Assembly (NCBI GenBank): GCA_963680875.1
Contig: OY804579.1
Coordinates: forward strand, 56,433,718 to 56,497,717
Direction of reading: 5' to 3'
Length of the DNA: 64,000 nt
DNA from: Bathymodiolus brooksi
Taxonomy: Eukaryota > Mollusca > Bivalvia > Mytilida > Modiolidae
Shown: in pieces, positions 1-64,000 of the stretch
How positions within the stretch are numbered: position 1 is the stretch's first letter
Layout of the letters: each line of letters opens with the position of its first letter
Notes under the pieces: model-generated
Seen by the model: the letters and a program-made list of their open reading frames with translations, nothing else
What the model was told of the DNA's origin: nothing
Database searches by the model: none
Position numbers and translations under genes: made by a program

Positions 1-3000
1 GTATCCAAGATGGCCGCCATTACTAAAAATAGAAATTTCTTCAAATGGCCAAAGCTGCTCTATTTTAAGCCAGAAAGTGCCCAAATTTGAACTGTATAAG
101 CATAATGATGAGCTTTTTAACATATATTACAGGATTGTTTATGAACTTTGAACTTTGACCGATTATGCAAATTAGAAAAAAGGGGGGATGAAATTAAAAA
201 CAAATCTTCTCCTCTGAAAATACTGAGCCAATCTCAACCAAACTTTGCTGAAATGATCCTTAGGTGGTCCCCTTTCAAAATTGTGTCCGTCAGCGCCGTC
301 CTGTATCCAAGATGGCCGCCATTATTAAAAATAGAAATTTCTTCAAATGGCCAAAACTACTCTATTTTAAGCCAGAAAGTGCCCAAATTTGAACTGTATA
401 AGCATAATGATGAGCTTTTTAACATATATTACGGGATTTTTTATGAACTTTGAACTTTTACCGATTTTGACCGATTATGCAAATTAGAAAAAAGGGGGGA
501 TGAAATTAAAAACAAATCTTCTCCTCTGAAACTATTGAGCCAATCTCAACCAAACTTTGCTGAAATGATCCTTAGGTGGTCCCCTTTCAAAATTGTGTCC
601 ATCAGCGCCGTCCTGTATCCAAGATGGCCGCCATGACTAAAAATAGAAATTTCTTCAAATGGCCAAAACTGCTCTATTTTAAGCCAGAAAGTGCAGAAAG
701 TGCCAAAATTTGAACTGTATAAGCATAATGATGAGCTTTTTAACATATATTACAGGATTTTTTATGAACTTTGAACTTTGACCGATTATGCAAATTAGAA
801 AAAAGAGGGGATGAAATTAAAAACAAATTTTCTCCTCTGAAAATACTGAGCCAATCTCAACCAAACTTTGCTGAAATGATTCTTAGGTGGTCCCCTTTCA
901 AAATTGTGTCCGTCAGCGCCGTCCTGTATCCAAGATGGCCGCCATTACTAAAAATAGAAATTTCTTCAAATGGCCAAAGCTGCTCTATTTTAAGCCAGAA
1001 AGTGCCCAAATTTGAACTGTATAAGCATAATGATGAGCTTTTTAACATATATTACGGGATTTTTTATGAACTTTGAACTTTTACCGATTTTGACCGATTA
1101 TGCAAATTAAAAAAAAGGGGGGATGAAATTAAAAACAAATCTTCTCCTCTGAAACTATTGAGCCAATCTCAACCAAACTTTGCTGAAATGATCCTTAGGT
1201 GGTCCCCTTTCAAAATTGTGTCCATCAGCGCCGTCCTGTATCCAAGATGGCCGCCATGACTAAAAATAGAAATTTCTTCAAATGGCCAAAACTGCTCTAT
1301 TTTAAGCCAGAAAGTGCCCAAATTTGAACTGTATAAGCATAATGATGAGCTTTTTAACATATATTACGGGATTGTTTATGAACTTTGAACTTTGACCGAT
1401 TATGCAAATTAGAAAAAAGGGGGGATGAAATTAAAAACAAATCTTCTCCTCTGAAAATACTGAGCCAATCTCAACCAAACTTTGCTGAAATGATCCTTAG
1501 GTGGTCCCCTTTCAAAATTGTGTCCGTCAGCGCCGTCCTGTATCCAAGATGGCCGCCATTACTAAAAATAGAAATTTCTTCAAATGGCCAAAACTACTCT
1601 ATTTTAAGCCAGAAAGTGCCCAAATTTGAACTGTATAAGCATAATGATGAGCTTTTTAACATATATTACAGGATTTTTTTATGAACTTTGAACTTTTACC
1701 GATTTTGACCGATTATGCAAATTAGAAAAAAGGGGGGATGAAATTAAAAACAAATCTTCTCCTCTGAAACTATTGAGCCAATCTCAACCAAACTTTGCTG
1801 AAATGATCCTTAGGTGGTCCCCTTTCAAAATTGTGTCCGTCAGCGCCGTCCTGTATCCAAGATGGCCGCCATGACTAAAAATAGAAATTTCTTCAAATGG
1901 CCAAAACTGCTCTATTTTAAGCCAGAAAGTGCAGAAAGTGCCCAAATTTGAACTGTATAAGCATAATGATGAGCTTTTTAACATATATTACAGGATTTTT
2001 TATGAACTTTGAACTTTGACCGATTATGCAAATTAGAAAAAAGAGGGGATGAAATTAAAAACAAATTTTCTCCTCTGAAAATACTGAGCCAATCTCAACC
2101 AAACTTTGCTGAAATGATTCTTAGGTGGTCCCCTTTCAAAATTGTGTCCGTCAGCGCCGTCCTGTATCCAAGATGGCCGCCATTACTAAAAATAGAAATT
2201 TCTTCAAATGGCCAAAACTGCTCTATTTTAAGCCAGAAAGTGCCCAAATTTGAACTGTATAAGCATAATGATGAGCTTTTTAACTTTTATTACGGGATTT
2301 TTTATGAACTTTGAACTTTTACCGATTTTGACCGATTATGCAAATTAGAAAAAAGGGGGGATGAAATTAAAAAAATCTTCTCCTCTGAAACTGTTGAGCC
2401 AATCTCAACCAAACTTTGCTGAAATGATCCTTAGGTGGTCCCCTTTCAAATTTGTGTTCGTCAACACCGTCCTGTATCCAAGATGGCCACCATTACTAAA
2501 AATAGAAATTTCTTCAAATGGCCAAAACTGCTCTATTTTAAGCCAGAAAGTGCCCAAATTTGAACTGTATAAGCATAATGATGAGCTTTTTAACATATAT
2601 TACGGGATTTTTTATGAACTTTGAAATTTTGCCGATTTTGACCGATTATGCAAATTAGAAAAAAGGGGGGATGAAATTAAAAAAAAATCTTCTCCTCTGA
2701 AACTACTGAGCCAATCTCAACCAAACTTTGCTGAAATGATCCTTAGGTGGTCCCCTTTCAAAATTGTGTCCGTCAGCGCCGTCCTGTATCCAATATGGCC
2801 GCCATTACTAAAAATAGAAATTTCTTCAAATGGCCAAAACTGCTCTATTTTAAGCCAGAAAGTGCCCAAATTTGAACTGTATAAGCATAAAGATGAGCTT
2901 ATTAACATATATTACGGGATTTTTTATGAACTTTGAACTTTTACCGATTTTTACCGATTATGCAAATTAGAAAGAAGGGGGGATGAAATTTAAAAAAATC

Positions 3001-3040
3001 TTCTCCTCTGAAACTACTGAGCCAATCTCAACCAAACTTT
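1..3040 (+). repeat. ~312-bp tandem array (alternating A/B units)
   Basis: About 9.7 direct copies of a ~312-bp unit, already running at the left edge. Each unit contains CTTCTCCTCTGAAAC, then AGCCAATCTCAACCAAAC, GGTGGTCCCCTTTCAAAAT, CCAAGATGGCCGCCAT and GATTATGCAAATTAGAAAA. Two unit types alternate: A has the short junction GAACTTTGACCGATTATG (near 148, 771, 1385, 2009), B has an extra TTACCGATTT there (near 447, 1078, 1690, 2315). The array is therefore a dimer of about 624 bp up to ~2.3 kb, after which B-like units follow each other. The 60-100-codon open frames repeated through it on both strands are shadows of the repeat. The unit is a body module of the helitron-like family that follows. 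Confidence 0.93.
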
Positions 3041-3680
3041 GCTGAAATGATTCTTGGGTGGTCCTCTTCCAAAATTGTGTCCGGCATTTCAGAACACCGA
3101 CCAAGATGGCCGCCACAGCCGAACTTAATTTAACATAGGACCCTATGGGAAATTCCCATAAAAATCTTTTTGTCTGAAACCATTTGCTCAATAAGAACAA
3201 AATTTTGATGAAATAGTCATTGGATGGTTCTCTTCCAAAAATGTGTCTGGCGGTTCGACCCTTCGATCAATTTTTTTTTTTTACCTGCAATTTTGAAGTA
3301 AATCTGATTACCCATCTTGGAGTTCTTGCCCTTTTTTCATCAAATTTATAAAAAAAAAAAAAATTAATACTTTTCGTCTTATATTTCAAAAACTATAAGA
3401 GATAAAGGTTAAGTCTAAATTGCAAAAAATTGCAGCATGTCAAGATCTTCCTACCCTGCAATTTTTAAGTAAATCCAATTACCCATTTTGGAGTTATTGC
3501 CCTTTTTTCATCAAAATGTTCTCAATTTTAATACTATTATCTTATATCTCAAAAACTATTAGAGATAGAGGGAAAGTTTAAACTGCAAAAATGTTCAGCA
3601 TGTTAAGATCTACAAAAAATTTCCCACAGTTAAAAATGTGCGACAACTGTGAAGAGTTATTCCTCTTGAAATGCATTTTT
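3041..3680 (+). repeat. Helitron-like body modules (variant unit plus ~160-bp module)
   Basis: A diverged CTCCTCTGAAAC unit with CATAGGACCCTATGGGAAAT is followed by two copies of a second ~160-bp module. That module has TTTCAAAAACTATAAGAGATA, CAGCATGTCAAGATCT, TTTTGAAGTAAATC and TTGGAGTTATTGCCCTTTTT. It recurs at 4080-4690, 16130-16440, 17000-17710 and 19450-20060. No gene. Confidence 0.8.
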
Positions 3681-4707
3681 AGCTCACCTGACCCAAAGGG
3701 TCATGTGAGGTATTGCCATCACTTGGCGTCCGTCGTCCGTCCGTTAACTTTTTGGTATTTTAATCTACTCCTCTGAAACAACTGGACCAAATGGAACCAA
3801 ACTTGGCAGAAAGCATCTATATAAGGTCCTCTATAAAGTTTCTTCATTTCGTCCCATTCCGCCAACAAATATGGCCGCCAAGGGCAATTCTTGTTTCTGA
3901 TTGGCTAATGTTAAAAAAATCTTCTCCTCTGAAACTGCTAGGCCAAATGGAGCCAAACTTGGCAGGAAGCATCTATGTAAGATCCTCTATAAAACTTCTT
4001 CATTTAATTCCATTCGGCCAACAAACATGGCCGCTGTTACTAAAAATAGAACATAGGGTAAAATTGCACGTTTTTGGTAACAACTCAAAAACTGTTAATA
4101 ATATCAGAAATCTGACATGGGTAAAAATGATCAGCACAGGAAGATCTAACTACCCTGAAATTTTGAAGAAAATCTGATTACCTATCTTGGAGTTATTGCC
4201 CTTTTTTCATCAAATTTTCAAAATTTTAATACTTTTCGTTTTTTATTTAAAAAACTATAAGAGATAGACGTTAAGTTTAAACAGCAAACATGTGCAGCAT
4301 GTCAAGATCTACATGCCCTGCAATTTTGAAGTAAATCTGATTACCCGTCTAGGAGTTATTGCCCTTTTTCATTTTTTATTTTTTTAATTTAAACATTTTT
4401 GTCTGATATTTCAAAAACTATAAGAGATAGATGTTAAGTTTAAACAGCAAACATGTTCAGCATGTCAAGATCAACCTAGCCTACAATTTTAAAGTAAATC
4501 TGATTACCCATCTTGAAGTTATTGCCCTTTTTTCATCAAATTTTAAAAATGTTAATACTTTTCATCCTTTATTTCAAAAACTATAAGAGATAGATGTTGA
4601 GTGTAAACTGAAAACATGTTCAGCTTGTCAAGATCAACATGCCCTGCAATTTTGAAGTAAATCTGATTACCCGTCTAGGAGTTATTCCCCTTTTTTCATC
4701 ATTTTTT

Positions 4708-5157
4708 AGCTCACCTGACCCAAAGGGCCATGTGAGGTATTGCCATCACTTGGCGTCCGTCGTCCGTCCGTTAACTTTTTCATATTTTAATCTTCTCCTC
4801 TGAAACAACTTGGCCAAATGGAACCAAACTTGGCAGTAAGCATCTATGTAAGGTCCTCTATAAAGTTTCTCCATTTCGTTCCATTTGGCCTATAAACATG
4901 GCCACCAAGAATAAAAAAAAATTCTGATTGGCTAATGTTAAAAAAATCTTCTCCTCTGAAACAGCTTGGCCAAATGGAGCCAAACTTGGCATAGATGGTC
5001 CCTGGGTGTGTCCCTTTTAAAATTGTGTCCGACAGCCCCACCCTCCATTCAAGATGGCTGCTGTTTTTTAAAGTAATGATTATCTCCCTTTGAAATTTGC
5101 TTCAGTATCATTCTATTGTCAGGTGAGCGATACAGGCTCAGTGGGCTGAGCCTCTAG
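4708..5157 (+). mobile_element. Short complete helitron-like element (nested)
   Basis: A complete ~450-bp copy. Head hairpin AGCTCACCTGACCC/GGGCCATGTGAG at 4708-4736, body of two CTCCTCTGAAAC modules, then GTCAGGTGAGCGATAC and the 3' hairpin AGGCTCAG-TGGG-CTGAGCCT (5134-5153) followed by CTAG (5154-5157). CTCACCTGAC and GTCAGGTGAG form a perfect 10-bp subterminal inverted repeat. It interrupts a T-rich run (TTTTTCATCATTTTT before, TTTTGTTGACTC after). Its counterpart is at 17719-18168. Confidence 0.68.
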
Positions 5158-5410
5158 TTTTGTTGACTCACTGCTTTTGGTTGCTCAAATAATCAAAGGA
5201 AGCAACTCTATTACAAAATGTGAAGTAGGAAAAGCTAAATTTTGAGAATCATTGACATATATGTTTTTTTACAGCAATTTTGATAACTTACATTAAAGGG
5301 GGAACCCCTGCCCACATTATTTTGTAGAAGGGGTCTGCAATGACGAAGGCTACATTTGTTAATTTTTTTCACCGAAGTTATCGAGTTTTATTGACTGATG
5401 TTGTTATTAT
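5158..5410. other. Spacer inside the outer helitron-like element
   Basis: About 250 bp without coding potential, containing GACGAAGGCTACA and ACCGAAGTTATC. The same stretch precedes the 3' tails at 18423 and 21783, so it belongs to the element's 3' region. Confidence 0.6.
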
Positions 5411-5447
5411 ACCCAGGTGAGCTATACAGGCTCCTGGGAGCCTCTAG

Positions 5448-6680
5448 TATTGGAGTTACCTCCCTTTTTATATTGGAGTTACCTCCTTTTTATATTGGAG
5501 TTATCTCCCTTTTTACATTGGAGTTATCTCCCTTTTTTTATATTGGAGTTATCTTTCTTTTTTATATTGGAGTTATCTCCCTTTTTTATATTGGAGTCAC
5601 CTCCCTTTTTATATTGGAGTTATCTCCCTTTTTTATATTGGAGTTATCCCCCTTTTTTATATTGGAGTTACCTCCCTTTTTTATATTGGAGTTATCTCCC
5701 TTTTTTATATTGGAGTTACCTCCCTTTTTATATTGGAGTTATCTCCCTTTTTTATATTGGAGTTATCTCCCTTTTTATATTGGAGTTACCTCCCTTTTTA
5801 TATTGGAGTTACCTCCCTTTTTTATATTGGAGTTATCTCCCTTTTTTATATTGGAGTTATCCCCCTTTTTTTATATTGGAGTTATCTCCCTTTTTTATAT
5901 TGGAGTTACCTCCCTTTTTTATATTGGAGTTATCTCCCTTTTTATATTGGAGTTATCTCCCTTTTTATATTGGAGTTACCTCCCTTTTTATATTGGAGTT
6001 ATCTCCCTTTTTACATTGGAGTTATCTCCCTTTTTACATTGGAGTTATCTCCCTTTTTTATATTGGAGTTATCTCCCTTTTTTATATTGGAGTTATCTCC
6101 CTTTTTTATATTGGAGTTATCTCCCTTTTTTATATTGGAGTTACCTCCCTTTTTATATTGGAGTTACCTCCCTTTTTTATATTGGAGTTATCTCCCTTTT
6201 TTATATTGGAGTTATCCCCCTTTTTTTATATTGGAGTTATCTCCCTTTTTTATATTGGAGTTACCTCCCTTTTTTATATTGGAGTTATCTCCCTTTTTAT
6301 ATTGGAGTTATCTCCCTTTTTATATTGGAGTTACCTCCCTTTTTATATTGGAGTTATCTCCCTTTTTACATTGGAGTTATCTCCCTTTTTACATTGGAGT
6401 TATCTCCCTTTTTTATATTGGAGTTATCTCCCTTTTTTATATTGGAGTTATCTCCCTTTTTTATATTGGAGTTATCTCCCTTTTTTATATTGGAGTTACC
6501 TCCCTTTTTATATTGGAGTTATCTCCCTTTTTTATATTGGAGTTATCTCCCTTTTTACATTGGAGTTATCTCCCTTTTTACATTGGAGTTATCTCCCTTT
6601 TTTATATTGGAGTTTCCTCCCTTTTTGTTATTTTGTGCGATTGCATTGCAATCTTAGATTAGAGTTACCTCCCTTTTTGC
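5448..6680 (+). repeat. 23-25-bp minisatellite (TTGGAGTTATCTCCCTTTTT)
   Basis: About 50 units of TATTGGAGTTAYCTCCCTTTTT with small differences in T-run length and T/C at one site. It starts directly after the CTAG end of the preceding helitron-like element. A block is itself duplicated at ~355 bp (rare TTATCCCCC variant near 5857 and 6212). Long open frames in all three + frames (up to 428 codons of FILELSPF/LYWSYLPF repeats) are a by-product of a unit lacking stops; I do not call a gene. Confidence 0.93.
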
Positions 6681-6835
6681 TCACCAGTCAATCGTTTCAC
6701 TAAAGGTGGTAAGTCGTAAACGTAGAGGTAAGTGTACTCTTAAGAGTTACGACCGTTTCACTATTAGTTACGACTTGCGATAAAAAGTGATCGCAGAGTT
6801 AAGAGTGGTGGTAGGTACTCGTAAGTCGTAAATCA

Positions 6836-8125
6836 TAAACCTATTTTTGAAGAGAAGAATTGATATCTGTATATTTTTAATATGAACATTGATCAAATGA
6901 AGCTCTCACAATTTTTATATTTCGAGAGCCATAAAAAATCATTAAAACAGCTATGTACACATTATTGTTTGTTTCAGTTCCGCATTTACAATATCAACAT
7001 ATTTTATTAACGAGAGTATTTAGAAGAAATTTCAAGAAATGAACGATATCGGGTACATGTACAAACAATGGCTAAAAAATATATTTAAGCACAAACAGAG
7101 GGCGCATTACATTTGCGTGTATTTGGGGATTAACAGGTATTCCACTTGCACGGAGAAAGAGCATTACAATTGCCTGTTATTTAGAATATACATGTATTTA
7201 ATTTATTCATAACATTTTCTGCATTTTGCAGCATGACTGACGATGCAATATGGATTATTCACCACTTTCGTCAGCCTTTAAAATAAAAAAAAAATGATAT
7301 AAGAATAACATACAAATATATGAAATATAAATTTAAAAAAAGATTAATTTGTGAATTTGCAACATACATGTATAAAAGAAAGAAAAAAACAATAATTTTG
7401 AAGGCAACAGATATTTCTACAGTCCAAATGTTAAAATGCATTGGTAGTTTTTATTGATTATATAACACTATGAATATAAATCAACAGTACATGTACATGT
7501 TAAGGTTTAATATTGTAAGATGTGTATTTTTGTTGTTTTATGTGTTGATGAAACATTATTTTATATGTGTGAATACAGTCATGCAATAAAACTACACATA
7601 TACTACTCCCCCCGTGGTGGGCAGGGGATACAGATTAAGTGATTTCTGTCTGGCAAAAGAGGTAGAGGTAAAAAAGAAGTTGCTGCAACAGTGCTAATGA
7701 AAACCATAAAATATTATGAAAATACGAAATATACTTTAAAGAAAGGTAAAAAGAAATTCCGCACAATTGTCATGTGTTTATGTTCTTCACGTAAATGTAA
7801 GATTTTTTCCGTGCAATTGAAATGCACCGCAAACGGAATATCGATGCAGAATGTGAATGTATTGCCAAATTAATGGTCACATTTTTTAAATTTCCCCTTG
7901 CAAATAGCATGAAATTTATTAAAATATATTCCATAAAATAAATTTCTTCTCAAATTTTGGTAAAATTTTACACTTAACAATTTTTTTCTAATAGCTTTGG
8001 TTTATTCATTTGAAAAATCACTTTAGAGTTTTAGAATTAGTTAAATATTAAAAAATGTATTTTAACATATTTAAAATGTGATTATTAATGTAATCAGCTT
8101 CCGAACAATTAATGTAATCAGCTTC
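6836..8125. other. AT-rich interior, no gene seen
   Basis: Left interior of the inverted-repeat element. AT-rich, short frames only, no recognisable motif. A direct repeat of AATTAATGTAATCAGCTTCC lies at about 8088-8126 beside the first palindrome array. Confidence 0.5.
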
Positions 8126-8143
8126 CAGGCAATCGCTAACTTT

Positions 8144-8250
8144 AGGCATTCTATAGAATGCCTGAAAGTTTTAGGCATTCTGTAGAATGACTGGCGTTTT
8201 TAGGCATTTTATAAATTGCCTGAAATTTGTAGTCATTCTATTGAATGCCT
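8144..8250. repeat. Four 20-bp palindromes at exact 29-bp spacing
   Basis: Palindromes of the form AGGCATTCTATAGAATGCCT begin at 8144, 8173, 8202 and 8231, three intervals of exactly 29 bp. The first is a perfect 20-bp palindrome; the others keep the ends and differ in the centre. A matching set lies at 12249-12355. The two sets bracket the integrase gene, as subterminal transposase sites would. Confidence 0.85.
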
Positions 8251-8428
8251 GAAAAAAAAGTTGTAAATTCAATAAATTGCCTTGTATTTGACACATTTAA
8301 TGAACAAAAACTGTTTATTTATCAAAAGTGGAAAAATATAAATTATGCAAACAAAAAGTAAGAGATTAGGTTTGATATTAAATTCCACACAAATTTACAA
8401 TTTTTTAAAAAAAAAATTAGTTCACTTT

Positions 8429-9669
8429 TTACTTGTTCATGCAGGTAATGTTTGGATGACAACGGCTATTACACATCAGTCCATTTTTTCTACACAAACA
8501 TCTTTTCGTGTTGTATCTGGACTTCCCACTAGCACTACAACCACACTTTGTAAAGCCTTGGCCATCACATATTGAGGCATCACTAACTGCTTGTCTCAGA
8601 GAAATTTCCGTTTAAAGTTGAACATTGTCCTTAGCTAAAAAGTTATTATCGGAAAGTTCAAATTGGTTTCTGGTATAAAGCCCACATAATACACCTGACT
8701 TTGTTCCAAGTTTATAGCCATGCTCCTCCCTGCTCAAGACTACAGCCAGCAAATTACGTGGATCACCCTTCCCGCTGTCAACCATAGGGATGGGGATAAG
8801 AATATTTTTTCCGACTTCAACCTCGGTTAAAATTCTTTCGGACAGATTTCTCATTCTGTTGGCCTGCCTTCTCATAGATTCGGAAGCATTTCGTCTCTCC
8901 TCAGAAATAACTTCCTCATTGAAACACAAATGACATACCACCAAATCAGCATTGGCCTTTGAACACATTGAACATTTTGCTTTGACAAAACATGATTTTT
9001 CACATACTGTGCAAATTTCAATTTCAAGCCCGTCATCTTGAGTGTCTGGTTGATCTAAATGACCAGGAGCCCTTAAATCATTTCCTTCCTCTTCAGCACG
9101 ATTAAGGTGTTTCACTAAATCTTCCTCGGATTCTAACGAGCAAAGAAGTCCATGTGCTGTAAATTCACGTCCGTTGTCTGATTGAAGGATATGTGGAGCT
9201 CCAAAAAGTAAAAATATGTCCAACAGTTGAAAACCAACTTCTGCTGCAAGCTTTGAAGTAAGTGGACGTAAGACAGCAAACTTAGTGAGATGATCTTGAT
9301 AATGCAAAATGAACTTAAAGTCACCATCACGCATGGACTGCATATCAACTAAATCTACTTGTCCTCGACTGTTAAAATCCTTGATAAGAAGTAGTTTGAC
9401 GACTAGGCCCTTACTTGCATTTTTTCTCTTTTTCAATTGACATTCCTCGCACATTTCTTTGAATAAATTCAGGACATTTCTTGTAACATTAGCATATTTC
9501 TTATTAACCTCCTTTAACATTTTATCTCTTTCTCCATGTCCAGTATTCAGATGAGCCCTCAAGACAATGCTGTACATTTCTTCAGCAAAGGCATAATAAG
9601 GAATTGGGTCTGTAATTGCTTGTCTCTTTTTAATCAGTTTTTCAATTTTACCACACTATTACGTCAAAT
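8429..9669 (-). pseudogene. Ginger/KRBA2-type integrase, exon 2 (broken)
   Basis: Minus-strand exon 2 of a transposon integrase of the group domesticated as KRBA2. It begins after TTTTTTTTCTTCAG at a phase that fits exon 1. From M at 9577 there is an H2C2 zinc finger (H9, H14, C43, C46), then an integrase core with the first acidic motif (VDLVDMQS, ~75-80) and the second (SDNGREF, D134). The segment that should carry the catalytic Glu is missing: the sequence goes straight to an acidic region and a CxxC cluster. A stop at 8612-8614 interrupts the frame, which then continues into a cysteine-rich tesmin/TSO1-like CXC domain (RCLCRKNGLMCNSRCH) ending at 8429. A single-base shift sits near 9645-9655 (RFDVI then CGKIEKLIKK). 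Missing Glu, stop and frameshift make it non-functional. Assignment to Ginger-like transposons is from family knowledge. Confidence 0.8.
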
Positions 9670-9798
9670 CTGAAGAAAAAAAATATGTTTTTTTCAATTG
9701 AATATCTTTATATGTCCCTTATAGAGCTCATACAGTTTTAAAACTTAAAGAAAAAACCCATTTACTTTTGTAGAACTCGACTCTTTGGAAGTTTCATT

Positions 9799-10950
9799 GG
9801 ATAATATGAAGCAGCCAGCCGCGATACTGGTACTACAATACTGGTAATATCAGTATTTTACCAGTATCTTCCAGTATCTGCAAAACTGGTACAGATACTG
9901 GTAAATACTAGTATCCCAGTATCTTCCAGAATTTTCCAGTATCTGCAATACTAGAAGACACTGGTCATTGCCAAAATATGAGTATTGTAGATACTGGAAG
10001 ATTCTGGGAAATACTGGTAATACCAGTATTGCAGATACTGGAAGATTCTGGAAAATACTGGTAATACCAGTATTGCAGATACTGGAAAATACTGGTTATA
10101 CCAGTATTGCAGATATTGGAAGATTAGGTAGAATTCCGGTTAACCCGAGTTTTTATGTCTACATTATACTAAAAGAATTGAATATAATTCATACTCATAC
10201 GTCATTTCTGCTGTACATAACATAAGAGGCAAAAGCCCTGTAATGTCAAAATATTTTGTATGGTCCCTTAGAGTTTGATATATATTGGTAAGGTAATTTG
10301 ACATGACTGGGCGGAGCCTAATACTAACGGTAAATACAATGAGCTGTGATTTACAGTTAGAATTAGGCTCTGCCCACTCGTGTCAAATTGACAGATACTA
10401 GAGTTTCCAGTATTGTGTGTTTTGCAATACTAGTATTACCAGTATTGCTGGATGAAGAATACTGGAGCTTCCAGTATTGTGTGTTTTACAATGCTAGTAT
10501 TACCAGTATTGCTGGATGAAGAATACTAGAGTTTCCAGTATTGTGTGCTTTACAATACTAGTATTACCAGTATTGTTGGATGAAGAATACTGGAGCTTCC
10601 AGTATCGTGTGTTTTACAATACTAGTATTACCAGTATTGTTGGATGAAGAATACTGGAGCTTCCGGTATTGTGTATAGATCAAAGATTCTGGTATTCCAG
10701 TATTGTAAATACACGATACTGGTACATCCAGTATTGTATAGGTACGATACTGGTATTACCAGTATTGTAACATTACAATACTGGTATTTCTAGTATTGTA
10801 CAGTGTTACAATACTGGTATTACCAGTATTGTAATATTTACAATACTGGTATTTCCAGTATTGTGAATATTATAATACTGGTAATACCAGTATTGTAAAT
10901 ATTACATTACTGGTAATACCAGTATCGCGGCCGGCTGCTTCATATTATCC
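9799..10950. mobile_element. Foldback element built of ATACTGG palindromes
   Basis: A 1152-bp element starting GGATAATATGAAGCAGCC and ending with its complement (GGCTGCTTCATATTATCC). It is flanked by a perfect 8-bp duplication GTTTCATT (9791-9798 and 10951-10958). The interior consists of dozens of ATACTGGTAATACCAGTAT-like palindromes and CCAGTATTG units in both directions. A central stem (10288-10387) pairs TTTGACATGACTGGGCGGAG with its near complement. It is non-coding; the 8-bp duplication fits hAT-like or Mutator-like mobilisation. It lies within the intron of the integrase relic. Confidence 0.82.
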
Positions 10951-10958
10951 GTTTCATT

Positions 10959-11734
10959 TTGCTCTCGTTTATATGGTTGAAAAGTTATAAGAAAATACAG
11001 TTATTATTGTCAAAAATGGTAGTAAATGGTGTGCTCATTGAGACATTCATTAAAAACTGCATTCAATTTTGACAAATAATGAACCCTGTATAGCTAAGTT
11101 AATATAACACTCGTTTCGGTCCATACCACTCTTATGTGCGGTCGTATAAAAAGTCAACAAAGTAATCAGATTATTTTGAACTTTCCAGCAAAGGTAGATT
11201 TTGGCATGCATGATTATATTTGTTCAATGAATGGAAGACAGACGGACTAATTAACCAAGGACGTCGATTGGTAAAAAACAGCTCAAATGTCATGTGACCT
11301 TAAAACCATGTATTTGGCCATTTGCAGAATTTAAATTAATGGCAATCTTGGTACTTTGTTAGTTTATTACCACTGGGTCAAAGCCACTGTCTGGTGGACT
11401 CTTAGTCAACAGTCCCCGAGGGTATTCACCACCCCAGTATCCAAGTACTTCGGCACGAAAAACAGATATTATTTTGAAAATTGACAATATCTAAAATTTT
11501 CGAAATTTATAAAACTAAGGAGTATCTCCTTCGTGCAAAGCTCTGTCTTTAGCTGGTTTTGGCGTTACTGTTTAGGCCCTTCAGGTTATTTGTTCTCAAT
11601 CAGACATTGTTCTTTCAGTTTTTGATCTTCCAAATCTTTTTACTTTATCTGCACTGATGAGACATAACTTGTTGAAATGACCATTTACAGAATTTAAATT
11701 AACTGCAATCTCGGTCCTTTGTTAGTTTGCTTAC
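10959..11734. other. Remaining intron of the integrase relic
   Basis: AT-rich intronic sequence between the foldback element and exon 1. The exon 1 donor (GTAAGC on the minus strand) is at 11734-11729. No further feature seen. Confidence 0.5.
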
Positions 11735-11910
11735 CTTTGAATATAGTAGTAATCCACTTTGTTTTCTTTTTCTCCAGTCTTTATTTTGTTTAGAATATTG
11801 TAGTATTTATCTCTTTTCCATATAGTTGATTTTGGATTAGACTCCAAAGTCTCACAAAGCTTATTAGTAAATGTTTGCTCATTGGAGAGCACACTGCATT
11901 CTTCTGCCAT
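11735..11910 (-). pseudogene. Integrase relic, exon 1 (N-terminal)
   Basis: A short minus-strand exon starting with ATG at 11910-11908. It encodes MAEECSVLSNEQTFTNKLCE and continues through a KRDKYYNILNKI-like segment to YYYIQ plus two bases, ending at a GTAAGC donor. Length 176 nt, so the phase is 2, matching the A that opens exon 2 (AG|A gives Arg). The DKYY...YYYI pattern is typical of the N-terminus of KRBA2-like integrases, just before the 'RFDV..CG.IEKLIKKR' stretch that opens exon 2. No promoter was recognised. Together with exon 2 this gives an ancestral two-exon gene. Confidence 0.68.
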
Positions 11911-12248
11911 GACAATTTTTACAGAATGATAAAATTAATTCAGTTTTGAGTGAAGACAAACTCACCCTAAGATAATGTTGACAACAATTTTAACCTGTTC
12001 AATTAGTTATACATAAATAAAGCCTAGGGGTATTTTCTTATATGTAAAAACATGATAATCTCCTTCTTCATGATTAAGAATGAGCAAAGCGAGTACTTAA
12101 TCATGAAGGAGGGGATTATCATTTTCTTACAATCTTTCTTATAAACATTCAATATGACATAATGTATTGGACAAAACTGTGAATTTCTTTTATTTAAAGT
12201 ATTAGTAATAACATTCAGGCAATTTATTGAAAATAGCTAAAGAAATTC
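11911..12248. other. Region upstream of the integrase relic
   Basis: AT-rich; contains a short inverted repeat (ATGATAATCTCCTTCTTCATGATTAAG against its complement, about 12050-12122). No gene. Confidence 0.5.
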
Positions 12249-12355
12249 AGGCATTCTATAGAATGACTAGATATTTTTAGGCATTCAATAGAATTCCTAT
12301 TGATGTTAGGCATTCTATAGATTGCCTAAAATTACAGTCATTCTACAGAATGCCT
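12249..12355. repeat. Second set of four ~20-bp palindromes
   Basis: AGGCATTCTATAGAATGACT-like palindromes start at 12249, 12279, 12308 and 12336 (spacings 30, 29, 28). They mirror the set at 8144-8250 on the other side of the integrase relic. A CAGGCAAT stretch occurs just outside one set and CAGGCGAT (reverse strand) outside the other. Confidence 0.82.
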
Positions 12356-12540
12356 GATTCTTTAAATCGCCTGTAACATATACAATGTATTATTACCTCC
12401 ACTATAGGAGATGTTACTTGTCGCAAGTCGTAAGTCGTAACTGAGTTTAGGACTAGTTTAGTGAAACGCACGTATACGTGCACATAAGGAAATCTTAAGA
12501 GTGATTTTAGACTTACGATTTACGATCACTTTAGTGAAAA

Positions 12541-13988
12541 GGTCGCCTGGCCTTTAGGCCATGTGAGCTATTGTCATCACTTTTTGTCCGTCGTCCGTCC
12601 GTCAACATTTCACATTTTAATCTTCTCCTCAGAAACCACTGGGCCAATTGCAACCAAACTTTGGTGGAATGGTCCTTGGATGGCCCCCTTCCAAAATTGT
12701 GTCCGACTTCCAACCAAGATGGCCACCAAGCTAAAAATAGAAAAAAAGGGGGATGAAATAAATTGTCCATTGCTGCTTTAGTATAAGTCAAAATGAGCTC
12801 AAATTTAACTGCAGCTACATGGCAAGGAGTAGTTTAACATTTAATCCGGGTTTTTCTGTGAAATTTTTCTTTCAGCCGATTTATACTGATTATGCAAATT
12901 AGCCATATTTTGATAAAAGATCACATTTAAATCTTCCCCTCTGAAACCGCTGAACCAAATTAAACCAAACCTGGCAGGGATGTTCCCTGGGTGGGTCCCT
13001 TTCAAAATTGTGTCCGACAGCCCCACCCTCCATTCAAGATGGCTGCTGTTACTAAAAATAGAAATTTCTTCAATTGTTCATTGCTGCTTTAGTATAAGTC
13101 AAAATGAGCTCAAATTTTAACTGCAGTTACATGGCAAGGAGTAGTTTAACATATGCTCGGAATTTTTCTGTGAAATTTTTCTTTCAGTCGATTTATACCG
13201 ATTATGCAAATTAGGCTTATTTTGATAAAAGATCACATTTAAATCTTTTTCTCTGAAACCGCTGAACCAAATTAAACCAAACCTGGCAGGGATGGTCCCT
13301 GGGTGGGTCCCTTTCAATATTGTGTCCGACAGCCCCGCCCTCCATTCAAGATGGCTGCTGTTGCTAAAAATAGAAATTTCTTCAATTGTCCATTGCTGCT
13401 TTAGTATAAGTCAAAATGAGCTCAAATTTTAACTGCAGGTACATGGCAAGGAGTAGTTTAACATATATTCCGTTTTTAGCTCACCTGGCCTTTAGGCCAT
13501 GTGAGCTATTATCATCACTTTTCGTCTGTCCGTCAACATTTCACATTTTAATCTTCTTCTCAGAAACCACTGGGCCAATTGCAACCAAACTTTGGTGGAG
13601 TGGTCTTTGGGTGGCCCCCCTTAAAAATTGTGTCCGGTGATCCCAACTTCCAACCAAGATGGCCGCCAAGCTAAAAATAGAAAAAAGGGGGATGATATTT
13701 AAAAAAAATCTTCTGCTCTGAAATTACTGAGCCAATCTCAACCAAACTTTGCTGAAATGATCCTTGGGTGGTCCCCTTCCAAAATTGTGTCCGGCATTTC
13801 AGACCTCCGACCAAGATGGACACTACAGCCGAACTTAATTTAACATAGGACCCTACGGGAAATTCCCATAAAAATCGTCTTGTCTGAAACCATTTGCTCA
13901 ATAAGACATTGTTATTATTAATTTAAACTAATGTTTACCTCTCTGTATTATTTGTCTTTAACCAACAATGTGTACCTTTTCCTTTTTT
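12541..13988 (+). repeat. Helitron-like family fragments
   Basis: A head lacking its first bases (CCTGGCCTTTAGGCCATGTGAGC, with T/A variation) opens at 12545. Three ~300-bp body units follow (CCAAGATGGCCACC, GCTTTAGTATAAGTCAAAATG, CTGCAGCTACATGGCAAGGAG). A second complete head hairpin at 13478-13507 leads to another unit pair up to ~13900. Open frames of 60-76 codons here are repeat shadows. Confidence 0.8.
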
Positions 13989-14814
13989 AGCTCACCTGGC
14001 CATAGGCCATGTGAGCTTTTGTCATGGCTAAGCGTCTGTCGTCCATCCGTTAGCTTTTCACATTTAAATCTTTTTCTCTGAAACCATTGAACAGAATTGA
14101 ACCAAACTTGCCAGGAATGTTCATTGGATGGTCCACTACCAGATTTGTGTTTTGGTGCTGATTTGAAATCCAACATGGCTGCCAGGGTCCATAATGTGTT
14201 CTCATTGGCTGAAATTTAAAAAATCTTCTTGTGAGAAACCACCAAGCCAATTGAATTGTGACTTTGCAGGAATGATCATTGGGTGGTCCTGTACTAAACT
14301 TGTGAATCGTTTGCCGATCGGAATTTCAAGATAGCCGCCATGACTCGACTTAGTTTTAACATAGGACCCTATGGCCGTATGGAAAAAAAAACTTTTTTTT
14401 TTTTCCCTCTGAAACCAGTTAACCAATTTAAAGCAAACATGGCATGGATGGTCTTTAGTTGGTCAACTGCCAAAATTGTGTTCAATGACCCCGATCTCGG
14501 TCCAAAATGGCCACCATCAGCAGACATAGTTTTAACATAGGACCCTATGGGAAAATTGTTTAAAAGTCTTCTCCTCTGAACTAGTCTGCCAATTTAAAGC
14601 AAACATGGCATTGATGGTCCTTGGGTAGTATACTTTCAAAATTATGTCCGGTGACCACGACCTCCATCCAAGATTGCTGCCATGAGCAGACATAGTTTTA
14701 ACATGGAACCCTATGGGATTTGAATAGTAAAATTTAGATGTATTCGGCTTGCAGACATTCTTAAGAGGGCTTATTTATGTCAGGTGAGCGATACAGGCTC
14801 ACCTGAGCCTCTAG
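13989..14814 (+). mobile_element. Complete 826-bp helitron-like element (nested)
   Basis: Head hairpin AGCTCACCTGGCC-ATA-GGCCATGTGAGC at 13989-14017, four ~150-bp body units with CATAGGACCCTATGG, then GTCAGGTGAGCGATAC, the hairpin AGGCTC-ACCT-GAGCCT (14795-14810) and CTAG (14811-14814). The downstream flank TTAACATATATTACGGG is the interior of a 312-bp unit, so it sits inside another copy of the family. The stem and loop differ from the other tails while pairing is kept. Confidence 0.68.
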
Positions 14815-16526
14815 TTAACATATATTACGGGATTTTTTATGAACTTTGAACTTTTACCGATTTTGACCGATTATGCAAATTAGAAAAAAGGGGGGATGAA
14901 ATTAAAAACAAATCTTCTCCTCTGAAACTATTGAGCCAATCTCAACCAAACTTTGCTGAAATGATCCTTAGGTGGTCCCCTTTCAAAATTGTGTCCGTCA
15001 GCGCCGTCCTATATCCAAGATGGCCGCCATGACTAAAAATAGAAATTTCTTCAAATGGCCAAAACTGCTCTATTTTAAGCCAGAAAGTGCCCAAATTTGA
15101 ACTGTATAAGCATAATGATGAGCTTTTTAACTTTTATTACGGGATTTTTTATGAACTTTGAACTTTTACCGATTTTGACCGATTATGCAAATTAGAAAAA
15201 AGGGGGGATGAAATTAAAAAAATCTTCTCCTCTGAAACTGTTGAGCCAATCTCAACCAAACTTTGCTGAAATGATCCTTAGGTGGTCCCCTTTCAAATTT
15301 GTATTCGTCAGCACCGTCCTGTATCCAAGATGGCCACCATTACTAAAAATAGAAATTTCTTCAAATGGCCAAAACTGCTCTATTTTAAGCCAGAAAGTGC
15401 CCAAATTTGAACTGTATAAGCATAATGATGAGCTTTTTAACATATATTACGGGATTTTTTATGAACTTTGAAATTTTGCCGATTTTGACCGATTATGCAA
15501 ATTAGAAAAAAGGGGGGATGAAATTAAAAAAAAATCTTCTCCTCTGAAACTACTGAGCCAATCTCAACCAAACTTTGCTGAAATGATCCTTAGGTGGTCC
15601 CCTTTCAAAATTGTGTCCGTCAGCGCCGTCCTGTATCCAATATGGCCGCCATTACTAAAAATAGAAATTTCTTCAAATGGCCAAAACTGCTCTATTTTAA
15701 GCCAGAAAGTGCCCAAATTTGAACTGTATAAGCATAAAGATGAGCTTATTAACATATATTACGGGATTTTTTATGAACTTTGAACTTTTACCGATTTTTA
15801 CCGATTATGCAAATTAGAAAGAAGGGGGGATGAAATTTAAAAAAATCTTCTCCTCTGAAACTACTGAGCCAATCTCAACCAAACTTTGCTGAAATGATTC
15901 TTGGGTGGTCCTCTTCCAAAATTGTGTCCGGCATTTCAGAACACCGACCAAGATGGCCGCCACAGCCGAACTTAATTTAACATAGGACCCTATGGGAAAT
16001 TCCCATAAAAATCTTTTTGTCTGAAACCATTTGCTCAATAAGAACAAAATTTTGATGAAATAGTCATTGGATGGTTCTCTTCCAAAAATGTGTCTGGCGG
16101 TTCGACCCTTCGATCAATTTTTTTTTTTTACCTGCAATTTTGAAGTAAATCTGATTACCCATCTTGGAGTTCTTGCCCTTTTTTCATCAAATTTATAAAA
16201 AAAAAAAAATTAATACTTTTCGTCTTATATTTCAAAAACTATAAGAGATAAAGGTTAAGTCTAAATTGCAAAAAATTGCAGCATGTCAAGATCTTCCTAC
16301 CCTGCAATTTTTAAGTAAATCCAATTACCCATTTTGGAGTTATTGCCCTTTTTTCATCAAAATGTTCTCAATTTTAATACTATTATCTTATATCTCAAAA
16401 ACTATTAGAGATAGAGGGAAAGTTTAAACTGCAAAAATGTTCAGCATGTTAAGATCTACAAAAAATTTCCCACAGTTAAAAATGTGCGACAACTGTGAAG
16501 AGTTATTCCTCTTGAAATGCATTTTT
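14815..16526 (+). repeat. 312-bp array and body modules, second copy
   Basis: Three 312-bp units and a variant unit, then the ~160-bp module. From ~15127 the sequence is collinear with 2281 onward at an offset of 12847/12846 bp and nearly identical (for example AATGAGCTTATTAAC and the poly-A run before TTAATACTTTTCG are shared). Upstream of 15127 the adjoining units differ in type from those upstream of 2281, so the homology boundary lies within the array. Confidence 0.88.
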
Positions 16527-18458
16527 AGCTCACCTGACCCAAAGGGTCATGTGAGGTATTGCCATCACTTGGCGTCCGTCGTCCGTCCGTTAACTTTTTG
16601 GTATTTTAATCTACTCCTCTGAAACAACTGGACCAAATGGAACCAAACTTGGCAGAAAGCATCTATATAAGGTCCTCTATAAAGTTTCTTCATTTCGTCC
16701 CATTCCGCCAACAAATATGGCCGCCAAGGGCAATTCTTGTTTCTGATTGGCTAATGTTAAAAAAATCTTCTCCTCTGAAACTGCTAGGCCAAATGGAGCC
16801 AAACTTGGCAGGAAGCATCTATGTAAGATCCTCTATAAAACTTCTTCATTTAATTCCATTCGGCCAACAAACATGGCCGCTGTTACTAAAAATAGAACAT
16901 AGGGTAAAATTGCACGTTTTTGGTAACAACTCAAAAACTGTTAATAATATCAGAAATCTGACATGGGTAAAAATGATCAGCACAGGAAGATCTAACTACC
17001 CTGAAATTTTGAAGAAAATCTGATTACCTATCTTGGAGTTATTGCCCTTTTTTCATCAAATTTTCAAAATTTTAATACTTTTCGTTTTTTATTTCAAAAA
17101 CTATAAGAGATAGACGTTAAGTTTAAACAGCAAACATGTGCAGCATGTCAAGATCTACATGCCCTGCAATTTTGAAGTAAATCTGATTACCCGTCTAGGA
17201 GTTATTGCCCTTTTTCATTTTTTATTTTTTTAATTTAAACATTTTTGTCTGATATTTCAAAAACTATTAGAGATAAAGGTTAAGTTTAAATTGCAAACAT
17301 GTGCAGCATATTAAGATCTACCTACCCTGTAATTTTGAAGTTAATTTGAGTACCCAATTTGGAGTTACTGCCCTTTTTTTTCATCAAATTTTCAAAATGT
17401 TAATACCTTTTGTCCTTTATTTCAAAAACTATAAGAGATAGATGTTAAGTTTAAACAGCAAACATGTTCAGCATGTCAAGATCAACCTAGCCTACAATTT
17501 TAAAGTAAATCTGATTACCCATCTTGAAGTTATTGCCCTTTTTTCATCAAATTTTAAAAATGTTAATACTTTTCATCCTTTATTTCAAAAACTATAAGAG
17601 ATAGATGTTGAGTGTAAACTGAAAACATGTTCAGCTTGTCAAGATCAACATGCCCTGCAATTTTGAAGTAAATCTGATTACCCGTCTAGGAGTTATTCCC
17701 CTTTTTTCATCATTTTTTAGCTCACCTGACCCAAAGGGCCATGTGAGGTATTGCCATCACTTGGCATCCGTCGTCCGTCCGTTAACTTTTTCATATTTTA
17801 ATCTTCTCCTCTGAAACAACTTGGCCAAATGGAACCAAACTTGGCAGTAAGCATCTATGTAAGGTCCTCTATAAAGTTTCTCCGTTTCGTTCCATTTGGC
17901 CTATAAACATGGCCACCAAGAATAAAAAAAAATTCTGATTGGCTAATGTTAAAAAAATCTTCTCCTCTGAAACAGCTTGGCCAAATGGAGCCAAACTTGG
18001 CATAGATGGTCCCTGGGTGTGTCCCTTTTAAAATTGTGTCCGACAGCCCCACCCTCCATTCAAGATGGCTGCTGTTTTTTAAAGTAATGATTATCTCCCT
18101 TTGAAATTTGCTTCAGTATCATTCTATTGTCAGGTGAGCGATACAGGCTCAGTGGGCTGAGCCTCTAGTTTTGTTGACTCACTGCTTTTGGTTGCTCAAA
18201 TAATCAAAGGAAGCAACTCTATTACAAAATATGAAGTAGGAAAAGCTAAATTTTGAGAATCATTGACATATATGTTTTTTTACAGCAATTTTGATAACTT
18301 ACATTAAAGGGGGAACCCCTGCCCACATTATTTTGTAGAAGGGGTCTGCAATGACGAAGGCTACATTTGTTAATTTTTTTTACCGAAGTTATCAAGTTTT
18401 ATTGACTGATGTTGTTATTATACCCAGGTGAGCTATACAGGCTCCTGGGAGCCTCTAG
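16527..18458 (+). mobile_element. Helitron-like element, second copy with nested copy
   Basis: Near-identical to 3681-5447: head hairpin 16527-16555, nested short element 17719-18168 (tail hairpin 18145-18164, CTAG 18165-18168), outer tail hairpin AGGCTC-CTGG-GAGCCT at 18439-18454 and CTAG 18455-18458. It keeps one extra ~165-bp module near 17250-17420 that the first copy lacks. The right junction here leads to GTCCTGTATG unique sequence, whereas the first copy abuts the minisatellite. Confidence 0.66.
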
Positions 18459-18617
18459 TTGTCCTGTATGATCACGTATCCTGATTTGTACCCATTGTCC
18501 AATCAAATTAATCTATTTATGGTAATTAATATATGAGGTATAATAATATTACTTATTTACTTTCACAATGTTCTTATTGTATGCATTTTTGCCATGTCTT
18601 GTCCTCTTTAATTTTAG

Positions 18618-18700
18618 ATTACTGTTGAAAGTTTTGGGGAAGTCAAAGAAGTAGAATTAATTAAAGGTGGATCCAAGAAAACAGTAACAAAAAGTAATAG
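18618..18700 (+). CDS. HERC3/4-like HECT E3 ligase, internal exon
   Basis: An 83-nt exon between ATTTTAG and GTATGT. It encodes ITVESFGEVKEVELIKGGSK then KTVTKSN plus AG, which completes Arg with the next exon. This is the segment of the HECT N-lobe just before the K-E-Y-(V/L)-D motif in HERC3/HERC4-type ubiquitin ligases, which transfer ubiquitin from E2 to substrates. The exon is phase 0 in, phase 2 out. All earlier exons (RCC1-like repeats and most of the N-lobe) must lie left of the window, since no further HECT-like exon is visible in 1-18.6 kb. The gene is on the + strand. Confidence 0.82.
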
Positions 18701-19166
18701 GTATGTAACACAACATCTGTTGATTTGATTGAACAATAATACAATGTAAGAACAGGGAAACATGTCTAAATTTAACCTCCTTGGAGACAACTTTTGTGTT
18801 ATGAATGGACAGGTGTTTGGTTAATACAGGTTAAATTAACAAAGATTTCCTACATTGGGACCTTATATATAGTTTGTTTGATATATAGAATTCTGTCTTA
18901 TTCAGATTCCAATTTAGACAGGTTTCACTGTATACGAAACAGAATGTCAAAAACAAATTTCAGAAGATTTCAAAATTATTTTATAAAAGGAAAAAATCAT
19001 TTTTACTTGATTACAATATACTCTTTTAAGTCATATTATAATTGACAAGAAGAAGATCCTTTCATGTTTTAATATTTTTACTACATTGTTGCAGATTTCT
19101 TTCCCTTTAATTATTACAGATAAGAGTCTGTTTATTGACATATTGTCCATATAGAATATGCTTTTT
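18701..19166. other. HERC intron, unique part
   Basis: Intron start with GTATGT donor. AT-rich, no recognisable element before the helitron-like insertion. Confidence 0.6.
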
Positions 19167-21816
19167 AGCTCACCTGACCCAAAGGGTCATGTGAGCTATT
19201 CTCATCACTTGGCGTCCGTCGTCGTCGTCCGTCGTCCGTCGTCCGTCCGTCGTCCGTCGTCCGTCGTCCGTCGTCCGTCGTACGTCGTAAACTTTTTCAA
19301 AAATCTTCTCCTCTGAAAGTACTAGACCAATGGAAACCAAACTTGGTCTGAATCATTACTAGGGTATCTAGTTTCAAAATTGTGTCCGGTGATGCCGTGC
19401 ACCAACCAACATGGCCGCTGTTACTAAAAATAGAACATATGGTAAAATTGCAGGTTTTTGGTAATATCTCAAAAACCGTTAGTAATATCAAAAATCTGAC
19501 ATGGGGTAAAAATGATCAGCACATCAAGATCTACCTACCCTGCAATTTTGAAGTAAATCTGATTACCCATCTTGGAGTTATTGCCCTTTTTTCATCAAAT
19601 TTGTAAAATTTTAATGCTTTTCGTCTTATATTTCAAAAACTATAAGAGATAAAGGTTAACTTTAAATTGCAAAAATGTGCGGCATATTAAGATCTACCTA
19701 CCCTGCAATTTTGAAGTAAATCCCATTACTCATTTTGGAGTTATTTCCCTTTTTTCATCAAATTTTCAAAATTTTAATACTTTTCGTCCTTTATTTCAAA
19801 AACTATAACAGACAGATGGTAAGTTGAAACTGCAAACATGCTCAGCATGTCAAGATCTACCTACCCTGCAATTTTGAAGTAAATTTGATTACCCATCTTG
19901 GAGTTATTGCCCCTTTTTCATCAATTTTTTTTTTTCCTTTTAATACTTTTCGTCTTATATTTCAAAAACTATTTAGAGATAGATGTTAAGTTTATTGCAA
20001 AAATGTGCAGCATATCAAGATCTACCTACCCTGCAATTTTGAAGTAAATCCCATTACCCATTTTGACCGATTATGCAAATTAGAAAATAGGGGGGATGAA
20101 ATTAAAAAAAAATCTTCTCCTCTGAAACTACTGAACCAATCTCAACCAAACTTTGCTGAAATGATCCTTAGGTGGTCCCCTTTCAAAATTGTGTCCATTA
20201 GCCCCGTCCTGTATCCAAGATGGCCGCCATTACTAAAAATAGAAATTTCTTCAAATGGTCAAAACTGCTCTATTTTAAGCCAGAAAGTGCCCAAATTTGA
20301 ACTGTATAAGCATAATGATGAACTTTTTAACATATATTACGGGATTTTTTTTATGAACTTTGAACTTTTACCGATTTTGACCGATTATGAAATTTAAAAA
20401 AAGGGGGGATGAAATTAAAAAAAAAATCTTCTCCTCTGAAACTACTGAGCCAATCTCAACCAAACTTTGCTGAGATGATCCTTAGGTGGTCCCCTTTCAA
20501 AATTGTGTCCGTCAGCGCCGTCCTGTATCCAAGATGGCCACCATTACTAAAAATAGAAATTTCTTCAAATGGCCAAAACTGTTCTATTTTAAGCCAGAAA
20601 GTGCCCAAATTTGAACTGTATAAGCATAATGATGAGCTTTTTAACATATATTACGGATTTTTTATGAACTTTGAACTTTTACCGATTTTGACCGATTATG
20701 AAATTTAAAAAAAGGGGGGATGAAATTAAAAAAAAAATCTTCTCCTCTGAAACTACTGAGCCAATCTCAACCAAACTTTGCTGAGATGATCCTTAGGTGG
20801 TCCCCTTTCAAAATTGTGTCCGTCAGCGCCGTCCTGTATCCAAGATGGCCACCATTACTAAAAATAGAAATTTCTTCAAATGGCCAAAACTGTTCTATTT
20901 TAAGCCAGAAAGTGCCCAAATTTGAACTGTATAAGCATAATGATGAGCTTTTTAACATATATTACGGATTTTTTATGAACTTTGAACTTTTACCGATTTT
21001 GACCGATTATGAAATTTAAAAAAAGGGGGGATGAAATTAAAAAAAAATCTTCTCCTCTGAAACTACTGAGCCAATTTCAACCAAACTTTGCTGAGATGAT
21101 CCTTAGGTGGTCCCCTTTTAAAATTGTGTCCGTCAGCGCCGTCCTATATCCAAGATGGCCACCATTATTAAAAATAGAAATTTCTTCAAATGGCCAAAAC
21201 TGCTCTATTTTAAGCCAGAAAGTGCTCAAATTTGAACTGTATAAGCATAATGATGATCTTTTTAACATATATTACGGATTTTTTATGAACTTTGAACTTT
21301 TACCGAGTTTGACCGATTATGCAAATTAGAAAAAAGGGGGGATGAAATTAAAAAAATCTTCTTCTCTGAAACTACAGAGCCAATCTCAACCAAACTTTGC
21401 TGAAATGATTCTTGGGTGGTCCTCTTCCAAAATTGTGTCCAGCATTTCAGAACACCGACCAAGATGGCCGCCACAGCCGAACTTAATTTAACATAGGACC
21501 CTATGGGAAATTCCCATAAAAATCTTTTTGTCTGAAACCATTTGCTCAATAAGAACAAAATTTTGATGAAATAGTCATTGAATGGTTCTCTTCCAAAAAT
21601 GTGTCTGGCGGTTCGACCCTTCGATCAATTTTTATTTACCTGCAATTTTGAAGTAAATCCGATTACCCATCTTGGAGTTCTTGCCCTTTTTTCATCAAAT
21701 TTATAAAAATGACGAAGGCTACAATTGTTAATTTTTTTTACCGAAGTTATCAAGTTTTATTGACTGATGTTATTATTATACCCAGGTGAGCTATACAGGC
21801 TCCTGGGAGCCTCTAG
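19167..21816 (+). mobile_element. Helitron-like element in HERC intron
   Basis: A 2.65-kb copy: head hairpin 19167-19196, long GTCCGTCGTC run (19212-19290), CTCCTCTGAAAG unit, four ~160-bp modules (19450-20060), four 311-bp units (20060-21320), variant unit, then GACGAAGGCTACA, CCAGGTGAGC, hairpin AGGCTC-CTGG-GAGCCT (21797-21812) and CTAG (21813-21816). It is T-flanked on both sides (GAATATGCTTTTT before, TTTTATTTTAC after). Internal frames of 60-130 codons are shadows. It is inserted in sense orientation in the intron. Confidence 0.68.
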
Positions 21817-21950
21817 TTTTATTTTACATTTTTTTCCACATTCAACTGAAATGGAAAATATAATTCCCATGACATAGTTAATACAACAAATTGTGACAGA
21901 TGTCAATATATCATACTGTTGTTAATGTTTATATATAATTATTTTTGCAG

Positions 21951-22059
21951 GAAGGAGTATTTAGATATGTATATTAATTACATATTTAATGAATCTATAG
22001 AGAAACAATTTACAGCCTTCAATGATGGCTTCCTTAAAGTCTGTGATAGCAAAGTTTTG
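21951..22059 (+). CDS. HERC3/4-like HECT E3 ligase, internal exon
   Basis: A 109-nt exon after TTTTTGCAG, before GTAAGT. With the carried AG it reads RKEYLDMYINYIFNESIEKQ, then FTAFNDGFLKVCDSKVL. This is a highly typical HECT N-lobe segment (E-Y-x-D-x-Y-I-N-Y...F...G...V). The exon ends in phase 0. Immediately downstream its last ~44 bases and donor are duplicated (22096-22149). Confidence 0.9.
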
Positions 22060-22095
22060 GTAAGTCTTCAGTGAATATGTGATAATAAAATTCTT

Positions 22096-22149
22096 CAGCC
22101 TTCAATGATGGCTTCCTTAAAGTTTGTGATAGCAAAGTTTTGGTAAGTT
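22096..22149 (+). pseudogene. Partial tandem duplicate of HERC exon end
   Basis: The sequence CAGCCTTCAATGATGGCTTC through GTTTTGGTAAGTT repeats 22013-22066 at an offset of 83 bp, with one base change. It keeps a GTAAGT-like donor and gains an AG acceptor look-alike (TTCTTCAG) by chance. A retained 44-nt piece would shift the frame, so it is probably not spliced in normally. Confidence 0.85.
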
Positions 22150-22562
22150 GATCTCATTTACAAGTTACCACTCCACATGATATTCTTCAATTTGTGGACA
22201 ATTTTTGTATTGAATTATTTTCTTCCAGTGTGTGGGTTTTTTTTTATTTTTTTTATTAATTACACCTTATATAAGAATGCTGGATTCTGATTGGTTAATA
22301 ACCATGATATTTTTTTACAAATTCAGGCCTTGCATTGTGAATTTGCAGAATTTTTACTTCATGTATGTGTATTTGCATAAGATTTAACTTTTTTTCATGG
22401 TATTTGCAAAATCGTATTTGCCGTTTTTACCCTTCACCGAGACGCTTGTAACAAAATTTGTAAAACGTTATCAGTTGTGCGTTTTATGTAACATCATTCG
22501 GTAGAATTAAACAGATACATCAATTTGTGACATTATTAACATCTTTTTTTTTTTAAACTTCC
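22150..22562. other. HERC intron, unique part
   Basis: AT-rich intronic sequence with a T-run near 22230-22250. No element recognised. Confidence 0.5.
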
Positions 22563-22567
22563 ATATA

Positions 22568-24606
22568 CACGGCTGGTAATTGGCACAAGCAGAACAGTTG
22601 GTTCTGCAAAGAAATTCGTGAGGATAACTTTCGGTTTTGGTGGAGGAGAGTTCACGAAGACGCTTCGCAAGGTATGTACATGTCAAAAATTGAAATTTTC
22701 TTTTTTACTGCTCGAATATTGCAAAAAAATTAGAGAATGCTATTCTGTGGCGAATGCTTTCACGATTAGAAACATGTATATAGTTTATTCTTGTATATGA
22801 AGTGTAACTCTCGCAAAATCAATCGTCCCGCGAAAAACATGACGAAAATTGTGACATTCTTACATTTCTAAGTTGTTCTTGACAAAGATGCAAGTTAAAT
22901 TTTCAATATTTTTTCATCATGGGGGTCTAAATGTAATCGGGGATAAATTCCGATTCGTCAGAAGTAAATTGAAGTCTAGATAAATGTACAAACTGTCAAT
23001 TTTCTCGTTTTCCTGCTTGAGGAGATCGGTTCTGATAGAGCATATTGCGAATGCATGAGGAGATTTGCTAGTTTTGTTACGACACATGTAATCCACTGTA
23101 TAATCACAAATTTTGCATGTCTGTCTGGTAATAAATTCACGAACTGATGCCCTTCTTCCCGTCTGGTTTTTAAAAGTATAAAAGTAATATTTCATTATTC
23201 ATGGGCAGTCCACCTAGAAAGAAACATTTCATTTAAGGAATCAATTCATAATTGTAACTGCAGTTTCCCATGATTTAGCTTGTCATTATTGATCATTTGT
23301 TGTTTGTGACAACTTCCATTGTGTATTGGATACACAAGATTAACTTCCCTTACATTGGAAAAAATTGAAAATGCACTGTAAGATAATTTTATAATCAAGA
23401 ATAATTAAACTTAATGTGAATCATATCTTTATAATTTCTAATACAAATGATACTCTCTAATTTAGATATCATACAGTTGAGAATAATATTAATTTGTGGT
23501 TTGTTTTTCTATTGTGTGTTATGTGTACACACTTGTAAATAAAAAAGATCTCTGTTAGTAGTGGTTACAAGATGTAAAGCACTTTACCGATTTTAAGGAT
23601 ATGTCCACAGTTTAATTGACATCTTGTGTTTAATTTATTCATGACTAGCTAGCACTAAGTGAATGTTTATTTACGTTAGACCTATGCATGTGCTGAAATC
23701 ATGTAATATTATAACTTGTGTAGATCTGCGGTGAAGTTTCCGTCATCTTTAGTAAAAAGGTTGCGCCGAATAGATGTGGAAACCCGTTTGAAAGGATATA
23801 AATATTTTGAAATTGAAAGAGATTTTTTTAAATAAACTTGGTGTCCTGATTGATGGGGATTTTAAATTTGGTGTACTGCTATATATAGCTACTTGTTTTT
23901 GTTCGTTTCCTTGGCGGTGATACAGACAATCTATATCGAAATGGTTTTTTGTAAAGAGTCAATGTCAGTCCCTTTTTCCTCTTTCCCTTGAATCCTGGCA
24001 TCTCCTGAAAGTGGACAGAGAATAGTTTATTTTGATTAGAGTATATATCAGTTTTGTGTTTAAAAGTGTCAATTTATCAATTTTGCAGAAAACAATTACC
24101 AAAACTTGAAAATCTCCTCATGCATTCGCAATGTGCTCTATCAGAACCGATCTCCTCAAGCAGGAAAACGAGAAAATTGACAGTTTGTACATTTATCTAG
24201 ACTTCAATTTACTTCTGACGAATCGGAATTTATCCCCGATTACATTTAGACTCCCATGATGAAAAAATATTGAAAATTTAACTTGCATCTTTGTCAAGAA
24301 CAACTTAGAAATGTAAGAGTGTCACAATTTTCGTCATGTTTTTCGTGGGACGATTGATTTTGCGAGAGTTACACTTCATATACAAGAATAAACTATGCAT
24401 GTTTCTAATCGTGAAAGCATTCGCCACAGCATAGCATTCTCTAATTTTTTTGCAATATTCGAGCAGTAAAAAAGAAAATTTCAATTTTTGACATGTACAT
24501 ACCTTGCGAAGCGTCTTCGTGAACTCTCCTCCACCAAAACCGGAAGTTATCCTCACGAATTTCTTTGCAGAACCAACTGTTCTGCTTGTGCCGATTACCA
24601 GCCGTG
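22568..24606. mobile_element. Foldback transposon with ~495-bp terminal inverted repeats
   Basis: The left arm (22568-~23066) and right arm (~24113-24606) are long inverted repeats beginning CACGGCTGGTAAT. They are flanked by ATATA on both sides (22563-22567, 24607-24611), a plausible 5-bp target duplication. Arms carry a GAGGAGAGTTCACGAAGACG stretch followed by CAAGGTATGT. The ~1-kb centre has no ORF above 60 codons that I recognise. Transcribed in the HERC pre-mRNA it could form a long hairpin. It ends only ~37 bp before the next HERC exon. Confidence 0.85.
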
Positions 24607-24643
24607 ATATAATAATAATAATATTTGCTCTGCTTTTTTTCAG

Positions 24644-24718
24644 GAATTATTTCATCCTTTAGAATTACAAGCAATGGTGATTGGGAATGAAAATTATGAC
24701 TTCCATGTATTAGAAAAA
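24644..24718 (+). CDS. HERC3/4-like HECT E3 ligase, internal exon
   Basis: A 75-nt exon (25 codons, phase 0/0) after TGCTTTTTTTCAG, before GTAAGA. It reads ELFHPLELQAMVIGNENYDF then HVLEK. In HECT ligases this is the 'LF.P.EL..M..G...YD...L' segment near the end of the N-lobe. Its polypyrimidine tract lies in the short gap between a foldback transposon and the exon. Confidence 0.88.
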
Positions 24719-25556
24719 GTAAGAACAACCTCTCACATTTAATGTAAATTCTAGGGAGACAGATTTACATAAGTTTGATGAATCCCATTGATCGTTGTTT
24801 AAGTATATATATTGGAATAATTGTATGTTGAAATTTCATGAAATAAATACTGTATAAACTAATGTAAATTCATTTATACAATGTGGATGGATACCAGATT
24901 TCATGGTTTGAAGAAAAATTGTATTTTTATCAATACATGAACCCATTGATTTCCTGCTTTAGTCAGTACAGATACATATAAATATGGTGGCAAACATTCA
25001 TTGAATTCTTAATTTCATGATTTTATATATTAAGACGAAATCCACGAAAATTGGCATACCACAAATGATAGTGGTATATCTGTATCTAGCTTTAGTTGTA
25101 AGAATTTACAAATCTATGCAAGTTTAATTGTTATTTGTGACATAATGATTGACGGATTTAATCTACATTCAAGCCAAATCTACTTTTTCAGAGTAGCCTA
25201 ATTGAAATGAGTTTACATGTATCTGGTGAAATCGTGAATTAATTTACTTGTCAATGTTAAAAACAATTACATCAGACAGAACTGATAAGATTGGTCACAT
25301 GTGGTTTGCCATAAAACCTTGCGACTGAATCAATTTAAGTCCTATCCTTTGTTTAACTGTTAAATGATAATACAAGTCATACATGTACATCATTGCAGCA
25401 GTATTTACATGTATAAGTCTAAAAGTTAAACGTTAAATTTAGTCTGCAACTTATAAAAATATTTTTTTTTAATTCATATTGTAAAAATTAACGTAACAAA
25501 TGTTTTTTAGAGCCAATTTGATAGAACGATTACAGAAATTATAATTTTGATTTCAG
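24719..25556. other. HERC intron
   Basis: AT-rich, no repeat or gene recognised. Ends GATTTCAG. Confidence 0.55.
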
Positions 25557-25659
25557 AATACAGAATACAAGGGAGAATTCCATAGGTACCATCCAACTAT
25601 TAAACTATTCTGGGACGTCTTCCATGATTTATCCTTAGAACAGAAGAAAAAGTTTTTAT
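25557..25659 (+). CDS. HERC3/4-like HECT E3 ligase, internal exon
   Basis: A 103-nt exon after TTTCAG. It reads NTEYKGEFHRYHPTIKLFWD then VFHDLSLEQKKKFL plus T, ending at GTAAGA. The 'NT.Y...Y....P.I..FW...' pattern is the hallmark of the HECT N-lobe/C-lobe junction. Phase 0 in, phase 1 out, which joins the last exon as TTG (Leu). Confidence 0.92.
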
Positions 25660-25714
25660 GTAAGACCTTATGTAGATGTTATAAATTATATATTTAATTG
25701 AAATACATGGGAAC

Positions 25715-26085
25715 AGAGTGAGTGATTGTTGTTTAAAGCCAACTCACAATTTTTCAGCTATATCATGGCGAGAACAGGTTAATTTTCAATGAGATGATGA
25801 CGAGGTCTGTTTTGTACTAGACCAACATGCTTAGTTTGATTTTTTATAGTGCTAGCTCACTGAAACAACAGTCCGCAGATAGACATGTCGCCACACTCTG
25901 ACACATTATCCTGATTTCGAGCCAACCTGTCTTTACTCTTTCTCCTTAATGTTGCGTGCTTAGCGGAGAAGCAACAAATACCAATTTTATAGTCTTTGGT
26001 TTCACCTGATCAGGGTTCGAACACATGATCTACCTCACTTGAGGCGAGCACGCTAACCATTACAACACTGATGCAGTATTTAAGA
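25715..26085 (-). mobile_element. tRNA-derived SINE (family 1)
   Basis: On the minus strand: an A-box-like TGGTTAGCGTGCTCGCCTC, a B-box GTTCGAACCCTGAT, then a body with GCTAAGCACGCAACATTAAGG, CTGCGGACTGTTGTTTC and a tail near ATGATATAGCTGAAAAATTG. Related copies are at 31738-32100 (+), 54312-54640 (-) and 62955-63180 (-). It sits in the last HERC intron. Confidence 0.75.
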
Positions 26086-26620
26086 TTAAGATTTTGTTAA
26101 GATAGTCAGATATTCAGAGTAGACATGTTATTTATGTACATACATGTAATTATATAAAGAAAACAACAACAATAGTTAACAATCCACCAACAAAACGAAT
26201 ATCCACCTCTCACCTCAAATAATTAAACACAAAAAAAACCATGGCATATGTTGGGAATAATATTTGTTGTTCCATATACACATAGTTTCTTTGTATTTAG
26301 GGTTTGATTTTAAAAAGGTTTTTCTGTAATCTAAAATATTGTATAATATTCACATATATTCACTTGTCATTTTTAACCCCCCCCCCCCTCCAAAGAAAAT
26401 TTAATCTTGCATGGAATTTTCATATTCTGTTTAGGGACTGCTTGAAGAGTTTAGCATGATTCATAGTCATCATAAAATAAGGATAAAGAACATAAATTAA
26501 CATGTTGTATGTTTACTTTTTAATTGTAACAGTGTACAAGGTATTGTCTGTCATGTTCATTTTCATTCCTATCCAGTTGTTGATAATCAAAATCTTTAGC
26601 TTATTTATTTCCCTTTTCAG
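26086..26620. other. HERC last intron, remainder
   Basis: AT-rich with a C-run at ~26377-26388. Ends CCCTTTTCAG before the last exon. Confidence 0.5.
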
Positions 26621-26829
26621 TGTTTTTAACAGGAAGTGACAGAATTCCTATTTTAGGAATGGAAACAATAAAGGTTGGGATACAGCCAACTCAAGGAGGA
26701 GAAGACTTTCTTCCAGTGGCACATACATGTTTTAACATTTTAGATCTCCCCACATATATGGAAAAACAAACACTAAAGGACAAATTGATACTAGCAATAG
26801 AACACACACAAGGATTTGGGATTGTATGA
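26621..26829 (+). CDS. HERC3/4-like HECT E3 ligase, terminal exon (catalytic C-lobe)
   Basis: The last coding exon, after CCCTTTTCAG, ends with TGA at 26827-26829. It reads LFLTGSDRIPILGMETIKVG, then IQPTQGGEDFLPVAHTCFNI and on to GFGIV at the C-terminus. The HTCFN motif carries the catalytic Cys that forms the ubiquitin thioester. TGSDRIP and the short tail with Phe near the end fit the HECT C-lobe of HERC4 best, with HERC3 next; the exact orthologue needs the N-terminal part. The five exons here join in phase with no stop, so the end of the gene looks intact. Likely cytoplasmic E3; substrate not predictable from the sequence. Confidence 0.92.
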
Positions 26830-27592
26830 ATAATGGTTTTACTAGATTTGTGTTTACAAGATGTTCCTGTTGAACGCAGGCAGTATTTTCTGTGTAAATG
26901 TAAAATACACTTTAACCCTAGGTAACCATGGACACACTGCTTCAACACATTTTCAACCAAAGCTAGAGTTACTTCCCATCCTTTGGTTATTAACATGTTG
27001 CTTTATTTTTTGCACAACTGCTTTTCAGTACATCACTTTTGGATTATGTGTATGGCACTGATTTGTCCGATTGCAGCAGAAATTGCTTCCCTTTGTGATA
27101 ATTTTCAAGCAAATTATTTGATTATCCATATTCACAAAAATGGTAGAGTAGAAACCATAGAAATACCATTTATGATATATTACAGTATTCAGTTTGTAAA
27201 AGACATTTTGTGTGAAATACAACGAGAGCAGGGCTCCCTGATAAAAACTAATTGGGACATTTTGTGCCTAGTATTTCAAACAATGGTGCAATTTGATTAT
27301 CTTTGTATAATTATCAAGATTACCAACATTTATTTTAGTCCTTCAAATTATGGAACCTTCAAGTCACATAAATTTGTGATATTGACAACTATTTGTTGAA
27401 AGCTGTTAATTATAGGATTATTTTCAGTATAATATTATAAAGCTGAAAGGAATATTATAAACTCAATATTGAATTGCGTGATTTTTGTAAAAGACACAAC
27501 ACAAATTTCATGAATTAATTTTGAAATGGAATGTTCATAACAATACAATTCAAATTGCCTTTTTTTATTTCAACAATTGAATTCTTTAATTA
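26830..27592. other. HERC 3' UTR/downstream
   Basis: Non-coding after the TGA stop. Several frames of 60-138 codons exist (e.g. 26983-27399) but lack codon or motif support. No AATAAA is seen close by; the first I noticed is at ~28914. Confidence 0.45.
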
Positions 27593-27850
27593 TTAGCTCA
27601 CCCTGACAAAGGCCATGTTAGCCTTCAGTATTAAGCATGCAGCATCTGTCATTCTTCAATGACTTTTCATACTATAATATTTTCATCTGAAACTACTTTG
27701 CTAAATCAAACTAAACTTTGCTGTTTTAGTTCTTCGGTTGTTCCCTTTCAAAATTATATATCCAACACCCCACTCTCCTTCCATTTTAAATGTTCATGGC
27801 CACATTTAATGGTTTTGAGGGGCCCTGCATTGAGAACATGATGAACTGTT
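27593..27850 (+). repeat. Degenerate helitron-like fragment
   Basis: ATTAGCTCACCCTGACAAAG then GGCCATGTTAGCC is a decayed head hairpin, followed by a single body unit (TTTTCATCTGAAACTACT, GGTTGTTCCCTTTCAAAAT). Another decayed copy is at 29119-29450. Confidence 0.7.
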
Positions 27851-27924
27851 TTACCAGCTGATTGTTTATGGGTGCATTCATGCTTGTTTGACATGTCATT
27901 CATGCTTGTTTGACATGTCAAGTA

Positions 27925-28770
27925 CAGTAGTCCCTTTCTTATAAGGACAGATTTCAGATGTACTTAGATTTTAAAATACTACTAAATTGTCCCCCCTCAA
28001 GAGATGCCACCTCTTTTGTAAGGCCACTTTTTCATTACAGAAGGGGTGGCTTCATAAGAGGGGGGTTACTGTAGTCATAATACATTTGTCTGAAGTTTTT
28101 TTCAAATTAACAACATGACACCATTTTAGCAGAAAGAACTAATATATTGTATTGTAGCAGTTTTGTGTTTTTATCTGCTTTAGTTAATAGATACAGTCAA
28201 ACCTACATATAAAGGACATTCAAGGGTACCTGAAAATGTGCCCTTTATACACAGGTTAGAATTATATGCACTATTCATTAATGGGAACAATGAGGCTGCC
28301 CTTTATAGACAGTGATTTATTATCTAGAGGTGTCCTTTATAGACAGTGATTTATTATCTAGAGGTGTCCTTTATAGACAGTGATGTATTATCTAGAGGTG
28401 TCCTTTATAGACAGTGATTTATTATCTAGAAGTATCCTTTATAGACAGTGATGTATTATCTAGAGGTGTTCTGAATACAGTAGACAGCCTCTCTTGTAAG
28501 GCCACACCTTCTGCAATGACAAATTGGCCTTTTAAGAGAGATGGTCTATGTTGAGGGGGACAATTTCGTATTTTTTTTTACTAAATTAGTGCATCTGAAA
28601 TTTTGCCTGATAAGAGGTGGTGGCCTTTGGTCGGAGTAATGACAAAATGGCCTTTTAAGAGAGGTGGTCTCTATTGAGGGGGACAGTTTAGTAGAACTTT
28701 TCTAAATTAGTGCATCTGAAATTTGGCCCGATAAGAAGGCTGTCCTGTGGTCGGAGTGGCTACTGTATAA
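27925..28770 (+). repeat. TAAGAGRGG-type repeats and 34-bp minisatellite
   Basis: Copies of a unit with GTAAGGCCAC, CCTTTTAAGAGAG, GAGGGGGACAATTT and GCATCTGAAATTTGGCC occur at 27925-28075, ~28485-28607 and ~28608-28765. Between them, at 28299-28470, are about five copies of a 34-bp unit TCCTTTATAGACAGTGATTT + ATTATCTAGAGGTG. No gene. Confidence 0.8.
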
Positions 28771-29118
28771 ATTGTAATAAATTCTATCTTGTATATAGTC
28801 GTCTTGTCAACATTCTTTTCATCTGTCTCTTTTTGAGCACTTTCTTTTTTAAGCTTGTTCAACCGTACACTATCAACAGTCAATATTACTGGTAAAAAGT
28901 GTAAAATGATGCATAATAAAATATGATGTTTTGTATATCACTACAGTGATTGATAGTTATGTTTATACAGTTATATTTTAGGATTGTTGAGAATTGTCTA
29001 TGGGTTGTTGCAATTATGGAATATGATGCATCTCAGACAGTGTATGTGTAACCTCTGTATCACATGACATGAATGGTATGAAACATGTGTCATTGTAATA
29101 CCAAGTCTTCCCTTTTTA
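28771..29118. other. Intergenic, nothing recognised
   Basis: AT-rich sequence without coding or repeat signal that I can support. An AATAAA hexamer lies near 28914. Confidence 0.4.
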
Positions 29119-29450
29119 TTAGCTCACCTGGCCAAAGGCCATGTTAGCTTTTACCATCACTTGGCATCTGTCATCCTTCCATCAGTCCTACATCATAAAC
29201 TTTCACATTTAAATCTTCTCCTCTGAAACCACTGAACCAAACCAGGCAGGTATGGTCATTGGGTAGATCCCTTTCAAAACATTCAAGATGGCTGCTGCTA
29301 CTAAAAATAGACATTTCTTCAATTGTCCATTACTGCTTTTGTAAATCAAAATGAACTCAAATTTTAACTGCACTACATTGCAAGAGTAGTTTAACATAAA
29401 TTCTGAGTTTTTCTGGGAATTTTTTTCTTTCAGCAAATTAGAGCTGAAAT
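29119..29450 (+). repeat. Degenerate helitron-like fragment
   Basis: Head AGCTCACCTGGCC-AAA-GGCCATGTTAGC at ~29121-29150, CTTCTCCTCTGAAACCACTG, AAGATGGCTGCTGCTACTAA and GCTTTTGTAAATCAAAATG. Truncated before any tail. Confidence 0.72.
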
Positions 29451-29608
29451 GATTATTGGTTGGCCCCATTTTCTTTATACCTTAGAAGTAATGTATAGAA
29501 TTTTAATATGTAGCTATCTGATATTGGCTTGTTTTGCATATACAAAAAAAATGTACATTGAGGAGGACAACTTAGTTGTATTTGACTATTTCAGTGCATA
29601 TGGAATCT

Positions 29609-29950
29609 GGCCTCACAAGAGGGATAGTCTTTGGTGGGAGTGGCCTCACAAGAGGGATAGTCTTTGGTGGGAGTGACCTCACAAGAGGGATATTCTTTGG
29701 TGGGAGTGTCCTCACAAGAGGGATAGTCTTTGGTGGGAGTGGCCTCACAAGAGGGATAGTCTTTGGTGGGAGTGTCCTCACAAGAGGGAGTCTTTGGTGG
29801 GAGTGGCCTCACAAGAGGGATAGTCTTTGGTGGGAGTGGCTTCATAAGAGGGATAGTCTTTGGTGGGAGTGGCCTCACAAGAGAGATAGTCTTTGGTGGG
29901 AGTGGCCTCATAAGAGGGATAGTCTTTGGTGGGAGTGGCCTTTAGGAGAG
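29609..29950 (+). repeat. 33-bp minisatellite (GGCCTCACAAGAGGGATAGT)
   Basis: About ten copies of a 33-bp unit GGCCTCACAAGAGGGATAGT + CTTTGGTGGGAGT, with a few substitutions (TCATAAG, GAGAGAT) and one shortened unit. Flanks (GAGGAGGACAACTTAG before, CTTTAGGAGAGGGGGACTACTG after) match the dispersed TAAGAGRGG repeat, so the array grew inside one such copy. The 60-137-codon frames across it are shadows. Confidence 0.93.
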
Positions 29951-31737
29951 GGGGACTACTGTGCTATTTTTGCAATTTGTCTATTTTGACATGTATTCAT
30001 CCAGAACTCTTTGCATATTAAACCAACTTAAAACCAAATCTGACAGGTGATTATTGTGTCTTATGTTTGAACTGTACTGGAGTAGTATTTAAACTGCAGC
30101 TACATTTAATTTATATGTCTTTTGATTGGTTAAAATTGTCCAGTTTATGTAAATTAGGCCTGATACATGTATTATACAACCAAATCATACATAACCAGGG
30201 ATGGATTATGACCTTTTGGGGCCCCTAGATTAATGAAATTATGGTGCCCCCTCAGACAGAACAACCCTCTAACTCGACCGCACCTGTCTTGAATAATTTT
30301 GACTCGTGATATATTTTAGCTACATTTACATAGCTTGAAGTAAACTTATTGCAAATTCTTTAAATAAACTAGAATAACTATATTTTGAGGGTCCCAAAGC
30401 TTGAGGGGCCTTAGGCTGCAGCCTATACTAGCCAATAGGATAATCTGGCCCTGTATATAACTCTTCACTTCTGAAACCTTAAAGGGATTTTAGACCAACA
30501 TTGGCTGAGGATATTATGGGACTTAACCAAATCCTGTTTTAGACATCTTAGACTCACTGTTTTTAGACTTGTCTGCTCAACGTGAGGCAATGAAAATTAT
30601 ACTTATGACTTTTTTTTTAATGATTTATTTTTTTACATTAGACAATATGTATTTAAATAAAACTTTAATGGTATTTAAAGTTGATCATAACTGCTTAAAT
30701 GATCATTATCTTTTTATAATATTATTATTTTTAATATTCACATTTTTGCATAGAAAACTGTCAACATTTCAAACAGAATTTTCAGCATATTTTCTAAATT
30801 TCTATGATGTGATGTCAAAGATCCTGATTACAAGAGCATCTAAGGAAAAGCTAGTACTATTACTTACTCTTACAAATTTTGTAAGGGGAAAATAACAATT
30901 GCTTGTAAAACAATCACGGAAATTTTGATTATATTAGCTCAGGTTACTATTTTTTAATTTGAGTAACCTCAGTTTGTAATCCAAAACCCTTAAATATCCT
31001 CATAATTAAATGTCTATAGGGTTGATGTTAAACTTGGGTAACTTCAAAAAAGGCTTCATTGTAAGCTTACTTGCTTATGTTAACAAACAATCTGATTAAA
31101 ATCAGATCTCTCACATACTTTTACTGATAAGTCACAGTGTGGAAGATCAAAGGAAACACCAGTGTGGGACATATCTTACTGTCCAATGAAATGGCTGTTA
31201 TATGACTATGAAAGTGTTAAAATTTAGAATTAAATTGCTTTGTTTGCTATGAGCAATCAGATTGGCTCAAAAATGTCATATGCCGTATGTATCATATCAT
31301 GAAATATTCAAGACATAGGGTCTCTCGTAAATGACCTGTAATGTAGTTTCTTCAGATCTCCCACTCATGATGTATCAGTAAAAGGGGAGAAAGTGAAAGA
31401 TATAAGATAAGTTAAAAAAGGGAGTTGAGTTGAAATAAGCTCTGGAGTACTGGTATGTATTTCTACCTAATTAAGGGGTCATAATTCTATAGTAATACTT
31501 CACAAGTAAAGAAATTAAATTTCTTATTCTTTTCTTGAAATAATTTATTTTTTTCAGACACATGTACAATTTTCTTGGCTTTACTAGATACCATTATAAG
31601 TATTATGATTGATTTGAACCTTTATGTTATTCCACATTGTTTTATATTTTAAGGAGTCACCATATAATTAGGTAGCTTAAGTTTACAAAAATAAAAGCCT
31701 GTTTTTTAAATCTAGTATTCATATTTATTACATTGAA
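29951..31737. other. Intergenic, nothing recognised
   Basis: AT-rich. A 108-codon frame at 30569-30895 is low-complexity (L, F, I, T rich) without motif, so it is not called. Confidence 0.45.
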
Positions 31738-32100
31738 CTGTATTGGTGTTGTGATGGATAGCGTGCTCACCTCGAGTGCGGTAGATCGTGGGTTTTAACC
31801 CCGGTTGAGTCAAACCAAGGACTATGAAATTGGTATCTGCTTCTCTGCTAAGCACGCAGCATTAAGGAGTAGGAGCAAAGACTGGTTGGTTTGGAATCAA
31901 AATAGTGTATCCGAGTGGAGCCACATGTCTTCCCACTTCTCGCAGGCTGTTGTTCAGAGAGCTAGCACTATAAAAATCCAACTCAGCATGTTTGTCTAGT
32001 ACAAAGCGGACATAATTACCATGTCATTAAAATGTAATCTATTCTCTCCATGATATAGCTGAAAAATTCCTCCATTGGTATTAAACAATAATCACTATTC
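31738..32100 (+). mobile_element. tRNA-derived SINE (family 1)
   Basis: Plus-strand copy: A-box TGGATAGCGTGCTCACCTC, decayed B-box GGGTTTTAACCCC, body with GCTAAGCACGCAGCATTAAG and GAGCCACATGTCTTCC, tail ATGATATAGCTGAAAAATTC then TTAAACAATAATCACT. It is too long and its A/B spacing is embedded in SINE body, so it is not a tRNA gene. Confidence 0.78.
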
Positions 32101-32144
32101 ATGATATTGTCACCTTGATGTCTCCTTTACAGTTGTATAATATA

Positions 32145-32395
32145 GATTGGTTGGTTGGATTTTATGGTGTTTAATGCCACTTTCAACAATATTTCAGTTA
32201 TATCGTGAGTCAGTTTTATTTGTGAAGGAAACCAGAGAAAACCGCCAACCTGCTATAAGTCACTGACAAACTATATCACATAATGTTGTACACCTTGTCC
32301 TGAGCAGGAGCCGAACCCACAACATCGGTGGTGATAGGCACCGATTGCACATGTAGTTGTAAATCCAACTACCATAAGTCACAGCCACAATGGCT
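32145..32395 (-). mobile_element. SINE (family 2)
   Basis: Minus-strand copy. A degenerate B-box GTTCGGCTCC in GTTGTGGGTTCGGCTCCTGC, a central GGTTTTCTCTGGTTTCC and the tail ATATAACTGAAATATTGTTG + AAAGTGGCATTAAACACC. Related to 40975-41126, 51452-51522, 54025-54235 and 57728-57985. Family 2 resembles the metazoan central-domain SINEs of molluscs (inference). Confidence 0.75.
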
Positions 32396-32662
32396 CTTTT
32401 AATATAGAGAGTTCTCTCCCATATATAATTTGCTGAAAATATATAAAAGAAATGCCATTATGAATGCAAAAAGTAATGTGATTTTACAGGTAAATGTACA
32501 TTAGAGGAATACTCATAGTAAATTCAAGTACACAAAAATGAAGACCCATTGGTCCATGAGCCCCAAGTCTTGGGTATCAAAGACTAAAATAGACTGCAAT
32601 GGAGAAAATGTCAAAATGGCATGAATGATTACGGTGACAAGTAGATGGATATAGTGAACAAT

Positions 32663-33040
32663 ACAATCTGATACTGGTACTACAAGTATTATATGCAATA
32701 CTAGTACATATTTTGGTACCAGTATTGTAGGGACAATAATGGTAATACCAGTATTGTAGATAGTGGGAAATACTTCTAATACCTAAGTCTTGTACAGACA
32801 CAATACTAGTAATTCCAGTATTTTAAGCAATACTAGTGTAATTTGTATTACCATACTTTTTTTTAACAATACTGGGATAACCAGTATTATCCAGCATTGG
32901 TTAAGCAAACTACTGGTAATACTAGTATCTTCACTATAATACTGGTACCAACATAGTTACAATACTGGTTTTGTGGTATTTCTTTAAATTACAATACTGG
33001 TGTTACCAGTGCTTACAGATACTGGAGAATACTGGCATTA
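32663..33040. repeat. ATACTGG/CCAGTAT palindromic array
   Basis: Degenerate array of ATACTGGTAATACCAGTAT-type units in both directions, related to the interior of the foldback element at 9799-10950. The GGATAATATGAAGC terminal repeats are not visible here. Confidence 0.82.
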
Positions 33041-34620
33041 GGTCATAGTTATATAATAATGTGGTCTTGTCCAGGTAATATGCCAAAATATTACCCAGGT
33101 CTGAGAGACATATTACCCGACCGAAGGGGATGGTAATATGAGCGCGGATTGAGGAAATTTAAGGCGTCTATAGTGCTAGAATAAAATTATGTGTATTTAT
33201 TTTCACAAATATTAAGATAATCATATTTATTTGAAAAATCAACAGAACCAACAAGATCTATCCTAACGTTTCCACAGAATGGAACCTAAGCCATTTGTAG
33301 CTCACCTTTCTTTGAATTAAAGCAAACGCGAGCTTTCTCTATTACTCATTATAATGCAATGTCGTTTGTAACGTCGATTTGGATTGGATGACGTCTAAAT
33401 TTTCATGGCATCAATTCCACGGTTGATGCCATCGGAGAAACGACGCAAGCGCAGACATAAACTGAAAGATTTAAAACTTCTCATTTTAACTGCGTTTTCT
33501 TCTGAATACATTATAATGGAGATAGCAGTATTGTTTTTGAAGCTTTGGCGGCATCCATTTTGATTTGATGGTCGCAAATACCCGTTTACTTGCTCCGCTT
33601 ACGCGTCGCCAGTAAACTCAATTTGCGGTTATCAAATCTACAAGTAATGCCGGCAAATCTTCAAATACAATACTGTTATCTCCTAAGTGTTACTAATTCC
33701 ATTATCAACCCTTCCGCGCTCTTTTACGAGAGAAACTAGTGGGTTAATTTGTACTAGCAATAAAGTTTGGTATAGTTGATACAGAACAGCACTTTGACAC
33801 TGCATATGATAAACTTAATATGACATGGCTCTTTCCGATCACATGTCGTATTTACCCTCTACCAATAGCATCCCTTGAGCTAAAGGTTTCGAGATGATAT
33901 TTGTGTCTTGGGTTGATACAGGATGTGATACGGAAAAAAACAAAATAAAGAAAACGTAATATTATGTTCACGCATGGCCTTTTGAATACGTAGGAAATGA
34001 AACTGTAATAGTACCAAATATCACTTTGTTACTGTATCAGGAAATATAGAGATAGAGGAAGTTGCATAGCTGAAGTATAAATATTTGTTTACTCTTCTAA
34101 GATATATTACCAATGAGTGTTTTTCATTGCAATAATAGCAAAGGTACACGCTCTCCATTTTGCTACAAAAGACAAAATATGCCATTAAAAATCAATCTTA
34201 TATGCATATGGCATCCACTGTTTTTCGTTTTGTTTGAAATGTAAGAGTACTAAAGCATATAAATGTTAGTTGATTGTTAATAAATACAAAGAGGGAGAGG
34301 CGTTAAGGTGCAAAATTGACCCCACATTTTATCAAAAAATAATGCTTGACATAGAATAAAAACAATTTACTAATTTAATTGTTATATAAACAAATTAAAA
34401 AAAAAATTCCGTGAAATTGGGTGCGTTATGACATCATAATGACATCATAATTATACGGATAATGCTAAAAATGGACTATAAACGACATATTCAATGTACA
34501 TTTCAGCTATTTTATATACCTCCACAGTCTTCCACCAACACCAAATTGAGCAGTTGTTTTGGGTATAGAGGGTTAATGATTGTATCAAAATATTTTGTTG
34601 GTGGAGGATTGTGGAGGTTG
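33041..34620. other. Intergenic, mostly unrecognised
   Basis: Contains GGTAATATGCCAAAATATTACC (33075-33100) and GTAGCTCACC ... GCGAGCTTTC near 33296-33340, short hairpins of unknown origin. No gene supported. Confidence 0.4.
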
Positions 34621-34624
34621 TTAA

Positions 34625-34728
34625 ATATATAGCAAATAGTTCATGGCACTGAGGGTCATATGGCAGTATATGGACCGGTCCATATACTGCCATATGACCC
34701 GAAGTGACATGAACTATTTGCTATATTA
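34625..34728. repeat. ~104-bp palindrome centred on GGACCGGTCC
   Basis: Left arm TATAGCAAATAGTTCATG ... GGGTCATATGGCAGTATATG and its complement, with only a few mismatches, meeting without a loop at 34676/34677. It can form a cruciform or a perfect RNA hairpin. A weaker inverted pair CCTCCACAGTCTTCCACCAAC/GTTGGTGGAGGATTGTGGAGG lies just outside at 34520-34620. Confidence 0.88.
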
Positions 34729-35230
34729 TACTTTTTATCTAAAATAATGCAGGTACCTGGCCGGTCCATATACGAAAATAATGACCGACTGCGCTAACAA
34801 AGGACAAATAGGGAAAATAAAAACGTAAAGTGTAATATTGATTTATTTATAACCTCGGTCAGACCCTTAAAATCAATATGTTCACTCTTCTGATTGTATA
34901 TATGAGACCATTATGTATATATACACAATCTCTGTACATTTTATGATTCATTTCAAGTAATGAAATTCATCAGTAAATAACTTATGTTTCTGTAAATAAT
35001 TGTATTTATTTTAAATACAGTTTGTGTACATTGAAACCAGGAGAAAAACTCAGTGCATGCTGTCCGGTGTCAATGCAATAAAAAGAACTGGGGACTATAA
35101 GTGCCATATAAATGGCCCCATATTTAATGAATCATTATCTTAGAAAATACTTGATTAAAATTTGATGTGTTTTATTTTATAGACGACATCATACTTTTGA
35201 TGTTAAAACTTGCTTCCAACAAAATCGATA
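34729..35230. other. Intergenic, nothing recognised
   Basis: AT-rich with no coding or repeat signal supported. Confidence 0.4.
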
Positions 35231-35236
35231 CGTATT

Positions 35237-35255
35237 TGACGTCATTGTGACGTCA
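35237..35255. promoter_or_regulatory. Two full CRE palindromes (TGACGTCA)
   Basis: TGACGTCA at 35237-35244 and again at 35248-35255, start to start 11 bp. This is the consensus of CREB/ATF bZIP factors. No gene start is visible nearby, so its function is unknown; it may belong to a palindromic element just downstream. Confidence 0.35.
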
Positions 35256-35295
35256 TGAGCGTTATTGGTTTTCTGTATTTCGTGAAATTTTGCCC

Positions 35296-35436
35296 GCGAT
35301 ATTTCGACGGTTTTCGAAGAAATTAAGCACCTCCGTAGTCGTGCACCAGAAAAATATTTTACCAGATTATTAAAATAAATAAAACAACGTATTTTTTTGG
35401 TGCACGAGGTCTTAAATTTCTTGAAAAACGACGGAA
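35296..35436. repeat. Imperfect ~140-bp inverted repeat
   Basis: CGACGGTTTTCGAAGAAATT ... GTCGTGCACCAGAAAAATA pairs with TTTTTTTGGTGCACGAGGTC ... AATTTCTTGAAAAACGACGG. MITE-like; no target duplication identified. Confidence 0.65.
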
Positions 35437-37075
35437 AAATGTTCAAATATTACAAGCGCTTAGATGACGTTTTGGATGTTTGAGAAGCAATCTTTGCCGT
35501 AAAAAACGATGGTATGTCGCGACACGTAACAGTTATATAAGATAAAAATAAAATAAACACCACTTCATTCAAAATAGGTTTTTTTCATAAGCTCCCAATT
35601 ATTGATTATATATTTTCTTCCGGGATACTGAAGTAGGTTTAATGGTCTATATATCGATGCCACTTCTAAAATGAAGTGAAATAGTTTGATTCAAAAGGAG
35701 TACATATGTTTTGAGCACAATCCAACATATCCTTAAGAAGAGTTTGAAGATACCAAAGGGGCAATCAGAATCCGTATATCGAAGAAGAACAAACAATACA
35801 ATGGCCAAAAGAAAATGTACTAAGTAATAAGATGTCTAATGATGAGTGAAAGAAGTGTTCTTTTAGGATAGAGAACTTCCAATTTTCTCTGTAGTCCTTT
35901 CTCGTTTTTATGATTTTCATATTGATACATTCATTTACAAGGGATCTGCGGCTATTATCGGATATTGTGGTTTATTGACCACTTCAGAATGCGTTCCATT
36001 CCTTTTGAGTTCAAACGACAATGCGTGTGACGTTACGCACGATATTGCGTCAATGATGAACAATCTTATATATTTCTCTGAATATGAAGTCTCTAGTTAA
36101 ATATGTTGACACAAAACATGCATTTTTTGTATTTTAATCTTGTGTGAACCTATACTCCTCCTACGAATTGATCGAATTTTGTCATAATTACAGTCTTCGA
36201 AATAAGGCGGTAGTCCGAAGCCCGTGGCGTGTAAAATTGTACACGGGCGTATAAAATGAGTAGTCCCACAAGTCCGACGGGCCTGTGAAAAAAAAGTCAT
36301 ATAGTTTCAAAAGTTGATTTCATAAGATATTGTGTGTAGATATTTAGTTTATTGTTCTCCGTTTTCAGTTGCTGCCGAGTCAATGCAAAAAATGGGTAGG
36401 CCTTTTAAGAATTTCCGATATTCGAAATAGATTTAGGTGTGTCTGTTTTTTGCAATTTGATTGGTTGATATTTTTAGGAAATTACTATCATGTAGGTTTT
36501 AAAAAAGGACAAGAAGCAGGACTCACGTTAGAGGGCGAAGTAGTTGCGTTGTGAAGGTTGACTTCGATTTCTCGTTGGTCAAAAGCGAAGTTCAAGTAGC
36601 CTTGTAATTTTGAAGAGTCGCCCTATGTTGCCCGCGTATTTTTGCCACGTGCCATTTATGAAAATATCGACATCGTGTTTATTGAATTCTATGTTATTCA
36701 TTAAGTATTTTGAAAGTGACTTTCTTGAAAAGTAATCCATTTCGGTTTAAAGAAACTTTAATTTCGTTCAATATCAAATAAAAATGGCACCACGAGAAAA
36801 GGGGCGCAATCAGACACTGTGCTACGGGAAATGTTGATCGAAGCTACTTAATTTTTAACCAAACAAACTTTTGATTAATTTTTTTCTCAATCCTGTGATA
36901 TAAAGTCTGAGTTCTCATATATAATATGTTCATATTTGAGAAGGTTGGTCATTCAAAATTCGTTTAAATGCACGGAGACACTTCAGATTATTTTCGATCC
37001 GTTTCCAAATCCGATCGGTATTTTTTTTTTATTAATTGCGATCTATTTATAGATGCAATACATTTCCTGAAGCAC
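35437..37075. other. Intergenic, nothing recognised
   Basis: Somewhat less AT-rich than the surroundings. No frame above 70 codons with motif support, no repeat recognised. Confidence 0.4.
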
Positions 37076-37375
37076 TGTCCCCTGGTGTCTGTTGCAGATA
37101 AACGATACATCTATTTATTCCCATTTTAGTTTATTACTTGAACTGCTTGCTTTCCTGGATCAGACACGGGGAGAATCGAAATGCGATTCTTAAGCACCGT
37201 CCCCTGGTGTCTCCTCCAGCTAAGTAATCACAGTCCTTTCATCAAACACATGATGTTTTACTACTTGAACCGCTTGCTTTGCTGGATCAGACACGGGGAG
37301 AATCAAAACACAATTCTTAAGCATCGTCCCCTGGTGTCTCCTCCAGCTAAGTAATCGCATACATGTAGTCCATTC
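37076..37375 (+). repeat. ~124-bp tandem repeat (2.4 copies)
   Basis: CCCCTGGTGTCTSYTSCAG recurs at 37079, 37201 and 37327, with GGATCAGACACGGGGAGAATC between. It lies just upstream of a LINE 3' tail and may be the LINE's 3' UTR. Confidence 0.8.
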
Positions 37376-37635
37376 TTCAACCATATGATACACTGCAACT
37401 ATACATTACTCATTGCCTCTCCTCGGGTCGTGCTGCCGAACACGGCCTATTTATTTATTTATTTATATATTTTTTGTAACATATATCATTTAAATAGTTA
37501 GAATTGTCTTGTTTAAAAACATATATCTCCATTCTGTATTGTTGTAACTGTTGATATAATTATGAATGTATATTTGTTATTGCCCCTTGAGGGACCCTAA
37601 TTGGAATAAAATATTGTATTGTATTGTATTGTATA
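37376..37635 (+). mobile_element. LINE 3' end with (ATTGT)n tail
   Basis: TATTGCCCCTTGAGGGACCC then TAATTGGAATAAAATATTGT and four ATTGT units. A simple pentanucleotide tail of this kind is usual for CR1/L2-like LINEs. The same 3' sequence occurs on the minus strand at 45383-45460. Only the 3' UTR remains here. Confidence 0.65.
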
Positions 37636-37869
37636 GAACTGTTGCTGACAGACCTGTGTCTACGTTAAGGGTTAATACCTCTGCAGTTAGAAAATAGACT
37701 TTGAACTACAGTAGTTGTCTTCCATTGTTGAACTCTGATTTGAGGTCTGACAAATAATAATTACAATCTTTACTTTAAATTGCTTCAGTTTATGACTGCA
37801 AAGAAATTTTGTAACCAAATTGAAAAGAAAATCAATGAAAACATAATTTTTAGAACGTTGCTCTGGGGG

Positions 37870-38482
37870 AACAAAATCGGGCGACTTTTGGAAAACTATT
37901 AAGCCATTCTTTTCGAAAAGGGGTCCAGTGGAGAACAAAAAATTGTGCTTAATGAATCTGACAAGATTGTAAATGATCAAAAAGAAGTAGCCAATCACTT
38001 TAATAATTTTTTCTCCACTGTAGCTGAGAATATAGGAAAAGATACTGTTTACGACCCTTCTGATCATCCAAGTTTAATAGAAATAAAGAAACAAATGATT
38101 GCACAAACAAATTTGTTTTTGAAAAGGTAACAACAAATAAAGTTGAAAAGATTATAAATAATATCAACATCAAAAAAGCAACAGGTGCTGATGGTATACC
38201 TGCCAAAATAATAAAATGTAGTAAATCTATTATTGCACCTCAGATTACAAGTATTTTAAATATGTCAATAGATCAGAATGTTTTTCCGGATAAATTAAAG
38301 AAAGCACAAGTAACACCTTTATATAAAAAGAATGATCCACTTTTGAAAACTAACTACAGACCCGTAAGTGTACTATGTATTTTTTCAAAGATTTTTGAGA
38401 AAATTTTAGAACAGCAATTGTCTGCTCAGGTTATTAGAGGACTGGCGGAATGCCCTTGAAAAAAATCAGTATGTTGCTGCAG
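37870..38482 (+). pseudogene. LINE reverse transcriptase relic, 5' part
   Basis: Frames read GDFWKTIKPFFSKRG, then NESDKIVNDQKEVANHFNNF, KATGADGIPAKIIK and TPLYKKNDPLLKTNYRPVSV: the endonuclease/RT linker and RT motifs 1-2 of jockey/CR1-type LINEs. Frameshifts occur near 37920 and 38128, and a deletion removes the piece between EQQLSA and LEDWRNALEKNQY. The next part continues at 39617 after an inserted foldback element. Confidence 0.85.
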
Positions 38483-38491
38483 TCCTAATGG

Positions 38492-39616
38492 TAGTCCGAG
38501 ATTCCTCTGTCGTTTAACGGCATTGATAATCTTGCTGTAGCCGTTCAACGACAGAGGGTGATACATACGGAAACCATCAAATTTGCCTCACAGCCATAGT
38601 ATCGGCACATTTCCACGTTTCGTGGCTATCGGATTTTATTTTCTATCATAAACCTTATATAAATCGCTTCACCAATCATTTTTCTATTCATTCATAACCA
38701 TCTTACCCTCAGAAAGTGGTGTTACACTCCATTACAGCACGATTTTGCCTTAGATCCTATTATTCCGCCATTTGACTTCCATTTTCGAATCTACACACGT
38801 GATCTCGCGATACTAACTGAATGATGACAGCAACGCATTGCATGATGGGAGCTAATTAATGCAGCGTGCCAAATTATTTGGAGCATTATTTGCATACGTA
38901 AACAACATTCAAATCACATGGAAGACGATACATTTAAGCGTATTCTGCAGGACAAACAGTCCATCTACAGATCAAAGAAGAGCAGAAGGAAATTATACAG
39001 AATGTGTTGGAAAGAAAAGATTCAATGGCAGAGTGTTACCAACGGGCTTCGGAAAGAGCATGTGTTACGTTCCCCCTTTTTGTTTTTGGACAAGGTACTA
39101 CATTTTTTTTTCTTATGGTTATCTGTAATTCACTAAATTTGCTGTTAAAATCATTACCAATCAATATAATCAACTGTATTACATTTTATGTTAATTGTTC
39201 TGCCTTAACAGGCGCCTATGATTGGCAATAAAAATATTTGTTTGTTTGTTTATATGCAAATTATCTCCCATGATACATTGCGGTAATCGTAGTTTTCTCG
39301 TAGTCACGTGACAAATGTTTGAAAAATGGAAGACAAATGTCGAAATCATAGGTTCTAAGGCAAAATCGTGCTGTAATGGAGTGTAAAACCACTTTCTGAG
39401 GGTAAGATGTTTATGAATGAATAGAAAAATGATTGGTGAAGCGATTTATATAAGGTTTATGATAGAAAATAAAATCCGATAGCCACGAAACGTGGAAATG
39501 TGCTGACCCAGAGTTGGAGAAGCAAATCCGCTGTTTTCCGTATGCATCACCCTCTGTCGTTGAACGGCTACAGCAAGATTATCAATGCCGTTAAACGACA
39601 GAGGAATCTCGGACTA
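38492..39616. mobile_element. Foldback element with 9-bp TSD carrying a helicase fragment
   Basis: A 1125-bp element bounded by TAGTCCGAGATTCC and its complement, flanked by a perfect 9-bp duplication TCCTAATGG (38483-38491, 39617-39625). Arms of ~80 bp (CTCTGTCGTTTAACGGCATT ...) continue after a gap into a second inverted pair (38624-38757 against 39350-39500, including GCGATTTATATAAGG). A 9-bp duplication suits Mutator-like transposases. It splits a LINE: removing it and one TSD restores the RT reading frame across motif A. Confidence 0.9.
38914..39095 (+). pseudogene. RecQ-helicase-like N-terminal fragment inside the foldback element
   Basis: Reads MEDDTFKRILQDK, then (other frame) HLQIKEEQKEIIQNVLERKD, SMA and, after a 2-nt shift (GA at 39031-39032), VLPTGFGKSMCYVPPF. 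The last is a Walker A box of the RecQ type (TGxGKS) preceded by a Q-motif-like 'EEQKEII..VL..KD'. It stops at CAAG|GTACTA, which looks like a splice donor. Interpretation: a host or transposon RecQ-like exon captured by the element, now frameshifted. The homology is my reading, not a search result. Confidence 0.6.
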
Positions 39617-40315
39617 TCCTAATGGATCTTTCCAAGGCATTTGATTGCCTACCCCATGATATTTTATTGTATAAACTTTCGGCCTATGGTATGTCCACTG
39701 ATTCTGTATCCCTTCTTGAGTCCTACTTATTAAGTAGGAAACAGCAAATTAAAATTAATGGTATCCTGAGCAGTTGGTCTGACATCCAAAAAGGGGTACC
39801 CCAAGGGTCAATCTTGGGGACTTTACTTTTTAATGTCTTTATTAATGATATTTTTTATTTTGTAAAAAAGGGTACTTTATATAATTATGCGGATGACAAT
39901 ACTTTGTCTTATGATCATCCTGATTTTAATGTACTTACCTCAGTTTTAGAATCAGAGTCAAATGTTCTTATTAATTGGTTTAAAGTTAACAAAATGCAGG
40001 CTAATCCAAATAAATTTCAGGTACTTGTGGTTGGGAAGAAGACTTTTGACAAAAACATGAAGATTTGTATACAGAATTCTACACTTTCATGTGAAGAGAC
40101 AGTAAAACTTTTAGGAATTGAAATAGATTATCAATTAAATTTTGACATTCATATCAGTTCAATCTGTAGGAAGGCATCACAGCAACTAAATATACTTAAA
40201 CGTTTGGGCCGATATTTAGACAGATTAAGCAAATTAACTATATTCCACACTTTCATTCTCAGTAACTTTAACTTCTGCCCTTTGGCTTGGCATTTTTGTA
40301 CCGATAAAAACGTGT
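39617..40315 (+). pseudogene. LINE reverse transcriptase relic, 3' part
   Basis: Continues the RT: motif A DLSKAFDCLPHD, motif B GVPQGSILGTLLFNVF, motif C YADDN (catalytic Asp pair, around 39887-39900), then the thumb region to LSNFNFCPLAWHFCTDKN, after which similarity ends at ~40315. Open for ~230 codons, so decay is recent, but the LINE is 3'-truncated and split by the 38492-39616 element. RT of the jockey/CR1/L2 lineage. Confidence 0.9.
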
Positions 40316-40974
40316 TTTTCTGTCTCTTCCGACGACAGGTTAGTCTTATTTTTATTCCCCGGGATTCCGACGGGTGACCCTGCTATAGTCGCTTTCTACG
40401 ACAAACGCATATATAAAACGTTACGATTGAAGGAATTGTCCCTAAGTGACCCCTTATATCACGGAAAGAAACACCATCGGAATATGACAAAATAAACAAC
40501 TGTGCCATATGATACGTTTTGTCAATTTATCTTTTAATTGCCATATTTAGTGACTGAAAACATAGATGACGGAACACAATATACATACAAGAAATCGAAA
40601 TAAGATCCTACGTGATCTCACTGGGCGATGATGATTTTATTTTTAGCGCACAAAAAATATTTGTTACATATCTACGTAACACCAAGAAGGAAAATTTAAA
40701 AAACGTGATGTTTCTCGAGTAACATGTCTATCAAAACCAATTACACAACAATTTTAAGACAATAACAGTTCCATTGAAATAGATAATAGGTTTATATCAA
40801 AGTTTGCATGTACATAAAGTACGATTCTTGTAAAACAAGTATAGAACGCCTCCTTTCAGAGCATGGAAACGATTCTTTTTAGATAACAATTCATTGTTCG
40901 ACTTGCATACGATTTCATGGATTTACTTTACAACATTTCAGTGTGTGCATTTTTTTATTTATTTTTTTTATTTT
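40316..40974. other. Intergenic, nothing recognised
   Basis: No coding or repeat signal supported, apart from T-runs near 40950. Confidence 0.4.
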
Positions 40975-41126
40975 GAATTTTGATGTTTTAACGCCACTTT
41001 CAACAATATATCAGCTATATCATGGCGACCAGTTTTAGTGGTGGAGGAAGCCGGAATACCCGGAGAGAACCACCGACCATGGGCAAGCAACTGGTAAACT
41101 TTATCACTTGCGACTGTGAGTCGAGT
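40975..41126 (-). mobile_element. SINE (family 2), truncated
   Basis: Minus-strand tail and centre: GGTTCTCTCCGGGTATTCCGG, then ATATAGCTGATATATTGTTG and AAAGTGGCGTTAAAACATC. Its 5' part is replaced by a helitron-like fragment at 41127. Confidence 0.72.
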
Positions 41127-41850
41127 GCACCCTTTTTGCCATCACTTGACGTCCGTCGTACGTCGTAAACTTTCACATTTAAATCTTCTCCTCAGAAACC
41201 ACTGGGCCAATTGCAACCAAACTTTGGTGGAATGGTCATTGGATGGCCCCCTTCCAAAATTGTGTCCGGTGATCACGACTTCCAACCAATATGGCCGCCA
41301 AGCTAAAAATAGAAAAAAGGGGGGATGAAATTTTAATTGTCCATTGCTGCTTTAGTAGAAGTCAAATAAAGGTAATAACAAAATTACCGAACTCCGAACA
41401 ATCTTACAAAGGGAAAGTCAAAACTCATAAATATATAAACAGACAAAATCAGTCAACAACCGGAAAACTGTGAAAACCGTAGTGACCCTGACTTGGTACA
41501 GGCATTTCTAAAGAAATGGTGGGTTGAATCAGATTTTAAGGCGCCAAACCTCCCGCTCTCATTACGGTTCAAAGGTTCCGGCTGTCACTGTAACAGTATT
41601 TAAATACAGGAACAAAATAGGTAAAATAGTTGTCAAAGCAGTACCAAAATGAGCTCAAATTTTAACTGCAGCTACATGGTAGGGAGTAGTTTAACATATA
41701 TTCCGAGTTTTTCTGTAAAATTTTTCTTTCAGCCGATTTATACCGATTATGCAAATTAGGCATCTTTTGATAAAAGATCACATTTAAATCTTCTCCTCTG
41801 AAACTGGTGAACCAAATTAAACAAAACCTGGCAGTGATGGTCCCTGGGTT
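41127..41850 (+). repeat. Helitron-like fragment with a ~275-bp insertion
   Basis: GCCATCACTTGACGTCCGTCG starts it, then the usual units (CTCCTCAGAAACCACTGGG, AATATGGCCGCCAAGC). At 41367-41642 an unrelated segment (GGTAATAACAAAATTACC ... GACTTGGTACAGGCATTTC) interrupts the module GCTTTAGTARAAGTCAAA|ATGAGCTC, with CAAA repeated at both junctions, so it is an inserted element of unknown type. Confidence 0.75.
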
Positions 41851-43132
41851 TAATCAGTTCTAATATGAGACAGAAATCAATCATGAAAACCCCAGTGACC
41901 ATTCTACCCTTAAACGCAACAGATAAATCGAGGGGCTAACAATTTATATCGAAAATAGAGTTTACTGTCTTTACAGTGAAATTATTATATCCCCTAACGT
42001 CTTTGTATGCCTATTAAGTTGGTGTTTTTAGCATTTTTAGACATGTCATTGGGCACGTCCGATGCTCTCATTTTCATATTAATATTTTAGTTTTCTTTGT
42101 GGGTTTGTCTTTAATTGTTCTGTGTTATTTGTGTGACTTTTTTTCTTGACTTTGTCACGTTCTTTTACATGTTTTCACAATCATGATAATATTGTTTAAA
42201 CATCATCGATTCACCTTCTGAAAGGAATCGTTTCCAGAATAGATGTTATATTCGACTGATCGGAAAAGAGGCGTTTCTTTGATTTTTTTAAATCACCAAT
42301 TTTTCGGAAATTTACTGAAAAAATGAATCGACAAAATACGAATGCATAACAAGGACGGTATTAGATTGCAAAATAAGGGTGTTAATTTCATTGTCTGTCT
42401 CATATTTTGAACACAAAGTGATTTATGTACGACACACTCACCTCACCGTTTACAGTGTCACAGATTTCGTCCAGAAGATAGGTCAACTAACCCTTTTCAA
42501 GCTATTTTGGGTTACTATGATGATTGAAATGTTCCGTGAACTGCTCAGAAAAGTCTTACATACCTTTTGTTTTCATATCAATCAGTTTGAAAAGCATGTT
42601 GTCTGAACATAGCTCCGAAAGGTTGCGTTTCCTGATTCGGAAAGGAGGCAAGAACGCCGATTTAATTGGAAAGGAGTCGTTATGAATATACGCCGTGATG
42701 TTGCTTCTTGTTTTTTTCATAAAAATGTATATTTGCATATAGTCTGTCTTTATGACCCATTAGAGTTGAATAAACATAATGTCATAATTGCTACTATAAT
42801 AATCTCTAACATGAAACATTGTTATTTTCCTTAAATAAAGTTGTTTTTTCCAAGGCTGTCTTCTAGAGACTAGACCTGCACTGCATACACTTCTTGAAGA
42901 TTCTTCTGATCTTTTTTATTGAATTTATATTTTTGAACACAATTTTTTGGGGATGTTTTCAGACTTAATTTTTGTAGACATAGAGGGAAATATTTTTTTT
43001 AGACTAACTTAGACATACAAGACATAAAATATTTTGTTTAGACTAACTTGGACATATAAAAATTATAAGACATATAAAATGGTTGGTGCCTAACACGGAA
43101 AATCACTAAAATGAAATCCCTCGCACAGGTAC
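41851..43132. other. Intergenic, nothing recognised
   Basis: AT-rich. Frames of 60-75 codons without motif. A local repeat TTTAGACTAACTTRGACATA occurs twice near 43000-43060. Confidence 0.4.
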
Positions 43133-44759
43133 TTGTGGACAGGACCCTATGTTGCTCCCTTTTTTTTTTTTTTTTTTTTTTTTTAAGATATAACTTATAT
43201 CATGTCAGAAACCCGGTGTCATATGGTATTTTGAACCCCATGGTAAATTGAACCCGGGGTCGATTTACATCCATGGTATATTGAACCCCCTTATTGAAAA
43301 CTGAACCCCCCTGTATGGTAAATTGAACCCCCATGGTATTTTGAACCCCCCCATTTCTAATCAAAAGATATGCAGGGAGGTCAAAATATCATGTGTAGGG
43401 AGGTCGATATTCTATGGGTAGGGGGGGGGGTCAAAATACCATGGATAGGGGGGGTCGATATATCATGGGTAAGGGGTTCAATATACCATGGGTAGGGGGG
43501 TCGATATACCATGGATAGGGGGGTCAAAATACCATGGGTAGGGGGTTTGATATTCCATGGGTAGGGGGGTCAAAATACCATGGGTAGGGGGGTCGATATA
43601 CCATGGGTAAGGGGGTCAATATACCATGGGTAGGGGGGTCAATATACCATGGATAGGGGGGTCAAAATACCATAGGTAGGGGGGTCGATATACCATGGGT
43701 AGGGGGGTCAATATACCATGGATAGGGGAGTCAAAATACCATAGGTAGGGGGGTCGATATACCATGGGTAGGGGGGTCAATATTCCATGGGTAGGGGGGT
43801 CGATATACCATCGGTAGGGGGTCAAAATTTTCCCAAAAAAATTTAAAGTTCAAAAGTTTCAAAAAATTTCAAAATTAAAAAATAAAAAAAAACTCAAAAA
43901 TTTCATAAGATTTCATCATATTTCAAAATTTTAATTGAAAAATTCCTTATTATTTAATAAGCAGTTATTGACTTTTAATTTCAGTCTACTCATGACTATG
44001 CGGACCTGATAGTCATGAGTAGACCGCATTAAAAGTCAATAATTGTATAGGGTAGGGGGGTCGATATACCATTGGTAGGGGGGTCGATATACCATGGGTA
44101 GGGGTCGATATACCATGGGTTTGTATATCGAGCCCCCTACCCATGGTATATTGACCCCCATACCCATTGCAAAGACTAAGTAAACAAGTAAAACTTTGTT
44201 TACATAGGGAATCTCAGCGAAACCAATGTTAAGAAAAATATCAGATTCATGATATACAAATTTTGAAATTTTGAAAATTTTCTTAAAATTCTATGAAAAT
44301 TTTGAATTTTTTTATTTTATTTTTTTTTAATCTTATGAAATATGTTAGTTTTGAAATTTTTTGAAATTTTGTAATTTTTAGAAAATTTTGAAATATTGAA
44401 AACATTTTGAAAAATTTTCAATTTTTATTTTAATTTATATTTTTTTGGAAATTTTATAAAAATTTTGAAATTTTGAACTTTTTTGAAAATTTAGATTTTT
44501 TGGAAATTTTGAAATTTTATTACCCTCCTACCCATAATTATTAATATATATTGAACCCATGGTATTTTGACCCCCTACCCATGGTATATCGACCCCCTAC
44601 CCATGGTATATTGACCCCCTTAACCATGGTATATCGACCCCCCTACCCATGGTATATTGACCCCCCCAACCCATGGTATATCGACCCTCCTACCCATGGT
44701 ATATCGAACCCCCTACATCTTAAGAAAAAAAAAAAAGGGAACAACATAGGGTCCCACAA
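43133..44759. mobile_element. 1.63-kb foldback element filled with inverted minisatellites
   Basis: Terminal inverted repeat: TTGTGG..GGACCCTATGTTG + YTCCC + poly-T at 43133-43183, its complement at 44724-44759. Inside, a 22-23-bp unit GGGGGGTCGATATACCATGG(GTA) and the variant GGGGTCAAAATACC run in one direction at 43380-43830 and 44045-44120 and in the other at 43215-43350 and 44120-44160, 44525-44715. A stem-loop at 43965-44042 (TTATTGACTTTTAAT, GTCTACTCATGACTAT) marks the middle. AT-rich AAATTTTGAAA stretches fill the rest. Short frames are shadows. Confidence 0.82.
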
Positions 44760-44951
44760 TATAAGACTCCGTACGTTTTCAATCGTTTACTGTTTTTTGT
44801 GTGTGGAAAAAAACAAACAAAAAAAAACGTTAAAAGAAAATTATATTGTAGGAGTATCGGTGAACCAAGAGATTTAAGCTGTATGTTATAAAGTCTATTA
44901 AGAACCTAGAAGTATTCCGAAATTAAACACAATGTTGTGGTAGGGTGAAAT

Positions 44952-45089
44952 CACAGGGGCTAGGTGCGTCCGAAAAAAAAAAAAAAAAAAAAAAAACTTT
45001 ATAATACTACTATATAATACTATTAGTAGTATTATATAGTATTTTTTTTTATTTTATTTTTTTTTTCCCGGACGCACCTACCCCCTGTG
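44952..45089. mobile_element. 138-bp palindromic MITE with 8-bp TSD
   Basis: CACAGGGGCTAGGTGCGTCC + poly-A on the left, complementary poly-T + GGACGCACCTACCCCCTGTG on the right. Perfect target duplication GGTGAAAT at 44944-44951 and 45090-45097. The centre TACTATATAATACTA/TAGTAGTATTATATAGTA also folds. The 8-bp duplication and CA..GGG end point to hAT mobilisation (inference). Confidence 0.9.
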
Positions 45090-45097
45090 GGTGAAAT

Positions 45098-45382
45098 GTG
45101 CATGATGTGACCGATTTTATCCAAGTATCCTAATTTACGTATTACATGTTCACAGACTTTGTACATTAATCACAAAAGATACCTTTCACTTGATAAATAG
45201 TCACATGTTTATGCGCATGTCATTTAATACTTATGTACAGTACATCTCAAAACAAACAATAGCCATAGGGTGATGATTGGACTTTAAAAACACGAATATG
45301 TTTTAAGCAGACGTTACTATATATACTTTTTTAACGACTTTCTTCCTTATTTATAAACGAATCTGGTGAAAAGATTTATATA
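45098..45382. other. Intergenic before TMEM130-like gene
   Basis: AT-rich, no element recognised. Confidence 0.4.
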
Positions 45383-45462
45383 TCAATATCAATATTTTAT
45401 TCCAATTAAGATCCCTCAAGGGGCAATAACAATACATTCATAATTATATCAGCAGTTATACT
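45383..45462 (-). mobile_element. LINE 3' end, minus strand
   Basis: Complement reads TTGTTATTGCCCCTTGAGGG then ATCTTAATTGGAATAAAATA and TTGATATTGATA, matching the plus-strand LINE 3' end at 37560-37635. 5'-truncated to ~80 bp; lies ~100 bp upstream of the TMEM130-like start codon. Confidence 0.78.
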
Positions 45463-45558
45463 TATAGAAGTAAATGAATTGTAGGATTTCAAAGAAACGG
45501 ATCTCGAAAAATGTCAAAAAGGGAGAAGAAGTATTAAGGAAGAACTTTGCTCCCAAAG

Positions 45559-45733
45559 ATGTATAGTCTCAATAAATGTTTCCTTGTTGGATTGCTAACA
45601 TGTTTCCATGAACTTTTTTGTGATGGATTACAGAAGGGGATTAACCCTGCTAAAACAGTTGGGAAAAGTGAGTCTGTGAATTATGATTTATTGAGGCATA
45701 ATATTCCATTTCGACAGTCACAGAAGAAATTTG
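45559..45733 (+). CDS. TMEM130-like glycoprotein, first coding exon (signal peptide)
   Basis: ATG at 45559 in AAAGATGT context, open to GTAAGA at 45734. The protein starts MYSLNKCFLVGLLTCFHELF, a basic residue followed by a hydrophobic stretch, i.e. a signal peptide with likely cleavage near CDG. A 35-residue basic/polar linker follows. It ends in phase 1, matching exon 2. Linkage to the downstream exons is inferred from strand, phase and the absence of any other partner; an in-frame TTG four codons upstream is ignored. No promoter motif was recognised. Confidence 0.6.
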
Positions 45734-46848
45734 GTAAGAATTAGTACAAAAAATGTTTATGTTGTCCTTACATTGCATTAAAAGTAAAACATAGTTGGCT
45801 GTAAATAAAAGACAATCAATCTAAAGCTCTGGTATTATTGGAAGTTGATTAACAGTGTTTGTAGTGTTGTTCTCCATCATACAGTCACCATATTAGGACT
45901 GTGCTGATCTGGGTTTTGGTGGGGGTGAAATCAAGGAGCCTATATAAAACGATGGTTCCATAGTGGGTACATGGTAGAAACTGGTAGGGGGGCCAGGAGG
46001 AGACCCCCCTTGAAACACCAGAAGTTCAAGGAACAGCCATTATTATATGCGAGTGTCAGCGAGCTCCTTATGGTATAAAATGTGTACTTAGGATTTTTTG
46101 ACAAACATGGCTGCACATACTGATGGATAAAAAAAAATCGACGCATTGTAAACATGTTCCGTGTAACACACTAACACACTCAACTAATGAAGATCTTCTT
46201 AACATAAAGCGCAAAGGTGATCCTAAGTCTTGTACCCTCTCTCGTACGTCCGATATCACTGAAACCCGGAACTCGTGTGTAATAAAAGTCATTTTGTTAG
46301 CTTGTTTTACTTATATTGATATTTTTTAATTTATTAAATCTCTTCTGACATACTGACAAGAATTTTTGTTTCTACGCAGAAGTTAACTTTTGAGATTTCG
46401 TAGGAACGACAGTTCGATTAAATGAGACTAGATTCGACCCTAAAAAAAAGTTGTCCCCGATATATCTCGGCCCAAAAAATCTTGACACTTTTTGATGCAC
46501 TGGATGAGCGTGAAATTGCCAGATAATTTTCAGATTCATGAGCTTCATGGCCGTGCCTGTTTCATATTAGTAATTTTATTAATTAAATGCTGTATAAAAT
46601 ACATGTATCATTTACAAATTATTGTGTGTGTGTTTTTTGGGGGTGGATGGGGTGTGGAGGCTCTAAATCTGTTGCTGATAAGGTCTTCAATGCATAAATG
46701 AGCATAACTGACTGGGGTGCATTACATACCTTCCATAGTAGTTATTAATTAAATTACAATAGACCATTTGCACATTTCCAACATGATTCTAAAATTATGT
46801 GATTTTACAGGACTTATTTCCCTTTAATGGAGGTAAAAGGTCCTGTGT
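45734..46848. other. TMEM130-like intron 1, first part
   Basis: No coding signal. Frames of 68-74 codons on both strands near 46068-46329 are coincidental. GT-rich stretch at 46620-46660. Confidence 0.45.
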
Positions 46849-46934
46849 CCAATCGTAACTACTCTGCCATTCTCGCTACCCTGCAAATAAATAACTTGCA
46901 GGCTAGCGAGAATGGCCGAGTAGTTACGATTGGT
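46849..46934. repeat. 86-bp palindrome
   Basis: CCAATCGTAACTACTC, GCCATTCTCGCTA and CCTGCAA pair with TTGCAGG, TAGCGAGAATGGC and GAGTAGTTACGATTGG around a 9-nt loop ATAAATAAC; only two mismatches. MITE-like, no clear duplication. Confidence 0.85.
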
Positions 46935-47446
46935 CCCATGTCATGCAAATATCAATGAAAATAACATATATTTTTTTCATAATCTATACAAACTTTTAAG
47001 TTAACTTGTAACAACTTACAGTAATGAGTATGATATTTCTATTTACAATAAAATTATCCTCATATTAAAAAATGGGTTCAAATATCTACAAATTATCAGA
47101 AAATTTTTCTCAAAATCTTTGTCCTTTCCATTGCTCTTGCATGAAACAGGTATCATTTTCCCTGCCATAAGGAAATATGTCATATAAAAACCTATCATTT
47201 TAGAATTAAGCTTGGATTGTACAAACGGTCTATACATTTTCGTAGTTGTTGTCATCTGTCTGTAGACAGAATGGTTTCCGTGTGATAACTTAAGTTCTAG
47301 TTTTTATTTCTATTATTAGTATTAATGTGTTAAAATTGCTGATTAAGCAAAAAAAATTCTAAAGGTTTTTTTAAATTACACTTTTAAACAGTTCATCTTT
47401 TCCCGTAGGCATTGATATCATAAAAGAAGAAACTACATTGTAGGTG
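46935..47446. other. TMEM130-like intron 1, unrecognised
   Basis: AT-rich, nothing supported. Confidence 0.4.
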
Positions 47447-47632
47447 TTAAAAAACCATACATACAAATGTATCCACTTGTATTTAATTGTCACCAAAAAA
47501 CCATACATACAAATGTATCCACTTGTATTTAATTGTCACCAAAAAACCATACATACAAATGTATCCACTTGTATTTAATTGTCACCAAAAAACCATACAT
47601 ACAAATGTATCCACTTGTATTTAATTGTCACC
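47447..47632 (+). repeat. 46-bp tandem repeat, four copies
   Basis: Unit CCAAAAAACCATACATACAA + ATGTATCCACTTGTATTTAATTGTCA, four nearly perfect copies. Recent expansion. Confidence 0.93.
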
Positions 47633-47938
47633 GAATTAAACAGTATAAACTTTGAGATGTATAAACATAATACATTTTCTGTTTATAAAATAATATTATT
47701 TTAGCCTTGCTGATTTTTTTTTGTAAAATATTATAACAAGTGATAATATTTTCAAAAACTTTTAGATAATTTTCAGAGAAACTACTACTAGATTCTTGTA
47801 GATCTTTCTGACACACAAAAAAAAAAGAAGAAGAAATAACCACAAACTTCAGACAAGAAATGAAAAATATGCTCAATCTGATTTCAAACAATTTAATAAC
47901 ATTCAGATAATCAATGCACTTGCCTCATTCGGTTTACT

Positions 47939-48327
47939 CCCATTTGGTCTATTCCCATTTGGTCTATTCCCACTTGGTCTATTCCCACTTGGTCTATTCC
48001 CACTTGGTCTATTCCCATTTGGTCTATTCCCACTTGGTCTATTCCCACTTGGTCTATTCCCACTTGGTCTATTCCCACTTGGTCTATTCCCATTTGGTCT
48101 ATTCCCACTTGGTCTATTCCCACTTGGTCTATCCCCACTTGGTCTATTCCCACTTGGTCTATCCCCACTTGGTCTATTCCCACTTGGTCTATCCCCACTT
48201 GGTCTATTCCCACTTGGTCTATTCCCACTTGGTCTATCCCCACTTGGTCTATTCCCACTTGGTCTATTCCCACTTGGTCTATTCCCACTTGGTCTATTCC
48301 CATTTGGTCTATTCCCACTTGGTCTAC
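47939..48327 (+). repeat. 15-bp minisatellite (TATTCCCACTTGGTC)
   Basis: About 26 head-to-tail copies with a few variants (CCATTTGG, TATCCCC). It forms the left terminal region of the Mutator-like element; the same unit in reverse orientation forms the right end. Confidence 0.95.
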
Positions 48328-48982
48328 TCTAGAAAAATGATAGTGTTGCATTTGATCTACTCTATGAATTTTATATACAAAAACAACATATAAAAAACAA
48401 TTTCACTCTATTATGGGAAAAGTTTAAGAGAAAGTTTAAAAGTTTCAATTTAAAATTTTTATGATATGTATTTATACAGTTACACATTTATGAAAAATTT
48501 CAATGTCATCCTTCTTAATTAAAGGGTAGAACTATTTTTAAGACATATAGCTATTTTTGAATTTTGTATAAAATATTTATTTATTACACAAAACAAATCA
48601 AAGTTGTGTATGAAATACATTTAAGCTTGGTGATACAAAAAATAATTATATTTAATAATGAGCTTGTAACATAAACAATGGGAATGATTATTAAAAAGTG
48701 ATATATTCCTCTGTTTTTACAGTGATTAACAGTTTTGATACTTTCAATAGAATGTTTTTTTTATTTTTGATCTTACAGCTTGGCCAAAATTAATAGAGCA
48801 AAGTGGCTTAGAGAAACATAAACTGATATCAATGCACATAAAATAAGGTTCATGCTTTTGAGACAATTAGTACAAACATGAGCCTTTTTCTTTTGTCTTT
48901 TTACCAGATCAAACAGATCTTAATTATTACTTTCTATAGGCTATATAAAGGTCAGAAAACTAAACTAGTCATTCAGTCCATT
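48328..48982. other. Mutator-like element, 5' non-coding part
   Basis: AT-rich stretch between the minisatellite end and the transposase relic. No further feature. Confidence 0.5.
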
Positions 48983-50430
48983 ATGGAGTACATTAAGTCG
49001 TCTCGTGGTGGTACAGTCCTTCATTTATGAAGGCTTCCGTTATCAGATTAACTGCAGGGGTACCAATGATCACATCTTCTGGAGATGCCATGACCGCCAA
49101 TGTAAGGGCCGTTTATCTACCCAGAATGACCAAGTACTGAGCTCCACTCCACACAACCATCAAACCAAGTAGACAACAACATAGAACAACTGAAACATGT
49201 TGCTCGTGAGAATGCTAAAACTTCAACTGAACCAGTTCCAGCAATCTTCAATGATATAGCTGTACATGTTGCACAACATAATGACCGTGATGCCATGACA
49301 ACAGTTCTGCCAAACTTCTCTTCTTACAAGTCATCACTCTACCGTCAGCGTCAGAAAAACTACCCTGAAATTCCTGAGACTGCTAGTGACGTCAACCTAG
49401 AGGGTAAATGGACAGAGACACTTGATTCCAGCCGTTTTCTTCTTCATCATGACAGACAAAGCAATATCATCATATTTGCTTCTGACCACATGCTCCGTCT
49501 GATTGCAGATGCAGATACTCTCTGCATGGATGGTACCTTCAGCACCTGTCCACGTATCTTCTTCCAGCTGTTCACTATAAACATTATAACTCTCTACATG
49601 GATGGTACCTTCAGCACCTGTCCACGTATCTTCTACCAGCTGTTCACTATAAACATTATAGTTGACGGTAAACAGGTTCCTGCACTCTATGCTCTTCTAC
49701 CCAGCAAAAGCAGAGAAACTTACAATAAGATGTTTACTTCAATTAAAGAGCAGATGCAGAACTTAAACTTTACTTTACCTCCATCAATAGTGCTTATTGA
49801 CTTTGAAATCGCCTTGCGACAGTCCGTTCAACTTCAGTTCCCAGTAGCATATATTAAAGGTTGTTACTTTCACTTTACCCAGTGCTTATACCGTTGGATA
49901 CAGACTCATGGACTGGCGATCGACTACAGGGAAAGCACATCCAACATTAGAACTTTTGTCGGTAACTGTGCTGCACTAGCTTTCCTTCCACCTGCTAATG
50001 TTCGACTTGCTTTCGCCTCCGTAAGTGGTGCCCAGGATCACACTGTGCCGTCCGTTCAGCAGTTCTCCACATACTTTCAGCAGACATGGTTGAGAGACTT
50101 TCCGATTGTTATGTGGAACCACTGTGAAACAACATCAGAGAGAACCAACAACAGACTTGAGGGTGGCACAACCATATCAACTGACTTGCAGGCAGACCCC
50201 ATCCCAACATCTACCAACTGATTGACCTCATCAAAAAAGAAGATGGTGCATCTATTGTGACACTACAGCAGATTCAAACAGGTGGTCTGATTGTCAGCAA
50301 AAAGAAGATCTGGGAGCGCAACGACATCCGTATCAGACGTCTTAAAGACCGTTTCAGCAGTGGACTTATCAGCCTCTGTGATTTCCTTTCTGCAGGTGGT
50401 CAACTGTCTGGACTTAAAACACTAACTTGA
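48983..50430 (+). pseudogene. MULE transposase with FLYWCH zinc finger (broken)
   Basis: Starts MEYIKSSRGGTV (48983). After a frameshift comes a FLYWCH zinc finger (YEGFRYQI, FWRCHDRQC, TPHNHQTK; 49023-49170), then after another shift the MULE transposase domain in one 308-codon frame (49295-50221). Acidic motifs MDGTFSTCP (D79, duplicated at D103) and VLIDFE (D169) are present, then CYFHFTQCLYRWIQ and WNHCETTSERTNNRLEG. A third frameshift near 50160 moves the terminal region (HPNIYQLIDLIKKEDG ... LSGLKTLT) to another frame, ending TGA at ~50430. A 72-bp in-frame tandem duplication (49517-49588 repeated at 49589-49660) doubles the first catalytic Asp motif. MULE transposases cut and paste elements with terminal inverted repeats and ~8-11-bp duplications, as seen here. 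Not functional as it stands. Confidence 0.9.
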
Positions 50431-51254
50431 TTGAACTGTTATTCATGAAATGTACTGTGCTTAACTTGCTTAGTTTCTTTGCTGAAACATTATTGTGCTG
50501 TCATTGTTATAGTGCTTTCAATAAATGTTTAAAATGTTTTAACCTACACATGTTTACATATTCATTTTTGATTTTATTTATGAATGTATTGTTTGCATTG
50601 AGTGATTAATTAAATGTAGATTTAAGTTTTATTTAATACTTTTTGAAATTCCAGAGAATTGTACTCGGTTTACATTATTTCATAGAATAGAGAATTGAAA
50701 TGGGGAATGTGTCAAAGAGACAACAACAATGCATTATTAGGCTGCATAATCATCACATATAGTTCCTCTCTTACAAAGTTTTCTGCTATGGTCAGTTTAA
50801 TTGGAACTGCTTATGATAGGTCAGTGGTATTTGGTATGGTGTTGCAACATCACATACTGCAATCACCTTGTCCGTCCGTTTGTCCACAAAAAATTTTGGT
50901 CACATTTATCTCTACTTCTACTGGTCCAAATGATTTGATATTTGGTATGTGACTTTGACATTTGTTGTACAGTCTCTCCTGCTTTCAGGCCTGTTGAATA
51001 TCTACTTCCTGTTTGACGGAATGGTGACTTAGTGAAAATCTTTACGAGTGGGGGTATACTTAGCGTGACATCGCATGCATTCTTTTTTGGTATAGTGTTG
51101 CATCATCATCAGTATATCTTAATTTCATGCAGGTAGAACTACAATGAAAACATGAATAGAAAAAGAATACACAATCACAACCCTAATAGTAATACACTAT
51201 AATTTTAATTTAAAAAATGTTATAGACCTCTATTTCATAAAATTTCATTAAGTA
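50431..51254. other. Mutator-like element, 3' non-coding part
   Basis: AT-rich; an 85-codon frame at 50695-50952 has no motif. Ends with the inverted 15-mer units. Confidence 0.5.
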
Positions 51255-51451
51255 GACGAAATGGGAATTATTAAATTTTCAACAGTAGACGAAATAGGAA
51301 TAGACCAAATGGGAATGGTCAAATAATAGACGAAATGGGAATAGACCAAATAGGAGTAGACCAAGTGGGAAGTTACCCCTCATTCATAGCGGGAGATGTC
51401 ATAATATCTGTAGTTGAAATTATGTATTTCTACAACCTAATGGAGAAAAGC

Positions 51452-51522
51452 TAACTCACTAACTCCCACCATGATATAACTGAAATATTGTTGAAAGTGG
51501 CATTAAACACCATAACTATAAA
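51452..51522 (+). mobile_element. SINE tail (family 2)
   Basis: ATGATATAACTGAAATATTG then TTGAAAGTGGCATTAAACACC: only the 3' ~70 bp of the SINE, plus strand. Confidence 0.65.
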
Positions 51523-51619
51523 CCTAACCTCAGAAAGCTAACTCCATATTACCAAGTTCAAAACAGAAAACATTTGTTAACAAAGCTGATAAAGGAAAAA
51601 GCTATACAGGTCTGATTTG

Positions 51620-51950
51620 AACACCAAATTAATTGAAATGTAATTGTAATTTAATTAATTACATTGACACAGTACTTTAAATTTAATTAATTGCATTGAC
51701 AGTGTAATTGTAATTTAATTACATTGTCAAAGTAATTGTTATTTAATTAATTGCAATGACAATGTAATTGTAATTAAATTGCATTGACAATGTCATTGTA
51801 ATTTAATTAATTGCAGTGACAATGTAATTGTAATTTAATTGCATTAACAAAGTCATTGTTATTTAATTAATTGCAATGACAATGTAATTTAATTGATTCA
51901 ACTACATATAAAACCAGATGTAATGGTAATTGTAATTTTATGAGGGAAAT
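51620..51950. repeat. ~62-bp AT-rich tandem repeat
   Basis: Five to six imperfect copies of GTAATTGTAATTTAATTRCATTG + ACAAWGTMATTGTTATTTAATTAATT. Each copy contains TTAATTAA-type palindromes. Confidence 0.8.
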
Positions 51951-52571
51951 ATAAACTATTCAACTTGTGTCATTCATTACTGAAATCATTTCCAGATAGC
52001 AATTTTAGGTTCTGGCTTAAACAATATCAAGTTGATGCATATGTATATGAAGAAGCTTATTGATACTAATTAGGTTCAAATAAAGAGAAAAGGGTGCTTA
52101 CTGTTCCAACAATGTATGGGAAATTAAATGTGGTCAGTTAAATTATATATTGCCCCCTTTGCCATAATAATATGATACAAAGTAATTGGAAAACTAATTG
52201 CAGAAAAATCAAAACATACTACAGTGCCGGAACAGGCCCAAAATGTAAAAGGAATTCTTACCTAACACACATATACATTACCACTTAATCTCCTGGTATG
52301 GTACAGGCTCTTCAATAAAAAATGTCTGTGATAAACTAATTTTATGGAACCCAAACATCCACTCTTAGTGAACTGATCAAAAGTGGTCAAAATCAGGACT
52401 TTAATAGTCATAGTTCAGCAGAAATCCTAATTTTGATAGTCCTTGGTTATCAAGAAATGGGTGTGAACTATATATAAAATCTCTTCCTCATATCCATATG
52501 GGTAATCTTGGTCATTACAAAACTGATAATTATTTTACAATTGGTTTATAATGCATTACTTTTTATTTCAG
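51951..52571. other. TMEM130-like intron 1, last part
   Basis: No element recognised. Acceptor TTTTATTTCAG. Confidence 0.5.
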
Positions 52572-52877
52572 ACAAACAATACAAACTAAGCTTAACTAGT
52601 TCTAGCCCAGCTGTTTTAGACTCCATCATTAATTTCCATGCTAATTTACTAGTCCAAGGAAGGGAGGTAACTAATAAAACCTTGTTCATATACAGCTGGA
52701 GGAATTCTGCTAATGAACACTTGTTGTCAACAGAAGCTAATTATGAGTCTGACATTGATGAAAAAAGTTTCCATAGTATGTTTATTAATCCTGGTATCTA
52801 CGTCATGAAAGTCAGTGTACACAAGAAAGCACCAAGAATAGAAGTAGCTCAAGGATCAGTATATTTCAATCTTACTG
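52572..52877 (+). CDS. TMEM130-like glycoprotein, coding exon 2
   Basis: A 306-nt exon (phase 1 in and out) between TTTCAG and GTAAGC. It reads DKQYKLSLTSSSPAVLDSII, then NFHANLLVQGREVTNKTLFI, YSWRNSANEHLL and, near the end, FINPGIYVMKVSVHKK and GSVYFNLTG. The YxLxLTSxSPA start, the FxYxW core strand and the PGxYxxxVxV strand match the first Ig/PKD-like domain of TMEM130, a single-pass protein of the PMEL/GPNMB-related group. NKT and NLT are N-glycosylation sequons, in line with a lumenal location. PMEL/GPNMB itself is an alternative. Confidence 0.72.
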
Positions 52878-53678
52878 GTAAGCTTTATCTCAGTAAAACG
52901 AATCATGGTCTAGATTAATGCGTATTGTGTAAGTGTTCTGCAAGTTCAGGAGTGGATGTCACTTCATCTTTTATTTAACTTGAGTTTCTGTTGACCATTA
53001 TTTATACCCCTCTCCCCCCCCCCCCCCCCCCCAAAAAAAATCATCCTAGAATTGGTAATAAAATTTGCATTTTCTGGTAAACTCATCAATTTAAGATACT
53101 ACTTGAACAAAATTTATACTTACAATGTGCATTGGAGATTCAGTTATCAAGTATCAAGAGGGAAGGATTAGGATCCTGTTATCCAATTTAACCTAAGCCA
53201 GGACCTGGATTTCCAACATCTTATGTCATAGTATTTTTTATGTTCAATGAGTTGAGGTGAGATCAAGAGGTGATTGTTCGTTTTGTTGATTTAGATGTAT
53301 TGGCGGTATTGTTGACCATCACTATTTAACCTTTCTTTTCATGATTAGGAATGGGTGTGATCATATAATAGCTTGATTTACACCTACCCATACAATCAAT
53401 GTCTCACACAGTCTGTCACCATCAAAGTTCTACTTCAATCTTTGTCTGATTTACCTTTTGGTATCTTCAAACTCTTCTTGTCAAGGTGTGCTAAATGATA
53501 CAACTTTATGTGATAAAGTTTGACTGTTACTTTTGGAAGGTCTAGGTGCGGATAATTTCTTTAGGAATGATACCAATAGTATAAAGCTTTTTTTTTGATA
53601 ACATGATTTATTTTAGTTTTTTCCTAACACTATTTTTAATATTTGTTTTGCTAACATAATTTTGTTTGCTTTTTGTAG
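52878..53678. other. TMEM130-like intron 2
   Basis: AT-rich, contains a C-run at ~53008-53032. No element recognised; ends TTTTTGTAG. Confidence 0.5.
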
Positions 53679-53996
53679 AACATCTAAATGGAAGATTGAA
53701 TATAAATCAAAGCTTGAAATACAAGAAAGATAAGTTTGTTTTTGCTACGAAGAAACCAATAAGTTTGAGTTCAGTTATCACAGATGTGTTTGAAGACAGT
53801 TACATGTTTGTCTATATATGGTATGCAAACGGTACATTCATGGGATGGAATCAGACTGGAAATATGATTTATCCTGGCAGTAACATATCGGGAGATTTAA
53901 ACATTACTCTCCGTGTCAAAGGCTCTCCTACAGATCATGAAAGCTTGTTTCCGTTTAATAAACAGGGTGTCTATACACAAATAATTGAATTAAAAA
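53679..53996 (+). CDS. TMEM130-like glycoprotein, coding exon 3 (PKD-like)
   Basis: A 318-nt exon (phase 1/1). It reads EHLNGRLNINQSLKYKKDKF, FATKKPISLSSVITDVFEDS, YMFVYIWYANGTFMGWNQTG, NMIYPGSNISGDLNITLRVK and ends GVYTQIIELK. The F-VYIW strand followed by a glycine loop and a final YxxxIxL strand are typical of a PKD fold. Sequons NQS, NGT, NQT, NIS and NIT are packed here, indicating heavy N-glycosylation. It corresponds to the second extracellular/lumenal domain of TMEM130. Confidence 0.72.
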
Positions 53997-54024
53997 GTAA
54001 GTACCAGTATATGTAGATCATAAG

Positions 54025-54235
54025 GTATAGTGACATGTAACTAAGGTGTGAGTTTGAATCTCGTTCATGGCGAGGAGTACGCGATACAACATTTTGTTAA
54101 AAAGTTTGTCAGTGACTTGTGGCAGGTCGAAGGTTTTCTCCGGGTACTCCGGTTTCCTCCACCAATAAAACTGACCGCCATGATATAACTGGAATATTGT
54201 TGAAAGTGGCGTTAAACACCATAAACCAACCCTAA
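54025..54235 (+). mobile_element. SINE (family 2)
   Basis: Degenerate B-box GTTTGAATCTC, then the central GTTTTCTCCGGGTACTCCGG + TTTCCTCC and the tail ATGATATAACTGGAATATTG + TTGAAAGTGGCGTTAAACACC. 5' part partly lost. Confidence 0.78.
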
Positions 54236-54311
54236 ACCAAAGTAGAAGAATTTGTTTATAATATTATTCTAGATGTCAAAGACGGATCATTCTATGGATA
54301 TTGTGGAAAAA

Positions 54312-54640
54312 TGAGTGAGTGATTGCTGTTTAATGCCAAATGAGCCATTTTTCTGCTATATCATGGTGAGAACAAGTTATATTCGATGACATGATGTCCA
54401 CTTTGTACTAGACCAACCCGCTTAGTTGGTTTTCCGCAGATAGACATGTCACTCCACTGAGATGCATTATCCTGATTCTGAGCCAACCAGTCTTTGCTCG
54501 TTGTCTTTAATGCTGTGTGCTTAGCAGAGAAACAGCAAATACAAATTTTAGTCTTAGGTGTTGGACCTTCGACCAGGGTTCGAACCCACAATCTACCACA
54601 CTCAAAGTGAGCACACTATTACACCACTGGAGCCGTTATG
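54312..54640 (-). mobile_element. tRNA-derived SINE (family 1)
   Basis: Complement has TAATAGTGTGCTCACTTTGAG (A-box region), an intact B-box GGGTTCGAACCCTGG, GCTAAGCACACAGCATTAAAG and a tail ATGATATAGCAGAAAAATGG. Lies tail-to-tail with the family 2 copy at 54025-54235. Confidence 0.8.
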
Positions 54641-54659
54641 TGTGGGCAGATACAGATAT

Positions 54660-57010
54660 GGGCAGTTTCAAAATAAATGGCTCCTACTGCTATAGCTGTC
54701 TAATTTACTCATTTTTATGATTTTATTGGATCTAAATAGTTCAAAAGATCTGTAATGATTTGATGTTTGTTACTGCAAAAAATCTTTTAGATATCTAGAA
54801 TAACAAAAAAAATATGTCCAAAAAACATGCCAAAATTGTCAGGAGTGCAACACTTTTTTGTGACACTTTAAAAAATCCTTAATTTTCAACATCCTACCAC
54901 AGTGCTAAATCAAACAACATGTTATCAAAATCTATTTCATCACAAACTTTGATATGTTGACATACTTTAAGATAGCAATAGATCATGCTTCACATTTATT
55001 ATTGCATAAAAATATGGCTTTGTAAAAAAGATGTACCTAGTCAGGAGTGCAACAAACATTTATGCAAGTTTTCCTAAATTACATTGTAGAAATGTTGTCT
55101 TTTAGTTTTCAAAGATATGGGGTATAAATAAATCTTAATACATCATTGCTGCTTCAAAACCATAGTTAAAGGATACACTAAAATCAGTAGTAAGGCCAAG
55201 AATGTCACATTAAAGGCAGCACCCTCAAATGTCAGGAGTGCAACATTTGATATTTTCTTAGACATATTTTCTTTTAAATGTAACTAAAATCACATTTGTC
55301 TTTCTATTTCAACAGAGACTGACTAAGAGAACAGATAAAACCCATTTACCTGTTTGAGATACATAAAATATCTCTCACAGAAGCATTTGATTCATGTCAG
55401 GAGTGCAACTAGTTTTAAGTGATTTTCTACACAGTCTAAATTATAGCTTTTTATATGGATGATTTAAATAAAATGAGATTCTGTCAAGTTTAGAATAATG
55501 TTTGAAAAAATTAAAAGTGCCAATAGCATTTTATGTGCTTTTAATTTTATGTAATAAAGCATTTTTGTTCATTTTAAATGGTCTCATGCTTTAATATCTA
55601 TTAGGTATTAATACTAGAGACATTCTCTGACAAGGGAACATGTTTTCTAGGTTCATTAGCTATTGGAGATTAATTGACTTGATTAAGTTTATGATAAATG
55701 CATTTATCTATTTTCTTATAGATAATTTATGGTTGACCATGTAAATGTTGCACTCCTGACATAGATATTTAAAAATCATTGAAATTTGATATACATGTAA
55801 TCAATTTTCTAAGTATCCAAAAAAATACTTGTAATTGTACATTAAACATCTATTTTCAATATTAATTTAGATTAATACATGTTTTAAATGTTTTTGTATA
55901 GTATATTTCAAAAATAAGTTGGAATTTTCGAGAAGTATGGCTGTAAACAAGTTACAAATAACTAGAAAAATGTTACTTTAAGAAACAATTATCATTAAAA
56001 CTTGGTAAAACTAATGCTTGAAAGATCACCAACTGATTTTTTCCCCTGTGAATTGTTTTTAAGTTAATAACTCTTCTTTTTCTTGATTGCAATATAATGT
56101 CAGGAGTGCAACATATCCTGATAAAATAGTACCATTGATAAAATAATGATAATTAATAATAAATTGCCTTTTCTAGCCTATACAAATATTCTAATTATTT
56201 CTTTATGATTTATCTTATAAATATATTAGAGTGGTATGATACAAATTTTCAAATGTAATTAAAAATATTGCTGCTAAAACTGGGTATTAAAGAAGTGGTA
56301 TGGCAAAAAATTGTTACAAATTTCCAAATACTGTCATTTCTGTACAAATATTTCATTGAAACAGGTAAAAAATATTGTATGAGTTAACAGTAACATCACT
56401 GTTCAATGTTGGCATTTTAAAATGTGATATTTTCTTCTTTTTTCTTTATTATAAAATGTCAGGAGTGCAATTAAAATAGACAAATGTTTTTTCTACAACC
56501 AATTATTTTGCGATCGTTCAAAGAATCAATGTGATTTTTTTTTTACAAATGGCTACTTATCTTTAAAGTTTGAAAATTTTGTTGTCTTAAGTAAAAATAT
56601 TCGTTATTATTTTGATAATAAAAACTTTATCAGGTAGATTGGACAAAAATATTGAGAATTTTTCATAAAAAATAGGTTTTAAGAAAAACTACAACTACCA
56701 ATAACCCAATATTTTGCACAAAAAGTCATTTATATCAGTTGCATTGTTTGAGAAACCATTATACAAAATAATTGAGACTAAAGATTGTTTAACTGATATA
56801 GAATAAGTATGTGTTTTACATGTTTTTCATGCCAATTTGTGTTCAATAAAAGGTTCTTAAAAATTTATTGTTTATCTGTTCATAGTTTCTTTCTTGTTTC
56901 ATTTACTTCAATGTATACAACATTGAAAATTATCAGCAGAAAGTTTTTAGGAGTGAGTTTAATTTGGACATTTTTTTCACATGTTGGAGCCATTTTTTTT
57001 TAAACAGCCC
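54660..57010. mobile_element. New TIR transposon family, copy 1 (2351 bp)
   Basis: Terminal inverted repeats GGGCAGTTTCAAAATAAATG (left) and GGGCTGTTTAAAAAAAAATG (right, complement), continuing GCTCCWA. Perfect 4-bp duplication ATAT at 54656-54659 and 57011-57014. Interior AT-rich and non-coding. The motif TGTCAGGAGTGCAACA (near-perfect) starts at 54838, 55040, 55230, 55395, 55746 (reverse), 56098 and 56457. The motif is a dyad: TGTCA N6 with TGACA/CAACA. A second copy at 59935-62243 has the same layout. No transposase, so it is non-autonomous; superfamily unknown. It lies in TMEM130-like intron 3. Confidence 0.85.
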
Positions 57011-57014
57011 ATAT

Positions 57015-57564
57015 TAAACATGTGAGACGTATATGACATATAAAAACGTATGAAATTTGTTGGATTCATAATTCTGTGTTAATGCATTTTTGTTTATAGA
57101 AACTTCAATTGTATATATATTATTCATGTTGTTTCCAAAGGGAAATTGATTGTATATTATATATCAGTAAAACACTGGATGTTACAACTAAGAAATAAGA
57201 TATACAACTCTTAGTGTTATTGGTTGTGTTTAAGTTTCTTCTTCTGTCAATATTATACTTCTGATTTTTTTTTCAATTTTCACATTATTAAAACCACATT
57301 TAAAACTATTTGATTTTTTTCCAATTCAAATGTGATCTGTAAAAACTGTACTTGACTGTTAAATCTCTCTTTTGTTTAGATTATTTTTATTTGGACCAGT
57401 AAATCCAAATTTTCATTTCAAAAACTTAAAAAGTCATTGATTTTATGATTGTTTGTTTGAGATGTGTATTAAATATTTTTTGATATACATATGTACCAGA
57501 AAAGCTGTTTTGCAAGTGTTTTGAAAATACTGTTGTGAATAAGTGAATTTTCTATATTTTCCAG
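57015..57564. other. TMEM130-like intron 3, last part
   Basis: AT-rich, no element recognised; acceptor TTTTCCAG. Confidence 0.5.
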
Positions 57565-57649
57565 ATGAAATAAACATAACCAAAATAACAGGTACTGGTC
57601 AAGTTAAAGAAGGGGAACCTGTTACTGTTAATGTTACATTTAATGGAAG
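57565..57649 (+). CDS. TMEM130-like glycoprotein, coding exon 4
   Basis: An 85-nt exon after TTTTCCAG, before GTAATT. With the carried A it reads NEINITKITGTGQVKEGEPV, then TVNVTFNG plus AG. Start of a third Ig-like domain (xVxEGxPVTVNVTFNG), with sequons NIT and NVT. Phase 2 out. The transmembrane and cytoplasmic exons must lie right of the window: I find no continuation to 64000. Confidence 0.68.
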
Positions 57650-57727
57650 GTAATTCAAGTTTTTACAATGCTTACTGCAATTGTATAAAATTTCTGCATT
57701 TTATTTAGGTCACCTACTAGAAAGGGG

Positions 57728-57985
57728 CGATGGGTTTATGGTGTTTAACTCCACTTTCAACATTATTTCAGTTATTTCGTTATGGTTAGTTTTATTGGAG
57801 GAAACAGGAGTATCAGGAGGAAACCACTGACCTGTTGCAAGTCACGAACAAACTTGATCACAAAATATTGTATCGAGTACACCTCACCTGAGCGGGGTTC
57901 GAACTTACAACTTTAGTGGTGATAGGCACTGATTGAACAGGTAGTTGTAAATCCAACTACCATACGATCATGATAATGACAGCCC
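57728..57985 (-). mobile_element. SINE (family 2)
   Basis: Complement: GTAGTTGGATTTACAACTAC region, B-box GTTCGAACCCCG, central GTTTCCTCCTGATACTCCTG and tail AATAACTGAAATAATGTTGA + AAGTGGAGTTAAACACC. Confidence 0.78.
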
Positions 57986-58378
57986 CCAAAGGGGCCATGT
58001 GAGCTATTTATCATCATTTAAAGTCATCATTGCCTGCCTTTTAAGTATTTTACACTTTCATTGTTATCAACTCTAAAACCACTGAAACTATTGAAAACAA
58101 TATGGGTAGGATTATTCTGGCTGTAATATGATAAATATAGCCCAGAAGTGTATAAGTACCCAAGTGTACTCGATCGAAACATTTCAAAATGATCACATGT
58201 TACATTACTGTTGTTATTCAGAGGTATTTTCTATATCTCAGCTGTTTCACCAAATGGGACTTAACTGAATAGAGATTATCCCTAGGTGGTCGGTCCTCTT
58301 TCTCAATTGTGTATAGCAGGTTTAACCAACTTCCATATTGGTCAACAGAGGCTTTGATTAGAAGAGACATTTTCGACT
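57986..58378 (+). repeat. Decayed helitron-like fragment
   Basis: CCCCCAAAGGGGCCATGTGAGC is a worn head hairpin, followed by a body unit with TATCTCAGCTGTTTCACCAA and AGGTGGTCGGTCCTC. It is interrupted by the element at 58384 and resumes at 59652 (TTGTAGGGATAGTCCATGG). Confidence 0.55.
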
Positions 58379-58383
58379 AAGCT

Positions 58384-59646
58384 CAGTGGCGGATTCAAGG
58401 GGGGGCTTTGGGGGCTTCAGGGGCTTCAGCCCCCCCCCCCCCCGTCGATTAAGTCAAGCACATATATTAACATACGCTTTTCAAGGTTAGTTAACGTCAC
58501 GATATGGCTTTTAATCGAATGGTTTTCGATCTGTGTAATGGATGTGAAAGAAAATACAAATTCATTTCTTTGTATTGAATTAATCTTCAAAGAGGTAATT
58601 ATAAGTAATTATGCTAAATCAAATTTTCAAGTTTATTTGAAGTTTTTATGAATGTATTGTCAAAATACCAATTACATTTTTGTAATCAGGTATTGTCTAA
58701 ACCGTTATATAAACATGTCTAGTGTCACAATTTCATATAGGTATAACCACCAACACCTGTAAATTGAGGCTCTTTCAAGGAAATTCTTTTTTAAATATCA
58801 TTTATTTTTACAAAAAAATTAAAGGCAAATGTTGCTCTATTACAAAAAAAAACACAAAAAAAAACGTGAGTTTCAGTTTTGAAAATGTATGAATACAGCA
58901 TATTCTAAACTCTAGATGAAAATATAAATACATATAAAATAATTAAAATTAATTAGAAATAAAATAGACTTAAATTAGATTTTTTCCCTGCTATTGCTCA
59001 AACCCTTGAGCTCTTTACAAAATTGCCAAAACACACATACACCAGACCAGCAGAAGCTGATGTAACTTCTTTGTTGAATTCCATTTGCAACTTTGATTTT
59101 GTCGTAACCATTGTTATTGTTCAAATGTGCCTGGCTTTTAAGAAAGAGCTCAGCAGATCACTAGATTTAGATTAAACTTATTTTATTGTTAACTATATAA
59201 CATTTGGATCGGACACAAGTTATTCCAACTTACAAAGGTCCTCTACAAGATCACTACAAGAGAGATCACTTGACATAGGCAGAGCCTTAAAAAGCGTAAA
59301 TTTAAATAGAGCTCACTAGACAGGAGAACAAATGTTGAACAATTCAACCACCAGTGTTTTGAGAGGAGTGCTAAAATATGTGAACCGCTAGACATAGAGG
59401 TTAAAAAACCTAGAATATGCGGGAGACAAAATTTGAAATAATGAGAGATAATGTTGAAGCAGAGTCCGGAAGACTACTTTAGGAAGTAAATAACTGTACC
59501 TTTTCTCTACTGTACGCTAAATGAAATGAAAACAAGGTTTACCGACCTACACGCCAGAACCGCTTTTGGTTCTATCAATTATTAAAAATATTGCTCCATA
59601 GCTGAGCCCCCCCCCCCCGTCAACAGAGTCTCTGGATCCGCCCCTG
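58384..59646. mobile_element. CAGTGGCGGAT-ended TIR element (1263 bp)
   Basis: Ends CAGTGGCGGATTCA (left) and CAGGGGCGGATCCA (right, complement), each followed by a G-rich run (poly-G/C at 58425-58443 and 59607-59618). The 5-bp AAGCT occurs on both sides (58379-58383, 59647-59651). CAGTGGCGGAT ends recall hAT-like non-autonomous elements, but those make 8-bp duplications, so the class is uncertain. Interior AT-rich, no ORF. Confidence 0.72.
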
Positions 59647-59781
59647 AAGCTTTGTAGGGATAGTCCATGGTTTCCTTTCAGTGTCATCATATTTGCATTT
59701 TATGGCAAGTTTGGTAGACATATCACTGATATAAAAAAAATGTGACTATTTTATACTTAAAGATAAATTTCATTAATTAAG

Positions 59782-59906
59782 AAATAATTCATGGAAGCCA
59801 TACTGTGTTGTGAGTTTTAATATGGGTTGGCGGATAAAATACTAATACTGGTATCTGCCAACCCATGTTAAAACTCACAACACAGTATGTCTTCCATAAA
59901 TTATTT
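59782..59906. repeat. 125-bp palindrome
   Basis: AAATAATTCATGGAAG, CATACTGTGTTGTGAGTTTTAA and ATGGGTTGGC pair with the complement at 59857-59906 around a ~25-nt centre (GATAAAATACTAATACTGG). It lies ~25 bp from the left duplication of the next element. Confidence 0.85.
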
Positions 59907-59934
59907 CGGTTCTGATATGTATAATAGTACAAAT

Positions 59935-62243
59935 GGGTGATTTTCAAAAAAATGAAGACTTTGTGTGACATAGAGGGTGAAATTTCAAATTGGACAAATT
60001 GACATAATTTTGGTCGTAAAATAATGTCAATATGATATATTTTTTAGATTCAGTTGCTCAGTGCAATATATGAAGACAACAATTTTTTTTTTCAACTTTT
60101 ATTGGCAGCAAAGTGTTAAAATGATAACAAATACAGACTTACTTCCTCAGAGGTATCATTTTCTTTTGGGTATGGTAAAAGACCTAAATGTATTTCATTT
60201 TGATAATGATATGAAAAAGGCACATTTTGGTACCAAACTTTGTATATATCATGAGAAAACAGTTTCAGTATATCAAAGAAACACTATTTTTACTGTATAT
60301 TTTAAGAAATCTGGTAATTAAAGTTTTCATACAAGCATAAAAAATATGAAATAATGAGGCTTAATAGTTGTAAATCAATTATTTATATATGCCTAATAAA
60401 TATAACAAAAGTTAAGTTAAGTTGATCATTGGTGGTATAAACTAGAGGTAACCAAATGAAAATACTGTCCATTTTTTTATGTTTTGTCACACTCCTGACA
60501 CATTTTTCTAATAGATAAATACACCAAATATCAAGCTAAATGCAATCATTGTTGGTCACAATAACTAAGTAGTAGTACATAATCTATTTTGCATTGTTAT
60601 GATGTTATTTCAATCATATTTTATCATATTCTAAGTTATACTATCATAATTATAAAAAATGACAACTCAATTTTCAACCATTTATACATCTTTTCAAGAG
60701 TATAGTGCTTATTGAGAATTAAATAATTCCCCAAGACAATTACAAGCAGTTTTATGGAGGCTATATGCTTACAAAATAATCTATTTCTTAAATAAAATTG
60801 TCATACTCCTGACTGCCTCTCGAAAATAAACCTGTCAAGCTGAAAATAATATAACCAACTTATTCTTGCCAAACTAAAAGTTATATTTCTTCAAAAGCTT
60901 ATATTTCTTACAGTTAACAGTAAATATTAAAAGAAGATTCAAAATTATTTGCCCTTTAGGAATTTATCTCATCAAAAATGGTTAAAATGGATTTGAAATT
61001 GATTAAAACTAGCAATAGATCATCTTTTCTTAGTATAAAATTACTTTTTAGTGGTTTTCAAATTAGTAGCCCCATGTTTCTCAATAATTTACTCTGCAAA
61101 AAAACTTCCTACTGCAATTGCAATCGACATTTAATGTTTTTATGTCAGGAGTGTGACATATTACTGTTGAATGAAAAATTATCGATAAATTTTCAAAAAT
61201 GCTATATCAAAAGAATGAAATTGTTTTATGAAAGGCAAGATATATTAAAGTAAGTATTCTGTGTATCTAAAGCAACATACATCAATTTTTCATTTAGAAA
61301 AAATCCATATTTTCACATGTTTTAAGAAAATATAACCCTTTATCATCACTTATTATGAGAAAGGTGTCATGCAATATACAAAAATACTATAATTATTACT
61401 TATTGTTTATATGTGATTAAATTGAAAACATTTTGGAAGTTTGTAGAAGCATGTTTTTATTTTATTTTTATTTAAAAGATATGCCTATTAAAAGTGTCAC
61501 ACTCCTGACATTAGTTATTTTGATTTCCTAGCTATGATATGTCATATATCAGAGCTATTTCCAACTTTTTTCTTTGATTGGGTCTGGAGCTTTTTGAAAA
61601 TAAAGAAAATTGTGAACTATTAAAGCATTCAACATAGTACTATACAACTAAGATAAAATGTCACACTCCTGACGTTTTTTGTGTCTCTCCTTATGCAAGC
61701 CCAATTTTACAACTATCATATTCATCCAGTCTAATACTACTAAATTATTATAACTAATGTTTTTTTACAACATATTTTTACTTTTCTGAACTAATTAGTC
61801 TCAACAATGAAAAATTATTAATGTTTGATTTGACATTTGTACAATTTTCCAAGTTAAATTTATTCACGTACACCAATTTAAGAAATAGAATAATTTTTTG
61901 TCCCATAATCATAGGGTCACAAAACCTCTAGATATTTGAAGTAAAATGGTACAAAATTATAGAATACCATCTTTCTTTCATATTTTTTTTATTATATTTT
62001 TTTTATCATCAAGGTAAGTTGAGGCAATTTAAAGTTTGTCATGCTAAAACGTCACACTCCTGACAAATTTGACCAGTTTTTAGAGGATAACTTTTTAAGT
62101 GGAAGAGCAATCTCCATGACACTTTGCATGAAGATAACTGTTACCATTGTGCTTGTTTTAAGATATTTACCTTTCTTTCATATCATTTAATATTCAAATT
62201 ATTCTCTGAAAATGAAAAGTCTTCATTTTTTTGAAAATCACCC
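59935..62243. mobile_element. New TIR transposon family, copy 2 (2309 bp, inverted)
   Basis: Terminal inverted repeats GGGTGATTTTCAAAAAAATG + AAGACTTT on both sides (identical over 28 bp), related to GGGCAGTTTCAAAA of copy 1. Perfect 4-bp duplication AAAT at 59931-59934 and 62244-62247. The motif is present as TGTCACACTCCTGACA (reverse) at 60485, 60799, 61495, 61659, 62050 and forward at 61143. Read from the right end, offsets are 178, 569, 733, 1085 (opposite), 1429 and 1743. No transposase; frames of 86-91 codons (60061, 60978) are not supported as genes. Confidence 0.85.
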
Positions 62244-62247
62244 AAAT

Positions 62248-62954
62248 ACAGTAGTATACTTTGATGGAAAAGACAATAATTTATACTTACTTTTGTGGGC
62301 AATGTTGCACACAATTTATGCTGCTAGATTTGAGCAGACGATAACTCATCAACATGTGCTTTTATGACGGGAAAGTCAGTCTTATTGATGGAGCATCTGT
62401 AAAAATAATATTGTGTTCACAGGTTTTAATTGCACATCGCATATTTATTAATTTTGGATATGTTGATTATTTTCAGTGAATATAGATATTTAAAACGTTA
62501 ACAACAGTATAAATAGTTTTATTGTGTGATTTTATTACCTGGCTTAAATATGTGCACTGCACATGTGCTAATCAGATTTTGTCATCTAAAGAAATCGCTC
62601 GTTTGTTTGCAAAGCGAAAGAAAGATGTCATATTTGAACTGTTAGATAAATTTCATTAATTATTAGACAAATTTCATGAATAATTTTCAATGCTTACTTA
62701 TTATTTATAATTTTGTATATCAATATTAAGAAATAATTACTGGTAGACATATATTTATATTGTTTTTACCACGGGTTGGCACTTTATGTCGAATATTTTA
62801 CTGCAAACGTGATCTGTGTTAGTTTTGTATAAATACATGTAACCTGTATACTATAGATAAAATATACAGAAAACAAAGTTCAAATAGATTACAATGTTTT
62901 ATATCAGCATATTGAACCTAAAAGAATGTTATTAAGTCAGGTTAAGGACAGAGT
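62248..62954. other. Unrecognised AT-rich sequence
   Basis: No coding or repeat signal, apart from two TTAGAYAAATTTCATKAAT stretches near 62641-62685, similar to 59760-59780. Confidence 0.4.
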
Positions 62955-63180
62955 CTGTCTAACACCAAGTGGATACAAGTTCTAAAGTCATATATCATGA
63001 TGAGAACAAGTTAGTTTTTAATGAGTTGATGATGATACATTGTATATGATTTATAATTGACTAATAACCAGAGCTGGATTGTTAAAGTCCTAACTAGATG
63101 AAACAAAAGTCCACAGGTAGACATGTTGTTCCACGTGGACATATTATCTTGAGGCTGAACCAGCTAGTCTTTGGTCCACT
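62955..63180 (-). mobile_element. SINE (family 1), partial
   Basis: Complement has GACTAGCTGGTTCAGCCTC, GGAACAACATGTCTACCTGTG, TTGTTTCATCTAGTTAGGAC and TCATCATGATATATGACTTT. The promoter-containing 5' end is absent. Confidence 0.6.
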
Positions 63181-63549
63181 TGACTCATTTTGATTTTTTC
63201 AACTTCAGAGTACATGCATGTACCATTATTTTCTTTATCATTAGGCTACCAGGACACATTATCATTAGGCTACCAGGACACAAGTTTTTTTTTGTTGCTA
63301 TTGAATTACAAAGACTAAAATATCTTGATGCATTTGGGCAAATTCCTACATAATAATTGAAATAAAAATATCTCCAGTCAAACCTGCTTTAGTGACCAGC
63401 TCTATTAAGTAATAATTTGTATTATGTGACTTTAATTTTTATTTCCCTTCAGTGTATTTCATATGAAGTAACCCTGTATTAAGCGACCACCTGTCTCATG
63501 TGACCATATTTCACTGTTCCCTTGGAAGCTCACATAAGACAAACCTGTA
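63181..63549. other. Intronic/intergenic with short duplications
   Basis: A 23-bp direct duplication (ATCATTAGGCTACCAGGACAC) at about 63237-63282. From 63370 a degenerate 'GTGACCAGC ... AAGCGACCACCTGTCTC' repeat resembles the dispersed plus-strand repeat at 28.5 kb. No gene. Confidence 0.5.
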
Positions 63550-64000
63550 TTTTTACCTGCGTCGCTGAAGGCGGAAGCAGGTCTAGGAATCGCTTTCTCC
63601 GTCCGTCCGTCCCAGCAAGGCTGTACTTACTTAGTGTAATCTGTAACTCAAAACAGTTTTCAATCTATAATATTCAAACTTTGCACAGTGTTTGGATACA
63701 TATTGGAGATGTGCACCTCCTATTATGGGCTGATTTGAAATTTTTTTTCATATATTTTCTGTATGCTGAACTTAGTCATTTTTTATCACTATATGTCATG
63801 GACGGTACCTAGTTGGTGTAATCTAAAACTCCAACAATGTTCAATCAATATTATTCAGACTTTGCACAGTGTTTGTATACATATTGAAGATGTGCACCTC
63901 CTATTATGGGCTGATTTGAAGATTTTTTCATATATTTTCTGTATGCTGAACTTAGTCATTTTTTATCACTATATGTCATGGACGGTACCTAGTTGGTGTA
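63550..64000 (+). repeat. ACCTGCGTCGC-headed tandem element (cut by window end)
   Basis: TTTTTACCTGCGTCGCTGAAG + GCGGAAGCAGGT is a hairpin (ACCTGC..CGC/GCG..GCAGGT) followed by CCGTCCGTCCGTCC, then a ~175-bp unit in tandem (ATATTCAAACTTTGCACAGTG/ATATTCAGACTTTGCACAGTG, GGAGATGTGCACCTCC/TGAAGATGTGCACCTCC, GTCATGGACGGTACCTAGTTG). The same order (T-run, hairpin head, CCGT run, tandem body) as the AGCTCACCTG family but different sequence. The 3' end is outside the window. Confidence 0.8.

Follow-up and report, generated by a model that had tools for sequence, protein, structure and literature searches.

A short motif held in place between two diverged families of non-autonomous transposons in the bivalve Bathymodiolus brooksi

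Why would two transposons keep the same 16-bp word at nearly the same places when most of the sequence around it has changed? This question is raised by a 64,000-nucleotide stretch of the Bathymodiolus brooksi genome (the window), where an initial annotation had proposed that such a word is under selection as the target of a DNA-binding protein.

Two elements and their motif sites

Element 1 (54660..57010, plus strand, 2351 bp) and element 2 (59935..62243, minus strand, 2309 bp) are non-autonomous DNA transposons, which we assigned to family 1 and family 2, respectively. Each lies between 4-bp target-site duplications (TSDs), ATAT at 54656..54659 (left) and 57011..57014 (right) for element 1 and AAAT at 59931..59934 and 62244..62247 (left and right on the plus strand) for element 2, and in all of this the initial description of two complete elements, the second inverted, was accurate. 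Neither contains an ORF of at least 100 amino acids, and hence neither has a transposase of its own. The terminal inverted repeats (TIRs) of element 2 are 28 bp long and perfect, and those of element 1 are about 48 bp long and imperfect (73%), with GGGCTGTTTAAAAA as the right end. Both families have GGG ends, and both combine TIRs with a TSD of constant length (4 bp), as non-autonomous TIR DNA transposons do. Perfect 4-bp duplications were found in 26 of the 36 distinct insertions of both families (L017 and L018 were dropped from the TSD and tail counts), with A at position 1 in 22 of these 26, T at position 2 in 21, A in 14 or T in 6 at position 3, and T at position 4 in 23. A MULE ORF at 49295-50221 was set aside as a helper, since nothing connects it with the motif and target duplications of MULEs are usually longer than 4 bp. 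One paper gives them as 4-10 bp.

Element 1 carries seven motif sites on the plus strand, except for the reversed fifth one on the minus strand: site 1 (54837..54852), site 2 (55039..55054), site 3 (55230..55245), site 4 (55395..55410), site 5 (55746..55761), site 6 (56098..56113) and site 7 (56457..56472), which correspond to 1-based element starts of 178, 380, 571, 736, 1087, 1439 and 1798. Element 2 has six, with the equivalent of site 2 absent from its family: site 1 (62050..62065) and the equivalents of sites 3 (61659..61674), 4 (61495..61510), 6 (60799..60814) and 7 (60485..60500) on the minus strand, and that of site 5 (61143..61158), reversed relative to the element, on the plus strand. 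Their element starts are 179, 570, 734, 1430 and 1744, and 1086 for the reversed site. All offsets given in the initial annotation fall within 1 of these figures, and the reversal of the fifth site in both elements was confirmed. The position of 1744 reflects a deletion private to element 2: all 29 other family-2 loci read have their last site at 1771-1822. Allowing up to 3 mismatches, the window contains 16 motif matches, 13 of them in the two elements with 0-2 mismatches each, against a chance mean of 1.2 and with none of 100 shuffles reaching 16; the remaining three, outside the two elements, are identical to one another (TGTCAGGTGAGCGATA, 3 mismatches).

Twelve positions are invariant across the 13 consensus sites (7 of family 1 and 6 of family 2), and what both families share is the asymmetric GTCAGGAGTG-NN-AC. 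NN, motif positions 12-13, is CA at 7/7 family-1 consensus sites and TG at 6/6 in family 2, so that the sites of element 1 are of CA type and those of element 2 of TG type; in single copies, the exact-core sites carry CA in 47/50 cases in family 1 and TG in 145/147 in family 2. The motif had been read as a TGTCA-N6-TGACA dyad suited to a dimeric protein, an argument that is not supported for the shared motif, because the dyad exists in family 2 only, and family 1 has TGTCA-N6-CAACA at its seven consensus sites, with variants at the two outer bases.

Conservation within and between the families

Both families are high-copy and young, with copies about 1-2% from their consensus and mean pairwise divergences of 2.1% (family 1) and 3.2% (family 2). 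Among 40 scored places each, 35, element 1 among them, were near full length at 95-100% for family 1 (882 first-look candidates) and 33, element 2 among them, at 91-100% for family 2 (654 first-look candidates). The proposal that the insertions are recent and the subfamilies old is therefore borne out as two young families heavily diverged from each other. Of the near-full-length places, 8 of 35 in family 1 and 27 of 33 in family 2 entered the alignments; L017 and L018, which represent the same insertion as L016, and L021, which is some 600 bp longer, were dropped from the family-2 alignment and the interval counts. All seven sites were present in 8/8 fully read family-1 copies and all six in 30/30 of family 2, with at most 2 mismatches each, and their offsets did not scatter, as the initial annotation had expected. 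These site counts leave out the 30 cuts L041-L070, which are 3,179 bp each, contain partial elements and in some cases duplicate insertions of L011-L040. Exact cores are absent at some places in these cuts, through decay or insertion, and the flank of L004 holds one extra core, an isolated GTCAGGAGTGTCGC.

Within families, conservation of the motif compared with the rest was 0.982 versus 0.989 in family 1 and 0.986 versus 0.969 in family 2, with the windows on sites ranking between the 31st and the 86th percentile of all 16-bp windows. Interiors that align normally, with a motif conserved no better than its surroundings, had been named beforehand as telling against selection, and this pattern is seen within the families but not between them. 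Such weak contrast within families would be expected of copies decaying after insertion, and it leaves the between-family argument untouched.

Between the families, four of the six element-2 sites, all of them in the first 1.1 kb, differ in position from an element-1 site by no more than 2 bp, and in 200,000 random placements that ignored orientation four coincidences never arose and three arose 14 times. The two consensuses share six in-register identical words of at least 10 bp, and every one of them is the motif, with shifts of +1, -1, -2, -1, +34 and +32. Motif-free intervals compared between the elements scored z 0.3-3.3 above shuffles. The description of the interiors as almost unalignable is right for most of their length but not for four in-register patches of 61-72% identity (element 1 positions 74-213, 568-759, 1030-1127 and 1745-1827) and one off-register patch of 60% (1157-1468 of element 1 against 1486-1773 of element 2), which implies that parts of the interior moved or were duplicated. 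Site 5 sits within the interior block of highest conservation (consensus 1025-1130, 74%). The first and third sites are 393 bp apart in family 1 and 391 bp in family 2, and interval length is unstable in two of the seven intervals, from site 5 to site 6 and from the last site to the end. A spacing test on the other five, chosen post hoc and with the indel rate taken from consensus positions up to 1250, gave a joint P between 5e-3 and 8e-5 depending on the divergence assumed. Sequence comparison thus establishes that the array exists, that both families have retained it and that their sites differ in concert at positions 12-13, CA against TG. It also supports selection on the motif, with a signal that is visible between families only: a motif kept in place despite heavy divergence would reflect selection on the replicating lineages, so the original argument stands for the comparison between families, whereas no clear extra conservation is found within them.

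Over the whole genome, the motif was matched 5,960 times in total (82 for the control), and there were 678 two-site layouts and 585 three-site layouts that include the reversed site, against 0 in the control for either layout. Among the 678 pairs neither CA-TG nor TG-CA mixtures occurred, a uniformity that results mostly from two bursts and behind which there are two or three independent lineages. A third, longer layout has its first and third sites 392 bp apart in both C1 copies, and its inner pair was scored at 40 places out of 87 candidates. Loci of this longer family include C5:110743560-110750250, C2:144691798-144698498 and C1:20604076-20610860. Of 14 first blocks of this layout, selected by pattern as having that spacing and including some likely duplicates (about ten are independent), 13 lie upstream of such an inner pair, at a distance of 6,611-6,624 bp for four of them and of 1.9-2.5 kb for another four. 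The family 1 terminus (GGGCAGTTTCAA or GGGYRRTTT) was found at the expected distance before 0/14 of these blocks, so that the link of this third family to family 1 rests on motif spacing. This longer family may encode the putative motif-binding protein. The foreign interiors of L050, L062 and L069, all family-2 copies, initially suggested coding relatives, but inspection by eye and matches to flanking sequence at other loci point to nested insertion of other repeats. In viral contigs, exact TGTCAGGAGTGTGACA was present in two stretches with one site each, and the paired pattern in none.

A putative array of protein-binding sites and its alternatives

The same short word kept at nearly the same places amid changed surroundings suggests a docking protein needed for spread. 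With a probability of about 0.62, we interpret the interior of these two anciently split and recently amplified non-autonomous families as an array to which a trans-acting protein binds, one that co-evolves with each lineage. These cut-and-paste elements would have a non-coding interior made of 6-7 GTCAGGAGTG-NN-AC sites, which a sequence-specific protein would have to bind for mobilisation or continued activity. We infer that the protein would come from a longer relative of the lineage, as transposase or accessory factor, rather than from the host; that each family's protein would prefer its own NN, all sites of one element having switched together; and that the near-constant spacing would reflect co-operation among bound molecules. 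Against such an array count the absence of site 2 from family 2, the two intervals of unstable length, the patch shared off register and the lack of clear extra conservation of the motif within families. As to the putative role of binding, we lean slightly towards transpososome assembly or an accessory function over protection from silencing.

A host transcription, architectural or replication factor might instead dock at the motif and be exploited by the transposon, for example through open chromatin or nucleosome phasing. Spacings of 164-202 and 344-361 bp, clustering near 165-200 and 350 bp, approximate one and two nucleosome repeats, and the sites span the entire interior, beyond the ends alone; a host protein should however impose one specificity, yet the families differ in the same two bases at all consensus sites and the 678 pairs contain no mixed CA/TG pair, and we judge this explanation unlikely. 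An even less probable one derives the arrays from an old tandem satellite with a CENP-B-box-like motif, of which they would be relics, position and motif being shared by descent with little or no present function; it draws on an old internal duplication of element 1 (55767..56470, plus strand; element 1108-1452 versus 1475-1811, 62% identical, E 4e-14), in which site 6 or site 7 terminates each unit. Only 1 of 72 within-element flank comparisons exceeds z 3, the other flanks seem unrelated, and descent alone should not spare just the motif amid such change elsewhere.

The same flank comparisons bear on short-tract gene conversion, which could spread and homogenise sites within an element and so make CA or TG uniform over all consensus sites of a family without selection by a protein. 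Because 71 of the 72 comparisons lack clear similarity, its tracts would need to be about 16 bp, and equal offsets between families would be left unexplained, making conversion highly improbable. We give as little weight to a motif that works in RNA, for example by forming a hairpin or being targeted by small RNAs in a transcript of the element: the family-2 TGTCA-GGAGTG-TGACA could make a 5-bp stem, but TGTCA/CAACA of family 1 disrupts two of its five pairs, both families have site 5 in reverse orientation, and an Rfam search of 54400-62500 gave nothing at gathering score.

Transposon interiors that do not code for protein tend to be regarded as filler. Here, the between-family contrast indicates the bases that matter and their approximate places, and the two-base CA/TG switch offers a ready-made test of specificity. 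If the families use different proteins, this one genome would be a natural experiment in transposon-protein co-evolution.

Comparison with known systems

Our search of the accessible literature retrieved no report of the element, and there was no match to the two TIR starts, one of them searched in both orientations, or to the two 14-bp motif types; TGTCAGGAGTG and CACTCCTGACA do occur in the literature, under titles that are apparently unrelated. CACTA elements (En/Spm, with TNPA) and hAT elements carry repeated short sites in both orientations for the element's own DNA-binding protein, as the elements described here may do, but theirs are subterminal, whereas ours run through the interior. 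TSDs are 3 bp in CACTA and 8 bp in hAT, and both groups differ in termini and TSD length from the GGG ends and 4-bp TSD observed here; with neither CACTA ends nor a 3-bp TSD, our elements fall outside the former group.

The 4-bp AT-rich TSDs agree with those of Sola2, for which the accessible part of the source gives AWWT, including ATAT, AAAT and ATTT (PMC3627910). Interior motif arrays are not mentioned in that part, and no transposase is linked to the elements studied here; DUF6589, our guess for a Sola domain, had no match as a literature term.

A further likeness is with the VANDAL transposons of Arabidopsis and their anti-silencing VANC proteins, which remove methylation. There, a C-type motif is found in both VANDAL21 subgroups and a T-type motif in one only, VANC6 uses other motifs, and the variants are interpreted as co-evolution of protein and target (PMC5735166, PMC10398659). 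Both cases involve non-coding regions with repeats of a short motif whose variants are specific to related families or subfamilies, and VANC motifs are dense, in a single orientation and in tandem repeats that expand and contract. Here, in contrast, single sites 164-391 bp apart have kept their places, with one reversed, and instead of carriage on tandem repeats we found one alike pair in 72 flank comparisons and one old duplication in family 1. It is possible, though we consider it rather doubtful, that these families represent an animal counterpart of plant anti-silencing, in which a transposon-encoded protein would bind regularly placed, lineage-specific sites across the entire non-coding element and its non-autonomous parasites, with spacing fixed by necessary contacts between the bound molecules and with joint drift of protein and motif into CA and TG compatibility groups in one genome.

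Two recently spread element families

Both transposons proposed in the initial annotation were recovered as complete elements with the claimed coordinates and 4-bp duplications, element 1 at 54660-57010 flanked by ATAT and element 2, inverted, at 59935-62243 flanked by AAAT. An ORF scan of both found no frame of at least 100 aa inside either one. A genome of 2.0 Gb in 136 contigs was then searched for copies, giving 35 near-full-length places for family 1 (element 1 included; 95-100% identity; 40 scored of 882 candidates) and, with element 2 as query, 33 for family 2 (91-100% identity; 40 scored of 654 candidates). Mean divergence from the consensus is 1.1% for family 1 (8 copies) and 1.8% for family 2 (27 copies), and the 4-bp flanks, with consensus A-T-A/T-T, are equal at 26 of 36 distinct insertions, which together indicate that both families spread recently and agree with the recent insertion already proposed.

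Several other features were seen in the window. Between the two elements, 58384-59650 begins G-rich (ggcggattcaaggggggg) and ends C-rich (cccccccccgtc...ggatccgcccctgaag) in inverted orientation by eye, and looks like a further transposon; adjoining element 2, a short snap-back inverted repeat (tggaagccatactgtgttgtgagttttaatatgggttggc plus its near complement, by eye) lies at 59790-59905. A 308-aa ORF at 49295-50221 (+) carries a MULE transposase domain (E 6e-16) and has a 99% identical protein from a JGI metagenome, its named relatives including Haliotis rubra, Mytilus californianus, bdelloid rotifers, a liverwort, insects and a nematode, among others. A weak integrase core (rve, E 3e-4, under the curated cut-off) was found at 8612-9577 (-), and 39622-40377 (+) holds a fragment of a reverse transcriptase (RVT_1, E 9e-19).

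Motif positions within and between families

The motif is a 16-bp interior word whose sites are numbered 1 to 7 along element 1, with site 5 reversed and site 2 absent from family 2. Its sites persist in other copies: the full set of seven was found in 8/8 family-1 copies examined, and the full set of six in 30/30 from family 2, with at most 2 mismatches each. Median intervals (family 1, 8 copies/family 2, 27 copies) are 177/178 bp from the terminal inverted repeat to site 1, 393 (202+191)/391 bp from site 1 to 3, 165/164 bp from 3 to 4, 351/352 bp from 4 to 5 and 359/357 bp from 6 to 7; lengths differ from site 5 to 6 (345/361 bp) and from the last site to the end (554/565 bp). The family-2 consensus varies in length at 1300-1450, site 5 to 6 measuring 344-380 bp across 27 copies, and the last site of element 2, at 1744, is shifted by a deletion private to that copy. 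Using the indel spectrum from inside both families (23 events, 0.032 per substitution), the joint probability of five intervals agreeing within 2 bp lies between 5e-3, at 0.5 substitutions per site, and 8e-5, at 1.5, for intervals picked after the data were seen and with two more that had changed. Constraint on motif spacing is likely, short of proof.

Inside each family, the motif showed no clear excess of conservation over its surroundings; in family 2 it is slightly above the family mean, its sites ranking between the 31st and 86th percentiles. The selection argument of the initial annotation draws on the contrast between families: post-insertion decay is even along a copy and selection concerns which lineages keep transposing, so that the argument rests on two, perhaps three, lineages. 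Between the consensuses, six identical words of at least 10 bp are in register and all are the motif, while the closest non-motif common word is off register by 36 bp and the remaining ones by more. The interiors had been called almost unalignable apart from short patches. Motif-free intervals score only z 0.3-3.3 over shuffles; 61-74% identity persists in four patches that are in register and surround motif sites or lie close to them, highest around the reversed site, and one out-of-register patch of 60% is common to both families.

What all 13/13 consensus sites have in common is GTCAGGAGTG with AC two bases downstream, the intervening dinucleotide being CA at 7/7 family-1 sites and TG at 6/6 family-2 sites. 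The proposed dyad is therefore confined to family 2, CA breaking the symmetry in family 1, so what the two families share is not a symmetric dimer site. Adjoining the reversed motif of element 2, 61172-61195 (element positions 1049-1072) forms a near-perfect palindrome around TATCGATA, which looks private to this copy because the family-2 consensus reads TATCAATAATTT there and family 1 TATAGATAATTT.

Genome-wide layouts and a longer family

Across the whole genome, a 14-bp pattern of the motif matched 5,960 times, versus 82 for its reversed control, with 678 site pairs 140-170 bp apart (control 0) and 585 runs in which a reversed site comes after two forward sites (control 0). Mixed CA/TG pairs numbered 0 in either order against those 678 pairs; TA and CG variants of the two-base position also occur. 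The first 100 sites listed form 22 clusters, assigned to layouts by judgement, and 16 of them match family 1 or 2, several with sites missing or deletions; older-looking clusters among these 16 have gaps of 199, 355, 355, 851 and 206, 191, 512, 345, 372. The other six comprise two copies of a longer family and family-1-like sites downstream of those. On contig C1, 2.59-2.86 Mb and 3.85-4.11 Mb each hold three family-1 copies with near-equal site gaps in the same order, and probably represent a segmental or assembly duplication.

In the longer family, two C1 places each carry a trio of forward sites with spacings of 200 and 192 bp, with forward sites resuming several kb on and closing with a pair 160 bp apart. 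An 80-base query from the closing pair gave matches of 88-100% on 16 contigs (40 scored of 87 candidates), and the first-block pattern (200/192 bp) occurs at 14 places (control 0), 13 of them 1.9-18.8 kb upstream of a closing pair on the same strand. These distances are 6,611, 6,620, 6,621 and 6,624 bp, a shorter set of 1,932, 2,026 (twice) and 2,450 bp, and 7,594, 10,708, 14,322, 14,330 and 18,811 bp. Some of the 14 blocks are probably duplicated segments, since the same distances recur on contigs C2 and C18. Such a pattern is expected of a long element accompanied by deleted derivatives and nested insertions, and the first-to-third site spacing, 392, agrees within 1 bp with families 1 and 2. 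Against this reading, the expected terminus was absent from its expected place in 14/14 first blocks; the longer family is a candidate, and no more, for their autonomous relative.

A putative lineage-wide protein and known systems

The array combines a short core that lacks symmetry, multiple sites spaced across the element and a single two-base difference that sets the lineages apart in concert. These are the traces expected of a sequence-specific protein shared by every copy in a lineage, and a protein of this kind is the most likely reading. The array may serve mobilisation or anti-silencing.

Repeated subterminal sites are a feature of CACTA and hAT systems. The AT-rich 4-bp duplications of both families match those described for Sola2 (PMC3627910), and Sola elements are reported from bivalves (PMC10294476); we do not place families 1 and 2 in Sola2 because no transposase is linked to either. 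Among described systems, the VANC protein of VANDAL elements comes closest. In the accounts consulted, VANDAL motifs sit in tandem repeats, unlike the sites studied here, with one exception, but the VANC target motifs fall into types, as they do here, which were interpreted there as co-evolution of the motifs with the protein (PMC5735166, PMC10398659).
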